64,000 nucleotides of DNA from the NCBI RefSeq assembly GCF_007860175.1, contig NZ_SJPX01000004.1, positions 186,001 to 250,000 on the forward strand. The letters run 5' to 3'. Shown piece after piece: positions 1 to 64,000 of the stretch. Numbering within the stretch: position 1 is the stretch's first letter; each line of letters begins with the position of its first letter. Origin of the DNA: Rubripirellula reticaptiva (GTDB taxonomy: Bacteria; Planctomycetota; Planctomycetia; Pirellulales; Pirellulaceae). Under the pieces are notes generated by a model. The model was not told the DNA's origin. It did not search any database and worked only from the letters and a program-made list of their open reading frames with translations. A program made the position numbers and the translations under genes.

Positions 1-1
1 A

Positions 2-916
2 CTTGAAATCGACACGGATGCGAGAGAATTACAAGGCCATCAAAACCACATCCTAACACTGTTGTTCTTAGACGACAGTCGTCTTTTGAGCGGTTCTGCC
101 GATGCGACCATCCGACTCTGGGACGTCGCGACGGCCAAGCAAGTACGTCAATTCACACCTTCGAAGTTGCGTGTCAATTGCCTCGTCACGGTACCGGGCT
201 CTCCCGACCAGTTCATTGCGGGAGACGGACGCGGCAATCTCACTCGCTATGACGCGAAGGATGAGAAGTCAATTTCACAGCAGCACCGCCACAACGGCGA
301 CGTCACCTGCATGGCGTTCACGGGCGATGGTCAAACGCTTGTGAGCACTGGGTCGGATGGTTTCGTCATCCGTTATCAGATGCCAAATTTGGAATATGAC
401 ATTCACGGATATATGTACGACACCAGTACGGATCTTGTCTGCTACAACGATGAAACTTTAATTATCAATAGCGTCGGTCGCGAGCAAGTTTGGAGTGTCG
501 ATGCCGCAAAGATGCAAGTCACGCGTCCCATCGCCACACGAGATCCCATTGGGAGATTACTCGTCGTCACAGACGCTGGTCAGCGGACGCCGATCTTATT
601 GGTCGGAGGCACCCGTCTTGCATCGTATCGCGGAGCGAATAACGGGCTGACCGCGGAACCCTTTCCATCGAGCGTTCGCGCGATGGTGGCCTTTCCCAAT
701 CATCAATCCTTCGCGACTTATCATCGTGATGGCCGAGTCGTTTTTCGCGATATCGTCACGCTCAAGCCGACGGCGCTACTGCGCTTGCCCGAAATCTCAG
801 GCCACAACGCCATCGCCGTTTCTCCCGATAAAACCAAACTAGCCGTTTCATGTTGGAGTCCCTCGGGTTCGCAAGTTGAGCCAATGATTTTTCTTTACGA
901 CCTTCTTTGGCAATAA
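2..916 (+). CDS. WD40-repeat protein, 5' end outside window
   Basis: The reading frame is open from the left edge of the window, so only the last 304 residues are visible and the start lies upstream. Two clear WD40 signatures are present: a GH dipeptide followed about 30 residues later by SADATIRLWD near the start, and a second with a GD/CMAFTGDGQTLVSTGSDGF-type blade around residues 95-120. Later blades are more degenerate, for example AVSPDKTKLAVSC near the C-terminus. WD40 repeats form beta-propellers that act as protein-interaction platforms; in planctomycetes they are often the C-terminal half of large proteins with a Ser/Thr kinase or cytochrome part in front, which cannot be checked here. 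No catalytic motif is visible. The gene stands alone, followed by a gap of 437 bp. Confidence 0.85.
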   Translation, partial: LEIDTDARELQGHQNHILTLLFLDDSRLLSGSADATIRLWDVATAKQVRQFTPSKLRVNCLVTVPGSPDQFIAGDGRGNLTRYDAKDEKSISQQHRHNGDVTCMAFTGDGQTLVSTGSDGFVIRYQMPNLEYDIHGYMYDTSTDLVCYNDETLIINSVGREQVWSVDAAKMQVTRPIATRDPIGRLLVVTDAGQRTPILLVGGTRLASYRGANNGLTAEPFPSSVRAMVAFPNHQSFATYHRDGRVVFRDIVTLKPTALLRLPEISGHNAIAVSPDKTKLAVSCWSPSGSQVEPMIFLYDLLWQ

Positions 917-1353
917 GTCGTAAGTGTGTCGTCACTTCGATCGAACGCACTGAAACTCACGACTATTTCATCTGTTTCCTTATTTTGAGTCCGGATCGGT
1001 CGCCCAATCGCTGTTTCGATTCACAGAGCGGTTAATCTCGCTACGAAACACGCGTCCTACGAGCGAGGCATCAATGCCTGCGTCCACCAATATCGTCCAG
1101 TACTCCAGTTGTTAGTCGGCGAAAGATGGCAAGGTTCGGATGTCGCTCCACGGAGTCTCATGCCCCGGCGCCGATGTAGACTCGCGCCAAAAAACCATCC
1201 TCCAGCAAGTCACTCTCGGTTTAACTAAACTGCTCAACCACGGATCACTCCGTAAGCGACTTGTGAGCACTAAGTCTAGTCTCCGTCAACGTACCGCAGT
1301 TGCGTATTTTGCGAAACAATTTTCACAATGCCTTCCAGCAATGAGCCCAGTGA
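917..1353. other. Intergenic gap, 437 bp
   Basis: I see no convincing gene here. A short open frame at 1140-1367 on the plus strand has no recognisable domain and runs into the next gene in a different frame, so I treat it as chance. No strong hairpin with a T-run follows the WD40 gene. The promoter of the giant surface protein presumably lies here but no clear -35/-10 pair stands out. Confidence 0.5.
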
Positions 1354-4300
1354 ATGAATTTCAATGATTCGTTAAACGAAGTAGATAGCCACACGGGCTC
1401 GAGCAAGAAGCGATCGAAAGTCAATCGACGCCGCCGTTTGGGAAATCGTCTTGCCACGTTTGAGCGTTGCGAACCGCGTCTTCTCCTTGCGTCTGATCCG
1501 TTTGAACCCAACGATAACGCCGCGCAAGTTGGCGCGGCGACCGCGGGCACACTCAACTCACCGAATTTCGGCGTCCTGACACAAACACGACGCATCCAGC
1601 ACCTGAGCCTTGACGATACGCAGGATTGGTTTCGGTTCGAGACGATGGAGACGGGAACGACACACGATTGGTTGCGCATCGACTTTGCCCATGCCAACGG
1701 AAATCTTTCATTAGAACTCTGGGACGACAACAACAATCGATCAGCTTTCTCATACAACAACTCCTCAAATTTTGAAAACATTTCCCTGGTAGGCAGGCCT
1801 GCCGGTGTCTACTTCGCGAGGGTCGTCGGCAATGCCAATCCAGACTACACGCTAACGATCGATCCTCCGGGCAACAGTGTTGATGACCCGTACGAACCGA
1901 ATGACTCGCACCTCCAGGTCTCGCTTCAGTCGCCTGATCCTGTTGCATCACCAAACCTCGGTGTTCTAGGCAGCAAGAGAATCATCACCGACTTGCGACT
2001 GGAGGATTCGCAGGACTGGTTCCGGTTCGAGACTACTGCCACAGGCACCACGGCGCATGAAGTCCGCATCGACTTTGTGCACGGCAATGGCAACCTTGAG
2101 CTCGAACTTTGGAACGACGACAACGTTCGCTTGGCTTTCTCATACAACAACTCCTCAAACTTTGAGGACATTTCCCTGTCGGGTAAGCCCGCCGGAGTCT
2201 ACTTCGCCAGGGTCGTCGGCAATGCCAACGCAGACTACACCCTGACCATCGAACCACCGACAGTCGCGGGTACTTCACAACCGGAATTGGAAGTGAGCTC
2301 AGACGGTGGAGCTATTGTTGACGGCAGCACGGAGACACTTTTCATTGGTAGCGCAGGATTGAATCAGACCGGACCAGTCACGGCGATTCGCGTTGCAAAC
2401 AGTGGTAGTTCACCACTACGTACAAGTGACCTACGCATTCCTGAAGGGTTTTCGCTCGTCGGTGCGCTCAGCGAAAGCATACCCGTGGGCTCGTTCGATA
2501 CTTTCTCGATCAGGCTTGATTCAACGGTTCCAGGCACACACTTTGGCGAGGTTTCGTTTGCAACAAACGACAGTGATGAGAACATTTTCAACTTCGCAGT
2601 TGAAGGAACCATCACACCAACGACGGACACTGACAGCGGTGATATTTTCGAGGATAACGACAACTATTTTGATGTCACCCTGTTGCCACCCGGCGCCCCC
2701 AACTCACCGAATTTCGGCGTCCTGACACAAACACGACGCATCCAGCACCTGAGCCTTGACGATACGCAGGATTGGTTTCGGTTCGAGACGATGGAGACGG
2801 GAACGACACACGATTGGTTGCGCATCGACTTTGCCCATGCCAACGGAAATCTTTCATTAGAACTCTGGGACGACAACAACAATCGATCAGCTTTCTCATA
2901 CAACAACTCCTCAAATTTTGAAAACATTTCCCTGGTAGGCAGGCCTGCCGGTGTCTACTTCGCGAGGGTCGTCGGCAATGCCAATCCAGACTACACGCTA
3001 ACGATCGATCCTCCGGGCAACAGTGTTGATGACCCGTACGAACCGAATGACTCGCACCTCCAGGTCTCGCTTCAGTCGCCTGATCCTGTTGCATCACCAA
3101 ACCTCGGTGTTCTAGGCAGCAAGAGAATCATCACCGACTTGCGACTGGAGGATTCGCAGGACTGGTTCCGGTTCGAGACTACTGCCACAGGCACCACGGC
3201 GCATGAAGTCCGCATCGACTTTGTGCACGGCAATGGCAACCTTGAGCTCGAACTTTGGAACGACGACAACGTTCGCTTGGCTTTCTCATACAACAACTCC
3301 TCAAACTTTGAGGACATTTCCCTGTCGGGTAAGCCCGCCGGAGTCTACTTCGCCAGGGTCGTCGGCAATGCCAACGCAGACTACACCCTGACCATCGAAC
3401 CACCGAATTCAAGCAATGTGCTGAGCTTGTCTACTTTGACGCAATCAGTGAATGAAAGCGATGGGTCAAATGCCGGGACAGTGACAGTAGGTCGGAGCGG
3501 TTCTACTGCGTCACCGTTAGTCGTCAATTTTCATAGCTCGGATGTTACTGAACTTAGAGTCCTGGGAAGCGTTGAAATCCCAATTGGCTCGCTGACTGCT
3601 CCAGTTTCAATTGATGCGATCGCCGACGGAGTCGTCGATGGTGATAAGTTGGTAACGATAACGGCGTTCGCTCCTGGTTTTCAAAGTGCGTCGATACCGA
3701 TCACCGTCGAGGACAGTAACTCTTTAGAAGCGTCAAGTGTCAGCATCGTCAGTACTCCGCAATCAATCGACGAGGGTGACACTGGCTCAACAATATTTGA
3801 CTTCACCATTTCGCGAATGGGAGACTTGAGTTCCGCCTTATCGGTTGATTATCTTGTTGTGGGAACAGGGACAACGCCGGCAACCGCAAATGACTTCGTT
3901 GGCGGTTTCCCCACCGGAACGACCTCTTTTCTCGCAAATGAATCAAGCAAAACTCTTGCGGTAGAAATCCAGGGTGATTTGAACGAAGAGAGTGACGAAT
4001 CCTTCGTTGTTGTCTTATCGAATGCATCAGGCGGTACGAGTATTGCGAATGATACTGCGACCGGCGTCATTTTGAATGACGACACGGTCGTGATAGAACC
4101 AACTGTGGTATGGACAACCGCTGGTCAAGTTTTTGCCGAGAGCGCAGGAGCAATCACGGTCACAGCGGAGTTGTCTGCGGTCTCAACAAGCGATGTAATT
4201 GTCCCATTTACAGTCGCTGGTTCGGCGGCAAGTTCGAGCGACTTCACGATTTCTGCTAGCCAAATCACGATTAAAGCGGGTGACACGACCGCCGAAATTG

Positions 4301-7300
4301 AGGTTAACGTGATCGACGACACTGACTCGGAAGATAACGAGACGGTTGTGTTGACGATGGGAACGCCTACTGGGGCAACGCTCGGCTCAACCAAGGTGCA
4401 CACACTCACGATTAGCCAAAATGATCAGCCGAGCGTCAGCATCTTCAGTACTTCCCAATCAATCGACGAGGGTGACACTGGCTCAACACTATTTGACTTC
4501 ACCATTTCGCGAATGGGAGACTCGAATGCCGCCTTCTCGGTTGAGTATATCGTTTTGGGAACGGGGACTACGCCAGCAACTGCAATTGATTTCGTAGGCG
4601 GTTTCCCCGTTGGAGCGATCTCATTTCTCGCAAATGAATCAAGCAAAACGCTTGCGGTAGAAATCCAGGGTGATTTGAATGAAGAAAGTGACGAATTCTT
4701 TGTTGTTGTCTTATCGAATGCATCAGGCGGTGTGAGCATTGCGAATGATACTGCGATCGGGATCATCAAGAATGACGACTCGACTGTGATCGAACCTACT
4801 GTGGTATGGACTACCGCTGGTCAAGTTGCTTCGGAGAACGTTGGAGTAGTCACGGTCACAGCAGAGTTGTCTGCTGTATCAACAAGTGATGTAATTGTCC
4901 CCTTTACTGTCGGTGGGACAGCGGAGAGTGCGAGCGACTTTACGATTCCTGCAAGTCAAATCACGATTAAAGCGGGTGACGCGACCGCCGAGGTTGCGGT
5001 TAACGTAATTGACGATACTGATCCGGAAGGTAACGAGACAGTTGTCTTGACGATGGGCACGCCTACTGGGGCAACGCTCGGCTCAACCAAGGTGCATACA
5101 CTAACAATCAGCCAAAATGATCAGTCGGCTTCGGCTGAGTATTTTGAGGATTGGGAAACGCCTGACGATACCGCCGGCTGGACAGAAAACCTTGCTGGAG
5201 CGGAGATTGAAGTTGTAAATTCGGGCGGAAATCCAGGCGGATACCTGAGGTCATATGGTTCGTCTGATAGCAGCATCCTTTATCAGTCATCGGAATTGAC
5301 AGGAAATCTCGGAGCTCGAGTATCGACAATTTCTTTGGACGTTCGATTTGAATCTGGTTCTTTTGATGCCATTTGGTTGCGTCTACGATACAAGGACAGC
5401 AGCCACAATGGCTGGATGTTCCCCTTAACTTCCGATTTTCCGCTTCTACAATGGCGGACAGTTTCGGTCACGTTCGATCCGAACTGGACCGATTCGCAAG
5501 CCAAAGCGGCTGGTTGGATCCAAGAGCCCTTCACGCCAAGCTTTGCCGAAACCGTGGCGGATGTTTACACAACGTCTGTTCGTATCTCGGGGAATGGTTT
5601 CCGGGATTTGGGGATCGATAATTTTCGTGCAAATAACGATGGTGATACCACACCACCAACGGCCAGGATTTCCGCTATCAGCCCCAACCCTCGACAGACC
5701 GCGGTCGACAAAGTGCAAGTCGTCTTTAGTGAAGCTGTGGTGGGTGTCGACATTAACGATTTCGACCTAAGGCTTGATGGAATTGCAATTCCTTTGACGA
5801 GTCTCACTTTGACCAACGAATCATCAAATAGCTATTCATTAAGTCTACTGGATGTGACTGCATCACCGGGAAACTACACATTATTGCTGTCCAGTGCAGG
5901 TTCCGGAATTCAGGATTTCGGAGGAAACCCGCTCAACATGGATGCCAGCGTTTCTTGGGCGATGAACACGCCGCCGCTAACCCTGCTTGATTTTGGTGAC
6001 GCTCCGGCAACTTATCCTGTGACACTTGCTCGCGATGGCGCCCGGCATTCAGTGGGCTCGCTATTCCTCGGCAGTGGCGTGACGTCGGAAGTGGACGGGC
6101 AATCCAGCTTGGACGCTGAAGCCGACTTTGGCGATGATTCCATGCTTGTCATTGCCAATTTGGTTTCAAGCGACGTTGCGACCAAGTCCAGCTTCGCGAT
6201 TTTTTCCTCTGGACCAGGTAAGCTCGATGGCTGGATCGATTTTAATCTTGACGGTGACTGGAACGATGCGGGCGAACAAATCCTGACCTCGCTTGATGTA
6301 AACGCGGGCCAGAACCGAATCGGGTTCACAATTCCGGCTGGCGCGACACCCGGCACATCCGTGGCACGGTTCCGGCTTTCTTCCCTGGGTGGATTAGCAC
6401 CGACGGGAGAGGCTGCCGACGGTGAAGTGGAAGACTATGCAATCGCGATCCTTGACGGTGGAGCCTCGCCCGATGTCTCGGCATTGATCGTCGACGACTC
6501 GGCGTACCTCAGTATTGCATCCGGAAACATCCTTTTCCGATCCAATTCAACGGAGTTGCTGAGCGTTCCGGTGGTCAACGCGGGCTCGCTGCTCATTGAG
6601 GGGACCTCGGCGGACGAGTCTTTGACGCTTGATATTGGAAGTGGAATTGGTATTCCCGGCGGTGGTCTGCAGATTCGCGGTGGTCTTGGGGTCAACACTC
6701 TAATCATCAAGGGGAATGGTGGAACAATCGACCTTACCGATCCCGGTTTGAACGTGAGTCGCTTTTCCCATTTGGATCTTTCGAGTTCGGGTGCCGACAC
6801 AATCGTGATCGACGCGAATTTTGTGGCGAGTCAATCACCTACTGAGCTTTTGCTTACCATTTTGGCGGGACAGGAAGATAGAATTACGGTCGCTGGCGTT
6901 GAGAGCTGGCGAATGTCCGAACCTGTGACCAGGGCTGGCAAGTTCTTGCTGACTGCGAATCAGCCTACGGCGGGAAGCGAACGTATTGAAGCCGAATTGC
7001 CGCATCCTTGGCAGAACTTTCTGCAGCCCGGTGACGTCAACAATGACGGCTCGATTACGGCATCCGACGCACTTCGAATCATCAACGAATTGGGACGGCG
7101 AGCACATTCAGATCGAGACACGCAATTCCTGCGGGATCCGTTGTCGATCGGTGCGTGGCCCGGCGTGTATTTTGATCACAATGGCGATGATAGTGTCACG
7201 GCGTTGGATGCCTTGCGGGTGATCAATGATTTGGCTCGAAATCGAAACTCAACTGGACAATCCGCTGCGGGCGAGGCGTTCGCTCTACCCAAAATTGCGA

Positions 7301-7539
7301 TAGAGTCTGTCAGTTTTTCAGCTCTCGACAGATCAGCTTTTGACGGCACGCTAAAAAATCGTGTGCGGTTGATCGGTGAAACGCAGCTAACTACTGTTGC
7401 GTCGGTCATCACGCCCGAGTGGGTTGTGCAGGAACCTACTACTGACGATAGCGAAATTGACGCGATTGCTCTCTCGGTTGACCAGCTGATGAGTGACGAG
7501 TCATTTGTTGATCTAATTCTTGTCGGGTTCGCCAGGTAG
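1354..7539 (+). CDS. Giant LEPR-XLL / PPC / Calx-beta / GEVED / dockerin surface protein
   Basis: A 2,061-residue modular protein, probably exported and surface-associated. Residues 36-47 (FERCEPRLLLAS), after a basic stretch, match the planctomycete LEPR-XLL motif, found near the N-terminus of very large proteins. Four PPC-like modules with a QDWFRFET core follow, in two pairs (about residues 48-302 and 440-684) separated by a choice-of-anchor-like segment. Four Calx-beta modules with SIDEGDTG and NDD ends come next (about 795-1255), then a jelly-roll-like domain (about 1265-1430), a Big-type segment, a GEVED domain ending GEVEDYAI (about 1690-1700) and a C-terminal dockerin pair with calcium loops DVNNDGSITASDALRIINEL (near residue 1894) and DHNGDDSVTALDALRVINDL (near 1941). 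The start is fixed by an in-frame stop directly before this ATG. Dockerins normally bind cohesins; the partner is not in this window. Adhesion or glycan contact is inference. Confidence 0.88.
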   Translation: MNFNDSLNEVDSHTGSSKKRSKVNRRRRLGNRLATFERCEPRLLLASDPFEPNDNAAQVGAATAGTLNSPNFGVLTQTRRIQHLSLDDTQDWFRFETMETGTTHDWLRIDFAHANGNLSLELWDDNNNRSAFSYNNSSNFENISLVGRPAGVYFARVVGNANPDYTLTIDPPGNSVDDPYEPNDSHLQVSLQSPDPVASPNLGVLGSKRIITDLRLEDSQDWFRFETTATGTTAHEVRIDFVHGNGNLELELWNDDNVRLAFSYNNSSNFEDISLSGKPAGVYFARVVGNANADYTLTIEPPTVAGTSQPELEVSSDGGAIVDGSTETLFIGSAGLNQTGPVTAIRVANSGSSPLRTSDLRIPEGFSLVGALSESIPVGSFDTFSIRLDSTVPGTHFGEVSFATNDSDENIFNFAVEGTITPTTDTDSGDIFEDNDNYFDVTLLPPGAPNSPNFGVLTQTRRIQHLSLDDTQDWFRFETMETGTTHDWLRIDFAHANGNLSLELWDDNNNRSAFSYNNSSNFENISLVGRPAGVYFARVVGNANPDYTLTIDPPGNSVDDPYEPNDSHLQVSLQSPDPVASPNLGVLGSKRIITDLRLEDSQDWFRFETTATGTTAHEVRIDFVHGNGNLELELWNDDNVRLAFSYNNSSNFEDISLSGKPAGVYFARVVGNANADYTLTIEPPNSSNVLSLSTLTQSVNESDGSNAGTVTVGRSGSTASPLVVNFHSSDVTELRVLGSVEIPIGSLTAPVSIDAIADGVVDGDKLVTITAFAPGFQSASIPITVEDSNSLEASSVSIVSTPQSIDEGDTGSTIFDFTISRMGDLSSALSVDYLVVGTGTTPATANDFVGGFPTGTTSFLANESSKTLAVEIQGDLNEESDESFVVVLSNASGGTSIANDTATGVILNDDTVVIEPTVVWTTAGQVFAESAGAITVTAELSAVSTSDVIVPFTVAGSAASSSDFTISASQITIKAGDTTAEIEVNVIDDTDSEDNETVVLTMGTPTGATLGSTKVHTLTISQNDQPSVSIFSTSQSIDEGDTGSTLFDFTISRMGDSNAAFSVEYIVLGTGTTPATAIDFVGGFPVGAISFLANESSKTLAVEIQGDLNEESDEFFVVVLSNASGGVSIANDTAIGIIKNDDSTVIEPTVVWTTAGQVASENVGVVTVTAELSAVSTSDVIVPFTVGGTAESASDFTIPASQITIKAGDATAEVAVNVIDDTDPEGNETVVLTMGTPTGATLGSTKVHTLTISQNDQSASAEYFEDWETPDDTAGWTENLAGAEIEVVNSGGNPGGYLRSYGSSDSSILYQSSELTGNLGARVSTISLDVRFESGSFDAIWLRLRYKDSSHNGWMFPLTSDFPLLQWRTVSVTFDPNWTDSQAKAAGWIQEPFTPSFAETVADVYTTSVRISGNGFRDLGIDNFRANNDGDTTPPTARISAISPNPRQTAVDKVQVVFSEAVVGVDINDFDLRLDGIAIPLTSLTLTNESSNSYSLSLLDVTASPGNYTLLLSSAGSGIQDFGGNPLNMDASVSWAMNTPPLTLLDFGDAPATYPVTLARDGARHSVGSLFLGSGVTSEVDGQSSLDAEADFGDDSMLVIANLVSSDVATKSSFAIFSSGPGKLDGWIDFNLDGDWNDAGEQILTSLDVNAGQNRIGFTIPAGATPGTSVARFRLSSLGGLAPTGEAADGEVEDYAIAILDGGASPDVSALIVDDSAYLSIASGNILFRSNSTELLSVPVVNAGSLLIEGTSADESLTLDIGSGIGIPGGGLQIRGGLGVNTLIIKGNGGTIDLTDPGLNVSRFSHLDLSSSGADTIVIDANFVASQSPTELLLTILAGQEDRITVAGVESWRMSEPVTRAGKFLLTANQPTAGSERIEAELPHPWQNFLQPGDVNNDGSITASDALRIINELGRRAHSDRDTQFLRDPLSIGAWPGVYFDHNGDDSVTALDALRVINDLARNRNSTGQSAAGEAFALPKIAIESVSFSALDRSAFDGTLKNRVRLIGETQLTTVASVITPEWVVQEPTTDDSEIDAIALSVDQLMSDESFVDLILVGFAR
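1554..2260 (+). repeat. Perfect 707-bp direct repeat, copy 1
   Basis: This stretch inside the giant gene recurs at 2700-3406 with no difference that I could find on reading both copies. The offset is 1,146 bp (382 codons), so the reading frame is kept. It encodes one pair of PPC-like modules. The flanks (base 1553 versus 2699 and 2261 versus 3407) differ, which fixes the boundaries. Confidence 0.92.
2700..3406 (+). repeat. Perfect 707-bp direct repeat, copy 2
   Basis: Second copy of the repeat at 1554-2260, separated from it by a unique 439-bp segment that encodes the choice-of-anchor-like module. Identity at third codon positions as well as at protein level implies recent duplication or ongoing gene conversion. 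Confidence 0.92.
3739..5130 (+). repeat. Two tandem 696-bp Calx-beta pair units (diverged)
   Basis: Positions 3739-4434 and 4435-5130 are consecutive 232-codon units, each holding two Calx-beta modules. The second unit repeats the first with many substitutions at DNA and protein level, for example STPQSIDEGDTG versus STSQSIDEGDTG. It is therefore an older duplication than the perfect 707-bp repeat upstream in the same gene. Confidence 0.85.
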
Positions 7540-8379
7540 CCGATTCTTGCACCTGGCGAGCGGACCAAGGATTTGCAGCGTCGTAGCCGTCTTCGTCCAA
7601 GGGTGCATCGGGTCGTAACAAGACAATGTTTCGAGTTTGTCTGGACCAAAAACGACCAACAGCGGTGATTCTTTCTGCGACGGATCGGACCATTCCATCG
7701 TCGGCGACGATCTCGGCGCCTTGGCCTATCCGAAACGAGTCACTTTGGGCGAGCTGTCGACACGACCTCTAGCCGCTTCGGCTTGGTCATCAGAAGTTGG
7801 CGTCGGTGTAATGAGGTCTGTGCCGCTCAGTGCAAGATCATTCGACGGCGCGACGTCGTCGCGGTTGGCGTGAACGTAGCCGTCGTTATCCGGGACATTT
7901 CTTCCGTCACAGTAGTCGGATTTGATCGGATCGGTGTCACCAACTTCAGCCAAAAAGGATGCTGGTCGTAACATCTTTGTAGTGTTTGCTTTGATGGTTT
8001 CACAGGTCGATCGCGCAGCGCGAATGAATTGGAGCCGACGCCGATGGAGCGTTGGCAACCGACTGCTGTGCACTGATAAACTCGCCAGATTGCCATTTGT
8101 GTCCAGAAATTCGGCGATGGCAGACTCGGCGCTGTAGTGTTCATCGATTTGTTCGGACAGCACCCACCCGCGAGCAGAGTTCTGGTTCCAGTTGCTCTGA
8201 TTGCAATCGGCGGTTCAGTTCAACCGTAGGACGTTTACTTTTTCAGCAAAGAAAAAACTGCATCGAGAACACTCGGTTTGCGCGTAGGTACTTCAGCTTG
8301 TTCTTCGGGGACGGATACGTATTTGCCGTTCCTCATTTTCGCAGCGTCGCAAGCAGAGCACTCGGTCGACTGATTGCCC
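7540..8379. other. Gene-poor gap, 840 bp, possible decayed dockerin coding remnant
   Basis: No intact gene is recognisable. On the minus strand the open frame 7726-8163 contains, near 7820-7900, a peptide reading DNDGYV, NRDDVAPSNDLAL and then DLI, which resembles a damaged dockerin loop-helix; a further LDEDGYDAANP peptide occurs in a shifted frame near 7560-7600. These fragments could be the frameshifted remains of a planctomycete dockerin gene tail, but they are short and the similarity is judged by eye. The gap separates the giant surface gene from the convergent mqo operon; no clear T-tailed hairpin was seen. Confidence 0.3.
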
Positions 8380-9870
8380 CTAGACTTGCAACTGCAAGAC
8401 TTCGTCACAGTGACGGTGAATTTCGCGGAACTGGTCGGCGGTGGCTGAGTCTTGAATCGGGACGTCGTAGGTAGGAATCATTTCTTTCATCCGTGCGGCG
8501 GCGTCTGCGGGCGCGATCAAGTCGGGCAGACAGTCTTGAATGACTTTTAGCATTAGCGCCACCGATACCGACGCACCCGGCGATGCGCCCAACAGTGCCG
8601 CGATGCTCTTGTCCTTGTCGGTGACGATTTCGGTGCCGTAGTGGACGATGCCTGCTTCGCCGTCTTCGCGTTTGATCGCTTGGACGCGGATGCCGGCGTC
8701 CATCAGTCGCCAATCCTTTGCATCGGCGGCCGGATAGAACGTTCGCAGCAACTTGATGCGACTGGCCATGCTTTGCGTACCTTGTTGAATCAGGTACTTC
8801 ACCAGCGGCAAGTTGTACGCACCCACTTTCAGTAGCGATGCGATGTTGTCGGGGCGAATCGAGAATGGCAAATCGGTCAGGCTGCCTTCTTCTTTTAAGA
8901 ACCTCGTCGTCCACGCTGCGAACGGACCAAACAACAATGCCTTCTTACCGTCGATCACGCGAGTGTCCAAGTGTGGCACCGCCATCGTTGGCGCTTCTTC
9001 TTGTGCTTGGCCGTACACCTTTGCTTGGTGTTTGGCGACGATGGTTGGGTCATCGCAAACCATCCATTGGCCACCGATCGGAAATCCACCGAAGCCCTTG
9101 CTTTCGTCGATGCCTGACTTTTGCAACAGGGTCAAGCTGCCACCACCGGCGCCGATAAAGACGAACTTGGCCGACGTCGTGGTTTGCTTTCCAGTTGCAA
9201 TGTCTTTCGCGGTAACGTCCCAGCCCTGCGACGTTCGTTTTAGGCCAACGACACGGTGACCGGTTGCGACACCGCAACCATCTTGCTGTGCCATCCAGCC
9301 GATCAGTTTGCGGGACAGCGAGCCGAAGTTCACATCGGTGCCGCCCGTCATGTGGGTTGCACTGATCGGGCCTTCGCCGCGTTCTTCAACCAACAGCGGC
9401 GCCCACTGGCGAATCTGTTCAGGGTCGGTCGAGTACTGCATCTCTTCAAAGAAGTGATGCTTGGACATCGCAGCGTGGCGAGCCTTCAAGAAATCGACTT
9501 GCTTTTGGCCGTGCACAAAACTGATGTGCGGGACCGGGTTGATGAAGTCGCGTGGGGTGTCGATCATCCCTGACGAAACGGCGTAGGCCCAAAACTGACG
9601 CGACTGTTCGAATTGTTCAAAGATCGAAATTGCGTTCGACGCGTCGACGGTTCCGTCAGCGTTCTGGTTCGGCGTGTAGCTGAGTTCGCAGATTCCAGCG
9701 TGTCCGGTGCCCGCATTGTTCCATGCGTTGGAACTTTCGCGAGTCAGTTCTTTGGACACTTCGAAAAGTTGAATCTTCAAATCCGGCTGCAAGCATTTCA
9801 GCATCGCGCCGAGATTCGCGGACATGATGCCGCTGCCGACCAAGATGACGTCGGTGGTTTCGATAGACAT
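8380..9870 (-). CDS. mqo: Malate:quinone oxidoreductase (Mqo family)
   Basis: This is a 496-residue FAD-dependent, membrane-associated dehydrogenase. In characterised members it oxidises L-malate to oxaloacetate and passes electrons to quinone. The N-terminus has the Rossmann dinucleotide-binding motif VGSGIMSANLG (about residues 11-21), followed by the family-typical SSNAWNNAGTGHAGICELSY (about 46-65); FVFIGAGGGSL and GFGGFPIGGQW, also typical, lie in the middle. The length fits the family (about 490-500). It is the last gene of a minus-strand operon: only one base separates it from the aldolase gene upstream, so the two are almost certainly co-transcribed. Malate is the default substrate, but the neighbouring aldehyde dehydrogenase and aldolase would make a 2-hydroxy acid such as lactate plausible; that is inference. 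Confidence 0.93.
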   Translation of the reverse strand: MSIETTDVILVGSGIMSANLGAMLKCLQPDLKIQLFEVSKELTRESSNAWNNAGTGHAGICELSYTPNQNADGTVDASNAISIFEQFEQSRQFWAYAVSSGMIDTPRDFINPVPHISFVHGQKQVDFLKARHAAMSKHHFFEEMQYSTDPEQIRQWAPLLVEERGEGPISATHMTGGTDVNFGSLSRKLIGWMAQQDGCGVATGHRVVGLKRTSQGWDVTAKDIATGKQTTTSAKFVFIGAGGGSLTLLQKSGIDESKGFGGFPIGGQWMVCDDPTIVAKHQAKVYGQAQEEAPTMAVPHLDTRVIDGKKALLFGPFAAWTTRFLKEEGSLTDLPFSIRPDNIASLLKVGAYNLPLVKYLIQQGTQSMASRIKLLRTFYPAADAKDWRLMDAGIRVQAIKREDGEAGIVHYGTEIVTDKDKSIAALLGASPGASVSVALMLKVIQDCLPDLIAPADAAARMKEMIPTYDVPIQDSATADQFREIHRHCDEVLQLQV

Positions 9871-9871
9871 A

Positions 9872-11164
9872 TCAGTTTAGGTTAAAAGCAGATTTTAGTT
9901 CGTCAATCACAGCATCTGGCATGGTAGCCACTTCGCCGATTGATTTGGCGTTGATCACAGCCTCGGCCGTTGATTCTAGGACTTCGAGTCGATCAAAGGT
10001 ATCCAGCACACTTCGCCCGGTCACGATGACGCCGTCGTTTTCGAGGATTGCTGCTGGCGACGATTCGGAAACGTAGCTCGCCAATTCGTTTTCGTCGCGA
10101 TACTGAGTGCCATACGGGACTCGTTTGACATCTCGAAGGAAGACATAGCTTTCAGGGATCGTTCGAACGTCAAAAGTAGAATCCGTTACGCTGAACGCAG
10201 TCGCGTTGACCGGATGGGCAAAGACAATTGCTTGGACCGAAGGATGTTTTCGGTAGATCGCTTGGTGGGCGCGGGCGGCTCGGCTAGCCAGTTTGCCGTA
10301 CTCGCGGTTATTGCCGCTGACCAACACGATGTCGTCGATTTCGATTAGCTCGCGATCTTTCTGAGTTGGCGTGATCAAGAATGATTCGGCGTCGACGCGA
10401 GCCGAAAAGCTGCCTTCGGTGCTGATCAGCAGTCGTTGTCGGCAACCGCGACGCACGAATTGGCACAATTGGCGGCGAAGTTCTTGTTCGGTCGGTGTGG
10501 CGGCCATCGGGTCATAGGAATCGAAATCGACGCCTCGGTTGGCGGCTTGTTGCAGTTTCTTGTCTTCAAGGAATCGGACGTTGCCGAGTTGGCTGGCTTT
10601 GACGAGTGTCTTGCCAGCAAATTCAAAAGCTTCGAATCGCTTGAACGCGCTAGCGAGCGACTCGCCGCCGACGACAACGCCGTGGTTTTCGAGAATCACG
10701 CTATCGCAGCCTTCGGCGAAAGTCGCCGCGATGTTGCTGCCTAATTGTTCGCTGCCTGGACAAGCGTAGGGTGCAAATCCAAGCTTGCCGCAAACCGAAT
10801 GAGCTTGATGGAACAGCCGTGTGTTGGGCGTTTGCCGGCAAATGCTGAAGGCAACCAGTGCGACCGGGTGCGCGTGGACGATCGAACGGATGTCTGGGCG
10901 AGCTTGGTAGATCGCTTTGTGGAATGGGAATTCAGACGACGGGGGATGCAGGCCGTCAACGGTTCCATCGGCTCGTACGCAAACGATGTCTTGGCGTGTC
11001 AGAGCGCCTTTGTCGACTCGCGCTGGCGAGATCCAAATGTTGCCTTCGTCATCGCGGATCGAAAGGTTGCCGCCGGACGTGGTCGTCATGCGATAGCGAT
11101 AGATTCGATCCATCGTTTGCATGATTTCGTCGCGAGGGTGGACAAGATTGCGAAGGGGATTCAT
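9872..11164 (-). CDS. Tandem class II aldolase/adducin protein (active plus degenerate domain)
   Basis: The protein has 430 residues from the ATG at 11164. An upstream in-frame start at 11233 would overlap a hairpin and add 23 residues without domain content, so 11164 is preferred. It contains two class II aldolase/adducin domains. In the first (about residues 5-205) the metal ligands known from L-fuculose-phosphate aldolase are in place: Glu78, His97 and His99 in HAHP, and His161 in ENHG. In the second (about 225-425) only one is kept: the glutamate position is Ala296, the first histidine is Phe315 in FAHP, His317 remains, and ENHG has become ENDG (Asp377). The first domain could cleave a sugar phosphate to DHAP and an aldehyde, or act as epimerase or decarboxylase; the second probably has a structural or regulatory role. 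It lies between an aldehyde dehydrogenase gene and mqo. Confidence 0.85.
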
Positions 11165-11219
11165 GGATAACTTGATGGGGTAGTTTGGTCGTGTGTGTTT
11201 CGCAGGCGGTCTTCGAAAT

Positions 11220-11245
11220 GACTCGCTCGCCAAGCCGAGCGAGTC
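11220..11245. terminator. 10-bp stem hairpin between aldehyde dehydrogenase and aldolase genes
   Basis: GACTCGCTCG (11220-11229) pairs with CGAGCGAGTC (11236-11245) over a 6-base loop. It lies 24 bases past the aldehyde dehydrogenase stop and 56 bases before the aldolase start. There is no T-run, so it may be a processing or attenuation hairpin inside the operon rather than a full terminator. Confidence 0.5.
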
Positions 11246-11269
11246 ATTCAGCGGAAAACGGAGGACAGT

Positions 11270-12760
11270 TTAGCCCAGCGGCCGGACGACTGATGTGCTG
11301 CGGTAATAGTCCATCAATGTTTCGACCGACAAGACACCGCCGCCCATGCCGCTCTTGTTGACACCACCGTACGGCACGCCTTGTGCGAATACGTTGTGGG
11401 CGTTGATCCAGCTGTTACCAGCGGTCATCGATTCGGCAACGCGGTTGGCGCGGTCTTTGTCCTTGGTCCAAACGCTGTTGGCAAGACCATATTCGGTATC
11501 GTTGACCATTCCGATCGCCTCGGCTTCGCCGGAGAACTTGGTCAGGTAGGCGACTGGTCCGAAGATCTCTTCTCGCGCCGCGGTGTTGTCCAGCGAACCG
11601 CTTAGTAGCGCCGGTTGGATGTAGTTGCCTTGGAAGCCATCGACGGTGGCAGCTCCGCCGCCGACGAGGCATTTTGCACCTTGGGCTTGCCCTTTTTCCA
11701 AGTAGCCGAGCACTCGTTCGCGTTGCTTCGGGTTTACGACTGGTCCCATTTGGCTGTTCGGATCAAGCGGATGGCCGATGCGAATGTCTTTCATCAGATC
11801 AACGCAATAGCCTTCGAACTCGTCATAAATGTTCTCGTGGATCAACCAGCGAGTTGCGTCGCAGCAAACTTGGCCAGCGTGGAACGTGATCGCGCCGACG
11901 AGGGCTTCGGCGGTTGCCTTGACGTCCACGTCATCGAATACGACAGCGGCCCCTTTGCCGCCGAGTTCCAATTTGACGGGAACAAGGTTGCGTCCACACG
12001 ATTCACCGACCATCTGGCCAACTTCGGGGGATCCGGTGAACGACATGCGTTTGATTTTTTTGTTGTTCGACAATGCCGCACCGGCAGTGGCGCCGCGGCC
12101 GGTGACCACGTTGATGACTCCGTCGGGGACGCCGACTTGGGTTGCAAGTTCGGCGAGATAGATAGCCGACAGCGAGGTGTCTTCGGCCGGTTTGATCACG
12201 ACGGTGTTGCCGGCCGCCAATGCCGGTGAGATTCCCCAACCGATCAACAGGAAAGGGAAGTTCCACGGAAAGATGAACGCGCACGCGCCCCAAGGCTGTT
12301 TGTAGGTCCACGCGTCGTGGCCGGGAACGTCCAGTTTGGTGCGAGGGTTGACTTGTTGGGACAGCCCCACAAAGTAACGCAGTGTGTCGACAAAATTCTG
12401 GACGTCGCCCTGCGCTTGAGCTTCGATCTTGCCAGCGTCGAGGGCTTCGATTTGACCAATGATGGCTTTGTGCTTTTCGACTGCGTCGGCCAATTGCAAC
12501 AGGATCTTGCTGCGTTGATCGACTGGCAGCGCTGCCCAGGCGGGGAAGGCATCGTTTGCGATATCGACCGCACGATCGACTTCGGAGGCATCAAGATCAT
12601 GGATTTCCGCGAGCTTGTTTCCCGAACCTGGATCAATCGTGGCAATGGTCGCGCCGCTGGCGGCTGGAAATGCCTTGCCGCCCACATAAGAAGCCAAGGA
12701 ATTGCGATTGAGGAAAGCTTCGACTTCGGGAAGCAATTGAACGTTCGATGCGATGGACAT
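11270..12760 (-). CDS. NAD(P)-dependent aldehyde dehydrogenase
   Basis: A 496-residue cytosolic ALDH-superfamily enzyme that oxidises an aldehyde to its acid. Family residues are visible: Asn167 in PWNFP, FTGSPEVG (241-248) at the cofactor site, the general base Glu266 in ELGGKG, and the catalytic cysteine in HAGQVCC, Cys299 by alignment to human ALDH2. The length is normal for the non-CoA-acylating betaine-aldehyde/lactaldehyde-like branch. It is the first gene of the operon with the class II aldolase and mqo, which suggests it handles the aldehyde released by the aldolase, for example lactaldehyde, but the substrate cannot be read from sequence. A 616-bp gap upstream presumably holds the promoter. 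Confidence 0.93.
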   Translation of the reverse strand: MSIASNVQLLPEVEAFLNRNSLASYVGGKAFPAASGATIATIDPGSGNKLAEIHDLDASEVDRAVDIANDAFPAWAALPVDQRSKILLQLADAVEKHKAIIGQIEALDAGKIEAQAQGDVQNFVDTLRYFVGLSQQVNPRTKLDVPGHDAWTYKQPWGACAFIFPWNFPFLLIGWGISPALAAGNTVVIKPAEDTSLSAIYLAELATQVGVPDGVINVVTGRGATAGAALSNNKKIKRMSFTGSPEVGQMVGESCGRNLVPVKLELGGKGAAVVFDDVDVKATAEALVGAITFHAGQVCCDATRWLIHENIYDEFEGYCVDLMKDIRIGHPLDPNSQMGPVVNPKQRERVLGYLEKGQAQGAKCLVGGGAATVDGFQGNYIQPALLSGSLDNTAAREEIFGPVAYLTKFSGEAEAIGMVNDTEYGLANSVWTKDKDRANRVAESMTAGNSWINAHNVFAQGVPYGGVNKSGMGGGVLSVETLMDYYRSTSVVRPLG

Positions 12761-13376
12761 GAGTGAGGCCTTTTCTAACGAGAGAGACTGGTCGGGGCGA
12801 GCGTGATGGCCGCGTTCTAGGTTTTAATGACCCTTTGGCGAAGCGTGTCAATCAACGGCTCGCATAGTATGGAATTTCGTCAGGGTCGTTTCCGCTATTG
12901 TAACGTCCCAGCAAACCGGCTTGGTTGCTGAGTTGTTGAGGGGCGGTTCGTCAGCAGCGGACTAGGTTACCGCAGGCGAATCAACGATATCTCGTTCAAA
13001 TCCACGCATACCATGGTTCGGACTGAGCAGTTCACGATTGAAGTTCAAGTGACAATCACAATGGTAAGCGAGCCATCTTGGTCGACCGACGATACCATAG
13101 GAATGCGAAATCCCGGCGGTAGAGTAAGGAATTGCGTCACCTTGTTCAACTCAGGCTCGATGCATTGGTTCGGCACAATGCTGGCGATTAGCGAGGTGAC
13201 GAAAAAGCGTGGCGGCACCGAGTCCCGCGAGAGGCTCGGTTTTTATGCAGCGTCGGTTCGGGCAGTGCACAACGCCTGGATATGGCGATGAGTCGTGGCA
13301 ATGAGTAGAAGTGACCAGAGGCCCATCGGCTCCCGAACTGATCATTCAGTTCGGGAGCACCCGGGGATCATCAGGT
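12761..13376. other. Intergenic gap, 616 bp
   Basis: The gap lies between the start of the aldehyde dehydrogenase operon and the 3' end of the metalloprotease gene, both on the minus strand. An open frame at 13013-13291 on the plus strand has no family features and an unusual composition, so I do not call it. The only structured element is the hairpin at 13329-13358. Confidence 0.45.
13329..13358. terminator. Perfect 13-bp stem hairpin after the metalloprotease gene
   Basis: GCTCCCGAACTGA (13329-13341) and its exact reverse complement (13346-13358) enclose a 4-base loop, 19 bases past the stop of the minus-strand metalloprotease gene. The position and stability fit a transcription terminator, though no T-run follows on either strand. 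Confidence 0.65.
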
Positions 13377-16300
13377 CTACTGTTGCTGAGGCTCTTTGCC
13401 CAGCATGAACATCATCGTCGGTTGCCCGGCAGCAGCGGCGTTGTAGGTGTAGCCGGCTTCGAGGGCGCGGTCGATTCGCTCTTTCGTTTCCGATAGGTGA
13501 GCGGTCGTGTAGGCGTCCATCTTGTCACCACACTTTTTAAGTGAGGATTCGATGTCCGCGGACAACGTGCGAAGTTCCATGCGGGCCAAGTTGCTGATCG
13601 GCTTGTAAGCGGCCGTGTCATCGGACGATTCCAAAACCAGGTCCAGCAAACGCTGCATATGTTCGCGTTGCAGGTTCCGACGCAGGCTCGAGATCATCGG
13701 CTTGCGATCGTTTCGGCCTTCGGGGCATTCTTTCTTCAGTTCGCTCCAGACGGCCGTGTTGATCGTCGCCAGCAATTCCGGCAGAGTGATTGCGTCTTCG
13801 TCTTCGGGTAGACGCAGTTCGTTGTCGTACACGCGGCGCAAGGTGGTCGGGTTCATCAACCACGTCATCGCTGATGCTTGGACGCCAAGGATCCGATCGT
13901 GAATCGGCCAAGTGCCTTCGGCCGACATTGATCCATGCGAACCGCCGCCAAGCCACTTGTCGACGCTCATGCGTTCGAGCAACTTCGGTGTCAGTCCATA
14001 GGCATCGTCATAAAAAGATGTGTCGATCACGAACTTCAGTGCAGCGCGCTGTTGGGCGGCAGGCACAACTTCCACTGGTGGGCGATCGCCCGGGTCACCT
14101 TTCTTGTCGCGATACACAAACGCACCGCCAATCCAGTTGGCCATCATGTTGGCTGATCGGGTTTGTAGTCCGAGCGTCAGTTCGTAGCCTCGGCGAGCCT
14201 TGGCCCACGAGTCACCATCTTTGACGAACTTGTCCAAGATGCGTTCGCGGTAAAGCTTGACCAGCTTCATTTGTTCGGTGGCAAAGTCCAGCGGGTCTTT
14301 CGAGAAGTCATAGCGACGGGCCAGTGGGTCCGGACCTGTCGTGTCTTCGTCAGTTGCGTATTGCAATTCCGGTTCGGTACAGCGTTTCAGGATGCCGGGA
14401 AGGTCCTTGTCCGTCAGGGTGTAGCCATATTCGATCGCCCAGAAATCGTAAGGGCCGATGTCGATCATCGCGTAATCGCCTTGGACGCTGCCGGCATCGT
14501 ATCGATAGTTGATGGGGGTGTAGTCCATCACTGACGACGAGAAGGTTTTCTTGCCTTTCACGTCTTCGCTATTGATTTCGGCGAGTGTGCGAAGCGACGA
14601 AGCTTTGAAGTTGTGGCGCAGGCCGAGCGTGTGCCCGACTTCGTGAGACACAAGATCCGCTAGCAGCGGACCGACGAACCATTCGGGCATGCCGTCGAGC
14701 AAGTGCTCGTCGTCTTTGTCTTTGGCGTCGTCATCCTTCTTATCGGTGTCAGCGACTTTGTCTTTGTCGTCGTCTTTTTTGTCATCGTCCTTTTCGTCGT
14801 CCGCTTCTTCGTCATTTTTGGCGTCGTCGGCTTTTGTCCCGGATTCTTTAGCGTTGTCCTTGGCTTCGGCGGTTGCCTTGTCCTCTTCTTCTTTTTTCTT
14901 CTTCGCGACGACTTCGTCGGCCAGCAGGGTCAATCCCCAGTCCATGCGAGCGAATGCCAGGTCGATGCTGCGACCGGACGCGGCCATGCACAAGCCGTTC
15001 TTTTGGCTGATGCTTCCGAACAGTCCGTCATATTCATCGTCGCCCATCAATGTGGGGTCTGCGGCGGCCATCGCGAAACCGGCCATTGGTTTCTGGGCCT
15101 GGCGAGCAAACTTGGCTCGCAATGAGTTTGCTTTTTCAGCCGGCGCCATGCGAACGCGAGGATCCCAGCTCGGGTGCGTTCCCAGCCACGCCAACGTTTC
15201 GGCCGAGAAGCCTTCCATTGCCAGTTTTGGCATCAGGTCTTCGTAGTTGTAGTTGAAGTGACGAATCCAGCCATCGGTCAGCACAATGTCGGCGTCCAAG
15301 ATCTCGCCCGTTTCAGGGTGGACTCGGCTAGGGCCGATCGCGGTGCCAATGTTGTTGTTGAGCCAACGGATGAAGTTGTATCGAACGTCTTCGGGATCTT
15401 TCTCCATGTGCGCGCCGCTTTCGGCGTCTTGATATTCGATCACGATCGCATCAACGATGCCGACTTTTTCAAATGCTTTGTTCCAGTAATCGACGCCCGC
15501 TTTGATCCAGCGGCGATAGCGGACTGGTGCGGTGTGTTCGACGTAGAAACGGATCGGCTCTTTGGGCGGACTAAGCGAAAGTTTTGAGTCTCGCTTTTCA
15601 AGCTTCCATCGGTTGATGAAGCGAATATCGGTCTCATCATCTTTGTACTTTGACAAGTCCGTAAAGCTGGTCGTGAAGTACCCCACGCGTTCATCCGCTT
15701 TGCGAGGCTTATAGCCGCTCGATGTGCTTGGCACTTCGCTGAACGAATAGTGGATCGTTTGCAGTTTGCCGCTGCCATCGGTGCTGCGTCCGCCATTGAC
15801 GATGTCAAACGCGATTTCGACGTTTTCAGGGAAGACTTTCGCCGACTTCAGTTCGTTGATGCGCGAATTGCTGACCCGTACCGACGATCCGAAAAACTTG
15901 CTGGCGTGCCCGACTAGCAAGGCATCCAAGTCAATCACTGGTCCGCCGCTGGGGCCGATCGCCATGATTGGCACGTCAAGCAGCACGGTATCGGTGAATA
16001 GTCGTTTGACGGACGCTTTGCTTTCCGCGTCGCCCGTGGCACGAGTCGACAAGTTCGGCGCGATCAATGCCAAACGGTCGTCGTAACGACGCCACTGCAC
16101 GACCCAGTCACCCGACTGTAAACCGGCATACAGATCGCCACTGCTAACCGTCAGCGCGATGAAGTAATTTTTGCCGGCGAAATTCTTGGGTAATTCGCCG
16201 ATCAGTTGGGAATCTTTGTCGCGTTTCCAAACGTTGAACAGGCTTTTGGTCGCTTGTTGGTCTGATATTTCAACCTTCTCGTAGCCCTCGGACACTTTGT

Positions 16301-16403
16301 CGAAGGCCGGCAAGTCGGCGGCGCTGGCCAGCGAAGCTTGGCCGAGTGATGCTAGAGCCAGAACGGCCGAAGCGAGGCGGGGCATATATTTCATTCCGAA
16401 CAC
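13377..16403 (-). CDS. Secreted zinc metalloprotease, DUF5117/DUF4953-type, with charged insert
   Basis: A 1,008-residue protein with an N-terminal signal peptide (hydrophobic stretch ending near ASAADLP, residues 26-32), so export is likely. The zinc site HEVGHTLGLRH (His587, Glu588, His591, His597) is a metzincin-type HExxHxxGxxH. Its size and its long N-terminal domain, with GDLYAGLQSGDWVVQWRR near residue 85, fit the zinc-dependent metalloproteases with DUF5117/DUF5118 and DUF4953 domains common in Planctomycetes and Bacteroidetes. An odd feature is a roughly 65-residue low-complexity stretch of Lys, Asp and Glu at about residues 500-566, just before the catalytic helix. It is transcribed alone, with a stable hairpin after the stop. 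The peptide substrate is unknown. Confidence 0.9.
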   Translation of the reverse strand: MFGMKYMPRLASAVLALASLGQASLASAADLPAFDKVSEGYEKVEISDQQATKSLFNVWKRDKDSQLIGELPKNFAGKNYFIALTVSSGDLYAGLQSGDWVVQWRRYDDRLALIAPNLSTRATGDAESKASVKRLFTDTVLLDVPIMAIGPSGGPVIDLDALLVGHASKFFGSSVRVSNSRINELKSAKVFPENVEIAFDIVNGGRSTDGSGKLQTIHYSFSEVPSTSSGYKPRKADERVGYFTTSFTDLSKYKDDETDIRFINRWKLEKRDSKLSLSPPKEPIRFYVEHTAPVRYRRWIKAGVDYWNKAFEKVGIVDAIVIEYQDAESGAHMEKDPEDVRYNFIRWLNNNIGTAIGPSRVHPETGEILDADIVLTDGWIRHFNYNYEDLMPKLAMEGFSAETLAWLGTHPSWDPRVRMAPAEKANSLRAKFARQAQKPMAGFAMAAADPTLMGDDEYDGLFGSISQKNGLCMAASGRSIDLAFARMDWGLTLLADEVVAKKKKEEEDKATAEAKDNAKESGTKADDAKNDEEADDEKDDDKKDDDKDKVADTDKKDDDAKDKDDEHLLDGMPEWFVGPLLADLVSHEVGHTLGLRHNFKASSLRTLAEINSEDVKGKKTFSSSVMDYTPINYRYDAGSVQGDYAMIDIGPYDFWAIEYGYTLTDKDLPGILKRCTEPELQYATDEDTTGPDPLARRYDFSKDPLDFATEQMKLVKLYRERILDKFVKDGDSWAKARRGYELTLGLQTRSANMMANWIGGAFVYRDKKGDPGDRPPVEVVPAAQQRAALKFVIDTSFYDDAYGLTPKLLERMSVDKWLGGGSHGSMSAEGTWPIHDRILGVQASAMTWLMNPTTLRRVYDNELRLPEDEDAITLPELLATINTAVWSELKKECPEGRNDRKPMISSLRRNLQREHMQRLLDLVLESSDDTAAYKPISNLARMELRTLSADIESSLKKCGDKMDAYTTAHLSETKERIDRALEAGYTYNAAAAGQPTMMFMLGKEPQQQ

Positions 16404-16746
16404 TCGGTTTTTCAGGGTGAGAATTTGATGGCTGGACTGTCGGTATCCGCAGGTGCCAGACGGTGGCGTCTATTGGAACGCGCCCAAGCGGGTTACGGTT
16501 GGCCGACCTTCGCCGGTTTATCCGATAAAGTTTGCCAAATCTGAACCGCCTAATCTTACATCAGCCCGGCAAGCGGCGGCGAGTAGCTTCCCCGAGGGCG
16601 AAAAAAACGATTCTGGCAGATGACGAATGCGACGACATTGACGGTTTTCGGTGATAGATGGACAATCACGTTCAGGTGACGGACCGCCGCGATCCTATCC
16701 CTCTCCTCTTTCTCGACCAAGTTTCATGATCCAAGAGACTCGCCTG
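16404..16746. other. Divergent promoter region, 343 bp
   Basis: This gap separates the divergent metalloprotease and glyA genes and must hold both promoters. I see no clear consensus -35/-10 pair or operator. Possible extra N-terminal codons of glyA (from 16651 or 16726) fall here and look non-coding when compared with the normal SHMT start. Confidence 0.45.
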
Positions 16747-18012
16747 ATGAACCCGTTGGCCCAACAAGACCCTGCCATCTGGGACGCGATCGAAGCCGAA
16801 GGCCGCCGCCAGCAGGAGGGGCTCGAGATGATCGCTAGCGAGAATTACACCAGTCTGCCAATCATGCAGGCAGCCGGCAGTGTTCTGACCAACAAGTACG
16901 CTGAGGGCTATCCCGGCAAGCGTTATTACGGCGGTTGCGAACACGTCGACGTCGTTGAAACGATCGCGATCGATCGAGCCAAGAAACTGTTCGGTGCCGA
17001 AGCCGCTAACGTCCAGCCGCATGCCGGATCCCAAGCCAACACGGCCGTCTACTTGTCGTGTTTGGAAGTGGGCGACACGGTGCTGGGATTGGACCTCGCT
17101 CAAGGTGGTCACCTGACTCACGGAATGAAGCTGAATATCAGCGGCCGACTTTACAACTTCATTAGCTACGGCGTCGACAAAGAAAACCACCGTCTGGACT
17201 TTGACCAGATCGCGAAACTGGCTCGCGAGCACAAGCCAAAATTGATCGTCGCTGGTGCGAGTGCCTATCCCCGTGAAATTCCTCACGACCGATTCGCCGA
17301 AATTGCCAATGAAGTCGGCGCCAAGTTGATGGTCGATATGGCTCACTATGCCGGTCTGGTTGCCGCCGGAGTCCACAATAGCCCGATTCCATTCGCGGAT
17401 TACGTCACCACAACGACTCACAAGACCCTTCGCGGCCCTCGCAGCGGATTGATCATGTGCAAGGAAGAGCACTTAAAGTTGGTCAATCGCAATGTTTTTC
17501 CGGGCACCCAAGGTGGGCCGCTGATGCACATGGTGGCTGCCAAAGCAATTTGCTTTGACGAAGCGATGCAGCCTGAATACAAAATGTACGGTCAAGCAGT
17601 TGTTGATAACGCCAAGACTCTGGCCGAAACTCTGTTATCGGCTGGCTTGCGTTTGGTCAGTGGCGGAACCGACAATCACTTGATGTTGGTGGACGTTACG
17701 GCAGTGGATTTGGGTGGCAAGAAAGCCGAAGAAGCACTGGATCGCTGCGGCATCACAGTCAACATGAACATGATCCCATTCGATCAGCGAAGACCAGCCG
17801 ATCCGTCGGGCATCCGAATCGGAACGCCCGCTTTGACGACTCGCGGAATGGGCATCGAAGAAATGAAACGCGTCGGCGGATGGATTGCGTCGGCGCTGCG
17901 TAGTCCTGATGATGCGGCGATGCTAGAAGGCATTCGTGGTGAAATCAAAGACATGTGCGAGCAGTTTCCTGTTCCGGCGGGTCGTAACTCGGCGCTGATG
18001 CCGGCTAACTGA
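16747..18012 (+). CDS. glyA: Serine hydroxymethyltransferase
   Basis: This PLP enzyme interconverts serine and glycine while loading a one-carbon unit onto tetrahydrofolate, feeding purine, thymidylate and methionine synthesis in the cytosol. Diagnostic blocks are [10 protein letters not shown] (about residues 25-34), [36 protein letters not shown], and the PLP-lysine segment [14 protein letters not shown]. From the ATG at 16747 the protein has 421 residues, matching the family (about 415-420). In-frame starts at 16651 and 16726 would add 32 or 7 residues and lack any ribosome-binding site. The gene is followed by a very stable 30-bp hairpin, so it is probably monocistronic. Confidence 0.96.
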
Positions 18013-18029
18013 TCGCAGCAATTGCGTTC

Positions 18030-18117
18030 TCGTTGAACGCCTAGCCGCAGGCGCCGGCTAGGCTTGAATCTCCGTTCATTTAAAACGAGCCGGCGCCTGC
18101 GGCTGGGCGTTCAACGA
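18030..18117. repeat. 30-bp stem inverted repeat between glyA and response regulator gene
   Basis: Left arm 18030-18059 and right arm 18088-18117 pair over 30 positions with a single mismatch (a G-T wobble in one strand) around a 28-base AT-rich loop. The core GCCGCAGGCGCCGGC is GC-rich and resembles dispersed REP-type intergenic elements; it may also stop glyA transcription. No T-run follows, so a palindromic-repeat or processing role is as likely as a classical terminator. Confidence 0.8.
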
Positions 18118-18127
18118 TTGTTCTGAA

Positions 18128-18556
18128 ATGCACCGAATCCTAATTGCCGACGACAACGACGCGAACCGCGAACTGCTGGAGGCCTATTTGGTTGGCGTCG
18201 AGTGTGAACTGGAAACCGCCGAGGATGGGCAGGACACGCTCGACAAAGTCGCGTCGTTTAAGCCTGACTTGGTGTTGCTTGACGTGATGATGCCAAAGCT
18301 AAGTGGCTTTGAAGTCTGCAAGCGATTGAAGGATTCGCCCGAAACAAGCCGTGTCATGATCCTGATGGTGACGGCGTTGAATGAACTGGGTGATCACGAA
18401 CGAGCGGTTGCGGCAGGCACCGACGACTTTTTAAGCAAGCCCGTCAACAAGATCGAGCTGCTAAAGCGTGTCGAGATCATGCTGAAATTGAAGGGCACCG
18501 AAGACGAGCTAGAGCGGCTGCGTCAGTATATCCAAGAAATGGAAGAGCGGCGATAG
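18128..18556 (+). CDS. Single-domain response regulator (CheY/DivK-like)
   Basis: A 142-residue receiver-only protein. The acidic pocket is IADDND (Asp8-Asp9), the phospho-acceptor is Asp52 in LLDVMMPKLSG, the conserved Thr is in MVTAL, and the switch Lys is in LSKPVNK. The last 20 residues, after the receiver fold, form a charged helix (ELERLRQYIQEMEERR) that may be a coiled coil. There is no DNA-binding or enzymatic output domain, so it works by protein contact or as a phosphorelay shuttle. It faces a convergent PAS-GAF-receiver gene, a possible partner; no kinase gene is adjacent. A 30-bp hairpin separates it from glyA. Confidence 0.93.
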   Translation: MHRILIADDNDANRELLEAYLVGVECELETAEDGQDTLDKVASFKPDLVLLDVMMPKLSGFEVCKRLKDSPETSRVMILMVTALNELGDHERAVAAGTDDFLSKPVNKIELLKRVEIMLKLKGTEDELERLRQYIQEMEERR

Positions 18557-18622
18557 TCGGTTGCCGCAGCGTGGCGGCTCGGTTCTGGCAGTGAAGACTC
18601 CATCTGCCGCTGCCAGCAAGAG

Positions 18623-20416
18623 TTAAGCGTCGCCAGGCTGGGAATCGCCGGCGGGCCGATCAACGTCGTCTTCTTTTGGCTTGATCGGGTTTTCAGCGTT
18701 GATCTCGAGCGTCGTTTTCACAACGTCCACCAATTGGTCGAGCCGAAATGGCTTCGATAGCACGCACTTGGGATGCAGGCCGTTTTGGCGTGCTTTGACG
18801 ATCGAGTGTCCCGGGTCGTATCCAAAACCCGTCATCAAGACCATTGGAACTCGTTCCATAATCTCGCCTAATCGCAGCATCAACTGGTATCCGCTGTAAT
18901 CGGGCAGCCGAATGTCGCTGATGATGACGTCATAGCTCTTCGCGCCGCCGCTGCTACGAACCATCCAGACAGCTTCGTCGCCTTTGTGCGCGGTTTCGAC
19001 AATGCAGCCGTAGCGTTCTAGCAATCGGTGGGCGTCTTCGCGAACCGGGCCGTCCGCATCGACGACCAGGATGCGTTTGCCGCGAAGTGCGACATGCTGT
19101 GACGATTCGATGCCGACCGGTACCGCTTCGAGCGGCGTCATCTTTTGACCGACCTGCTGGATCGTTTGCTTGATGTCGCGAGCGTTATGCAGGATACGCT
19201 GCAATCGTTCAACGACTTCGGGACTGTGGCCGATGTAGCCCTCCATCACATTGACGGCGTCGTTCAGAATTTCATCGACCGGCATAGCCACCGCGCTGTG
19301 GATTGCGTCACAGCTCTGTTGTGCCGTGTTGGCTTTTTGAGCAACCAGCAATTCAAGCGTGTTGAGTGCGAAGGCTACGTCGCGAGCAAAGATTTCTAGG
19401 AACTGCAGATCACTGTCGCTGAACGCGTTCGATTCAGGGCTTTCGACATTGATTGTGCCGAGTACTTGATCGTGCAGAATCAGCGGCGCGGTGATCGAGC
19501 TTCGCGACGTCGCGACGCCGGGAATGAATAGAGGATCGTTTTCAACGTCCTGGCAAACGTAGGGCGTGCCGCTGGCGGCGACATAGCCAGTGACTCCGTT
19601 GCCTTGCGGGTGAGCAAACAGTTGGCGGTCGGCGGCGTCTTGGTCGATGCCAACGCTAAGCAGTGGCACCAAATTGCCGGTCGCGTGTTCGAGCAGGCGA
19701 ATCTCGATGACTTCGAAATTCAATAGGTCACTCAGGTAATGGCGAATGTTCTCTTTCAACAGGTCAATTCGCTCGTCGACTTCCATCATGAAGATTTCGG
19801 TCGGGCGAAGATCGGCAAGCTCGCGGCCTGCTTTATGGATCGCTTCGAGTTTTTGTTGTTGCAGGATCTCTTCGGTGATGTCGCTGACCGTGACGATCAA
19901 TTGGCGTGAATGGTGAGGCAGGACCAGCGGCGCGGCGTGAACTTGGAAGTACCGATTCTGCTCGGTGTGCAGTGTGCTGTTGCTCTCTTCACCGGTGGCA
20001 AGTGCCGTGTGGAACGGGCAGAAGTCCGGCCCCATGATTTCAGGGTTCGACAGCAGTTCATAGAAGTTCATACCGGCAACCGAGCCTTCGGGCTTACCCG
20101 ACCACTGTGCCAGTCGGCGGTTTCCCCACAGCAAGCGGATGTCGGAATCAAGCAGCGCGACGCCTTCGGGCATATCACGCAGCATCAAACCGCTCTGCGT
20201 CAGACCACGAAGTTCGCTCAATTGGGGCAGTTGGTCCCGAGCGATCCAGACGCCGTCAATTTCGGGTTCCTGTAATTCGTCGAGCACGGCAACCGACGTA
20301 TCCACGACGATCACAAGGTCGCGGTCGATTTCGCTGGGCAACGTCTGTGGATCTCCAACGCAGATGAGTTTGCGTGGACTGCTGGTAGTCTGTGTCGCCT
20401 GAGGCGATCGATTCAT
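18623..20416 (-). CDS. PAS-GAF-receiver signalling protein without kinase domain
   Basis: A 597-residue cytosolic protein. The order is an N-terminal receiver-like segment without clear active-site residues (about 1-90), a PAS domain (about 93-190, ending VTVSDITEE), a GAF domain (about 215-355, with GNGVTGYVAASG and GTINVESPE), a helical stretch (about 360-430) and a C-terminal receiver (about 444-570) with phospho-acceptor Asp501 in ISDIRLPDYSG and Lys in LSKPF. The helical stretch sits where a HisKA/HATPase module would be expected, but no N, G1 or G2 box is visible, so it cannot act as a kinase by itself. It is convergent with the single receiver gene, 66 bp apart. Its role as a sensor/scaffold in a phosphorelay is inferred. 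Confidence 0.85.
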   Translation of the reverse strand: MNRSPQATQTTSSPRKLICVGDPQTLPSEIDRDLVIVVDTSVAVLDELQEPEIDGVWIARDQLPQLSELRGLTQSGLMLRDMPEGVALLDSDIRLLWGNRRLAQWSGKPEGSVAGMNFYELLSNPEIMGPDFCPFHTALATGEESNSTLHTEQNRYFQVHAAPLVLPHHSRQLIVTVSDITEEILQQQKLEAIHKAGRELADLRPTEIFMMEVDERIDLLKENIRHYLSDLLNFEVIEIRLLEHATGNLVPLLSVGIDQDAADRQLFAHPQGNGVTGYVAASGTPYVCQDVENDPLFIPGVATSRSSITAPLILHDQVLGTINVESPESNAFSDSDLQFLEIFARDVAFALNTLELLVAQKANTAQQSCDAIHSAVAMPVDEILNDAVNVMEGYIGHSPEVVERLQRILHNARDIKQTIQQVGQKMTPLEAVPVGIESSQHVALRGKRILVVDADGPVREDAHRLLERYGCIVETAHKGDEAVWMVRSSGGAKSYDVIISDIRLPDYSGYQLMLRLGEIMERVPMVLMTGFGYDPGHSIVKARQNGLHPKCVLSKPFRLDQLVDVVKTTLEINAENPIKPKEDDVDRPAGDSQPGDA

Positions 20417-21635
20417 CGCTCTTCTCCCACCACCACGCTATTGTCCCGTCAATTCCTTCGCCTGCCAATCTTGCTCGGCGATTTGGACGCCATCCCACAA
20501 CTTACTTGTCCCGCGTGCCAATCTCCTTCAACGTGAGTGAAAGGAACAGACCCTTGGTGCAACGCTCTTCGCTTTATTCTTACTTATTGCTACGCAGGAT
20601 TGAAACCATCGAACATCTACCGAGCCAGCGACCGCGGCAACTCGAATTTCGAGCAATCTAGTCATCACGCCGCTGTCACTTGATTTTGCAAACGCACCAA
20701 GCCGACTGCATCTGCTCTGTCCATTTGTACTAACGTCGTATCATACGCGGCAGTTGTGATTCTGTCACAGCGAACTGGTCAACATTCCGCGGCGAATCAA
20801 GAAACTATTCGAGTCGGCACCCCAGACCCGGGCATGGCGGCAGAACGACCGCCAATCGCTTGCGAGTCCGCCGAAGGATTTCGAATCGGATCGCGATAAA
20901 TCACTTCACCTAAGTGGCCAGCTGACAAAACTCGAAATTCGAAAATCAAATCTTGCCGTTGGGAACGTTCGTGGGAGCAGAGGCGGGGCGTGCTACGGAG
21001 GCGCACCAGGTCGTGACATCTTGAAGGCGATCGTCGAGACGGCGGGCCCGCAAGCTGCCCAGTCTTCCTGTCTTGCTGCCGGGTTTGTTCTTGAAACGGT
21101 AGGCCGAAGTTGGTTGGAAAGTGGTGAACAACGAAATAATGCGGATGTCTGCGAAATTCAGCGGCTGCGGAAAGCTGGGTCCCCCCAAGTGGTGTGGGTT
21201 GTCGTTTCGCTTGGTGTTCACTGGCTCGAGCGTTCACTATCTGGCTACTGGATACGACATCCCCCTGACACTTCCGGCGTCTGTTGAGAACGGCGTCATC
21301 CACGGCAACAATTGGATCATGCGGGCTTCCCTGGCGTGTCTGGAGTGCTAAGAATCAAACAGAAAAGGCAGCGAAAGCTGAGTTGCACGTCCTCGGCAAG
21401 ATCACCCCCAAAATGTCACGGCCTTGTGTGACAAACCGGCTCATGGGCAAAGTTGTCAGCCTGGCAATTTGCCCTTTTTCGCTAGTTTGATGAGAGCGAC
21501 GCGTTGACTTTAGGTGTACAGCCTTTAGGATTGGCGGTCACTGGGCGAGTCGCCCATTTTACGCAGCCGTTAAAAACTTCCTCGTACCTACTTCTGTGGC
21601 CTCACGCGCTGTGAGACGTTTCCGGAGGGTTCCCC
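20417..21635. other. Gene-poor gap, 1.2 kb
   Basis: No gene is supported. An open frame at 20797-21303 on the minus strand is rich in Arg, Ser and Pro and has no recognisable domain; it looks like a chance frame. The right end must contain the promoter of the YTV-repeat gene. A TTGACT at about 21504 followed 17 bases later by AGGATT is a weak candidate. A strong ribosome-binding site GGAGG (21624-21628) lies 7 bases before that gene. Confidence 0.45.
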
Positions 21636-24176
21636 ATGATGAGAGCACAAGTGTTAAAGACCGTTTTCGGGCTCGTTGCGGCGATGTTGTTCGCCGTTAA
21701 CGCCCAAGCAGGATGTGGCGAATGTGGAGGCTGCGAGAGCGGCTCCGGTTGTGTCACAAGTGGCGGAGTCGCCATGGGTAGTGGCGGCGGTAGCGTCGTC
21801 TACAGCAGTGGCGATGCCGCTGCATCGATGGGCGGCGCGTGCGGCCCAAGCGTTTCGTACGAAACGCGAACTGTTATGCAGTCGCAATACGTGACCGAGA
21901 CCCAAATGGTCCCGACCACCTCGTATCAGCGTCAAACGCAAACTCGCATGCGTAACGTGACACGTAGCGTTGCTAAGGTTCAAACCCGTCAGCAAACCTA
22001 CACCGTCAACGTTCCACAAACTCAAACACGTACCGAAACGTACGACGTTCAAGTTTGCGTTCCTTACACCGAAGAAGTCCCTTACACCGTTTCGGTGCCT
22101 GTGACGACTCAGGTTGAAGAATCGTACCAAGTGTCGGTTCCTTACACCGAAACGATCGAGCAATCGTATCAAGTTTCGGTTCCTAAGACCGAAGAGCGTA
22201 CGGAAACTTACACGGTCTCGGTTCCTTACACTGAACAAGAAGCGTACACCGTTTCGGTTCCTTACACCGAGCAAGTCGAACAGTCGTACCAAGTTTCGGT
22301 GCCAGTTCAAAAGACTCGTGAAGAAACCTACCAAGTTAGCGTTCCTTACACCGAGCAAGTTGAACAGTCGTACCAAGTTTCGGTTCCTGTTACTTCGACT
22401 CGCACCGAATCGTACCAAGTTTGCGTTCCTTACACCGAGCAACTCGAGCAAACCTACACGGTTCAAGTTCCTGTGACCTCGACTCGTACGGAAAGCTATC
22501 AAGTTTCGGTTCCTTACACCGAAACCACCACGCAAACCTACACGGTTCAAGTTCCTTACCAAGAAACAAAGACCCAGACTTACATGGTCAACGTTCCTTA
22601 CACTGAAACGGTCGAACAACCGTACAGCGTAACGGTTCCTTACACCGAGCAAGTTGCACAAAGCTACACAGTTCAGGTTCCTTACACCGAACAAGTTGCA
22701 CAAAACTACACGGTGCGTGTTCCTGTTCAAGAAACCAAGACTGCTTACCGTACTGAAACCAAGTGCGTTCCTGTGACTTCGATGCGAACGGTCACCAAGG
22801 ACATGGGCAGCTATCAGTGCCAAGCTGTTGCTGCCGGCGGTAGCGCATCTTACGGCAGTGGTGTTGTCGGTGGCGGATCGGCTTGTGGCGGCGGTTGCGG
22901 TTGTGCCGCTCCTGCTTGCAACAGCGGCTGCAGCACTGGCTGCGACAGCTGTGGTGGCGGATCGGTTGCTTCGGCTTCCTACGGATCGGCTGGCAACGCT
23001 TGTGCACCTGCGGTTTCGTACCGTCAAGTTTACGTGCCTAACTTGGTCACCGAGCAAGTCCCAACGACTAGCTACCAACGTCAGTCACAACAAGTTCCTT
23101 ACAGCTACACGACGACCAGCTACACCACGCAGACTCAAACCCGCATGGTTCCTGTTCAACGTTGCCGTACCGAAACTCGTCAACGCATGGTCAACGTGAC
23201 CAAGTACCGCACCGAGCAACGCAGCCGAAGCGTTCAAGTGCAAAAGTGCCGTCAAGAGCAACGTACTCGTGACTACGTTGTCACGAACTACCGCAGCGAA
23301 ACCAAGACTCGCGAAGTTCCTGTGACTCGCACTCGCTTGGAAACTCGTACCCGCGAAGTTCCTGTAACCACAATGACCACCGAAAATCGTACTCGTACGG
23401 TTTCGGTTCAGAAGACTCGCATGGAAACTCGCACCCGCGAAGTTCCTGTGACCACGATGACGACTCAAACTCGTACTCGTATGGTTCCTGTGACCAAGAC
23501 TCGTTTGGAAGATCGTACCCGTACGGTTAACTACACCGAGATGTCGACTGAAACTCGTACCCGTATGGTTTCGCAACAACGTACTCGTCAAGAGGAACGT
23601 ACTCGCGACATCACTAAGTACCGCAGCGAAGAACGTACCCGTACGGTTCCTTACACCACCATGGTTAGCGAAACCCGTACTCGTAGCGTTCCTGTGACTA
23701 AGACTCGCTTGGAAACCCGCACTCGCATGGTTCCTAAGACGACCTACACCACGGAAACCCGCACCAACACGGTCACTAAGCAACGTATGGAAACGCAACA
23801 GCGTACCCGCGAAGTTGCTTACACCGTCAACGTGCCACAAACCCGTACCCGTAACTACAACGTGACCGTTTACGAAAACGTCACCGAACAAGTTCCGGAA
23901 ACCTACTCGGTTTGCGTCCCGGTTACCACGATGAAGGCAGTTCAAGTTCGCAAGCAAGTTTCGGTCCCAGCGACCGTTACCGTTCCTGTGTACAACTCGG
24001 CTCCAGCGATGAGCACCGGCGTCATGATGGAAGCCGGCAGCGGTTGCATCAATTGCGGCGGCAGCAGCGAAGTCATCATGGACGGTGGCAGCTACGGTGG
24101 TGAAGTCATCCAATCGGCTCCCGTCATGGAAGCTGCTCCGATGGCAACCGGTGCTGGTTGCGTCAACTGTCAGTAA
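21636..24176 (+). CDS. YTV-repeat, Cys-rich putative cell-wall protein
   Basis: The protein has 846 residues. A signal peptide ending AQA (residue 25) precedes a Cys-rich mature N-terminus (GCGECGGCESGSGC). Two long arrays follow with the same 14-residue period. The first (about residues 145-380) has Tyr/Val/Glu units such as SYQVSVPYTEQVEQ, which match the planctomycete YTV motif. The second (about 540-790) has Arg/Thr units such as TRTREVPVTTMTTE. A Gly/Cys-rich linker (about 392-458) with at least eight Cys separates them, and the C-terminus has two CxxC-like motifs (GCINCGG, GCVNCQ). YTV proteins were proposed as components of the planctomycete proteinaceous envelope. Codon use is very uniform (Val-Pro nearly always GTTCCT), which suggests high expression. 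A strong ribosome-binding site and a T-tailed terminator frame it as a single-gene unit. Disulfide cross-linking is inference. Confidence 0.88.
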   Translation: MMRAQVLKTVFGLVAAMLFAVNAQAGCGECGGCESGSGCVTSGGVAMGSGGGSVVYSSGDAAASMGGACGPSVSYETRTVMQSQYVTETQMVPTTSYQRQTQTRMRNVTRSVAKVQTRQQTYTVNVPQTQTRTETYDVQVCVPYTEEVPYTVSVPVTTQVEESYQVSVPYTETIEQSYQVSVPKTEERTETYTVSVPYTEQEAYTVSVPYTEQVEQSYQVSVPVQKTREETYQVSVPYTEQVEQSYQVSVPVTSTRTESYQVCVPYTEQLEQTYTVQVPVTSTRTESYQVSVPYTETTTQTYTVQVPYQETKTQTYMVNVPYTETVEQPYSVTVPYTEQVAQSYTVQVPYTEQVAQNYTVRVPVQETKTAYRTETKCVPVTSMRTVTKDMGSYQCQAVAAGGSASYGSGVVGGGSACGGGCGCAAPACNSGCSTGCDSCGGGSVASASYGSAGNACAPAVSYRQVYVPNLVTEQVPTTSYQRQSQQVPYSYTTTSYTTQTQTRMVPVQRCRTETRQRMVNVTKYRTEQRSRSVQVQKCRQEQRTRDYVVTNYRSETKTREVPVTRTRLETRTREVPVTTMTTENRTRTVSVQKTRMETRTREVPVTTMTTQTRTRMVPVTKTRLEDRTRTVNYTEMSTETRTRMVSQQRTRQEERTRDITKYRSEERTRTVPYTTMVSETRTRSVPVTKTRLETRTRMVPKTTYTTETRTNTVTKQRMETQQRTREVAYTVNVPQTRTRNYNVTVYENVTEQVPETYSVCVPVTTMKAVQVRKQVSVPATVTVPVYNSAPAMSTGVMMEAGSGCINCGGSSEVIMDGGSYGGEVIQSAPVMEAAPMATGAGCVNCQ
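22120..22740 (+). repeat. Array of 42-bp (14-codon) YTV units
   Basis: About fourteen consecutive units with consensus S/T-Y-Q/T-V-S/Q-V-P-Y-T-E-x-x-x-Q. Two adjacent units are shortened to 13 codons each; the others shown are 14. Alternating Tyr/Val/Val suggests extended beta-strands. The net charge is negative because of one to three Glu per unit. Confidence 0.85.
23280..23830 (+). repeat. Array of 42-bp (14-codon) Arg-rich units
   Basis: About thirteen units with consensus T-R-T-R-x-V-P-V-T-x-T-x-x-E, the same 14-residue period as the upstream array but strongly basic. One unit is shortened to 12 codons. The pattern of alternating Thr/Arg and Val fits beta-strands with one charged face. 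Confidence 0.85.
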
Positions 24177-24221
24177 TTTCGTTAGAAGCTCTGTCCATAG
24201 CAGGGTAACTTGAAAATTTGA

Positions 24222-24256
24222 AAGCCTCGGAAACGAAAGTCTCCGGGGCTTTTTTT
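24222..24256 (+). terminator. Rho-independent terminator of the YTV gene
   Basis: AAGCCTCGGA (24222-24231) pairs with TCCGGGGCTT (24242-24251), one T-G wobble, over a 10-base loop and runs into a tract of seven T. It lies 45 bases past the stop codon. Confidence 0.9.
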
Positions 24257-24407
24257 ATGCGCAGAATCTACTTTTGCACCGAACGCAAACTGTCAAATCT
24301 GGATAGTTCGCTGCGAGTGCATCGGTGTTAAAATCACGCTGGCTCCGTTCGTTTGTTATTCTGATCGCCTGCAAAATTACGACCTCGCACCTTCGGAAAG
24401 CCTCGCC

Positions 24408-25193
24408 ATGCAACACGTCGATGTGAAAATCCACGGCAACGTCGCCACAATTTTGATGGATCGAGCGTCTGTGCGAAATTCGCTTCACCCGACGCTGATC
24501 GAAGATCTGCAAACCGCTTTCTCGGATGTCCATCAAGAGAAACGCGTGCGAGCAGTGGTTTTATCGGGAAGTGGCGACCACTTTTGCGCCGGCACGGACC
24601 TGCGAGTCTTTGGTGAGATTGTCGCGTTGCCCGAGGAGGAGTCCTTTGCCCAGTGGCATGCTGCATGGGGGCACTTGACCGAACTTTTCGAATCGATGCT
24701 GCGTTTCCCAAAGCCCATTGTTGCCGCCGTTGACGGTGCTGCGATTGGTGCGGGGCTTGGCCTGGCTTTGGCTTGTGACATTATCGTGCCGTCGACGCGG
24801 GCCAGTTTCGGTGCAAACGCTGTTCGACGCGGGTTGGTCGGTGGTGCAACGGCTGCATTGCTGGCTTTCCGAGCCGGCGGCGCAACGGCAGCTCGTATGA
24901 CGTTGACCGGTGAAGCGATCGACGCCGACGAGGCGTGGCGATTGGGGCTGGCTCTGTCACCGGTTTTGCCGGATCAAATCTGGGTCACCGCCAAGGAAGT
25001 CGCCGAGAAGTGCTCGCATGGCCCGCGCGAGGCAGTTCAGGCAACCAAGCGACTGCTCAACGAGAGTATTGGCGAAACCCTAATGACCCAGCTCGCCGCG
25101 GGCGCCGCCGACAGCGCCACCGCGTGCACGACTGAGTCGGCCATCGAAGGCATCCAGTCCTTCCTGGAACAGCGAACCCCAAAGTGGCCTTAG
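24408..25193 (+). CDS. Crotonase-fold (enoyl-CoA hydratase/isomerase family) protein lacking both hydratase glutamates
   Basis: A 261-residue protein of the crotonase superfamily, soluble and CoA-thioester-binding by family. The oxyanion-hole segments FCAGTDL (59-65) and GAAIGAGLGLALACDI (110-125) are clear. At the positions of the two catalytic glutamates of rat enoyl-CoA hydratase (Glu144 and Glu164, 20 residues apart) this protein has Gly118 and Ala138, so ordinary hydration is unlikely; isomerase, hydrolase or decarboxylase chemistry with other residues is possible. The C-terminal helical region is normal in length. The gene stands alone after the YTV terminator and converges on the transporter gene 60 bp away, so context does not name a pathway. 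Confidence 0.88.
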   Translation: MQHVDVKIHGNVATILMDRASVRNSLHPTLIEDLQTAFSDVHQEKRVRAVVLSGSGDHFCAGTDLRVFGEIVALPEEESFAQWHAAWGHLTELFESMLRFPKPIVAAVDGAAIGAGLGLALACDIIVPSTRASFGANAVRRGLVGGATAALLAFRAGGATAARMTLTGEAIDADEAWRLGLALSPVLPDQIWVTAKEVAEKCSHGPREAVQATKRLLNESIGETLMTQLAAGAADSATACTTESAIEGIQSFLEQRTPKWP

Positions 25194-25253
25194 GGCAACA
25201 TTGATTGGCCGTCGTGCGTTTTGCTAATGAGTGCTTGCTTTTGCGATCGGTTG

Positions 25254-26171
25254 TCAATCAAGACTAATCAGCAGCACACCGCACAGAATTCCTGCGATGC
25301 AGGTCAATTTGGCTTTCCAGTTCAGTTCGCCTAAGTGAAGAATTCCGAAAAGGAACGAAACGACAACCGATGTTCGCCGGACGGGTGAAATGACCGATAT
25401 CAGAGCCTCGGGATTCGACATGGCGGTGAAATAGACAAAGTCGGCCGCTAGCAGGAAAACCGCGATCAACGGTATCGACCAGCGCCAAACAAACGGTTTT
25501 GCCTTGCGGTCAACGAAGTACCACCGAATCGCCAGTGGCAGCATCACAGGTACTAAGTAGATCGAGAACCAGGCCTGGACCGTGGCGGGTGGAATGGCGA
25601 CCGACTGCAGCAAGTACTTGTCATAGATCGCGCTCAATGCACCCAGCAACGTCGCCGTCACCATCATCGCGACGGGGCGACTGCGGTGAAAGTGAATGCC
25701 TTCGCGCTTTCCAATTCGCGAGAACACAAAGAAGGCGACGAAAATGATTGCCATACCCGCCCATTGCAGTGGCGATGGTCGTTCGTGCATTGCGACAACA
25801 GCAATCGCGACCGTCCACAGTGGGCTGGTCGCGCGGATTGGCGATGCGATTGAAATTGGCAGTTCTTTAAGTGCAAAGAAAGCCAATGTCCAAGACGCAC
25901 CGACAAGTGTCGATTTGATCGCCAACAAGAGGTGGTGATGAAGCGTCAAGTCCGTCAAGCCAGCGATCGTTACGTACGTATTGCCGTCCCCGCCTCGCCA
26001 ATCATCCGTGACCGAAATAGCCAACATTGGCAACCAAATCATCGCTGCGGTCAACACATTGAGTAGCAGCACCACGGGTACCGCGTTGTCTTTGACCGAC
26101 GACTTTTTGGCAATGTCGTAGAGGCCTAAGAATAATGCCGAAACGACACTGAGGGCGATCCAGTCCATCAC
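25254..26171 (-). CDS. DMT-superfamily (EamA-like) membrane transporter
   Basis: The protein has 305 residues and about ten hydrophobic segments, arranged as two five-helix halves, the usual drug/metabolite transporter fold. The first half ends in ISIASPIRATSPLWTVAIAVV and the second repeats the pattern with ALISVISPVRRTSVVVSFLFG, both typical of EamA domains (the Ser-Pro-Ile/Val-Arg in helix 4). The substrate cannot be read from sequence. It lies 34 bp downstream of the sulfatase gene on the same strand, so both may be on one transcript and transport of a desulfated sugar is conceivable but unsupported. Confidence 0.87.
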   Translation of the reverse strand: MMDWIALSVVSALFLGLYDIAKKSSVKDNAVPVVLLLNVLTAAMIWLPMLAISVTDDWRGGDGNTYVTIAGLTDLTLHHHLLLAIKSTLVGASWTLAFFALKELPISIASPIRATSPLWTVAIAVVAMHERPSPLQWAGMAIIFVAFFVFSRIGKREGIHFHRSRPVAMMVTATLLGALSAIYDKYLLQSVAIPPATVQAWFSIYLVPVMLPLAIRWYFVDRKAKPFVWRWSIPLIAVFLLAADFVYFTAMSNPEALISVISPVRRTSVVVSFLFGILHLGELNWKAKLTCIAGILCGVLLISLD

Positions 26172-26205
26172 GCCTTGGCGACTTCAATTGGCGTCCGGTC
26201 CGGCA

Positions 26206-28107
26206 TCATTTTAGGTAGTCCAGTCGTCGCTGGACTTCGCCTTTTGGTTTCGCTTTGAACGACAACTGGATCAAGTTCGGATCGATTGGAAACCGTCCGT
26301 CGGTGTGGTCATTCAAGTAAACCGCCGTCCCCAAGATCGGCAGTACTTCAATTTCGCTAGTGGCCCGCTGCAGCGAACGATAAAGAAACGGACGCGGGTC
26401 TTGGTCGCCAGCGATTGCGACAAACTCGACCGCACGTGCCGCGACCAGAGGCTCGGTGTGCTGCAGTTGCTTGGTTGCATCGGGCAGTAGACTCGCGGCA
26501 GCTTTTCCGAAACTGGAGGCCGCAATCAGCCCCCAATAGCACGTCCATGGGTCATCGCTGTTCAGGGCCGCGGTCAGTTTTGGCTTGGCTTGATCCCAAG
26601 GCAACAATGACAAGTTGGCGACGTCGATCAGATTGGCAATTTCGGCACGATGGGCTTGGCCAAAGGCAGCGGGGTTCTTCATCGCTTCGTCGACCAAAAC
26701 GGCTTCGGGCATGAAGCTAAGATCGGGCATCGATTTTAGCCGTTCGATCAATCTGGCCCGCAATTCACTTAATTTTTCAGCATGCGTCGGGTCGCCCGCT
26801 AAGTTTTGGATCTCGTGGGGATCGACGCTCAGATCGTATAAGGCTTCGGACGATTTAGGTAAGAAGAACTGGTTCTGGACTTCATTCAGTTTGCCTTCGT
26901 GGTGCAGTGCCCGCCACTGGCGATAAGCCGCCATTTCGTAGCGATAATTGTTCTGCATCGCATCGGGCAGAAACGATTCGAAGTTGCGGATGTATTTCCA
27001 GTCGCCCTTTCGAAGCGTCCGCACTAAATCGTATTTTTCGTCAAACCGATCTGCATAGCCAAACGTTTCGTCGCGGCCGTCGACCTCTTTCGCGTCAACG
27101 TCCAGCCCCATGAATGGTTTGCCGTCTACGTTTGCTGGTGTTTGGATTCCGGCAAGTGCCAGAACTGTGGGGCCGAAGTCAACGAACTCGACAAAACCGG
27201 TCGTCCGGTCGCCCAGCGAGCGACTGGTTGCAGTTTTGAATTTTTCGGGGACTCTCACCACCAACGGGACGCGCAGCCCCGACTCGTAAACGTAGCCCTT
27301 GGATCGCGGCAGGACGCCGCCGTGGTCGCCGAAGTAAAAAATGAAAGTGTTTTCCAGTTCACCAGCTTGAGTTAAATCAGCAACGACCTTGCCTACGTGT
27401 TCGTCGATGTCCATCATCCTGTCGTGGTACCGAGCCCGTGTGTAGCGAAGCAGCGGCGTGTCAGGAAAATAGGGTTGAAGCTTGATCGAGTCAGGGTCTG
27501 TCGTTGTCGAATTGTTGTCCACATCGGACTCGGGGAAATGCAAGCGGCTCTCATGCGATACGGCCGTTGTTTCGACATGAAAGAACGGAGTGGATTTGCT
27601 TGGCCGGTTTTTCCATGACGCACGGTTGGACGAATCGTTCCAGACGGTAGCGGTGTCACGATCGGTTGCGTTGTAGTCTTCCTTGGAGTGATTCGTCGTG
27701 TAATAGCCAGCATCGCGAAGGTACGCAGGAAACATCCGCACTCCTTCGGGCATCGCGGCTAAGCGAGATCGGCGATGGTACTGGGTACCGATCCGCGGTC
27801 CGTAGCAGGATGTAATCAACGTCGTTCGGGCGACCGAGCAAACCGGTGCGTTGGAAAATGCACGGTCAAAGGTGATGCCGTGTTTTGCGAGTGCTTCGAT
27901 GTGGGGGGCAGGAGCACCGTCCGCGTCGAAGTGTTTTAGGTACTCGGCCGAATTGTCTTCGGACATGATCCAAATGACATTTGGCCGAGTCGGCGCTGGC
28001 GGATTTTGGGCCTCGGCGACTGAATGCAGTCCCGCCATCCAAACCGTTGACATCGCCAACATGAAGACGAATCGAGGGTAGAATCCGGCTTTGTGTGTTT
28101 TATTCAA
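26206..28107 (-). CDS. Secreted type I sulfatase
   Basis: This formylglycine-dependent sulfatase hydrolyses sulfate esters, in marine planctomycetes mostly of algal polysaccharides. The activation motif CSVARTTLITSCYGPRIG starts at Cys90 when counted from 28107; it is the Cys-type C-x-P/A-x-R form with Ala in place of the usual Pro. The N-terminal metal segment reads IMSEDNS, and TFIFYFGDHGG-like NTFIFYFGDHGGVLPRSKG carries the second metal and Lys residues. From the TTG at 28107 there is a good signal peptide (basic NKTHK, hydrophobic core, AEA-Q cleavage); ATG 28062 would lack the basic part and TTG 28161 would overlap the divergent gene more. The C-terminal 120 residues look helical and HEAT-like. 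The transporter gene follows. Confidence 0.92.
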   Translation of the reverse strand: MNKTHKAGFYPRFVFMLAMSTVWMAGLHSVAEAQNPPAPTRPNVIWIMSEDNSAEYLKHFDADGAPAPHIEALAKHGITFDRAFSNAPVCSVARTTLITSCYGPRIGTQYHRRSRLAAMPEGVRMFPAYLRDAGYYTTNHSKEDYNATDRDTATVWNDSSNRASWKNRPSKSTPFFHVETTAVSHESRLHFPESDVDNNSTTTDPDSIKLQPYFPDTPLLRYTRARYHDRMMDIDEHVGKVVADLTQAGELENTFIFYFGDHGGVLPRSKGYVYESGLRVPLVVRVPEKFKTATSRSLGDRTTGFVEFVDFGPTVLALAGIQTPANVDGKPFMGLDVDAKEVDGRDETFGYADRFDEKYDLVRTLRKGDWKYIRNFESFLPDAMQNNYRYEMAAYRQWRALHHEGKLNEVQNQFFLPKSSEALYDLSVDPHEIQNLAGDPTHAEKLSELRARLIERLKSMPDLSFMPEAVLVDEAMKNPAAFGQAHRAEIANLIDVANLSLLPWDQAKPKLTAALNSDDPWTCYWGLIAASSFGKAAASLLPDATKQLQHTEPLVAARAVEFVAIAGDQDPRPFLYRSLQRATSEIEVLPILGTAVYLNDHTDGRFPIDPNLIQLSFKAKPKGEVQRRLDYLK

Positions 28108-28123
28108 GGTTAAAGGTCCGCCG

Positions 28124-30673
28124 ATGCGAGTTCTAGAGTTGCGATGTTCTTGGTTCGGCAATTGTAAGCGATCGGTGTCGGATTGGGCGAGCGTCGCGGT
28201 TGTCGCATTGGTGATGGAGTTTGTGGTATCGCCGGTTGCGATGTCTGCGGTATTGGCTGAAGAGAAATTGGCCGACGAGAATCCATCGCCACAGATTTCA
28301 CTGCGAACTTTGTTTCATCCCGACGACAAGCAGGACTTTGACGGCCAGCTTCCGGCAACGCATTGGATGGACGCGGTTGGTGGGCCATCGACTTTGTTGA
28401 TCAAACGGGACAAGGCTTGGACGCAGGTCGAGATACCCGATGCGTCGAATCCAGACGCCGACCATTCGCCGACCGAGAAGCCATGGCCGATCGTGGATCG
28501 GTTGGCGTCTCAGATCCAAAAACTTGACGGGATCAGTCCCGAGCAAGCCGCCGCGATCGCCAGTCGATCGATTCCGAAAATGACGCGAGCCACCGATGCG
28601 GTGCTGGTCAAGATTGGGAAAGCACTCGCGATCGCGTCACCCGATCAGCCAGCACGATGGCTGACACGGGACGGTGCGACTTGGAAAAACGCAACGATCG
28701 ATTCGACCGCGCGGCGAGTGGCCTACACCGTCGATGGCGACTTGTTTGTGGTCGACACTACGTCGGGGCTGACCATGCGATTGACTGACGACGCCGACGA
28801 TACTTTGTTGGATGGAATTTTGGACTGGACCTATCAAGAAGAAATCTTTGGACGCGGAAATTATCGCGGGTTCTGGTTCAGCCCCGATGGCGACTGGCTT
28901 GCGATGCTAAGGATCGACATCAGCCGTATCGAACCCTACACACTGCCGGACTCGACCAGTGATCGAGGCGCCGGGCTTGTCCGGCGTTATTCCAAGGCGG
29001 GTGACGCCATTCCGCAAGCCAAGCTGTTTGTTTGGGACCTGCGGCAATCGGCTGCCGGGCGAGTTCCGGCGGCACGGTTGATCGAATCGTCGGACTCGGA
29101 TGACGAGCGACCGAGTGCCCAGCGTTTGATCACTGGTGTTTGGTGGCATCCGAATCGATCTCGGATGCTGTATTCGGTCAGTGACCGATTGCAGACATGG
29201 CGGGAAGTTCGTTCGATTGATACAGATTTCTTAGAAGGAAGAAAGAACGACAGCGATCTGTTGCTGCGCGAGCAAAGTCCGGCCTGGGTCGAACCGCCAG
29301 CGGCGCCGGGATGGATGCACGACGGCAGTTTCTTGTGGCAAAGCGAAGTGCCCAGCGGACGCAGTCGGCTGTATCAGGTTTCTCTCGACGGCAGCATCGT
29401 TCGTCCCGTAACGCCCGATTCGTTTGACGTCACGGCCTTCAAGGTTTCGCGAGATGAAAAGCATGTTCTGATCTGTGGTGATCGCCTGCGGGGAACGGTC
29501 GAGCAGCAGGTCTATCGAATTCCTTTGGCCGGCATCGCCGAAGCCGGACCAAGTTCGACGGCGCCCGTCGCGATGACGCCGCATGCGGTGACGCCTGGTT
29601 CCACGGCAACGGGTGCGATCGTTTCGGATGCGTTTGCGAGAAGTGTGGTGTCCAATGTCGTCGTCCCAGCTGGTGCCATGACTTTAGATGGGATGGTGCA
29701 GGTGACGCGTGGTTCCGGATGGCACGATGTCGACATCAGCCCGGATGGGCAGCAGTTTACTGATCGTTTCAGCACCCCCGATCGACCGGCTCGACTTGGC
29801 GTAAGGTCAGCCGATGGATCAGTCGACGAAGCTCTTGCGGATTCCACGCCGCGGTGGGCCACGCCGATCGTCGGTCCCGAACTGTTCACGATCGTGACTG
29901 ATGACGGAGTTCCGTTGCCTGCGATGCTGGTCAAGCCAAACTTGCCGGGTGGTGTTGGGGCAGCCGGTCAACCAAGCGACTCGGGCCGTTTTCCGGTCAT
30001 CATTGAAGTCTACGGCGGTCCACGTTCGCCGGTCGTTTCTGCCAAGTGGGGCGGAACCAAAACGTTATACCGTGAACTGCTGGCTCGCCGAGGCATCGCG
30101 ACATTGGTAGTGGACAATCGGTCCAGTGCCGGCCGAGGCATCGCAGAGTCCTGGTCGATTCGTGGACAGTTCGGCGAAGTCGAGATGAAGGACCTCGGCA
30201 CCGTGGTCACTTGGTTGGGGGGCCAGAGCTGGGCCGACACGGACCGGCTCGCCATTCGTGGTTGGAGCTTTGGTGGATTCCTTACTCTCTACGCGATGAC
30301 GCACAGTGACTCGTTCGCGGCCGGAATCGCTGGCGGATCGGTCACCGATTGGCGCGAATATGACTCGATCTATACCGAACGCTACATGGGACTGCCGGCG
30401 TCAAATGAAGCGGGGTACACGGCCGCCTCACCACTGGCAAAAGCCGCCGATTTGAGCGGCAGCCTGCTGATGATCCACGGCGAAGTCGATGATAACGTTC
30501 ACCCCGCAAACTCGATGCGAATGGCGAAGGCCCTGCAAAAAGCAGGCAAAGACTTTCGGTTGATGATCTACCCCGGCGCCGCCCATTCCGTTTCAAGCCC
30601 GTCTCAGGTCTGGCACATGTCCGTCATGACAGATCGATTCTTGCTGGAATCGTTGCTAGATTCCGGCAAATAG
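28124..30673 (+). CDS. Dipeptidyl peptidase IV-like S9 serine peptidase
   Basis: The protein has 849 residues from the ATG at 28124; a TTG at 28091 would add 11 residues and overlap the divergent sulfatase. An N-terminal signal segment ends near AVLAEEK, so it is likely periplasmic. The central part is a DPP IV N-terminal beta-propeller (about residues 150-560; DWTYQEEIFGR is the family's substrate-binding loop with paired Glu). The C-terminal alpha/beta-hydrolase domain carries the nucleophile Ser715 in GWSFGG, the acid Asp in HGEVDDNVHP and His in GAAHSVSS. Such enzymes remove Xaa-Pro dipeptides from peptides. Phe replaces the usual Tyr in GWSYGG. It is divergent from the sulfatase with overlapping or nearly abutting starts, so the promoters must lie inside the neighbouring reading frames. 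Confidence 0.93.
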   Translation: MRVLELRCSWFGNCKRSVSDWASVAVVALVMEFVVSPVAMSAVLAEEKLADENPSPQISLRTLFHPDDKQDFDGQLPATHWMDAVGGPSTLLIKRDKAWTQVEIPDASNPDADHSPTEKPWPIVDRLASQIQKLDGISPEQAAAIASRSIPKMTRATDAVLVKIGKALAIASPDQPARWLTRDGATWKNATIDSTARRVAYTVDGDLFVVDTTSGLTMRLTDDADDTLLDGILDWTYQEEIFGRGNYRGFWFSPDGDWLAMLRIDISRIEPYTLPDSTSDRGAGLVRRYSKAGDAIPQAKLFVWDLRQSAAGRVPAARLIESSDSDDERPSAQRLITGVWWHPNRSRMLYSVSDRLQTWREVRSIDTDFLEGRKNDSDLLLREQSPAWVEPPAAPGWMHDGSFLWQSEVPSGRSRLYQVSLDGSIVRPVTPDSFDVTAFKVSRDEKHVLICGDRLRGTVEQQVYRIPLAGIAEAGPSSTAPVAMTPHAVTPGSTATGAIVSDAFARSVVSNVVVPAGAMTLDGMVQVTRGSGWHDVDISPDGQQFTDRFSTPDRPARLGVRSADGSVDEALADSTPRWATPIVGPELFTIVTDDGVPLPAMLVKPNLPGGVGAAGQPSDSGRFPVIIEVYGGPRSPVVSAKWGGTKTLYRELLARRGIATLVVDNRSSAGRGIAESWSIRGQFGEVEMKDLGTVVTWLGGQSWADTDRLAIRGWSFGGFLTLYAMTHSDSFAAGIAGGSVTDWREYDSIYTERYMGLPASNEAGYTAASPLAKAADLSGSLLMIHGEVDDNVHPANSMRMAKALQKAGKDFRLMIYPGAAHSVSSPSQVWHMSVMTDRFLLESLLDSGK

Positions 30674-30923
30674 GGGGGCTGTGCGTTTTCAGGTTGATGG
30701 AAGTGCGAGTTCGGACGCCCAAGCCATCAATTGCGTTCTCGCGTATTTTGCCGTCCCACTGGGATGCTCCGCGCCGTCAAATACCGCTGAATTGTGCCCG
30801 GAAATCGCGAGGGAAGCCCTGTACGCCACCGGGCCCCATCGCTAGACTACGCGGCTCGGTACCAGCTGCCGAGCAATTTTGATACCAAGTCAGTCTGACA
30901 AATTCGATAAACCAGAGGGTCCT

Positions 30924-31238
30924 ATGTACGCCATCATCGTTGACGGTGGTCGCCAGTATCGCGTCCAACCAGGAATGGAATTGGATGTTGATTACCGCGA
31001 AATCGCTCAGGGTGAAAACCTGACGTTCGAGAAAGTTTTGGCCGTCAGCGGCGATGACGGTCTGAAGCTCGGTGCTCCTACGGTCGCTGGCGTTTCGGTC
31101 ACGGCTTCGGTCGTCGGCACGCAGATGGATAAGAAGATTTACATCCAAAAGTTCCGTCGCCGCAAACACAGCAAGTCACGCACTGGCCACCGCCAAATGC
31201 ACACTCGCGTGCGGATCGAAAAGATCGCTGGCGTTTAG
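30924..31238 (+). CDS. rplU: 50S ribosomal protein L21
   Basis: A 104-residue ribosomal large-subunit protein that contacts 23S rRNA. The N-terminus MYAIIVDGGRQYRVQPGMEL and the basic C-terminal block KFRRRKHSKSRTGHRQ are diagnostic. The start is the ATG at 30924, preceded by GAGGG (30915-30919); an upstream frame extension to 30879 is not typical. In most bacteria rplU is followed directly by rpmA (L27) and often obg, but here the next gene is a Ser/Thr kinase 229 bp away, so rpmA must lie elsewhere. Confidence 0.97.
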   Translation: MYAIIVDGGRQYRVQPGMELDVDYREIAQGENLTFEKVLAVSGDDGLKLGAPTVAGVSVTASVVGTQMDKKIYIQKFRRRKHSKSRTGHRQMHTRVRIEKIAGV

Positions 31239-31467
31239 TCGGCGAGTAAGCGACGGGCGGCTGTTGTTTTGTGACAACCGCTCAGCAAAATTCAGCCCTT
31301 GCGAGGGCTAGCCAAATCGGTGACGTGGTTTAGTTCAACCGCGTCTTGCCGATGGAATCTCGGCACCATGCGGCATGCTGGCGCGACATGCGATCGGGAT
31401 GGGCCAGAGAACGGTCTTCCCAATGTTTTGCTCCGCTAGCCTGCGGACAATTAGAGGTTCGCTTGCC

Positions 31468-32502
31468 ATGTCCGTTGATGCTCTTTCTGACTTTGAGCTT
31501 GGCGATGTGCTAGGCGTTGGCACGGTCGGCACGATCTATATCGCCACCGAAATTGCTACGGGCGAGCAAGTGGCCCTCAAAAAATTGCACCCCGCTGTCA
31601 GCCAGGACCCGACGATTCGGGCTCGGTTTGAACGCGAAATGCTGATTCTGTCTCGGCTTCGGCATCCCAACATCATCGCCTATTACGGCGGCGGCGATGA
31701 TAATGGAACACTGTTCTACGCGATGGAGTTGGTTCGTGGCGGCACGGTCAAGGACCTGCTGGAAAGTCGCGGTGCGTTCGCTTGGCCGGTCGTGGTCGAG
31801 TTGGCGAGGCAGATTTGCTCGGCGCTGCAGTACGCCCACAATCACGGCGTCATCCACCGCGATCTCAAGCCCGGCAACCTGTTTCTGACTCGCGAAGGCG
31901 AAGTAAAGCTGGGTGACTTTGGGATCGCTCGCGACTTGCGAAATGCCGATCTGACTTCGACGGGAATGACCGTCGGCACACACGCCTACATGGCGCCCGA
32001 GCAGATCACTGGCGACGCGTCGATATCGGGCAAAGCCGATTTGTACGCGCTGGGGTGTTGTCTGTACGAGATGCTAGTCGGGCGAAAAATGTTCAATGGC
32101 GAGAACTTCGCCCAGTTGTTCGAACAGCACCTGCGGACGCCGCCGCCACACGCCCGTGAATCGGTGCCGGACTGCCCTGTCGAGCTAGACGAAGTCATCA
32201 ACGAATTGCTGGCGAAACGTCCTGAGGATCGGCCGTTCAATGCTCGGAAAGTGCAGGCCGTGATGCTACAGCTCGACGAGACTTATCACACCCACGACTT
32301 GGCGGCCCAGGCAGGCAGTGATGTGGCGGGCAGTGATGTGGCTGCCGACGGTGTGGCTTCGCGAGGCAGACAAATTCTGGTCGAGCAGATTCGCAATCGG
32401 TCTGACGGCCCCCCCGAGCGAACGGTCAGTTGGTCGCGTTTGGCCATTTTAGGTGCCTTGATCTTGGCGGGAATTGCCATCGCTTCGGCACTAAGTAAGT
32501 AA
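31468..32502 (+). CDS. Ser/Thr protein kinase with C-terminal membrane anchor
   Basis: The protein has 344 residues. The kinase domain (about 9-270) has the Gly loop LGVGTVG (15-21), the ATP lysine in VALKKL (36-41), the catalytic loop HRDLKPGN, DFG and APE, so it should be active. A short Gly/Ser/Asp/Val-rich linker (with a tandem GSDVA repeat) and one hydrophobic helix (LAILGALILAGIAIASAL) at the extreme C-terminus follow, which places the kinase in the cytosol anchored to the membrane, without an extracellular sensor. Start chosen at 31468 because it has AGAGG (31453-31457) and begins just ahead of the kinase fold; an earlier ATG at 31375 would add 31 unstructured residues. The secreted FKBP gene follows after 175 bp. 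Confidence 0.92.
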   Translation: MSVDALSDFELGDVLGVGTVGTIYIATEIATGEQVALKKLHPAVSQDPTIRARFEREMLILSRLRHPNIIAYYGGGDDNGTLFYAMELVRGGTVKDLLESRGAFAWPVVVELARQICSALQYAHNHGVIHRDLKPGNLFLTREGEVKLGDFGIARDLRNADLTSTGMTVGTHAYMAPEQITGDASISGKADLYALGCCLYEMLVGRKMFNGENFAQLFEQHLRTPPPHARESVPDCPVELDEVINELLAKRPEDRPFNARKVQAVMLQLDETYHTHDLAAQAGSDVAGSDVAADGVASRGRQILVEQIRNRSDGPPERTVSWSRLAILGALILAGIAIASALSK

Positions 32503-32677
32503 AACAAGCTTCGCCTGCAATTTCGGGACAGTCTCGAATTCCAGTCTCGATTTTTCGGGGGCCGTGAACGGAATCGTGCTGGCTGCTATTCTGCTTCCCT
32601 CGGATCACCGGTGCCCCCTGCTTCCAATTGAGAAACGGTACCGGCGGACGAACCCCAATTCCCAAAGGAATCAACTG

Positions 32678-33367
32678 ATGTGCCAACGATGCCTGATCGG
32701 CCCAGTGGTGATGCTGTTATCACTATTCATTGTGCCCGCCTGCGTAAATGCCCAAGAAAAAGATGCTGCTAAAGTGGAACGAACCGAATCACAATCCATC
32801 GGATACTTTCTAGGCGTTTCCGTCGGCCAACAAATGAGCCAAAACGGATTCGAGCTTGGTGATATCGATATCGAAGCCATGCTGGCCGGATTCAAAGACG
32901 GCATCAACAAAGCCGAAGCTTCGATGAGTGATGACGAATTACGCGAGACTCAGACCCGAATTCAAACGCTGCTTGAAACCCGCCTACGAGGCAAGGGAAT
33001 CAATTACCTGGCCGCCAACGCCAAGAAAGAAGGCGTGAAGGAACTCGAAGGCGGACTGCAATACAAAGTTCTGAACGCGGGCGATGGAGAATCGCCAGCC
33101 GCAACCGACACCGTCAAGGTTCATTACACCGGCACGCTGATCGATGGATCTGTTTTTGACAGTTCGGTCAAGCGAGGCGAACCGGCAACATTCCGCGTCA
33201 ACCAAGTCATCAAGGGATGGCAAATGGCGCTTCAAGAAATGAAAGTCGGCGACAAGTGGATGCTCTATATCCCGTCGGACTTGGCCTACGGCGAACGTGG
33301 GAGCCCGGGTGCGATCGGACCACACGAAGTCTTGGTATTCGAAGTCGAACTGCTGGAAATCCAGTAA
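32678..33367 (+). CDS. Secreted FKBP-type peptidyl-prolyl isomerase
   Basis: The protein has 229 residues from the ATG at 32678, with AAAGGAA about 8 bases upstream. A signal peptide covers about residues 1-26 (LLSLFIVPACVNAQ); the Cys at -4 is not in a good lipobox, so a soluble periplasmic form is more likely than a lipoprotein. An FKBP N-terminal dimerisation segment with SIGYFLGVSVGQQMSQNG (about 40-120) is followed by the catalytic FKBP domain (about 130-229) with VKVHYTGTLIDGSVFDSS, VIKGWQMALQEM and IPSDLAYGERG. The arrangement equals FkpA/Mip-type foldases, which speed proline isomerisation in exported proteins. Confidence 0.95.
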   Translation: MCQRCLIGPVVMLLSLFIVPACVNAQEKDAAKVERTESQSIGYFLGVSVGQQMSQNGFELGDIDIEAMLAGFKDGINKAEASMSDDELRETQTRIQTLLETRLRGKGINYLAANAKKEGVKELEGGLQYKVLNAGDGESPAATDTVKVHYTGTLIDGSVFDSSVKRGEPATFRVNQVIKGWQMALQEMKVGDKWMLYIPSDLAYGERGSPGAIGPHEVLVFEVELLEIQ

Positions 33368-33484
33368 GGGATCGTGCGGAAATAAGTTCGAGTTATCGCT
33401 CTCCCTCTGGGAGAGTCGGACGCCGTAGCGGCCGGAGAGGATTATGTATGAGGCCCTGCCCGGCCGCTATTGCTTCCGGCGGAC

Positions 33485-34849
33485 CTATTTGCCGATCATC
33501 ACAATTGGTTCGGCCGCTTCGCCGTTGTTGACGTAACGAACGTCCTTGTTGGCTTGGGCGTAAATGACCGCATCCTTGCCCTTGATCTCGTAATGAAATG
33601 GTCCTCCGTCAAAAGCTTTGATTGCCGAGATCGGCAGCCCAATGTCGGCAAGCTTGTCAAGGCTTTCGGGCCACTCGCCAAGCTTTGAATGGTACTCGCG
33701 AAGCGAGAAGACGGTTCGGGTGAAGCGTTCTTCATTCGCCATCCGGCGAATCGCTTCGGCGACGGCGACATAAGCCGGTGTGAACATGTCTTCGGCCCAT
33801 TGGCTGTCGAGGAATGGAAACTGAAGCCAGCAGTCGATTTCGATCTGTTTGTCTTTGTCGATTTTCGATCGGTCAGTCTTCTCAACTCGGTCGCGGTGGC
33901 GAGTCGTTCCCGCATCGCGGATCGTAGCCACGCCGTGCTGTCGCTCAAAGGCTTTCAGCATCATGCTGGGCGCGAATCGAAACGGCATGTTCGAGACTCC
34001 CGACCGATCTTGCATTCCCATCGAGTTCAAATCGTCTTGCAGCATCCCGGGCAGGATCGAGAGCATCTCGGATTCAATCATTTGTCTCCACTCGGTGTCC
34101 CAGTTTGTGGCATTGAAGACGAACGGTTCGATTTCTTTTCGTTCGGCATCCGTCCAAACGTCAGCGGCAATCGAGTGCCGCAGGTCGTCAAGAAAAATCG
34201 AACGACAGGCGATATGGACCAGCTCGTCAACCAAGTAGACCGAGTCGTGATGGCTGCCGAACAATCGGTTCGACAAACGCAGCATTCGGATGGCGCGTTC
34301 ATTGTCGCCCTGGTGAATCGCATCCAGGAATGAGTAATGGACCAGACGTGAAACGCTGCGAGTTTGTTGAATCTCGTTGAGGTTGGTCCACGTCGATTGG
34401 AAGATGATCGGAACCCAAATGGTGTCGTCGGATCCTAACAGTTTCTGCATTTGGTCCAGGATCGGTTGGGCATCCTTCGCGTACCGAGCCATCACGTCCG
34501 CGACCGGCCACGGTTGGTCCGGTGGAACCAAGTCGCCGTATGTTTCATCCTCATGCGACCAAGCGAACGGGCCACCGAATCGCGAGTTGTGAGCTTCAGA
34601 TGCTGACAAAACGGCTTTCCATGTGGCCGTCGATTTGTCGGACGTCTGTTCGTCGTACCGCCGCGGCAACGTGGTGTAGTCGATCGCGTTGCGGTTGCCC
34701 AAAACGGCTTCAATGGTGTCTTGAAGTTTCGTTTTTTCGCTGCGCCACTTGATCGCCGAGGCCGTGAACATGCCGCCAAGGGCGAGCAGCGGCAACGCGA
34801 CGATGGTCATGTACATGACGTCGGCGGTGGTTCGTTGATGCTGGGTCAT
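33485..34849 (-). CDS. Membrane-anchored protein of unknown function, last gene of YtrA-ABC operon
   Basis: The protein has 454 residues. One N-terminal transmembrane helix (about 12-32) is followed by a large mostly helical domain outside or inside the membrane. I do not recognise a named family. The C-terminal 70 residues (RVFSLREYHSKLGEWPESL-like, then AFDGGPFHYEIKGKDAVIYA) resemble a module seen at the end of other planctomycete membrane proteins, in which a helix is followed by a WPESL turn and a small beta-sheet. A charged patch of Lys/Asp/Arg lies at about residues 320-335. Its ATG overlaps the stop of the permease gene by four bases (ATGA), so it is translationally coupled to the transporter and probably works with it. 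Confidence 0.75.
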   Translation of the reverse strand: MTQHQRTTADVMYMTIVALPLLALGGMFTASAIKWRSEKTKLQDTIEAVLGNRNAIDYTTLPRRYDEQTSDKSTATWKAVLSASEAHNSRFGGPFAWSHEDETYGDLVPPDQPWPVADVMARYAKDAQPILDQMQKLLGSDDTIWVPIIFQSTWTNLNEIQQTRSVSRLVHYSFLDAIHQGDNERAIRMLRLSNRLFGSHHDSVYLVDELVHIACRSIFLDDLRHSIAADVWTDAERKEIEPFVFNATNWDTEWRQMIESEMLSILPGMLQDDLNSMGMQDRSGVSNMPFRFAPSMMLKAFERQHGVATIRDAGTTRHRDRVEKTDRSKIDKDKQIEIDCWLQFPFLDSQWAEDMFTPAYVAVAEAIRRMANEERFTRTVFSLREYHSKLGEWPESLDKLADIGLPISAIKAFDGGPFHYEIKGKDAVIYAQANKDVRYVNNGEAAEPIVMIGK

Positions 34850-37317
34850 TGCTGAGTCTCCGAGGCTGGTTTGCCGGATTCGGTTTTCATTTGATCAATG
34901 TCGTCTTCCCACTTCATACCCCAGAATCGAGCGGCTGCACCGGCGCTAGACCGGATCAGTTCAATCGCTGGTCGGTCGCGAAGGCGAGGTGCGTAGGGGC
35001 CATATTCAAATGGCGTCGACGACGCCATTTGCAACCGGTGCATCTCGACGAGCCAGTCGCCTTTGATGGTGCCAAACTTCGATTCGCCGCCGAGTGCCTG
35101 CAGTGCCGTTGCCACGATCGCTTCGGCTCGCGGCTTTCGGATCCAGTCGACCAGGTACGGTGGTTGCAAGTCCAGTCCGCTGTCGATCACGTTCGCCTTG
35201 GTAACACGGCGGCTGAATTCCTGGGCCGCCCAGCTTCCAAGCACGGCGCCTCGTCGTGACTTTGCCCGTGCCGTTTTGTTCGGCAAGTTCTTCAGCGTCA
35301 ATTGATACGCCTCGCTGGATGACTGTTCCGCGACAGTAGGCAATTGCAAGGTGTCAGCAATCCAGATCTCGACCACATCGGCAACGTCCTGGTCACGCCA
35401 GGAAACGCTCAGTCGCAGCGAACGTGAAATCTCCGATGCAGCGACTAGCCACGGGGAAAACGTTTCCCAGTTTCCGCTTGATTGGAAGTTCATTCGCTCG
35501 AGCATCAAACGATTGAAGATTGTCTCGACGTTGAACTGGTCCGCCGTCGCCGGAACATTTCTACGGTTGCGCAGTTCTGCCAAAGTAGGAATGAACGCGA
35601 CTGGTGTTTGCGGCTCATTATCGAGCCATCGGATAACCTGATCGACCGGGACGCGTGAATCAAGGCGAGCTGACGTGAAAATGTCGGTGTCTCTTGGGCT
35701 GAGTGACAAGACATACGGTACGGCGACGGATTTGCGCAGTCGCTGCCCTTCACTCAGTAATTGGTTTCTTGTTTCTGTCGCCATGCCCGGCACTTGGGCA
35801 ATTTGCCAAGCCGCGTGGAGGATCGGCGCGCCAAAGATGATCCCGGCGACCGCGGTTGCCCAGATGAACGATATTGGGCGGTCGCGTTGGTCCATGAAAC
35901 GCGGCATCAGACACCACGTGGTAAGCATCGGAACCAATGACACCGTCGCCAGGATCCAAGCCGGAGTTTGCAGCGCAAAGGATGACCAAATGAGCCATCC
36001 CAATACCATGGCGGCCAAAATTGGACTGACGATGACGGACAGCACTAATGTGCGAAACAGTTGGCTGGTCCACTGTGATACCGAATACATCACCCAGCCC
36101 ATCATGGCGATCGTCAACAGTGATGGCACAAGAAACGGTCTATGTTGTGTCTCGACCGACTCGGCTCGCCAGATTGAAACGATCGTGTAGACGATCAAGC
36201 AAAATGCGAACGTTGAAAGCGGCACTGCATGGCGGGCCAAGTACACTTTCGTTGGCGAGACTCCGCGATCAGCAAGGAATCGCAGTCGCGCAGCCGATCC
36301 GTCGTTTTGAAATACCAGGACGCCTAGCCAAGCGATCGCTAAAGGCCCCAGCAAAATCAACAGAGGTGCAAAGGTTGCCGCAATGTTGTTGGCTTCACCT
36401 TGCGGCAAAGTAAGCGGAACGATTAAGCCGACCAGCACCATCGTTGCCGTGATTGCAAATGCAATGGGTGCCGAGCGAGCGGATTGCCAGATCATCGACG
36501 ACCACGAAGTGCCTAGCATCGGCGCCGATGACCAAAACGAAGCGGGGTGGCCAGTGGTTTCGTTAGCCAGCGTTTCTCGATCGTCCGCGACTTTGGGTAG
36601 CAAAGTCGTCATCGCAGCACGTTGTGACCGCCATCCGATCAGGCCCGTCAAGATGGCCGTGAACATAAACGTCACTCCTTGTAAATCGTCGGCGCCGTGA
36701 TTGCGATCGTTCACTACGTTGAATGTCCACCGGAAAGCTTCGGTCAATAAGATCGGTCCACACGCGAGTGCAATCAGCAGCACGATTGCGTGAAATTGGT
36801 CTTTGACTCGCCAGGCCGTGTAAAAACCGCAAAGCATTAAGTAGATGCTGAACAGAAACCACAGCGGATAGCCGATTGGCGAACTCGAAACGCCCGCAGC
36901 CCCCGAAATTCGCCATCGTGATCCAACCCCACCGCCCCCGTCTGTCATCGACAAACATAAGGCCGCAAAGCCCCACATGATGGCCAGCCCGACCGTGGCG
37001 ACAACCGTTTTTGTCGTGACCCACTGGCGAGGCGTAAGCGGTAGCGATGACATCCATTCAATCGTCCGCATCTCGCGTTCTTGTCCAACCAACACCGCGC
37101 CCGAACCGACCGCAAACAGCAATGGGAACGCGAGTGGAACGAGTCGCCTTAGATCGTCGCTGTAGGTGATCGTGTAGAGCGAACGGTCAACAAACGAACT
37201 GATGAAAAACAACAAGATCGTAACACCGACTAGCAGTCCAACCAGCGGCATCAGCATTCGAAACTCTTTCCACCACAGCCAACGATTGCGGCTGATGAAC
37301 GAATCGATCACGTTCAT
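34846..37317 (-). CDS. ABC-2-type transporter permease (large)
   Basis: The protein has 823 residues. The N-terminus has the pattern of ABC-2 permeases: a short cytosolic segment with WWKEFR, a first helix, an outside loop, then VLVGQEREMRTIEWMSSLPLTPRQWVTTK, the coupling region just after helix 2. About twelve hydrophobic segments fill residues 20-520; the last 300 residues are mainly soluble and have no recognised domain. It should pair with the ATPase encoded just upstream (four-base overlap at 37314-37317). The large soluble tail is unusual for a simple drug exporter. The substrate is unknown. Confidence 0.87.
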   Translation of the reverse strand: MNVIDSFISRNRWLWWKEFRMLMPLVGLLVGVTILLFFISSFVDRSLYTITYSDDLRRLVPLAFPLLFAVGSGAVLVGQEREMRTIEWMSSLPLTPRQWVTTKTVVATVGLAIMWGFAALCLSMTDGGGGVGSRWRISGAAGVSSSPIGYPLWFLFSIYLMLCGFYTAWRVKDQFHAIVLLIALACGPILLTEAFRWTFNVVNDRNHGADDLQGVTFMFTAILTGLIGWRSQRAAMTTLLPKVADDRETLANETTGHPASFWSSAPMLGTSWSSMIWQSARSAPIAFAITATMVLVGLIVPLTLPQGEANNIAATFAPLLILLGPLAIAWLGVLVFQNDGSAARLRFLADRGVSPTKVYLARHAVPLSTFAFCLIVYTIVSIWRAESVETQHRPFLVPSLLTIAMMGWVMYSVSQWTSQLFRTLVLSVIVSPILAAMVLGWLIWSSFALQTPAWILATVSLVPMLTTWCLMPRFMDQRDRPISFIWATAVAGIIFGAPILHAAWQIAQVPGMATETRNQLLSEGQRLRKSVAVPYVLSLSPRDTDIFTSARLDSRVPVDQVIRWLDNEPQTPVAFIPTLAELRNRRNVPATADQFNVETIFNRLMLERMNFQSSGNWETFSPWLVAASEISRSLRLSVSWRDQDVADVVEIWIADTLQLPTVAEQSSSEAYQLTLKNLPNKTARAKSRRGAVLGSWAAQEFSRRVTKANVIDSGLDLQPPYLVDWIRKPRAEAIVATALQALGGESKFGTIKGDWLVEMHRLQMASSTPFEYGPYAPRLRDRPAIELIRSSAGAAARFWGMKWEDDIDQMKTESGKPASETQQ

Positions 37318-38255
37318 TGGACCACCTCCGTTTTCGATTCACCACTCGGCGATTCTTGCAAGATCGCTTCGCCCGAGGTGCAGGCCACGAAGGTTTCTTC
37401 GAGTGTCGCAATTCGATACCGAACGTTGACGACGCCCGCCGTTTGTCGCAGGTCATCGATCATCGATGAATCGAGATGGCGAACAAAGACCTGTCGCTGC
37501 GAACCTGATGTTTCTTCGCTCAAGATTTCGGCCGGCCGAGGCAGCATCGCGACCGCACGCAGCGGATCATCAACATCGTAGACGACCTGCCAGATCGATT
37601 GCCGAATCTCGGCCAGTGCCCCATGCAAAACGATTTTGCCGCGGTGCAAAATCGCGATCGTGTCGGCGACCCGCTCGACTTCGTTGATCTGGTGACTCGA
37701 CAGAAACACCGTCCGGCCGGTCGCCGCTCGATCGATCATGCTTTCCAAAAAACTGCGGCGAACCTTAGGGTCCAAACCGGACGTCGGTTCATCCAGGATC
37801 AGCAGCGCCGGGTCGTGTGCCAACGCTAGCGAAAGCGCCACTTTGGCGCGTTGCCCTTTGCTGAGATGACGGATCTTTTGGTCCGGTGTGATTTCATAAC
37901 GTCGGATCGATTCTTCGTATCGCGTCAGAAATTCGCGATCATAAAATGATGCCGCAAAGCCGCCGATCTGAGCAACGGTCATCCAGTCGTAGAGTGAAGG
38001 CGAATCCGACACGTAACCGATTCCACGACGCACGGCCAACGGATCTTTGCCCGGGTCGATACCTGAAACGAGGCACGTTCCGGACGATGGTTTTTGAAAA
38101 CCTGTGAGGATTCGGATCAGTGTGGTCTTGCCTGCTCCGTTTTCGCCCAACAGAGCGAACACGGTACCGGGCTGGATCTCTAGGTCGACTCCCCGAAGCG
38201 CATCACAGCGGCGGAAGTGCATGGTCAGGTTTTTTGCGGTAATCACGGGTGACAT
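37314..38255 (-). CDS. ABC transporter ATP-binding protein
   Basis: A 313-residue cytosolic ATPase. The Walker A GENGAGKTTL (38-47), signature LSKGQRAKVALSLALAHDP, Walker B ALLILDEPTSGLD and switch His in SSHQINEVE are all intact, so it should hydrolyse ATP and drive the adjacent permease. It is closest in style to the ABC-2/CcmA group of ATPases with a C-terminal extension (about 215-313), which often contacts the permease. It is the second gene of a four-gene operon: four bases separate it from the regulator and four bases overlap the permease. Confidence 0.94.
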   Translation of the reverse strand: MSPVITAKNLTMHFRRCDALRGVDLEIQPGTVFALLGENGAGKTTLIRILTGFQKPSSGTCLVSGIDPGKDPLAVRRGIGYVSDSPSLYDWMTVAQIGGFAASFYDREFLTRYEESIRRYEITPDQKIRHLSKGQRAKVALSLALAHDPALLILDEPTSGLDPKVRRSFLESMIDRAATGRTVFLSSHQINEVERVADTIAILHRGKIVLHGALAEIRQSIWQVVYDVDDPLRAVAMLPRPAEILSEETSGSQRQVFVRHLDSSMIDDLRQTAGVVNVRYRIATLEETFVACTSGEAILQESPSGESKTEVVQ

Positions 38256-38259
38256 GACA

Positions 38260-38700
38260 CTAGCCTTTCGTGGATGCAGACGAGTTATCTTCAGAGGATT
38301 CGACGTGAACGGCGGGGGTCGTCTTGGTCAATTTTTTAAGTTCGCTGTCGACGATGGCTTGGATCTTGGATTGATCCAGACCGGCGTGCCAAGCTTCGCC
38401 CAGGACCTCGCCGATCCGCTCGGCCAGCACATCGTCGCGGTGCCGTCGGCAAAGGGCCGCCGCCCCGGTGCTGATCACCATGCCACGGCCACGAAGCGAT
38501 TCGATCACACCGGCGCTTTGCAGTTCCGTGAACGCGCGAGCGACTGTGTTGGGATTGATCGCTAATTGGCCCGACAGGACGCGGGCGCTTGGCAGTAGTT
38601 GCCCCGGTCGCATCGAACCGGCCGCAATCGCCGCTTTGACTTGTCGTACGATCTGTAAATAGATCGCGACGTCGGAATGAAAATCGATCGATAAAAACAT
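38260..38700 (-). CDS. GntR-family transcriptional regulator, YtrA type
   Basis: The protein has 146 residues from the ATG at 38700. The winged helix-turn-helix lies in about residues 5-75 (YLQIVRQVKAAIAAG, LLPSARVLSGQLAINPNTVARAFTELQSAG, GRGMVIS), as in GntR proteins. The C-terminal part is short and helical, typical of the YtrA subfamily, which usually represses an ABC transporter operon that includes itself. That fits here: it is the first gene of the ABC operon. An imperfect palindrome overlapping the predicted -10 box of its own promoter is a good operator candidate. The last 15 residues are disordered (Ser/Glu/Asp-rich). Confidence 0.93.
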   Translation of the reverse strand: MFLSIDFHSDVAIYLQIVRQVKAAIAAGSMRPGQLLPSARVLSGQLAINPNTVARAFTELQSAGVIESLRGRGMVISTGAAALCRRHRDDVLAERIGEVLGEAWHAGLDQSKIQAIVDSELKKLTKTTPAVHVESSEDNSSASTKG

Positions 38701-38731
38701 GGCACACTCGGGCAAGAGACTAGGTCGCTTG

Positions 38732-38753
38732 GTTCACTAGTTAGATAGTACAC
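38732..38753. promoter_or_regulatory. Candidate operator of the YtrA-like regulator
   Basis: GTTCACTA (38732-38739) and TAGTACAC (38746-38753) form an imperfect inverted repeat (6 of 8 pairs) around a 6-base spacer. It lies 32 bases before the regulator start and overlaps the predicted -10 box, as expected for autorepression by a GntR dimer. Confidence 0.5.
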
Positions 38754-38774
38754 TCGGTCTGTGGGTGACGTCAA
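38745..38774 (-). promoter_or_regulatory. Candidate sigma-70 promoter of the ABC operon
   Basis: On the minus strand TTGACG (38769-38774) is followed after 18 bases by TACTAT (38745-38750). The distance to the start codon of the regulator is about 45 bases. The -35 box matches the consensus at five of six positions, the -10 box at four. Confidence 0.5.
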
Positions 38775-38882
38775 GCGATTTCGCCCATGTTTCTGAATCC
38801 GTTGGCCGGTATTCGATCGGGGTGCTTTGTCGTTAATCTGTTCTGCTGATTCGCTCGATCATTTACTGGTTCGGAAACGCTC

Positions 38883-40112
38883 TTGGACAATGCATTTTTA
38901 TCGGATGGACGCACACGATCGCCGCAGGCTACGGTCGCCGCAGTCATCACAGGCGTGGGACGCAGCGCGGTGGCAGTTGTTTCACTTTGCGGCCCGCGTG
39001 CCGCGGAGATCATCCAGCGGTGTTTTGGTCCTGCGACAAACGGCGACTTTTGTCCGGGGCAGATTCGCTATGGCGTTTGGCATGGGGTGACCCGTGGTAA
39101 CGGAACCGCAGGCGCGGCCGGTGAGTCGGTGGTCGTCACCCCGATTGGTTCGCTGGACTTCGAAGTCCATTGTCATGGCGGACGTGCGGCGACAATGCGA
39201 GTTCTTGCCGACCTGACCGCGGCTGGTGCCGTCGAAATCAGTTCGTCGCAGTATTGCGATCAGGCTTCGTCGTCTCGAATCGTCGCGGAAGCCACCGAAG
39301 TTCTAACGCGATGCGTGACCGCGCGGACCGCGGCAATCGCCATGGCGCAAGTGCGCGGCGTGCTCTGCAATTGGGCCAGCGATGCGATCGTGCGGCTACA
39401 CGCACACTCTGTAAGCAAAGATTTGGCAAGTGAAAACACTTGCCAGCTCGACGAAGTCAAGCAACAGGCAGCGGCGATTCATCGTTTTGCTGACGTTACA
39501 ACACGTTTGGATCAACCTTTTCGTGTTGTCTTGGTGGGGCCACCAAATGTTGGGAAAAGTAGCTTGCTCAATGCCATTGTCGGCTATAACCGCAGCATCA
39601 CCATGGACATTGCAGGAACGACTCGAGATGTGTTGCATGCGGAAACGGTGATCGATGGGTTGCCGATTCGAATCAGCGACACGGCGGGCATTCGTGTTAG
39701 CAACGAACCGATTGAACGCGAAGGTATCTCTCGTGCCCATGATGCGGCTGGTCAAGCAGACCTGGTGATTCGCGTTTCTGAACCTGGGGTGCCTACGAGC
39801 GACAAATTTGCCGCGACCGCTTTGATTGATGTGCTGAACAAGGCCGATCGTTTAAGTGAGACTGAGCGATCGGCGACCAAGGTGCTTTGCACGGTCGCCA
39901 CAACCGGCGAAGGTGTTGGCGAACTGATGCGACGGATTTCGGCGTCGTTGATTGGGGTGATGCCACCGGTGGATCAGCCGGTCGCGATCAACAATCGACA
40001 AGCGAAATGTGTGGCTGAGATTGCCGAAGCTGTTGATGCACACCAAGCGACCAGGTTGCTGGAAAGTTTGATTGATTTCCCGTCCATTGACCAAAGAGAA
40101 TCTGATGATTGA
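38883..40112 (+). CDS. MnmE/TrmE-like GTPase lacking the C-terminal CxGK motif
   Basis: The protein has 409 residues; canonical MnmE has about 450-460. An N-terminal folate-binding-type domain is present (VITGVGRSAVAVVSLCG, 22-37; HCHGG, 96-100). A shortened helical region follows, then the G domain: G1 GPPNVGKSS (219-227), the switch AGTTRD (244-249), G3 DTAG (266-269), G4 NKAD (319-322). MnmE ends with a conserved Cys-x-Gly-Lys essential for modifying the wobble uridine of tRNA. This protein ends LIDFPSIDQRESDD with no such Cys. It is therefore either a divergent MnmE with altered chemistry or a GTPase with another role. The start codon could be any of several; 38883 is the first that keeps the fold. 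It overlaps the asparaginase gene by 8 bases. Confidence 0.82.
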   Translation: MDNAFLSDGRTRSPQATVAAVITGVGRSAVAVVSLCGPRAAEIIQRCFGPATNGDFCPGQIRYGVWHGVTRGNGTAGAAGESVVVTPIGSLDFEVHCHGGRAATMRVLADLTAAGAVEISSSQYCDQASSSRIVAEATEVLTRCVTARTAAIAMAQVRGVLCNWASDAIVRLHAHSVSKDLASENTCQLDEVKQQAAAIHRFADVTTRLDQPFRVVLVGPPNVGKSSLLNAIVGYNRSITMDIAGTTRDVLHAETVIDGLPIRISDTAGIRVSNEPIEREGISRAHDAAGQADLVIRVSEPGVPTSDKFAATALIDVLNKADRLSETERSATKVLCTVATTGEGVGELMRRISASLIGVMPPVDQPVAINNRQAKCVAEIAEAVDAHQATRLLESLIDFPSIDQRESDD

Positions 40113-41010
40113 AACGAAGATCGAGTGGTCCATTGCGATTCACGGCGGTGCCGGTGGCGGACCCGAGCGATGGGAAGCGGGTAAGGCGGCTGCGCGAAAA
40201 AACGGTCTCGAGCGTGCCCTGCAAACCGGTATCGAATTGCTCAAACACGGTGCCGACGCGATTGATGTCGTTGAAGCCGTGGTCGTTGTTTTTGAAGACG
40301 ATGCCAACTTCAACGCGGGACGCGGCGCTGTGCTGACCGAAAATGGTACCGCCGAACTGGATGCGTCGATCATGGACGGAAAGACGCTAGGTTGTGGGGC
40401 GATCGCGGGAGTCACCAAAGTCAAAAACCCTATTTCGCTAGCTCGACTAGTGATGACCCAGACGCCGCATGTTTTGTTGGTCGGCCCAGGTGCGGACTTG
40501 TTCGCCGAGCAACAGAAGGTGCAGCTGGTTTCACCGGAGTACTTTCTGACAAAGCAGTCGGCCGACGACAACGCTCCTCCGCACTTTGGAACGGTCGGAT
40601 GTGTCGTGCGAGATTCGCATGGAAACCTTGCTGCTGGGACCAGCACGGGTGGAACCTCAAAGAAATTGCCGGGCCGCGTGGGTGATTCACCCATCATCGG
40701 AGCCGGAACGTTTGCGGCCAACGATGCCTGTGCGGTTTCATGTACCGGACTTGGCGAAGAGTACATTCGTGCGGCGGTCGCCTACGATGTGGTCGCTCAA
40801 ATGCGGTATGCGGGGCGATCGCTCACCGAAGCCGTGACGGAAATCATGACCGCGCGACTGAAGCCCAACGACGGGGGCTTGATTGCGGTTTCGCGTGACG
40901 GCCAAGTTGTGATGCAGCACAACACACCCGGAATGAACTGTGGCATGGCCGACAGCAGCGGTCGGATGACGACCGCGTTTTCGCTTCCCGGTGGTGGCCG
41001 ACCCGAATAG
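40105..41010 (+). CDS. Isoaspartyl peptidase / L-asparaginase (Ntn hydrolase)
   Basis: A 301-residue plant-type asparaginase that matures by cleaving itself before Thr163 (HFGTVGCVVRD), giving alpha and beta subunits. It removes isoaspartyl dipeptides from damaged proteins or deamidates asparagine. Other family blocks are IAIHGGAGG at the N-terminus, NAGRGAVLTENGTAELDASIM, GTSTGGTSKKLPGRVGDSPIIGAG and CTGLGEE. The length is normal. The ATG lies inside the 3' end of the GTPase gene (8-base overlap), so the two are translationally coupled. The combination of a GTPase and a protein-repair hydrolase is unusual. Confidence 0.95.
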   Translation: MIETKIEWSIAIHGGAGGGPERWEAGKAAARKNGLERALQTGIELLKHGADAIDVVEAVVVVFEDDANFNAGRGAVLTENGTAELDASIMDGKTLGCGAIAGVTKVKNPISLARLVMTQTPHVLLVGPGADLFAEQQKVQLVSPEYFLTKQSADDNAPPHFGTVGCVVRDSHGNLAAGTSTGGTSKKLPGRVGDSPIIGAGTFAANDACAVSCTGLGEEYIRAAVAYDVVAQMRYAGRSLTEAVTEIMTARLKPNDGGLIAVSRDGQVVMQHNTPGMNCGMADSSGRMTTAFSLPGGGRPE

Positions 41011-41057
41011 CCGTCTGTTCCCAGATGATCGTCTGGGGACAAGTGGCCGGTGAGTGA

Positions 41058-42056
41058 CTACTTCGACAGCATGTTGCGATACATATTGATGCCCGCAGGT
41101 CCAACCAGAACCACGAAGATGCCTGGGAAAATGAACAACACAAGCGGAAAGATCATCTTGACGGCTGTCTTGGCCGCCTTTTCTTCGGCAATCTGACGTC
41201 GTTTGACTCGCATTGAATCACTTTGCACGCGAAGTGCGTTGGCAACACTCGATCCGAACTTGTCGGCTTGGATCAGAATCGATGCCAGTTGTTTCAAGTC
41301 ATCCACACCGCTGCGAAAACCGAGTGCTTGCAACACTTCGCTGCGAGTTCGTCCGAATTGTAGTTGTTGGTTGGCGATACCAAATTCTTCACCGATGTCT
41401 TTGTGGCTCTTCATCATTTCTTCGGCCACTTTACGCAGGGCTTGGTCCATCCCCAGACCGGCTTCCACGCAGACAACCATCAAGTCGAGCGCATCGGGAA
41501 GACCCAAGAAGATTTTCTCGCGTCGACGTTTTGCCAAGTGCCCCAAAATGACTGTGGGCAAACCAAAACCGACGACAACGCCGCCAGCAAGTTTCATCAG
41601 CATTCCTTGGGTGAAGCCGTCCGAAATCAAGCCAACTGCCCCGCCTAGGAATAAGCCCGTACCGGCTAGGATGAACTGGATGCCTTTGAAGACAACGGGT
41701 GCCGTTTCGCGTCGAAAGCCAGCGTTCACTAGCTTTTCACGCAGGTCGCTCATTTCCTTTTCGTTACCCGAAACGGTTTTTTCAAGCGGCGAGGTGGCCT
41801 TTTCGAGAGCTGCGGCTAAGGCTTCGCCCTTTTTGCGGTTTTTCTCTGATTCTTCATTGTTTCCACCTGAAGTTCGGCCGCTGCGAAGTGCATCGAGTCG
41901 ACTTTCAGCGGTCGGTTTGTCGTCACCGCTGACACGTGAAATTGCGAACCACGCACCTGCAGTGACGGCGACAAACACAGCGATGGATGCGATGGTGGCG
42001 GGGCCAAGTGCGGCGACAAGAGTTAGCGAAGTGATCATAAAGTTTATTCCTTGCAA
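41058..42056 (-). CDS. tadC: Tad pilus assembly protein TadC (type II secretion F domain)
   Basis: A 332-residue inner-membrane platform protein of the Tad (tight adherence) pilus machine. It has an N-terminal helix (about 12-34), a charged cytosolic stretch, a helix pair (about 125-170), the T2SSF domain (about 190-300) with LPDALDLMVVCVEAGLGMDQALRKVAEE, and a final helix. The DxxDLMxxxxEAGxxxxxAL pattern is typical of TadC. The start ATG at 42056 has AAGGAA upstream. It is the last visible gene in a minus-strand run with cpaF and tadB, 86 bp after tadB. Confidence 0.92.
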   Translation of the reverse strand: MQGINFMITSLTLVAALGPATIASIAVFVAVTAGAWFAISRVSGDDKPTAESRLDALRSGRTSGGNNEESEKNRKKGEALAAALEKATSPLEKTVSGNEKEMSDLREKLVNAGFRRETAPVVFKGIQFILAGTGLFLGGAVGLISDGFTQGMLMKLAGGVVVGFGLPTVILGHLAKRRREKIFLGLPDALDLMVVCVEAGLGMDQALRKVAEEMMKSHKDIGEEFGIANQQLQFGRTRSEVLQALGFRSGVDDLKQLASILIQADKFGSSVANALRVQSDSMRVKRRQIAEEKAAKTAVKMIFPLVLFIFPGIFVVLVGPAGINMYRNMLSK

Positions 42057-42142
42057 GTGTCTTTAGTCGACAAATGCGTGACGGGCGTTTCGCGTGATGA
42101 TTGTTGGGGAGTCGTCGAAATGAAACAGGTTCAAACAGAGCG

Positions 42143-43111
42143 TTAAACTTTGATGGTAATGATCTTCTTGATCACCAACGCACCGATTAATTGTGTGACT
42201 AAAGCGATGCCAAGCATGTAGCGACCAATTTCGTCGGTGAACAACATCATCACGTACTCGTAGTTCAATTTCAGCATCACCACGAACAACACAGGCGGTA
42301 ACGCCAGCAACACGGCACCACTCATTCGACCTTCGCCAGTCAATGCTTGGATGGTTCCCAAAATCATCAGGCGTTCGCGAACAAGGTGACCGATCTTTTC
42401 GAGGATTTCGGATAAGTCACCACCGGTTTGTCGTTGCAAAATGACGGCGGTGGCAAAGAATCGCAGGTCCATATTTGGGATTCGTAAGGCCATGTCGTCG
42501 ATCGCTTCGTCCAAGGGAATACCCAAGTTTTGTTCTTCGAAGCAGCGACGGAACTCAGTGGCCAGCGGCGCGTCCATTTCAGATGCGACCAAACCGAAAC
42601 CAGCGTTGAGTGAGTGTCCGGCGCGGAGCGAACGGCTTAGCAATTCCAATGCTTGTGGCATTTGGTTGCCGAAGGCGCTTAGGCGACGCTTGCGTTTCAT
42701 CATCAGCCAACCAATCGGCAATCCCATTAGCAGAGCGCCCAGGATGGGAGCGAGTAGAACGGGAATGGGAGACAGCACACATGCCATCACCCCAGCGCCA
42801 AAGAATCCAACGCAAATGAATCCGAACTTGGCCGGTGTTAGCGGTAGGTCCGCCTGTTCCAAGTAGTCCGAAATCGCCGGCATTCCCGCCGTCAAACGCG
42901 ACATGAGGCTGGTTCCATCGTCGCCGTCGAGTCGCATCAACGATGCTTGCGCGACTTCCTCGGTTTTGCCACCTCGACGGCGCGACGCCATCGCAGCAAG
43001 ACGGTCTTCGGTGGCGGTGGAATCATCCGCTGGCATCAAGACGTTCACGGCGAACGCGACAAGTGAAGCGACAACGATGCCGATCACTAGGGCAATGACT
43101 AATCCGGACAT
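42143..43111 (-). CDS. tadB: Tad pilus assembly protein TadB (type II secretion F domain)
   Basis: The protein has 322 residues. The first helix (about 4-25) is followed by a cytosolic segment, two close helices (about 95-135), the T2SSF domain (about 145-275) with MPQALELLSRSLRAGHSLNAGFGLVASEM and a C-terminal helix pair. Together with TadC it forms the platform that couples the ATPase CpaF to pilin insertion. Placed between cpaF and tadC in the usual Tad order. No prepilin (flp), secretin (rcpA) or cpaE gene lies in this window. Confidence 0.92.
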   Translation of the reverse strand: MSGLVIALVIGIVVASLVAFAVNVLMPADDSTATEDRLAAMASRRRGGKTEEVAQASLMRLDGDDGTSLMSRLTAGMPAISDYLEQADLPLTPAKFGFICVGFFGAGVMACVLSPIPVLLAPILGALLMGLPIGWLMMKRKRRLSAFGNQMPQALELLSRSLRAGHSLNAGFGLVASEMDAPLATEFRRCFEEQNLGIPLDEAIDDMALRIPNMDLRFFATAVILQRQTGGDLSEILEKIGHLVRERLMILGTIQALTGEGRMSGAVLLALPPVLFVVMLKLNYEYVMMLFTDEIGRYMLGIALVTQLIGALVIKKIITIKV

Positions 43112-43235
43112 GGCAGGTAGGTTTCAGTTTGCAGGTTACAGGTTTCAGGTAAGTCGAAGGGGCAAGTTTGAAGGTGTCATGGTTGGTTTCGGTGGACACC
43201 TGAAACCTGATCCCTGACACCTGCGATTTACGCCT
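43112..43235. repeat. CAGGTTTCAGG-rich spacer with 12-bp inverted repeat
   Basis: The spacer between cpaF and tadB contains repeated CAGGT/TTTCAGGT words. CAGGTTTCAGGT (43139-43150) has its exact reverse complement at 43198-43209. A similar ACCTAATACCTAACCCCTAAAACCTG stretch, shown here only as short words, precedes the gyrB-type gene at about 48880-48908. It has no protein-coding potential. Confidence 0.7.
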
Positions 43236-44555
43236 CTAAGCTTGCATCATGACTCGTTCGCGGAAGGCGCTGGCGGGCAAACGCACGCCTGCAGCTTCTA
43301 GTTTTTCCATGAAGCTCGGGCGGACGCCGGTGCACTCAAAGTGGCCGAACGCCTTGCCTTCTTCGTTGATGCCCTTTTGGACATAGCGATAGATGTCTTG
43401 CAGGATGACGGTGTCTTGTTCCATACCGACGACTTCGGTGATTGCGGTCACACGGCGAGGACCACCTTGCAAACGGTTGGCTTGAATTAGCACATCGACT
43501 GCACCAGAAACTTGTTGGCGAATCGCCTTCACCGGAAGATCGAAACCCGACATCATGACCAGCGTTTCCAATCGAGCGATCGCGTCACGAGGCGTATTGG
43601 CGTGAACCGTTGTCATCGAACCGTCGTGACCGGTGTTCATCGCCTGCAACATGTCCAACGTTTCACCACCACGGCATTCGCCGATGATGATTCGTTCGGG
43701 ACGCATTCGCAGGGCGTTCTTGACCAAGTCCGTTGCGGTGACGGCACCACTGCCTTCGATATTCGGTGGCCGAGTTTCCAAGCGAACGACGTGATCTTGT
43801 TGCAATTGCAATTCAGCCGCGTCTTCGATCGTTACGATCCGGTCATGGTGATTGATGAACGAAGACAAGGTGTTCAGCAGGGTCGTTTTACCCGAACCCG
43901 TACCACCAGCGATGATGCAGTTCAATCGTGCCTTAATACAGCCTTCTAGCAACATCACCATTTCGGGTGTGAATGCTTTGTAGTTGAGCAGGTCTTCTAG
44001 CTTCAGCGGGTTCGAACCGAATCGACGAATCGAAACGGCTGCCCCGTCGAGAGCCAGTGGCGGGATAATCGCGTTGACCCGTGAACCGTCTTCCAACCGC
44101 GCGTCGACCATCGGCGAGGTTTCGTCGACACGACGGCCGACTTTACTGACGATACGGTCGATGATTTGCAGCAAGTGTTTGTTGTCGCGGAATTCGACTT
44201 CCGACTTCTGCATCTGGCCGCCTTTTTCGACGTAGATGTTCTTTGGACCGTTGATCAGAATATCGCTGACCAAGGGGTCTTTCAGAATCAACTCGAGCGG
44301 GCCAAGTCCCAGCACTTCGTCGATGACTTCGTCAACGATTCGTTCGCGTTCTTGACGGTTAAGCAAAGTGTCTTCGGCGTCGCAAAGGTGTTCGACCACC
44401 ATGCGGATTTCGCGTTTGAGCGTATCGCCTTTCAAATCGCCGACACGTGACAGGTCAAGTTTGTCAACCAACTTGCCGTGGATGCGACGCTTGATGTCTT
44501 CGAATTGTTGTTGACGGCCGGCGTCAGGTTTTGCTTGTGGGGTGCCAGTTCGCAT
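43236..44555 (-). CDS. cpaF: Tad pilus secretion ATPase CpaF/TadA
   Basis: The protein has 439 residues from the ATG at 44555; an in-frame start at 44693 would add 46 residues with no family similarity. It is a GspE-type hexameric ATPase that powers Tad pilus assembly. Visible motifs are [19 protein letters not shown], the Walker [14 protein letters not shown] (about 215-227), the Asp box DAAELQL, Walker [12 protein letters not shown] and the His box in [19 protein letters not shown]. The upstream sequence has AAGGGA at a suitable distance. It leads tadB and tadC on the same strand. Confidence 0.95.
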
Positions 44556-44929
44556 CGCAGTTTTTCCCTTGGTTGTGATAACCGTTAAATCCCGTGCATT
44601 GGTTCGCTCGCTGCCAAACCGACATGATGGCGGCGGAGCGATTTTTCGGGTCATACCGCTTGGGATGCTGCGTTTCCTCGCCACAAGTGGCATTCAAGCA
44701 TCCAAAGTAGGAAGACCCACGCAAAGATAGAACCTAAAACGTGCGTAGGCGGAAATAGCGTCAGAGTTTTCGCAAACCTGATAGGTTCGCACTGGCTGTC
44801 GAGGGAAGAGTCACTCCACAAAAAAAGCCGGGTCATCTTCGATCTTGAAGATGACTCGGCTTTGATCTGTCGCGTATTTGTGATTCACGGCACAGTACGA
44901 TATCTGTGCAGCGAGATCATGTGTTCAAA
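44556..44929. other. Intergenic gap, 374 bp, with terminator
   Basis: The gap contains the promoter region of cpaF and, at its right end, the terminator of the small secreted protein gene (44824-44863). I see no further gene. Confidence 0.45.
44824..44863 (-). terminator. Terminator of the 125-residue secreted protein gene
   Basis: Arms 44824-44840 and 44847-44863 pair over 17 positions with one mismatch around a 6-base loop. On the minus strand the stem is followed by a run of six or more T (A-tract 44818-44826 in the plus strand), the layout of a Rho-independent terminator for the gene ending at 44930. Confidence 0.85.
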
Positions 44930-45307
44930 CTACCAAGGGCCTCGTACGTAGTACGTGCCGAACTGGTCGGTGTGGCTAGGCCATAGCGGTGTTGGTTGGA
45001 ACTGACCACGTCCACCATTTGCTGGCGAACCTGCGCTGCGTCCGAACTGATGATAGATCGGATACGTTTTGTTTTGGCTGACGCCCCAGGAATACGTTTG
45101 ACGCATGTGCGCGGTCGGCGGAACGACCAGTGCCAAAGGTTGGCCGTAGTTCTGGTTGTAGTAGTTGCCGTGCCAAGGACGGTTCATCGCGTAGTTGTGA
45201 TTCCAAACTTGGGCTACGGCTAATGGGTCGCTAGCCGACGCGGTGGAACCGCTCATCGTGATCGCCGAGGCAACCAAGCCGGCGGCAAGAATGATTCGGG
45301 AGATCAT
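44930..45307 (-). CDS. Small secreted Tyr/Asn/Pro-rich protein
   Basis: The protein has 125 residues with a signal peptide (about 1-25, ending SASA). The mature part is rich in Tyr, Asn, His and Pro and contains VVPPTAHMRQTYSWG and YPIYHQFGRS. I recognise no named domain, but such small proteins are common in Pirellulaceae genomes. It shares the motif V-P-P-x(2,3)-H-x2-T-Y with the neighbouring secreted protein, so the two may be distant paralogues. It lies upstream of the Tad genes but has its own terminator. Confidence 0.8.
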   Translation of the reverse strand: MISRIILAAGLVASAITMSGSTASASDPLAVAQVWNHNYAMNRPWHGNYYNQNYGQPLALVVPPTAHMRQTYSWGVSQNKTYPIYHQFGRSAGSPANGGRGQFQPTPLWPSHTDQFGTYYVRGPW

Positions 45308-45417
45308 GAGTTCAGTTCTCAGTGGTTAAAGGAATGTCAAGTTCGCCAAGCCAGTACTGGTGGTGACGCGTCCGAGGCAGAGCCAGGATGCGTCCCGGTT
45401 TGACGATCAAAGTTCAA

Positions 45418-45987
45418 TTAGCGAGGGATTCGCAAAAAGTTCCAGTAGATGTTGCTGGCCGTTTGACGAACCGGTGGGCTGTAGTACATCGCACGGGTGC
45501 GATTCATACCACGACCATTGTCATAGTAGTTATGGAACTTGTTTTTGTGCCAATACAGCATTTCTTCGGGATAAAATGGTTGGTACGTCAAATGGGTGTG
45601 GCCCACGTTCGGTGGTACCGGCATTGGCGACAAATACATCTTGGCGTTGACGCCGTTGGCATTGCCCTGGGTGTAGTAGTTGTAAAATAGGTCGGGATTT
45701 CCGTACGACCGATTTACAACGCCACCAGCGACCGCACCGTCACCGACATAGACCTCGCCGCCGCTGCCGCCGCAGTTACCGTCGGCGCAGGATCCGCCTT
45801 CGTACGAATCACCGGCATACGAGTCACCAGCGTACGATTCATTGTGGAAGCCGCCTTCAACCTTCACGTCGCTGATGACCTGTTCATTGACGATGTACTC
45901 TTGCGCTTCAAGGGCGGCCGTAACGGCCGACAGGCTGATCGCAACCGCCAAGGCGGGAACCATTCTTCGGATGGATAGTAGTTTCAT
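45418..45987 (-). CDS. Small secreted Tyr-rich protein with Gly/Ser/Cys linker
   Basis: The protein has 189 residues from the ATG at 45987, which has GGAGG 10 bases upstream; a start at 46032 would lack this. Signal peptide about 1-28 (ending LEAQ). Next come repeats of SYAGDSYAGDSYEGGS, a CADGNCGGSGG linker and a Tyr/Asn-rich domain with LFYNYYTQG, PVPPNVGHTHLTY and NKFHNYYDNG. No named family is recognised. It shares V-P-P-x(2,3)-H-x2-T-Y with the adjacent secreted protein. The paired Cys and Tyr-rich stretches suggest a structural, possibly envelope-linked protein. Confidence 0.8.
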   Translation of the reverse strand: MKLLSIRRMVPALAVAISLSAVTAALEAQEYIVNEQVISDVKVEGGFHNESYAGDSYAGDSYEGGSCADGNCGGSGGEVYVGDGAVAGGVVNRSYGNPDLFYNYYTQGNANGVNAKMYLSPMPVPPNVGHTHLTYQPFYPEEMLYWHKNKFHNYYDNGRGMNRTRAMYYSPPVRQTASNIYWNFLRIPR

Positions 45988-46428
45988 GGCTGGGGTTCCT
46001 CCGTGAACCGCATTCCGCTTCGGCCGCGCCATCGGGCCGGGTCGGTTGGGCTGGATTGGTTTTCAGTGGGCCGCACTGAAAATCAGTGAGTGCCGAAGAT
46101 CAAATAAGGCTTGTGGGTCGGGTGACCCTCGACTTGGGGTGCCAATCATTGGTGACCCGAGCCTTCGTTGATTTCGGCTAAAGCCGGGCGCCGGGATGAC
46201 CTTTGGCTTGGCCCGCCCCAAGCTTTCCCCCATCGTTGGGTTCGTTTCGACCGGTGGCTCGGGAAGAATCGTTCGGTTCCGTGCAAACGATCAAGTTTGG
46301 CCTAGTCGACTCGTCTGGCGTGATCCGCATAAACTGCCTAACTTCTCGGCTTAGGTTTCGAGAAGGCCGCCGAAGAACGCTCGGTTATCGAAAAAACGGC
46401 TTCATTCACTGACAAGGAAGACTAGGAC
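45988..46428. other. Divergent intergenic region, 441 bp, with long imperfect hairpin
   Basis: The region separates the minus-strand secreted protein from the plus-strand topoisomerase gene. An imperfect hairpin occupies 46106-46165 (AAGGCT...GGGTC pairing with GACCC...AGCCTT, with an inner GGGTC/GACCC-type pair). A 69-residue open frame at 46203-46412 has no family features and is not called. Confidence 0.45.
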
Positions 46429-48864
46429 GTGGCAAAGCGTCGTAAGGCAAAGACAAATCGCAGCGGATCAGCCGATGATTCGCTATTTGATGCCGTGGGT
46501 GAAAATCTGGTTGGGGTTCCGCTGCGCCAAGCGGCCCAGGAGAAGTATCTCAATTATTCGCTTTCGGTGATCACCAGCCGAGCCTTGCCGGACGTCCGTG
46601 ACGGATTAAAACCGGTTCAGCGGCGGATTCTGTACACGATGAGTGGTCAGAATTTGACCGCGACCAGCAAACACGTGAAGTGTGCCAAGGTCGTCGGCGA
46701 CGTGATGGGGCGATTTCACCCGCACGGTGACAGCTCGATCTACGAAGCCATGGTTCGGATGGCTCAGCCGTTCAGTTTGCGAATGCCACTGGTCGACGGC
46801 AGTGGCAACTTTGGCAGCGTCGATGGCGACAATGCGGCAGCAATGCGGTATACCGAATGCCGCATGACGCCCATCGCCGCCGAAGTGCTTGCCGACTTGG
46901 TGACCCGTACCGTCGCGTTCAAACCGAACTACGACGGCAGTCGCGAGGAACCGGTCGTCTTGCCTAGCAGGATGCCGAATTTATTGGTCAACGGCTCGAC
47001 AGGCATCGCGGTGGGGATGGCCACCAATATTCCGCCGCACAATCTGCGCGAAGTCTGTAATGCGCTGCTGAAATTGCTGCGTGACCCCGAAGTCAAAGAC
47101 TATCAACTGGTCGCGAAGGATGCCGTCCAAGGGCCGGATTTTCCGACCGGTGGCCAGATCACGAATACCAAAGACGAACTGCGAGATATCTATACGACGG
47201 GGTCTGGTACCGTCAAACTGCGTGGCACCTGCAAACTTGTCAAAATCGATGGAAACCGAGTCCTGCAAATTGACTCGATTCCGTTTGGCGTCAACAAGGC
47301 GTTGATGGTCGAACGGATCGCGGAGATCATTTACAGCGGCAAGTTGCCACTGGTAACCGAAGTCCGTGACTTGTCGACCGAAGACATCCGTGTCGACTTG
47401 GTGCTGAAGAAAGACGCCGACGAGAACAAAGTGCTGGCGTACTTGTACAAGCACACTCAGTTGCAAAATAATTTCAACGTCAACTTGACGTGCCTGGTGC
47501 CGACAGAAAACCCCGAAGTCGGTGCGCCGAATCGGTTGAGTTTGCGAGAAATTCTGTGGCATTTCTTGCACTTCCGTCTAGACGTTGTCACCAAGCGTCT
47601 GGAAAACGAGCTTTGCTGGCTTGAAAAGCGAATTCATATTCTCAACGGTTTTGCGTTGATCTTTGATGCGCTCGATGAAATCATCCGCATCATTCGCAAG
47701 AGCGACGGAAAAGCCGACGCGGCCACCAAGATCATGAAGAAGTTTCCAGCGGACGCGAAAGGCGGCGGGCTGGACGAAGAACAAACCGATGCGATCTTGG
47801 AATTGAGGCTGTACCGACTTGCTCGGCTCGAAATCAATTTGATCTTGGACGAACTGAAGGACAAGAACAAACGCGCACGCGAAATTCGCAAATTGCTCGC
47901 CGAAGACACCGCCGACACGAACTCGTCGGGACGTTGGCAAATCGTTCGCGGCGAAATCGAAAAACTAATCGAAGATTTTGGTAAGACTGATGCGGGCAAA
48001 CGCCGCTCGACGATTGATACTGTCGAGGAGGAAGAATACACCGCCGAAGATTTCATCATTGCCGAAGAGTGCCACATTCTGGTCACGACCGACGGATGGG
48101 TGAAACGGCAAAAACAGATTGCAGACCCGGCTAAGAGTCGTTTGCGGCAAGGCGACAGTGTGCTGGCGTGTGTCGCCGGCAGTACTCGTGAAACAATTGG
48201 TTTCTTTTCGTCGCTGGGCGTTTGTTACACGACTCGGATGATCGATGTTCCAGCGTCGACGGGTTTTGGCGAGCCGATTCAAAAACTGTTCAAGTTGAAA
48301 GACGGCGAGAAGATCGTTTCCGTCATGTCATTCGATCCTCGCGTAATCGGTGACATTAACGAAGACCCCAAAAAGCCCGATCTGTGCCCGCATGTTCACG
48401 GATTCGCAGCCACGTCGAATGGATTCGCATTGCGATTTGGATTGCAGTCGTTCGCCGAGCCATCGACTCGCAGTGGGCGACGCTATGCACGCGTCAGCAG
48501 TCCTGCCTATGTCATTGATGTCGCTGCGATTCATGGAACCGAGACCATCTTGGCCGTGACTCGCCAATGTCGGGCGATGGTTTGTTCGGCCGAAGAGGTC
48601 AACTATTTGTCAGGGCCGGGAAAAGGGGTCACGTTGATCCGAATGGCGGCCGATGACCAGTTGTTGGGATTCAAGCCGTCGACCGGCGATCGCGATTTGA
48701 TGACCGTCGTGACAAATCGTGGTGCCAAGAAAACGATTTCAACCGCCAAGTACCGCATCACATCGCGAGGCGGACGAGGCAACGAAATCCAGAAGAACGG
48801 AAAGATCGAAGAGATCGTCACGCAACCCCCCGGTGCGCCGCCCATTTTGGAAGACGAGGAATGA
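46429..48864 (+). CDS. gyrA: Type IIA DNA topoisomerase subunit A (GyrA/ParC-like)
   Basis: The protein has 811 residues, starting with GTG and preceded by AAGGA (46414-46418). It is the DNA breakage-reunion subunit. The active-site Tyr141 is in AAAMRYTEC; the quinolone region reads [17 protein letters not shown], with Ser102 at the position of E. coli GyrA Ser83 and Glu106 at Asp87, the latter as in ParC. The C-terminal domain is a beta-pinwheel (about 535-800). The GyrA box that supports DNA wrapping appears only as SRGGRG in the last blade, without the leading Gln-Arg. So gyrase or topoisomerase IV cannot be settled; the partner gene follows 53 bp downstream. The symbol gyrA is tentative. 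Confidence 0.9.
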
Positions 48865-48917
48865 GTCCTCACTGGACGCTATTACCTAATACCTAACCCC
48901 TAAAACCTGCTCCCCCC

Positions 48918-50834
48918 ATGTCTACCGCAACTAAACGATACGGCGCCGACGACATCACCGTTTTGGAAGGGCTTGAGCCCGTTCGAAAACGTCCCGGAAT
49001 GTACATCGGCGGCGTCGGCATGCAGGGACTGCATCACTTGATCTGGGAAGTCGTCGACAACAGTGTCGACGAAGCGATGAACGGTCATGCCACCGAAATT
49101 TCCGTCACGCTTCATAGCGATGGTCGTACGGTGACGGTATCCGACAACGGTCGTGGTATCCCCGTCGATCGGAACAGCAAGACAAAAAAATCGGCGCTCG
49201 AAACGGTGCTGACGGTGCTGCACGCGGGCGGTAAGTTCGACGAGGGAAATTACAAAACAGCCGGTGGTTTGCACGGCGTCGGTGCATCGGTCGTCAACGC
49301 ACTGTCCAAAGAACTTGTCGCAGTGGTCAAACGTGACGGTGCTCAGTTCCGGATGACTTTCGCCAAAGGCCAGCCAACCAGCAAGTTGCAAAAATTGAAG
49401 GGTGCCGTTCGAGGCACCGGAACGACGATCACGTTCACGCCCGATCCAACAATCTTCCCTAAAACCGATTTCGACAGTGGACTGATTCGGTTGCGGTTGG
49501 AAACGGCCAGCTTTCTGCATCGTGGTGTCAAAGTCACCTATGTCGACGAATCGGCAAAGACGAAAGACACGTTCCATCACGAAAACGGGATTGTCGACTT
49601 CTTGGGCAAAGTGCTGAAGGAACGAAACGCACGCCCGATCCACGAACTGCCCTTCACGCTTCGAAAAGACGATTCCGAAGCCCGTGTCGAGGTCGCCGTT
49701 CAGTGGACCGAATCAACCGACGAACATGTTCGCAGCTACGTCAACGGTATTCCCACCGGCAGTGGCGGCACCCACGAAAATGGTTTTCGCAGCGGACTCA
49801 ATAAAGCCGTTCGCAACTACATCGACACGCACTCGTTGACGCCAAGAGGTGTCAAAATTGCGACCGAAGACATTCGCGAGGGCATGGTGGGAATCCTTTC
49901 GATCTTCATTTCGGAACCGCAATTCCAAGGTCAAACGAAAGACAAACTCAATAACTCGGAAGTTCAAGCGGTTGTTGAAGCAGTCGTTCGACCGGCGATG
50001 GAACAGTGGATGAACAATAACCGCAGCGTGGCCGATTCGGTGATCGCGCGGATCATCGCTGCAGCCCGTGCTCGCGAAGCATCTCGTGCTGCATCCAATG
50101 CGATTTCGCGCAAAGGTGGTAGCAAGCGGACCATGTTGCCGGGCAAGTTGTCGGACTGTGTTTCAGGCGGCAAAGGTGATTCGGAACTCTTCATCGTCGA
50201 AGGTGACTCGGCCGGTGGCAGTGCCAAGCAGGGCCGCGATCGGAACCACCAAGCGATTTTGCCGCTGCGTGGAAAGGTGCTCAACACCGAAAGCGCAACC
50301 CTCAAGAAGATCCTCGAAAACAAAGAAATCCAGGACCTCGTCGCCGCCCTTGGTTGCGGAATCGGGGCGAGCATGGACTTGACCCAGCTTCGTTATGACC
50401 GGGTCGTGTTGCTTGCTGATGCGGACAGCGACGGTCACCACATCACGACTCTGTTGCTTACATTTTTCTATCGTCACATGCCTTCGCTGATCGCGGCCGG
50501 GCGGTTGTACATTGCCGTTCCGCCGCTGTACCGAGTCGACATTGGCAAGGAAACGTACTGGGCCGCCGATGAACCCGACCGCGAACGCATCATCGCCGAG
50601 CATGGAACTCGTGCGAAGCCAGAAATCACGCGGTTCAAGGGACTTGGTGAGATGATGCCCAAGACGCTTTGGGACACGACTCTAAACCCTCGCACCCGGC
50701 GGATGGTCAAAGTTGAAATTGACGATCACTTAGAAACCGATCGAGTGATCAGCGACTTGATGGGCCGCGATGCATCGGCTCGATTCCGTTTCATCATGGA
50801 ACGCGCCGAAGACGCTGAAGCGATTGACGTGTAA
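48918..50834 (+). CDS. gyrB: Type IIA DNA topoisomerase subunit B (GyrB/ParE-like)
   Basis: A 638-residue ATPase subunit. The GHKL ATPase has VLEGLEPVRKRPGMYIGG, EVVDNSVDEAMNG (catalytic Glu), DNGRGIP and GGLHGVGASVVNALS. The transducer has the switch Lys segment PQFQGQTKDKLNN. The TOPRIM domain has EGDSAGGSAKQGRDR and LADADSDGHHI, and the tail ends with TRFKGLGEMMPKTLWDTT. The size lies in the short GyrB/ParE class. The order A before B is opposite to the usual gyrB-gyrA. The start lacks a clear ribosome-binding site; the CCCCCC directly before the ATG is odd and might point to a slightly different start or leader-independent coupling to the upstream gene. Confidence 0.93.
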   Translation: MSTATKRYGADDITVLEGLEPVRKRPGMYIGGVGMQGLHHLIWEVVDNSVDEAMNGHATEISVTLHSDGRTVTVSDNGRGIPVDRNSKTKKSALETVLTVLHAGGKFDEGNYKTAGGLHGVGASVVNALSKELVAVVKRDGAQFRMTFAKGQPTSKLQKLKGAVRGTGTTITFTPDPTIFPKTDFDSGLIRLRLETASFLHRGVKVTYVDESAKTKDTFHHENGIVDFLGKVLKERNARPIHELPFTLRKDDSEARVEVAVQWTESTDEHVRSYVNGIPTGSGGTHENGFRSGLNKAVRNYIDTHSLTPRGVKIATEDIREGMVGILSIFISEPQFQGQTKDKLNNSEVQAVVEAVVRPAMEQWMNNNRSVADSVIARIIAAARAREASRAASNAISRKGGSKRTMLPGKLSDCVSGGKGDSELFIVEGDSAGGSAKQGRDRNHQAILPLRGKVLNTESATLKKILENKEIQDLVAALGCGIGASMDLTQLRYDRVVLLADADSDGHHITTLLLTFFYRHMPSLIAAGRLYIAVPPLYRVDIGKETYWAADEPDRERIIAEHGTRAKPEITRFKGLGEMMPKTLWDTTLNPRTRRMVKVEIDDHLETDRVISDLMGRDASARFRFIMERAEDAEAIDV

Positions 50835-50854
50835 CGTCGGCAAGCTTGCCAGCG

Positions 50855-53161
50855 TTACTTCAGTTCGAGCAATCGTTTCGATTCGTTGACCAAAAAGTCG
50901 ATGTCCATGAACGGCTCGTAACCGATGTCTTGCCAGCGGACGTTGCCCGCCGCGTCGATCAAGAATGTTCCATGCAGTGGCTGGGATTCGAAATCATCCC
51001 AGCAACCGAACGATTTGAAAACGTGTTGTTTGGCATCAGACAACAGCGGAATCGACATTTTGGCTTCGAAGTTGTCTTGCCCGGTTTTTAGTTCTTCGAC
51101 GGTTTCCGAGCTGATCGCGACAAGCTCGATCCCGAGGTCCTTGAACTCTTGGGTCTTGGGTTCCATCGCGTGCAATTGTTCCATGCAGTGCAAGCAACCG
51201 AAGCCTAGATAGAAGACCAAGATGCGTGGCTTTCCATCGAATTCGTCGCCGGCCACCAGTGTTCCGTCGGCCCGCTTGGCGCCCCACGATTCGGCTTGGT
51301 AAGGATGCCAACGAAACGGGCCTAGTTGATCCAGCGGTGGTCGATCGCCCAGATCCGCTGCGGGTTTTGACGTGATTCGCCAATCGCCGTCGATTTTGGC
51401 ATGTGCTGCAACCGGACCCAGCCTCGCCAAGATCGGCGTATCGATATCGGCGACGGCGGCAACGCTGCGCAGTGTTTCGAATTCTTTGGTGGCTTCTTCC
51501 TGCTTGCCACTTTCCCACAACAAATCCACAAGCACGGCCAACGGTCGAACTTGGGATGGGCTGTCTTTCACGGCCTTGCGGACAAGCTTGATTGCGTCAT
51601 CATGCTCGCCTGTTCGAGCAAGCCATCGAGCCTCGAGCACTGGATCAAGTTTCGCGTTCTTGGCACTTCTCTTGAATGCAGCCGCATCCTTATGGCGACT
51701 GGCCGAGGCGGCCGAAACGCGAGCAATGATCTTAGTCAGTTCCGCGATGTGCTTCTTGATTTTGTCTCGCGACGGCAGTTCCGGTGTGTCTTCTTGTTCT
51801 TCTGTCGTGGTGTTTTCGTTTTTCTTCGTTTTTTGTTCCGCCAAGTCTAGTAGTTGCCCCTGCAATGCGAGACGGCGCCGCTGGAGTGCTCGTAGTGTGC
51901 GGGCTCCTTCGGCTGGCTTTCCGAGTTTCGCTTTGAACTGAGCAACGGCCGACCATCCCATCCAGTCCTCTTGAAAAGTCGCGTTATCGGTGGGCACCAA
52001 ATAGTCACCGCCCGATTCATGCAGTAATTCGTCCCACAACTCATACTGCGTCAAAGTTTGAATCAAGCGTTCGCGGCCGAATTTGGCACTGCCGCCCTTG
52101 GACATTGTGTTGTACTTGGGATGTCGAGGCAGCGAGATTAAGTTCCGGGACAAATCTAAAGCATCATCGACGCGTCCGACAAACAGCAGGTTGCGTACCA
52201 GCCATTCGTTATTGTGCGCGAAGTTGTGGATTTGGTCGGGCATCAAATGCGATTGGATCATGTGCGAGTGATCCACTCGGGCCGACGCTTCTTGTTGCCA
52301 CGCCGCGTCGTTGTACCGTTTCAGCTTCGAATAGATGTGACCCGGCATGTGCCACATGTGGGCAATCCCTGGACTTGATGGACCACACTTGGCGGCTGAT
52401 TCAAGTGCATTATCGGGATGTTTGGAATCCCAAAGGTGAATGCCATAGTGATGAGCTGGGTGCATCGGGTTGGCGTCAACGATTTGACGAAGCAGCGCAT
52501 CAACGGCAAGGCGGCTGGTTAGCTTGACGCCGTCACGGTCACCCAGCCAAAGTGACAACACCAGGAATGCTTTCGCCTCGATGTCATCGGGATATTGGTG
52601 CAGAATTTCCTCGAGGTCACTTAAGTATCGCTCGGTTCGGTTCTGTTTAGCTTCTTTCTTTTCGTCCTTGCTGCGTTTGTCTTCATCGTCAAAGACTTTT
52701 TCGGTCATCCGGTCAAGAGCTTCGATATAGAGTTTTTCGCGTTTGCTGGTGTCGGAATTGCGAAGCTTCATGGCTTCATCGATGAACCCGCGAGCTCGCT
52801 TTTGGTTATTGATGTTTGCCATGGCCATTCCCCAGTAGGCGATCGCCATGGCCGGATCTTCGCTAGCAGCTTGCCGAAAGGATCGCTCGGATTCTAGGTA
52901 CCAAAATCCGTGCAGTTGCGCGATGCCCTGTTCGAAAAACTGCTGGGCGGATCCTGACTTGGTTGATGTTGGAAATGTGATTTTTGGCATGCCGGCAAGG
53001 ATCTGACCCGCCTGCCGCGGCCCCTCGTTGAATGCCTCGCCATGATAGCTGTGCCCGGCTTCGACTTCGTCTGGCCCAGCGAGGTCATCAGAGCCGTAGA
53101 TTGTGTTTGCCAATAGGCACACGAATAGGAGCGTTGCGGTCGGGAAAATGCGTAGCAGCAT
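50855..53161 (-). CDS. Secreted TPR protein with C-terminal redoxin (peroxiredoxin/thioredoxin-like) domain
   Basis: The protein has 768 residues. An N-terminal signal peptide (about 1-23) is followed by a helical region with TPR-like repeats (about 60-340: QGIAQLHGFWYLESERSFRQA, DPAMAIAYWGMAMA, HPAHHYGIHLWDS), a charged coiled-coil region (about 440-490), a second helical part and a C-terminal AhpC/TSA-type redoxin domain (about 610-768) with Cys656-Leu-His-Cys659 in FGCLHCMEQL and GIELVAISSETVEEL. The CxxC suggests dithiol-disulfide or peroxide chemistry in the periplasm. It converges on the gyrB-type gene with a 20-bp gap. A Leu-His between the Cys is unusual for the thioredoxin family. 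Confidence 0.88.
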   Translation of the reverse strand: MLLRIFPTATLLFVCLLANTIYGSDDLAGPDEVEAGHSYHGEAFNEGPRQAGQILAGMPKITFPTSTKSGSAQQFFEQGIAQLHGFWYLESERSFRQAASEDPAMAIAYWGMAMANINNQKRARGFIDEAMKLRNSDTSKREKLYIEALDRMTEKVFDDEDKRSKDEKKEAKQNRTERYLSDLEEILHQYPDDIEAKAFLVLSLWLGDRDGVKLTSRLAVDALLRQIVDANPMHPAHHYGIHLWDSKHPDNALESAAKCGPSSPGIAHMWHMPGHIYSKLKRYNDAAWQQEASARVDHSHMIQSHLMPDQIHNFAHNNEWLVRNLLFVGRVDDALDLSRNLISLPRHPKYNTMSKGGSAKFGRERLIQTLTQYELWDELLHESGGDYLVPTDNATFQEDWMGWSAVAQFKAKLGKPAEGARTLRALQRRRLALQGQLLDLAEQKTKKNENTTTEEQEDTPELPSRDKIKKHIAELTKIIARVSAASASRHKDAAAFKRSAKNAKLDPVLEARWLARTGEHDDAIKLVRKAVKDSPSQVRPLAVLVDLLWESGKQEEATKEFETLRSVAAVADIDTPILARLGPVAAHAKIDGDWRITSKPAADLGDRPPLDQLGPFRWHPYQAESWGAKRADGTLVAGDEFDGKPRILVFYLGFGCLHCMEQLHAMEPKTQEFKDLGIELVAISSETVEELKTGQDNFEAKMSIPLLSDAKQHVFKSFGCWDDFESQPLHGTFLIDAAGNVRWQDIGYEPFMDIDFLVNESKRLLELK

Positions 53162-53289
53162 GGGTGGGATTCGCGGGGGAATGTTCGGCGGGAGTGGACG
53201 CCCGCATTGTAATCCCGATTCGCGTTTCGAGTTGCATTGGACGGCAAATCGACATCCATTCGTCGATCCTGGGTTCGACCGTGATCGAG

Positions 53290-53946
53290 CTACCGAATAA
53301 CGTCCAAGTCGAGATTGCCGCTGGATAGTCGAAAGCGGACATCAGCAAGTGCGGTGGCTTCTGTCGCATCGTGAGTAACGTGAAGGATCGTAACGCCGGT
53401 TTCGCGATTGATTGACCGAAGCAGTGATTGCAAAGTCGCACGTGTTGATTCGTCCAGTGCGCTGAGCGGTTCGTCAAGCAACAGTGCGTCGGGTTGGAAC
53501 GAAAGTGCGCGGCCGAGTGCAACTCGTTGAGCTTCTCCGCCACTAAGCCGGGCGGGTTTTCGCGACATTAAATGAGAAATGCTGAGACGCTGGACCAGGG
53601 GATCGACCGATTGTGCAATCAATTTTTGAGATTGGCCGCGCAGTCGTGGAGCAAACTCTAGGTGTTCTCGCACCGTCATCGTCGGGAACAGAGCCAAGTC
53701 TTGGGGGACGTAGCCGACGTTTCGTTGACTTGGCGACATTGTCGTCACATTGCGATCGCCGACGACGATGGTTCCTGCGCTCGCCGAACGCAAACCAGAA
53801 ATGGCTTCCAGAATCGTGGTCTTTCCCACGCCCGATTCGCCCATCAATACGGCGTATTGGCCGGGCTTGATGCAAAGGTTGATGTCCACCAACGCGAAGT
53901 CACCAGCAACAACATGCAGTTTGTTTAATTCAATCATTGCGTTCAA
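53290..53946 (-). CDS. modC: Molybdate-type ABC transporter ATPase (short ModC)
   Basis: The protein has 218 residues. Walker A GESGVGKTTI (36-45), the Q-loop, signature LSGGEAQRVALGRAL, Walker B ALLLDEPLSALD and the switch His in HVTHDATEA are intact. At 218 residues it lacks the C-terminal MOP (molybdate-sensing) domain of the standard ModC (about 350 residues), as in some sulfate/tungstate or truncated molybdate systems. It should drive the permease encoded directly upstream, with zero bases between the genes. The substrate is assigned from the permease and binding protein and is therefore tentative. Confidence 0.85.
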   Translation of the reverse strand: MNAMIELNKLHVVAGDFALVDINLCIKPGQYAVLMGESGVGKTTILEAISGLRSASAGTIVVGDRNVTTMSPSQRNVGYVPQDLALFPTMTVREHLEFAPRLRGQSQKLIAQSVDPLVQRLSISHLMSRKPARLSGGEAQRVALGRALSFQPDALLLDEPLSALDESTRATLQSLLRSINRETGVTILHVTHDATEATALADVRFRLSSGNLDLDVIR

Positions 53947-54768
53947 TCACTGCAACGTGTCCTTGGTGATGCCGTTGCCGATCAAACGCATTCCGACCAG
54001 GACCGCAATTGCGATTCCCACCATCAATAGAGAGACCGCGACTGCGGATCCAAGTTCACCAACGCTCATTTCCAAGTAGACGCTGGTTGATAGGACTTCT
54101 GTTTTCATTCGGGTCGCTCCGGCGAAAACCAAGATTGGGCCAAACTCGCCAAGCGATCGTGCCCAGGCGATGGTGGTCGCGGCGATCATCCCCGGCCCGG
54201 CTTGCGGAAGCGCCACGTAAAAGAACGCTTGTCCGTGATTGCAGCCCAGCGTGCGGGCGACGTCCTCGGCCCGTCGGTCGATCTGCGCAAACGTTCCTCG
54301 CATCATTCGGACGGCGAACGCGCATGCGACACAGAACTGTGCCAGCACGATCGCCGGCCAATGGTGAGTCACAGCAACGCCTGTGGTGTCGCGCAGCCAC
54401 GACTCCAGTGTCCAATCGCCAACTGGCAGGTGAAATAGGATCAACAAACTCAAGCCAAGGACCAAGGGCGGAAGAACCAATGGGACGTCCACGATCAAAT
54501 CCACGATCACGCGACCTGGAAATCGAAATCGTGATAGTAGATACGCTAGTGGCGTGGCGACCCAGATCGACGAAATCGCGGATACCGTGCAGGTCAACAG
54601 CGTCAATCGAATCGACGCTAGGATTTCAGGCTTTGAAATCGCTTGCCGAAAATGATGAATCGAAGTGAAGGAAACATCGGCTAAGATCAGCAACACAATC
54701 AGGCCGACGAAGCACGATGACAACCCCACCATCACGATAAAGAACGGTACATCGGAACGCGGTTTCAT
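53947..54768 (-). CDS. modB: Molybdate/tungstate-type ABC permease (ModB-like)
   Basis: The protein has 273 residues and about six transmembrane helices. The binding-protein-dependent permease signature with the coupling loop EDVARTLGCNHGQAFFYVALPQAGPGMIAATTIAWARSLGEFGPILVFAG is present, as in ModB/CysT. It forms the channel for an oxyanion delivered by the binding protein. It overlaps the binding-protein gene by four bases (54765-54768) and abuts the ATPase gene, so all three are one translational unit. Confidence 0.9.
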   Translation of the reverse strand: MKPRSDVPFFIVMVGLSSCFVGLIVLLILADVSFTSIHHFRQAISKPEILASIRLTLLTCTVSAISSIWVATPLAYLLSRFRFPGRVIVDLIVDVPLVLPPLVLGLSLLILFHLPVGDWTLESWLRDTTGVAVTHHWPAIVLAQFCVACAFAVRMMRGTFAQIDRRAEDVARTLGCNHGQAFFYVALPQAGPGMIAATTIAWARSLGEFGPILVFAGATRMKTEVLSTSVYLEMSVGELGSAVAVSLLMVGIAIAVLVGMRLIGNGITKDTLQ

Positions 54769-55583
54769 GGGCGGCTTTCCTCGGCCGAGTGAAAGCCAAA
54801 TTCACGATAGATCGCTTGGCCGCCTGCCGTGCTCAACAGAAACTCGGCAAACTCGATCGCGTGATCGGGTTGGTCGCTCGACGATAGGACGCCGATCGAT
54901 ACTTTTGCCGCCTGGCCATCGAGTTGTTTGATTCGAACCGCTTGAAGGTCGGGATATTGGTTCAGCATCACGTCAAAGATGACCCCTACATCAGCCGACC
55001 CTAGCACGACATCGTTGGCGACTTCGGTCACCGATGTGTGGTAGGTGTCGGTGGCACGATCAAGTTCTTCCCACCGGCCGATCGATGTAAGTTGGTCACG
55101 GGTCAGACGACCGACGGCGGCAGTATCGGGATTGGCCTGAGACAATCGCACATCGAGGCGGCTGAGATCGTCAAGGTTCGCAATCGATTTGGGATTGTCG
55201 CGCCGCACGACCGCGATGATGTTCATCGACGCGATGGCAAACGAATCGCTGACCCGGCCATCTGCCACAGCTTGCAATAAGTAGCTGTCGTCGGCCGGCA
55301 AGAACAAGTCGCCCGTGTTCGTGATTTCGATGGACGACATCAGGGTTTGAGATCCGCCGTATTGCACAATGACTTCGCAACCGCCTTGGCGACGATACTG
55401 GCGACAACATGCTTCGATAACGCTGCGATTACTGGACGCACAATACAGCATCAACGGACGGCGACCGCTGGTCGATGATCCCGCTGGATGGGTGCGATCG
55501 GTGCCGATTAGGATTCCCAGCGACAGGCTCCAAAGAAGAATCGAACCGCCCATCGCGGCGATCAATTTCGATCTTCCGGTCAT
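54765..55583 (-). CDS. modA: Molybdate-type periplasmic substrate-binding protein (ModA-like)
   Basis: The protein has 272 residues with an N-terminal signal/anchor helix (about 8-28). The binding fold opens with RRPLMLYCASSNRSVIEACCRQY, the typical ModA strand-loop-helix in which Ser residues bind the oxyanion, and contains QYGGSQTLMSSIE, the second binding loop. A C-terminal FAEFLLSTAGGQAIYREFGFHS equals the conserved end of ModA and related proteins. Adjacent Cys residues in EACCRQY are unusual. The oxyanion could be molybdate or tungstate. It is the first gene of the operon. Confidence 0.88.
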   Translation of the reverse strand: MTGRSKLIAAMGGSILLWSLSLGILIGTDRTHPAGSSTSGRRPLMLYCASSNRSVIEACCRQYRRQGGCEVIVQYGGSQTLMSSIEITNTGDLFLPADDSYLLQAVADGRVSDSFAIASMNIIAVVRRDNPKSIANLDDLSRLDVRLSQANPDTAAVGRLTRDQLTSIGRWEELDRATDTYHTSVTEVANDVVLGSADVGVIFDVMLNQYPDLQAVRIKQLDGQAAKVSIGVLSSSDQPDHAIEFAEFLLSTAGGQAIYREFGFHSAEESRP

Positions 55584-55766
55584 AACGTTTGGTGTTCCAA
55601 AGTGGGGGAGGTCTCGTCACAGGTCAAGCTGAAAATACCGTATGATTCAGCGCCCACGGCATATCTTAGCAACGGGCACGCGGGACCGGCACCAATGGAC
55701 TTGGTTGTCGTTTGCAACCGAATCGTCCAGCGGTAACCCCGCGACAGAAATTGAAGGCTAGATCGG

Positions 55767-57203
55767 ATGAGCGTTGTATTGGTAATCGGTTGCGAAGACG
55801 AGTTTCGTTTGGCCCTGTCTTGGTGCAAGCGACTGGCTCGCAATGATGAAACACTCATTCGGATTGCGATTCGAGGGCTGGATCGGAACGTTCTGACCGA
55901 ACAAATCCGCCGAACCGCAGCTGAACGTTTGGAAGTTTCTTCGGATCGCTTGACGGTGGACACCGTTGACGAGTCAGTTGACGCGGTATTGGAGTACCTT
56001 GCCGAATCGCACGCCAAAAGGCTGCTGATTTGTTACCAGTCCAACGACCACAGTTGGCAGCAAACGCTATTCGAGCGTGCGACCTGTGACGTTCTATGGA
56101 TTCACGTGGGCAGCGACGTCGGTTCAGAATCGATCGGTCGAATCTATGGCATCGATAGCGGCAAGGAATCGATTTCGACCCGGCTTGGGGAATCGATGCT
56201 GGGCGTTGCTTCAGACGAATCCTATCGTTTCGAAGGTGATGAATCGAATGATCTGGCGGCGGATGCTGCCGAGGGTGATTTGGTCTTGGTGGGCGTTGAT
56301 CCGCTAAGTGATTCAGAATCACTTTATCGATGGGCCAGAAAGCGAATATCGCAGTCGTCGGTGGCTAACTTTGCTGTCGTGCGAGATGGCGATACGCTGA
56401 TCGACAACGCCGCGGCGAGAATTCGAAAGTGGTTTGCATCCATCGCGCCACCGATGGATCGCGAACAGCGGACGGCGCTGGCGCAAGACGTCGAAATTGG
56501 ATCGCGGCCAAATTTAGAATTCTTTGCCCTAATCTCTGCTGCGGCGATGATGGCCGCGTTTGGATTAGTGCAAGACTCGGCGGCTGTCATCATCGGCGCG
56601 ATGCTGATTGCACCGTTGATGACGCCAATCTTGGGTGCTGGTTTAGCGCTCGCTCATGGTAACCGGCCGCTGTTTCAGTCATCGCTGTTGACGATTGTGC
56701 TCGGTTTCATCGGCGCGCTTTTATCCAGCATCTTGATGGGATGGATGGTGGGGCTGTTTCAAGAACTGAAGGCGACTGACGAGATGTGGGCGCGATGTCG
56801 ACCCTCGCCACTCGACTTTGGTGTCGGGATGATTGGCGGACTTGCGGCGTCGTATGCCCGCACACGGACGCACTTATCATCGGCGCTTGCTGGTGCAGCG
56901 ATTGCTGCGGCTTTGGTGCCACCGATTTCCACTGCTGGTTTGCAGATTGCCATGGGAAACTGGTATCCGACCGAGAAAGGATTTCCGATTGCCGGACCGC
57001 TGCTACTGGTTTCGGTCAACGTGCTGACGATCATGATTGGATCGTCGTTTATCTTGTGGGCACGTGGGATGCGCAGTGAGACCAAAATTGATGCTCGGTC
57101 ACGGTGGTCGTTGCGAGTCTTGGCGAGCCTTTTGTGTATCGTGTTGTTGGCACTAATCTGGCTTCTGCGTTGGTCCGAAGCCGAGATGTCACTCGGGCAA
57201 TGA
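55767..57203 (+). CDS. USP-like / DUF389 integral membrane protein
   Basis: The protein has 478 residues. The N-terminal half (about 1-225) looks like two universal-stress-protein-like sandwiches (a strand such as SVVLVIGCE, then RLLICYQSNDHSW; and DLVLVGVDPLSDSES, then SSVANFAVVRDGD). The C-terminal half (about 245-475) is a DUF389 membrane domain with FFALISAAAMMAAFGLVQDSAAVIIGAMLIAPLMTPILG and further helices. DUF389 proteins are of unknown function; in animals of marine bacteria they are only predicted. The fusion with USP-like domains suggests that a nucleotide or stress signal acts on the membrane part. The gene ends inside the 3' end of the convergent HD-GYP gene (15-base overlap). Confidence 0.85.
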   Translation: MSVVLVIGCEDEFRLALSWCKRLARNDETLIRIAIRGLDRNVLTEQIRRTAAERLEVSSDRLTVDTVDESVDAVLEYLAESHAKRLLICYQSNDHSWQQTLFERATCDVLWIHVGSDVGSESIGRIYGIDSGKESISTRLGESMLGVASDESYRFEGDESNDLAADAAEGDLVLVGVDPLSDSESLYRWARKRISQSSVANFAVVRDGDTLIDNAAARIRKWFASIAPPMDREQRTALAQDVEIGSRPNLEFFALISAAAMMAAFGLVQDSAAVIIGAMLIAPLMTPILGAGLALAHGNRPLFQSSLLTIVLGFIGALLSSILMGWMVGLFQELKATDEMWARCRPSPLDFGVGMIGGLAASYARTRTHLSSALAGAAIAAALVPPISTAGLQIAMGNWYPTEKGFPIAGPLLLVSVNVLTIMIGSSFILWARGMRSETKIDARSRWSLRVLASLLCIVLLALIWLLRWSEAEMSLGQ

Positions 57204-58439
57204 CACGTCGCTGGCGTCGACATAGCCTTGGCGAATTTGGATGGCCTCGTCTTTGCGTTTGATAAACGCATCCAACACGGTGGGATCAAAGTGAGTTCCG
57301 CGACCGTCGGTCAAAATTTCCAGGCACTTATCGACCGGAAATGCTGCTTTGTACGGCCGCTGCGAACTGAGTGCATCGAAGACATCGGCGACTGCAACGA
57401 TCCGTCCTTCGATGGGGATGTCTTTTCCTGCAAGTCCGTTGGGATAGCCCGATCCATCCCACTTTTCGTGGTGAGTCGCTGCAATCACTGACGCTAGCTT
57501 CAGCACCGGCGACGTCGTGGAACTCATGATTTGCATTCCGACCGACGTGTGTTGTTTCAGTCGAATCGATTCTTCGTGGCTTAGCGGGTTGATGATTCGG
57601 CGACCGATTCCACAGTGGCCGCGCATGATCTCGAACTCATGCGGGTCCAGTTTTCCGGGCTTGTGCAAGATCGCGTCGGGGACGCCAATCTTTCCGACGT
57701 CATGCAATTGAGCAGCCTGTTCGATCAAGTCGATCGCGGCGCGAGGAAACCCAAGTTCATCAGCGATCAGCGCGGCGTATCGTCCCACGCGAAGCACGTG
57801 TTGTCCGGTATCATCGTCACGGTATTCACCGGCTCGAGCGAGGCAGTGAATGGCTTCTTGGCGTGAACGGATCAATTCGCGGGTTCGAACGCGGACCTGT
57901 CGTTCAAGTTGTTCGGAATACTGAGCCAAGTGATCCTGATAAGCTTTTACGGCCAATACGTTTTCGACGCGCAGAATCAGCTCGCTGGGGTCGACAGGTT
58001 TGGCAAGAAAATCAGAAGCGCCCGAACGCAATGCTTGCAGTTTTACCTCGGGCGAAGTGCTGGCGGTCAACACCACGGTCGGAATCAGCTTGAGTTCCGT
58101 ATCGGATTTCATCGTTTCAAGAATCTGTAACCCGGATACCTTGGGCATATTGATGTCAAGCAATACGATGTCGGGGCGTTGGTCTCGGATCTTATCGATC
58201 GCAAGGGTCGAGTCCGTGGTGGTGATGAAGTTTGAAAACCCGTCTTCTTCCAAATAGGCACGCAAAATTTCGATGTTGGTTGATTCGTCATCCACGATCA
58301 TGACTTGCGATTCTCGGACGGCCAAACTGCTCCGCTCGGCAGAGGCAGGCGAAAAATCAACGCCCAAGACCAACGTGCTTTTCGTTGGGTCCTGGTCGGA
58401 AGCGCTGAATGTGTCAGGAATTGGAGTGATGTTGATCAT
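57189..58439 (-). CDS. Response regulator with HD-GYP phosphodiesterase output
   Basis: The protein has 416 residues. The receiver (about 44-165) has the acidic pair IVDDE, phospho-acceptor Asp95 in LLDINMPKVSG and Lys in LAKPVDP. A helix leads to the HD-GYP domain (about 195-390): HDVGK (His246-Asp247), the metal-ligand His in MRGHCGIG, and HHEKWDGSGYP (323-333) with the GYP motif. Such proteins degrade cyclic di-GMP when phosphorylated, which promotes motility over attachment. About 270 bp of spacer separates it from the hybrid kinase on the same strand. Its last 15 bases overlap the DUF389 gene on the other strand. Confidence 0.94.
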   Translation of the reverse strand: MINITPIPDTFSASDQDPTKSTLVLGVDFSPASAERSSLAVRESQVMIVDDESTNIEILRAYLEEDGFSNFITTTDSTLAIDKIRDQRPDIVLLDINMPKVSGLQILETMKSDTELKLIPTVVLTASTSPEVKLQALRSGASDFLAKPVDPSELILRVENVLAVKAYQDHLAQYSEQLERQVRVRTRELIRSRQEAIHCLARAGEYRDDDTGQHVLRVGRYAALIADELGFPRAAIDLIEQAAQLHDVGKIGVPDAILHKPGKLDPHEFEIMRGHCGIGRRIINPLSHEESIRLKQHTSVGMQIMSSTTSPVLKLASVIAATHHEKWDGSGYPNGLAGKDIPIEGRIVAVADVFDALSSQRPYKAAFPVDKCLEILTDGRGTHFDPTVLDAFIKRKDEAIQIRQGYVDASDVSLPE

Positions 58440-58712
58440 AGGGATTCGAGTGCTCTTTTCCGAAATTGCCTTCTAGTCCTAAAGTCTAGGCCGGTACAGA
58501 GACATTCCAGAAGTTGTGGGGCAGAGTGATACGAATTCGTACTTTGACAGGAGGGTTGTAACAGTTCGTTGGGTTGTAGACGGCACTTAGTGATCGGGCA
58601 GCGAAGCTCGTCAAGGGTTTCGCCTGTGATCTATTTTGTCGATCGTATTGATGACGCGGGCGACTACCAGTCCCGGTGGTTCATCTGACGCAAATGGTTT
58701 GTCGGTTGGCGG

Positions 58713-61178
58713 CTAAGTCGCGTTTGATTCCGTACAGTCAACGGATTCGGGCACTTCGATTCGTGCTCTCATTTCGCGAAGACTGACTAGGGTTTGGCGT
58801 ATTTCTTCTAGGTCACCATCCGAGCCCAGGGTTTCTAGGTGAGCCGCGCGTTCGGACATTCCTGCGAACCCGCAGTTGCCACTTGAACCTTTCAATGAGT
58901 GACCCATTTCGGTCAGCAAGGATCGGTCTTCGTCAACGATCGCTTTTTCGATCATGTCGAATCGTTCGTCGAGTCGGTCGACGAATTGGGCGACGATTTC
59001 TCGGAACCGCTCTTTGTGGATCGGCAGGGTCGAACGAATTGGTTCGTTAACGGATTCTTCAGGGGCCGGCAAAGCGTCAAGCATTTGGATTTGAGCAACG
59101 CCCGTTTCGATGCTGACCTCGAGTCCTGCGATTTCTGCGAGCATTGAAATCAATCGATCAAAGTCGACGGGCTTGGTGAGAAATCCTGTGCAACCGGCAT
59201 CCAGGCATTCTTGTTCGGCGTGCTGCATTGCATGCGCGGTCAAGGCAATGATGGGTTTGTCATAGCCTTGATCTCGCAACGTTCGTGTTGCGGTGTACCC
59301 ATCCATGATGGGCATTTGCATGTCCATTAGGATCACGTCCCATTCCTCGGCGGTTGCCAACTGCACGGCTTCGAGTCCGTTTTCCGCTGTCTTGTACAAC
59401 GCGCCAGCCTCACCCAAAATGACGCTCATCAATTCGCGGTTTTCTTGGCCGTCATCGACTAATAGGACTCGCATGTTGGGCAATCGAATCGCAAGATGCG
59501 TTTCGCTTTCGGTGGCGGATTCCAGTTCTTCGATGTTGGGATAATGCAGTTCAACTTCGCTTTCGCAAGGGGCGTTGATCGTGACTGTGAATACACTTCC
59601 CTCGTTCACGCGACTGGTGACGGCGATACCGCCGCCGAGCGCTTCGGCGAATCGTTTGCTGATCGACAGCCCCAGTCCTGTGCCGCCAAAACGACGGGTC
59701 ACGCTAGCGTCGGCTTGCGAGAATGGGTTAAAGATTTTTTCGGTGGACTCGGCTGTCATGCCGATGCCCGAGTCAACGACTTGGAAAACCATGACAGGGT
59801 GACCGCCGGTGTTGTCCCATCGCGTGACAATTTTGACCCCGCCGTTTTCGGTGAACTTGATTGCGTTGCCGGCCAAGTTCGTCAGGATCTGCCGCAAACG
59901 GGCAGGGTCGGTCTGGACGGTCCTGGGGATCATTCCATCAAATTCGTATTCCAACGTGATCGATTTTTCTTCGGCACGAATTCGCATGACCGTGACGACT
60001 TCCGCGACGATGCGATCGACTTCGGTCGCAATGGACTCGATTTCCAATCGGTCGGCTTCGATCTTGGAAAGGTCCAAGATGTCGTTGATCAAGTTCAGCA
60101 GGTGCGTGCCGCTCGAGTGAATGGTGTTGAGATGTTTTCGACGCTTGCTTTCGTCGTGTTCGATGTTCCGCTGCAAAACTTCGGTGAAGCCCAAAATGGC
60201 GTTCATCGGAGTGCGGATTTCGTGACTCATATTGGCCAGGAACGCGCTTTTGGATTGGTTCGCCGCTTCGGCAGCGTCACGCGCCTTGGCAAGTTCGAGT
60301 TTGTTTTCTTCCAAGACTGTGATGTCTTCAAGCGTGACCATCGTGCCGCAGCCAATGATGGGCGTGCTGTTGACGTTCAACGTGCGATGGTGGTCACCGA
60401 CTTTGATTTTCATCAATCGGCCGTTTACCATCTGGCCAGTTCGCAGGGACTCGTCCCATGGCAGTTCGCCTTCGCAGATCCAAGGAATCGAGGATGTTTT
60501 TTGACCCTCAGTTTCTTTCACGTCACGCTGCAAGCAATCGGCAAGCAATTGATTGACCAAGATGATTCGATCGCGATCGTCGATCAGCAGAAGACCGACG
60601 CCCAAGCGATTAAACGTATCACGCACATGTTTCGGAGCCGCGCCGTGCGGGTCAAGGCTTTCCAACGCCTTACGCAGAAAGAACGAAAACTGAATCAGGC
60701 AGGACGGTATCAGCACGATCATTAGCCACGCGGGTGCCCAATAATTCAAACCCCAGAATCCACCGGTTGATTGGAATGCGACTTCTAAACGTCCGAATCG
60801 TTCACCGTTTCGAAACACGGGAACCGACATGTGATCCGCATCCACGTCGGCACCAACTGTCCATGCGGTGTCGTGAGTTTCGGTAGCGACCAACAGGTCA
60901 CCTTCGTCCGATCGAAAACCGATGCTGGCGATCTGTTGGTCTCGAGCGACGATCGACAGCAGGACCATGTTGAGTGCCTCAGATTTTTCTTCGGCCATCA
61001 AAACGGTAGCGTTGATCGCTAACGCTTCACAAAGTTTCGAACGACCGTGTAGGATTTCACGCTGCTCGTTCGGAAAGAACCCAAACGCGCTGGCGCACAG
61101 CAGCGTGCCGACCATCAGTCCGACAAGGCCGAACGAGATACGGAGGCGAATCGGTATTCGTGAGTAAAGACGTTTCAT
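58713..61178 (-). CDS. Hybrid sensor histidine kinase with receiver and Hpt domain
   Basis: The protein has 821 residues. Two membrane helices (about 15-34 and 147-167) enclose a periplasmic sensor of about 110 residues. A PAS-like domain (about 185-290) is followed by HisKA with His319 in SHEIRTPMNAILGF, HATPase with the N box NLAGNAIKF and G2 block GGTGLGLSISKR, a receiver (about 565-690) with Asp in ILMDMQMPIMDG, and an Hpt domain at the C-terminus with His in MGHSLKGSSGNCGF. All modules of a His-Asp-His relay are therefore in one chain, and a separate response regulator must take the phosphate; the HD-GYP regulator downstream is the obvious candidate. The cadherin-like surface protein gene lies upstream on the same strand. 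Confidence 0.94.
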   Translation of the reverse strand: MKRLYSRIPIRLRISFGLVGLMVGTLLCASAFGFFPNEQREILHGRSKLCEALAINATVLMAEEKSEALNMVLLSIVARDQQIASIGFRSDEGDLLVATETHDTAWTVGADVDADHMSVPVFRNGERFGRLEVAFQSTGGFWGLNYWAPAWLMIVLIPSCLIQFSFFLRKALESLDPHGAAPKHVRDTFNRLGVGLLLIDDRDRIILVNQLLADCLQRDVKETEGQKTSSIPWICEGELPWDESLRTGQMVNGRLMKIKVGDHHRTLNVNSTPIIGCGTMVTLEDITVLEENKLELAKARDAAEAANQSKSAFLANMSHEIRTPMNAILGFTEVLQRNIEHDESKRRKHLNTIHSSGTHLLNLINDILDLSKIEADRLEIESIATEVDRIVAEVVTVMRIRAEEKSITLEYEFDGMIPRTVQTDPARLRQILTNLAGNAIKFTENGGVKIVTRWDNTGGHPVMVFQVVDSGIGMTAESTEKIFNPFSQADASVTRRFGGTGLGLSISKRFAEALGGGIAVTSRVNEGSVFTVTINAPCESEVELHYPNIEELESATESETHLAIRLPNMRVLLVDDGQENRELMSVILGEAGALYKTAENGLEAVQLATAEEWDVILMDMQMPIMDGYTATRTLRDQGYDKPIIALTAHAMQHAEQECLDAGCTGFLTKPVDFDRLISMLAEIAGLEVSIETGVAQIQMLDALPAPEESVNEPIRSTLPIHKERFREIVAQFVDRLDERFDMIEKAIVDEDRSLLTEMGHSLKGSSGNCGFAGMSERAAHLETLGSDGDLEEIRQTLVSLREMRARIEVPESVDCTESNAT

Positions 61179-61245
61179 GGTGAGTCGTTAGGTGGGCATC
61201 GTGATCGCTGATTTCGCAATCGCTGGTCACGATGGATAGGTGAGG

Positions 61246-64000
61246 TTAGGTTCCGTCGGAATCGTTATTTGACTGGTTGTCGAGGGCCTCGCTGCGGCGA
61301 GCCATGAGTTCTTCGAGAGATTCGTTATCGGATTTTTCTCCCGATCCTTGCATGATCAGTAACGGGTCGACAGCGCGCCAGGCCGGCATCTGAGCCAGCA
61401 ATCCAGACGCCAGAACACCGCTTCGTAATGCCCAAGCAATGACACCGACGGTCACGCTAGAGGCCGCTGCTCCGGTTGCGCCTACGACGATCAGGTCACC
61501 TTGGATTTGGGATTCAAGCTGGTTTCGATGTTGGTCCAATTCGTTCCACATCGCGCCCGGTTGGGTTAGCAAAATGTAGTTCAGTTGGGACTGCGTCAAT
61601 TCGGATTGCGTGTCAAGAACGTTGCTTCGGGATTCAGAATCTTTGGAGCTTTGGCGATCTTCTTCGTTGAGAGAATTTCTGGAATCGATATCGCTTCCGT
61701 CTTGGGAAAGGATTGCCGCCAATGCCGCTGGATTGCTCGACTGAGCAACCGTCGACGAAGTGTAGGAAGCCTCGACGGCGGTCGGCATCACCATGTTTGG
61801 TTTGTCGTCATCGTCGTCATCGGAATTTTTTGAGGTGACGATGCCGCTGACGATCACGTTTTTGTCGCTATCGGAATCGCTAGATGCCTCTTTGCCAGAG
61901 TCGTCATCCGAGTCGCCCGACGTGCTGGTCGAATCCGTTGATTTCGAAGCATCCGGTAACAGTCCCGACGGCAGCAACGGAACGGTGGAGGATTCCCTAG
62001 CATTGACCGTCAATACGAACGATGCATCCCTAAAGAGGCCCCCGATGTCGGTTGCTCGCACTATCACGTTGACGGTGGGTTCAGTATCGAAGGCCAACGA
62101 TTCCGTGCTCTTTAGTTTCAGTTGGCCGGCAATGATTTCGAACCTTGCATCGTCAACGGACCAAGTGTGTAGGTCACCGGCATCGGGATCGATGGCTGTT
62201 AGAGTCCCGACGAACGCCCCGGCTGCAGATTCCGCGACGCTCGAATTGTCGAGATTGATTCCGGTCGGCGCCTCGTTAGACGGACCGATGTTGACGTTAT
62301 ACGACGCAGAGTCTTCTGGATTACCAGCGATCGCCGGGTCATCGATGCTGACGGTGACGTCAAGCGAGTCGTTGGTTTCAAAGTCCAGCGACGCGTTGGC
62401 AATCAGTCGTAGTTCATTGCCGACAATTTCAAAACTCGCCGCATCGTCTCCCGACAACGTCAATGTTTCACTGCCAAGTCCATCGTCGCTGATCACGATC
62501 GTAGCGATCACAATCGCCGTGCTGGTGTCGGTGTTTTCATCCAAGTTCGTGACGATTGGCGTCAGTGAGATCGACGGAGCTTCGTTGATGTCACCAACCG
62601 TGATCGTATGGGCGGCGGAGTTGTCAGGGCTTCCGGGAATTGACGTGTCGTCGACGTCCACCGAGACATCAAGCGATGCATTCGATTCAAAGTTGAGCGA
62701 TGCACCGGCGATCAGGCGAAGTTGATTACCGACGATTTCGAACATTGCCGCATCCGCGCCCGACAACGACAACGTTTCAGATCCCACCGAATCGTCCGTC
62801 ACGGTGATGGTTGCCACGACGATCGCCGACGTGGTGTCGGTGTCTTCATCCAGGTTGGCAACCACCGGCGTGAGTGTGACGACGGGAGACTCGTTGATGT
62901 TGTTGACGGTAACGGTGTAGTTCGCAGAATCATCTGGATTGCCAGCGATCGCCGGGTCATCGATGTTGACGGTGACGTCAAGTGAGTCGTTGGTTTCAAA
63001 GTCCAGCGATGCGTTGGCAATCACTCGTAGCTCATTGCCAACAATTTCAAACATCGCTGCATCGTTGCCCGACAACGTCAACGTTTCACTGCCCAGTGCA
63101 TCGTCGCTGATCACAATCGTGGCGATGGTGATGGCCGAGCTGGTGTCGGTGTTTTCATCCAAGTTCGTGACGATTGGCGTCAGTGAGATCGATGGAGCTT
63201 CGTTTTGGTCGGTTACGTCAATCGTCAGCGTTTCGTCGTAAATGTTCGTTGCCGAATCAATGACGCGGACGACGACGGAATACGAGCCTTGTCGTTCAAA
63301 GTCCACGATCCCATCGCTGAGAACAAGCTCATTGGATCCGTTGATTGTGAATTTTGTTTCATCGGCACCACCTACGACTACCCAAGTGAACGTTTCGCCA
63401 ACGTCAGAGTCGGTCGCGGTAAGCCCACCAAGGCTGATTCCAGCCGTCGTGTCAGTGTTCTCGGTCACCGAGAAAGTGTTTGGGGCGATGTCCGTGGGCG
63501 CAGCATTGGTGACTGTATAGAAGAGTTGTAGCTGCGGCGCCGATGCACCTTCGCTGCTGGAATACGTGTACGAGTTTCCGCTGGTGTTTTCGCTGCCGAG
63601 GATCAAACCATGGTTGACGGTTGATCCCATCACCCACTCTTGAACAAGTGTGGTGATGTTCCAGGCATGTTGACCGGTGGTGGTGGCGTTGAAGGTCGCG
63701 ACCGCAGTTGTGTCAAACGTGCCGCCGTTCCAAGTTGCCGTATTGGTTCGATTGTCCCAGCTAGGGAAACCAGTTGCACCGTCTTGGTTGCCTTGGACCC
63801 ATGACTCGGTGACTTCGTAGACACCGATGTCGAATACACCCGAGCCGGCGGTTGCTTGCATCGTTAAGTTTGCCCCGGTAATCGTGGCGCCGACCGGAAT
63901 GCTGCTGAAATCAAACTGCAATAGAATGCGTGAATCGCCGATGCTGCCGCCCAAATGGTCGATCACCAACGTTTCGGAGATTCCATAGTTGAAGTCGGAT
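61246..64000 (-). CDS. Cadherin-repeat surface protein with DNRLRE-like module and C-terminal anchor, 5' end outside window
   Basis: The reading frame is open to the right edge of the window, so the start lies beyond it; at least 917 residues are visible. The visible part starts with a DNRLRE-type module (ILLQFDFSSIPVGATITGA and LTMQATAGSGVFDIGVYEV), then cadherin-like repeats: one diverged, three exact-length 103-residue units (NEAPSISLTPIVTNLDE), and a last one. A Ser/Asp-rich disordered region (SDSTSTSGDSDDDSGKE) precedes a hydrophobic helix ending LLAQMPAWRAVDPLLIM, a C-terminal signature known from very large bacterial adhesins and cadherin-like proteins. Calcium-dependent adhesion is inferred. 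Neighbours are the hybrid kinase and HD-GYP genes. Confidence 0.88.
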   Translation of the reverse strand, partial: SDFNYGISETLVIDHLGGSIGDSRILLQFDFSSIPVGATITGANLTMQATAGSGVFDIGVYEVTESWVQGNQDGATGFPSWDNRTNTATWNGGTFDTTAVATFNATTTGQHAWNITTLVQEWVMGSTVNHGLILGSENTSGNSYTYSSSEGASAPQLQLFYTVTNAAPTDIAPNTFSVTENTDTTAGISLGGLTATDSDVGETFTWVVVGGADETKFTINGSNELVLSDGIVDFERQGSYSVVVRVIDSATNIYDETLTIDVTDQNEAPSISLTPIVTNLDENTDTSSAITIATIVISDDALGSETLTLSGNDAAMFEIVGNELRVIANASLDFETNDSLDVTVNIDDPAIAGNPDDSANYTVTVNNINESPVVTLTPVVANLDEDTDTTSAIVVATITVTDDSVGSETLSLSGADAAMFEIVGNQLRLIAGASLNFESNASLDVSVDVDDTSIPGSPDNSAAHTITVGDINEAPSISLTPIVTNLDENTDTSTAIVIATIVISDDGLGSETLTLSGDDAASFEIVGNELRLIANASLDFETNDSLDVTVSIDDPAIAGNPEDSASYNVNIGPSNEAPTGINLDNSSVAESAAGAFVGTLTAIDPDAGDLHTWSVDDARFEIIAGQLKLKSTESLAFDTEPTVNVIVRATDIGGLFRDASFVLTVNARESSTVPLLPSGLLPDASKSTDSTSTSGDSDDDSGKEASSDSDSDKNVIVSGIVTSKNSDDDDDDKPNMVMPTAVEASYTSSTVAQSSNPAALAAILSQDGSDIDSRNSLNEEDRQSSKDSESRSNVLDTQSELTQSQLNYILLTQPGAMWNELDQHRNQLESQIQGDLIVVGATGAAASSVTVGVIAWALRSGVLASGLLAQMPAWRAVDPLLIMQGSGEKSDNESLEELMARRSEALDNQSNNDSDGT
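62278..63204 (-). repeat. Three tandem 309-bp (103-codon) cadherin-like units
   Basis: Units run 63204-62896, 62895-62587 and 62586-62278 (starts at the Asn of NE-A/S-P). All have exactly 309 bp. The first and third are nearly the same; the second differs most, which suggests an ABA-like origin or gene conversion between outer units. Confidence 0.85.

Follow-up and report, generated by a model that had tools for sequence, protein, structure and literature searches.

Mirror-matched repeat arrays in planctomycete YTV proteins point to a probable fold-back antiparallel beta-ribbon

One gene in the window, by which we mean the whole 64,000-nucleotide stretch of DNA that was analysed, encodes a Cys-rich protein composed largely of two repeat arrays of opposite charge. 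The locus raises the question of how these arrays relate to one another: whether they pair, in which direction, and whether the rule that governs them can be read from the family as a whole.

The gene and its protein

The features of the gene and its product are collected in Table 1. A preliminary description of the locus had proposed a ribosome-binding site, a dedicated terminator and uniform codon use, and sequence features in keeping with all three were found. The purine-rich GGAGGG motif lies upstream of the first ATG, and a stable hairpin follows the gene. This hairpin ends in seven T (to 24256), of which four belong to the stem; it was absent from the output of a simple terminator scan. 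Codon bias was the strongest among the 16 window ORFs measured, with an effective number of codons (ENC) of 34.6 vs 41.1–50.9. The neighbouring gene (18623–20416, minus strand) appears from its translation to encode a GAF and response-regulator protein. A gene of this type is found near the YTV gene in 9/20 homologous loci, and is a possible candidate for a regulator of wall synthesis.

Table 1. Coordinates of the YTV gene, the parts of its protein and the flanking signals
Feature	Residues	Nucleotides	Strand	Basis
Likely ribosome-binding site, GGAGGG		21624..21629	+	Sequence; 6 nt upstream of first ATG
YTV protein ORF, 846 aa		21636..24176	+	ORF list and Pfam YTV (PF07639) match
Likely Sec signal peptide	1–25	21636..21710	+	Read from sequence; AQA end, then GC
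N-terminal Gly/Cys-rich segment	26–70	21711..21845	+	Sequence
N module, acidic array	86–389	21891..22802	+	Anchors A1 to E1, D1 = 303
Internal 12-residue unit of N array	196–207	22221..22256	+	Centre 187 residues before E1
Gly/Cys linker, predicted turn	396–459	22821..23012	+	Sequence and AlphaFold2
C module, basic array	465–762	23028..23921	+	Anchors A2 to E2, D2 = 296
Internal 12-residue unit of C array	659–670	23610..23645	+	Mirror partner of 22221–22256
C-terminal Gly/Cys-rich tail, GAGCVNCQ end	785–846	23988..24173	+	Sequence
Terminator-like hairpin		24220..24253	+	−20.6 kcal/mol, z −4.0

The protein matched the Pfam YTV family (PF07639) with 142.4 bits against a cut-off of 21 (E 4.1e-42, 12 stretches), and by its sequence is a member of this known planctomycete wall family. 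The same genome encodes at least four further YTV proteins. Of the named relatives found, the nearest comes from Rubripirellula obstinata, with 71% over its best segment. The family was detected in 23 of the 294 genomes of our phylum sample, 21 of them from the same class and two with distant, weak matches, and in 0/14 control genomes, which were the sole genomes outside that sample. The two distant matches (L035 and L036) contain 0 and 2 Cys and show no clear period, and are likely not true YTV members. Eight database proteins (P0004, P0015, P0022, P0028, P0029, P0056, P0058 and P0072) have, besides the YTV label, further accessions that we take to be von Willebrand A-type domains; this co-occurrence reflects either fusion or a low-complexity cross-match. 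Three others (P0010, P0013 and P0044) are YTV-like, yet are called 'ferredoxin' in the source naming, probably a misnaming due to their Cys clusters.

In published work, YTV proteins are named as major constituents of SDS-boiled walls in Gemmata (PMC5287468) and are top-scoring in the SDS fraction of wall preparations from Tuwongella (PMC8567305), and one YTV protein is counted among the essential genes of Planctopirus (PMC10632474). PF07639 also appears in a table of a modelling paper, with no structural match given for it (PMC8078820). In searches of open-licence literature, nothing was found on a pairing of the arrays, on their equal lengths, on mirror-placed units or on a fold-back, nor any structure or mechanism for these proteins. 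Its signal-like N-terminus, together with the proteomics of its relatives, suggests that the window protein is exported and located in the wall.

Autocorrelation was scored against 300 shuffles. Peaks at 28 and 14 residues were obtained for the N array (residues 120–378; z 18.9 and 18.6) and for the C array (residues 495–745; z 15.2 and 13.9), so that the period of 14 proposed for both arrays was recovered, with a 28-residue alternation superimposed in each. Units of the N module are mostly 14 residues long. The two modules also have common start and end cap motifs (VPTTSYQRQ and CVPVT). The period extends to homologues, whose units are mostly of 14 residues, with one related subfamily having a period of 16 in both arrays.

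The acidic and basic character of the arrays was likewise confirmed, with a net charge of −19 over 259 residues in the N array and +31 over 251 in the C array. Acidic residues are near-equal in number (31 and 25), whereas there are 12 Arg plus Lys in the N array and 56 in the C array; charge segregation in this protein is therefore due to its basic residues, and not to Glu. The protein is Cys-rich, with 24 Cys in 846 residues. As had been described, these are concentrated in the linker and at the ends, with five at residues 27–69, nine at 395–456 and four at the C-terminus. The remaining six lie inside the arrays (141, 263, 377, 510, 538 and 760).

Array lengths and mirror-placed units across the family

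We compared the lengths of the N array (D1) and the C array (D2) between cap anchors that were located separately for each array. The pool comprised 188 frames, of which 117 were anchored; the 71 left unanchored were truncated frames, 16-residue types, proteins with von Willebrand A labels and weak matches. D2−D1 was −7 in 116/117 anchored proteins, although these have 30 distinct values of D1, ranging from 139 to 383 residues and all odd.

The difference was recovered with each way of placing the anchors. Motif anchors gave −7 in 41/41 proteins when the last E2 candidate was taken, and in 38/41 when the first was taken instead. A PSSM search that makes no use of length gave −7 in 63/63 further proteins at a score of at least 0, a cut chosen after the list had been seen. 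This search also recovered 41/41 of the motif-anchored proteins when all proteins of the same length were left out of training. Rows scoring below 0 (84/147) gave −7 in just 20/84; they were excluded from the 63/63 count, and some were anchored later by a second PSSM or by hand. The second PSSM, with a preset threshold, gave −7 in 7/8 proteins, and hand anchors gave it in 5/5. L102 is the sole anchored protein to break the rule: two units present in the C array of its close relative L103 are missing from its own, while their N arrays are equal. It may be a genuine intermediate, or else a collapsed repeat. On a tree built from the caps, D1 changes 53 times and D2−D1 once. The Fitch count of 53 depends on a short cap alignment, and the tree-free lower bound is 29.

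More distant proteins were also measured. Seven of 12 long divergent database matches could be anchored; D1 was 314 in all of them and D2 was 321–324, so that their arrays are equal within 3 residues, but not exactly. Among 16-residue proteins, for which start candidates were picked by eye, D1/D2 was 156/150 in four and 188/182 in another four, a constant difference over two lengths. Six further members are all 140/138 and, having one length, are uninformative on the rule. The spacing between E1 and A2 is as short as 19 residues among homologues.

The position of irregular units provides a finer comparison of the two arrays. Segmentation into units was carried out on 86/117 proteins (31 with D1 = 149 were skipped) in the interior zone alone, leaving out the array ends. 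It yielded 30 short N units, 27 of them single 12-residue units and 3 split 6+6 by the script, at 11 distinct positions in 18 proteins. Every one (30/30) has a partner in the C array at the mirror position x'+13; in the window protein the N unit is centred 187 residues before E1, and its partner lies 200 from A2. The clearest case is L106, which has three short units per array. Their separations are 8 and then 4 units in the N array, but 4 and then 8 in the C array read forward. When the units were mapped in parallel, no single offset fitted, and the offsets varied among proteins. The mirror was absent for the 16-residue irregularities of P0059 and L165.

Repeat spacings within each array are almost without exception even: 1380/1380 VP–VP spacings in N arrays, and 756/758 ExRTR spacings in C arrays. 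Parity is argued here from raw spacings alone; scoring with the unit table disfavours odd lengths. With even spacings, residues keep the alternating inward and outward orientation of a beta strand across the whole array.

A separate observation concerns L163, an order-level relative. Both of its arrays have a 76-residue super-repeat of 16, 14, 16, 16 and 14-residue units. Its six 14-residue units mirror exactly about one centre, in a pattern that also fits a parallel mapping. There is an apparent reading-frame shift near its C-terminus.

Charge coupling and structure models

The correlation between the charges of facing residues was computed after removal of the repeat background. Charges were anticorrelated in antiparallel mapping, with a minimum r of −0.267 at c=7 (z −5.5) flanked by c=5, 9 and 3, and the lowest value fell at c 5, 7 or 9 in 25/27 length classes. 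In 2000 random rotations of the N array by whole units the mean was 0.021 (sd 0.0095) and the minimum −0.014, so that the observed value was never approached. The 16-residue subfamily had its minimum at c=5 (z −5.0, with 15/21 proteins given). There was no comparable signal in parallel mapping, where the lowest value was −0.073; a parallel register of the arrays was rejected on this result and on the inconsistent unit offsets.

Charge coupling was also examined between arrays of different proteins. N arrays set against C arrays of proteins of different length gave no signal (lowest −0.021; 400/9528 pairs). With C arrays of other proteins of equal length the signal was weaker, −0.14 at c=5 and −0.111 at c=7 (400/932 pairs), this being a partial control because related proteins have common patterns. 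When the background omitted the neighbouring unit, the main dip stayed, at −0.274 (c=7). Weak dips of −0.096 at c=17, −0.095 at c=21 and −0.081 at c=−5 also appeared with this background; they lie one unit off register and may reflect contacts beyond a simple ribbon. The first charge analysis showed no second register, and its value at c=−7 was positive, but its background suppresses signals one unit away.

The preliminary description had singled out the segregation of charge between the arrays as notable; as a conserved principle, segregation did not survive comparison with homologues. The C array is more positive than the N array in 73/104 homologues, made up of 70/75 genome loci and 3/29 protein-database matches; in the other 26/29 database matches the C charge is not above that of N. 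The arrays are opposite in net sign in 51/104. Homologues without segregation thus exist, and the claim is weakened accordingly, while local complementarity between facing residues holds across most length classes. We therefore dropped segregation as a primary, conserved principle, and regard it as one solution to local complementarity, secondary to the rule itself. Disulfides between facing strands were also looked for. The opposite was found: at c=3 there were 0 facing Cys pairs among 104 homologues, against 71 at −11 and 81 at 17, one unit to each side, indicating avoidance of Cys at this register.

AlphaFold2 models were built for the window protein, using 29 relatives, and for one relative of 599 residues, using 21. 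Both were of low confidence, with pLDDT 47 and 52 and pTM 0.22 and 0.20. The model of the window protein pairs strands 73–197/662–786, 268–389/470–591 and 392–399/460–467, mirrored about a sum of 859, and contains a helix at residues 3–16 of the putative signal peptide; segments 198–267/592–661 appear slipped by 28 residues. That of the relative pairs 63–280/345–562, mirrored about 625. Both mirror centres correspond to c=5, and the longest strands are 125 and 218 residues in these low-confidence models. Long continuous strands, if modelled correctly, would differ from the repeat-on-repeat stacking within one array expected of a beta-solenoid, and a solenoid does not explain the mirror coupling between the arrays. 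The models are not fully independent of the length rule, as the alignment may itself carry the length signal. A sequence search of the PDB did not find a solved relative, and Foldseek returned nothing at E <= 0.001, a weak test owing to the low confidence of the model used.

The proposed fold and its alternatives

The arrays of a YTV protein are thus matched residue for residue in opposite directions, as judged from the sequences of 116/117 anchored proteins and from 30/30 mirror units. Pairing between the N and C arrays in an antiparallel register is well supported by the exact agreement of array lengths, by the mirror positions of irregular units and by charges that are complementary around one register. 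Since this geometry is in register about the linker, it points towards a fold-back hairpin rather than the head-to-tail arrangement originally suggested; that suggestion is supported in that the arrays pair, but not as to their direction. We infer that pairing occurs within one chain and in continuous strands, and likewise the extended length of the ribbon and its role in the wall. The chain probably turns back at the Gly/Cys linker, so that both arrays form one giant antiparallel beta-ribbon of two strands, which would act as a rod in the wall of planctomycetes.

The acidic N and basic C arrays would zip together from the turn at the linker. An extended beta strand rises by about 0.33 nm per residue, and the ribbon of the window protein, with 303 paired positions, would be about 100 nm long if fully extended; the number of units would set the length of the rod. 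At one tip the Cys clusters of the two chain ends would come together, with the linker Cys at the opposite tip. Each rod would then be a double-ended cross-linker, and its tip clusters could join rods into an SDS-resistant wall. The 14- or 16-residue unit may be one turn of a strongly twisted ribbon.

The same antiparallel, in-register pairing could instead take place between molecules, as a swapped dimer or as side-by-side sheets of alternating acidic and basic arrays that build up a polymer. Length, mirror, parity and charge evidence fits pairing within and between chains alike, the free edges of a ribbon would make lateral assembly in that register favourable, and YTV proteins have been placed in SDS-resistant walls (PMC5287468). 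We nevertheless think this arrangement rather doubtful, though a serious contender: an E1 to A2 distance of as little as 19 residues suits a turn, and within a single chain each array already has its partner at a high local concentration. A closed tube, in which the paired strands coil as a double antiparallel beta-helix, each turn taking up about 14 (or 16) residues, to make a short, stout rod, is unlikely in our judgement. It would explain the constant unit length in both arrays, the matched 12-residue turns and the Pro that recurs at one position of many units. It also needs a second register between N and C about one unit off, which is where the weak dips at c=17 to 21 and c=−5 are found. 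These dips, however, are about one-third as deep as the main dip and may contain leakage from the 28-residue alternation, and the positive value at c=−7 in the first analysis, though subject to the suppression noted above, also speaks against a tube.

Electrostatic head-to-tail pairing of whole acidic and basic arrays is consistent with the opposite net charges of the window protein and of about half of its homologues. We consider it very improbable, because many homologues that obey the length rule either lack segregation or show the reverse, and because loose electrostatic pairing has no need of residue-exact mirror matching. Least credible of all, and close to negligible, is the idea of two independent beta-solenoids of similar size whose equal lengths are an inheritance artefact of internal duplication. 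The cap motifs common to both modules of the window protein do make an internal duplication likely. Thirty distinct lengths, however, require joint length change at least 29 times (53 on the tree), and neither the mirror-placed short units nor the register-specific charge coupling is accounted for by a solenoid.

If the fold-back ribbon is correct, the mirror rule, which holds over 30 lengths, tells from sequence which residues touch which. A Cys-rich wall repeat protein would be recast as a defined rod, reactive at both tips and with its length fixed by the gene. An evolutionary puzzle follows, in that each change of length apparently requires a pair of mutations, mirror-placed within one gene. 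The rule also makes directly testable how planctomycetes maintain their shape with little or no peptidoglycan. The YTV family is already known; its fold may well belong to a new class. A fuller proposal, which we put forward tentatively and at slightly less than an even chance, is that YTV proteins form a new fold class of self-zipping, single-chain, two-stranded beta-rods, from tens of nanometres to more than 100 nm in length. Mirrored repeat counts would fix how long each rod is, and Cys clusters would link the rods at their tips to build a protein sacculus with the function that peptidoglycan has in other bacteria.

The window protein resembles its YTV relatives from Rhodopirellula, Gemmata, Tuwongella and Planctopirus in being Cys-rich and in having tandem Y-T-V/VP repeats. 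Among other systems, the long beta-hairpins of the pore-forming proteins lysenin, aerolysin and protective antigen are two-stranded and antiparallel, as is proposed for YTV, and pore-forming proteins were frequent in the weak Foldseek list for the YTV model (TM-scores about 0.1, E > 0.001). Their hairpins, however, are several times shorter, form membrane barrels on assembly and lack repeat arrays. SasG and Aap of staphylococci are surface rods whose length tracks repeat number, made up of folded repeat domains that follow one another on a single chain. Length is coded by repeats in these proteins, as is proposed for YTV, but YTV has two arrays matched in opposite directions. Beta-solenoids and curli-like repeat proteins are built of short beta repeats of constant length, each array stacking on itself; YTV proteins share the short constant repeats, and differ in having a partner array and a mirror rule.
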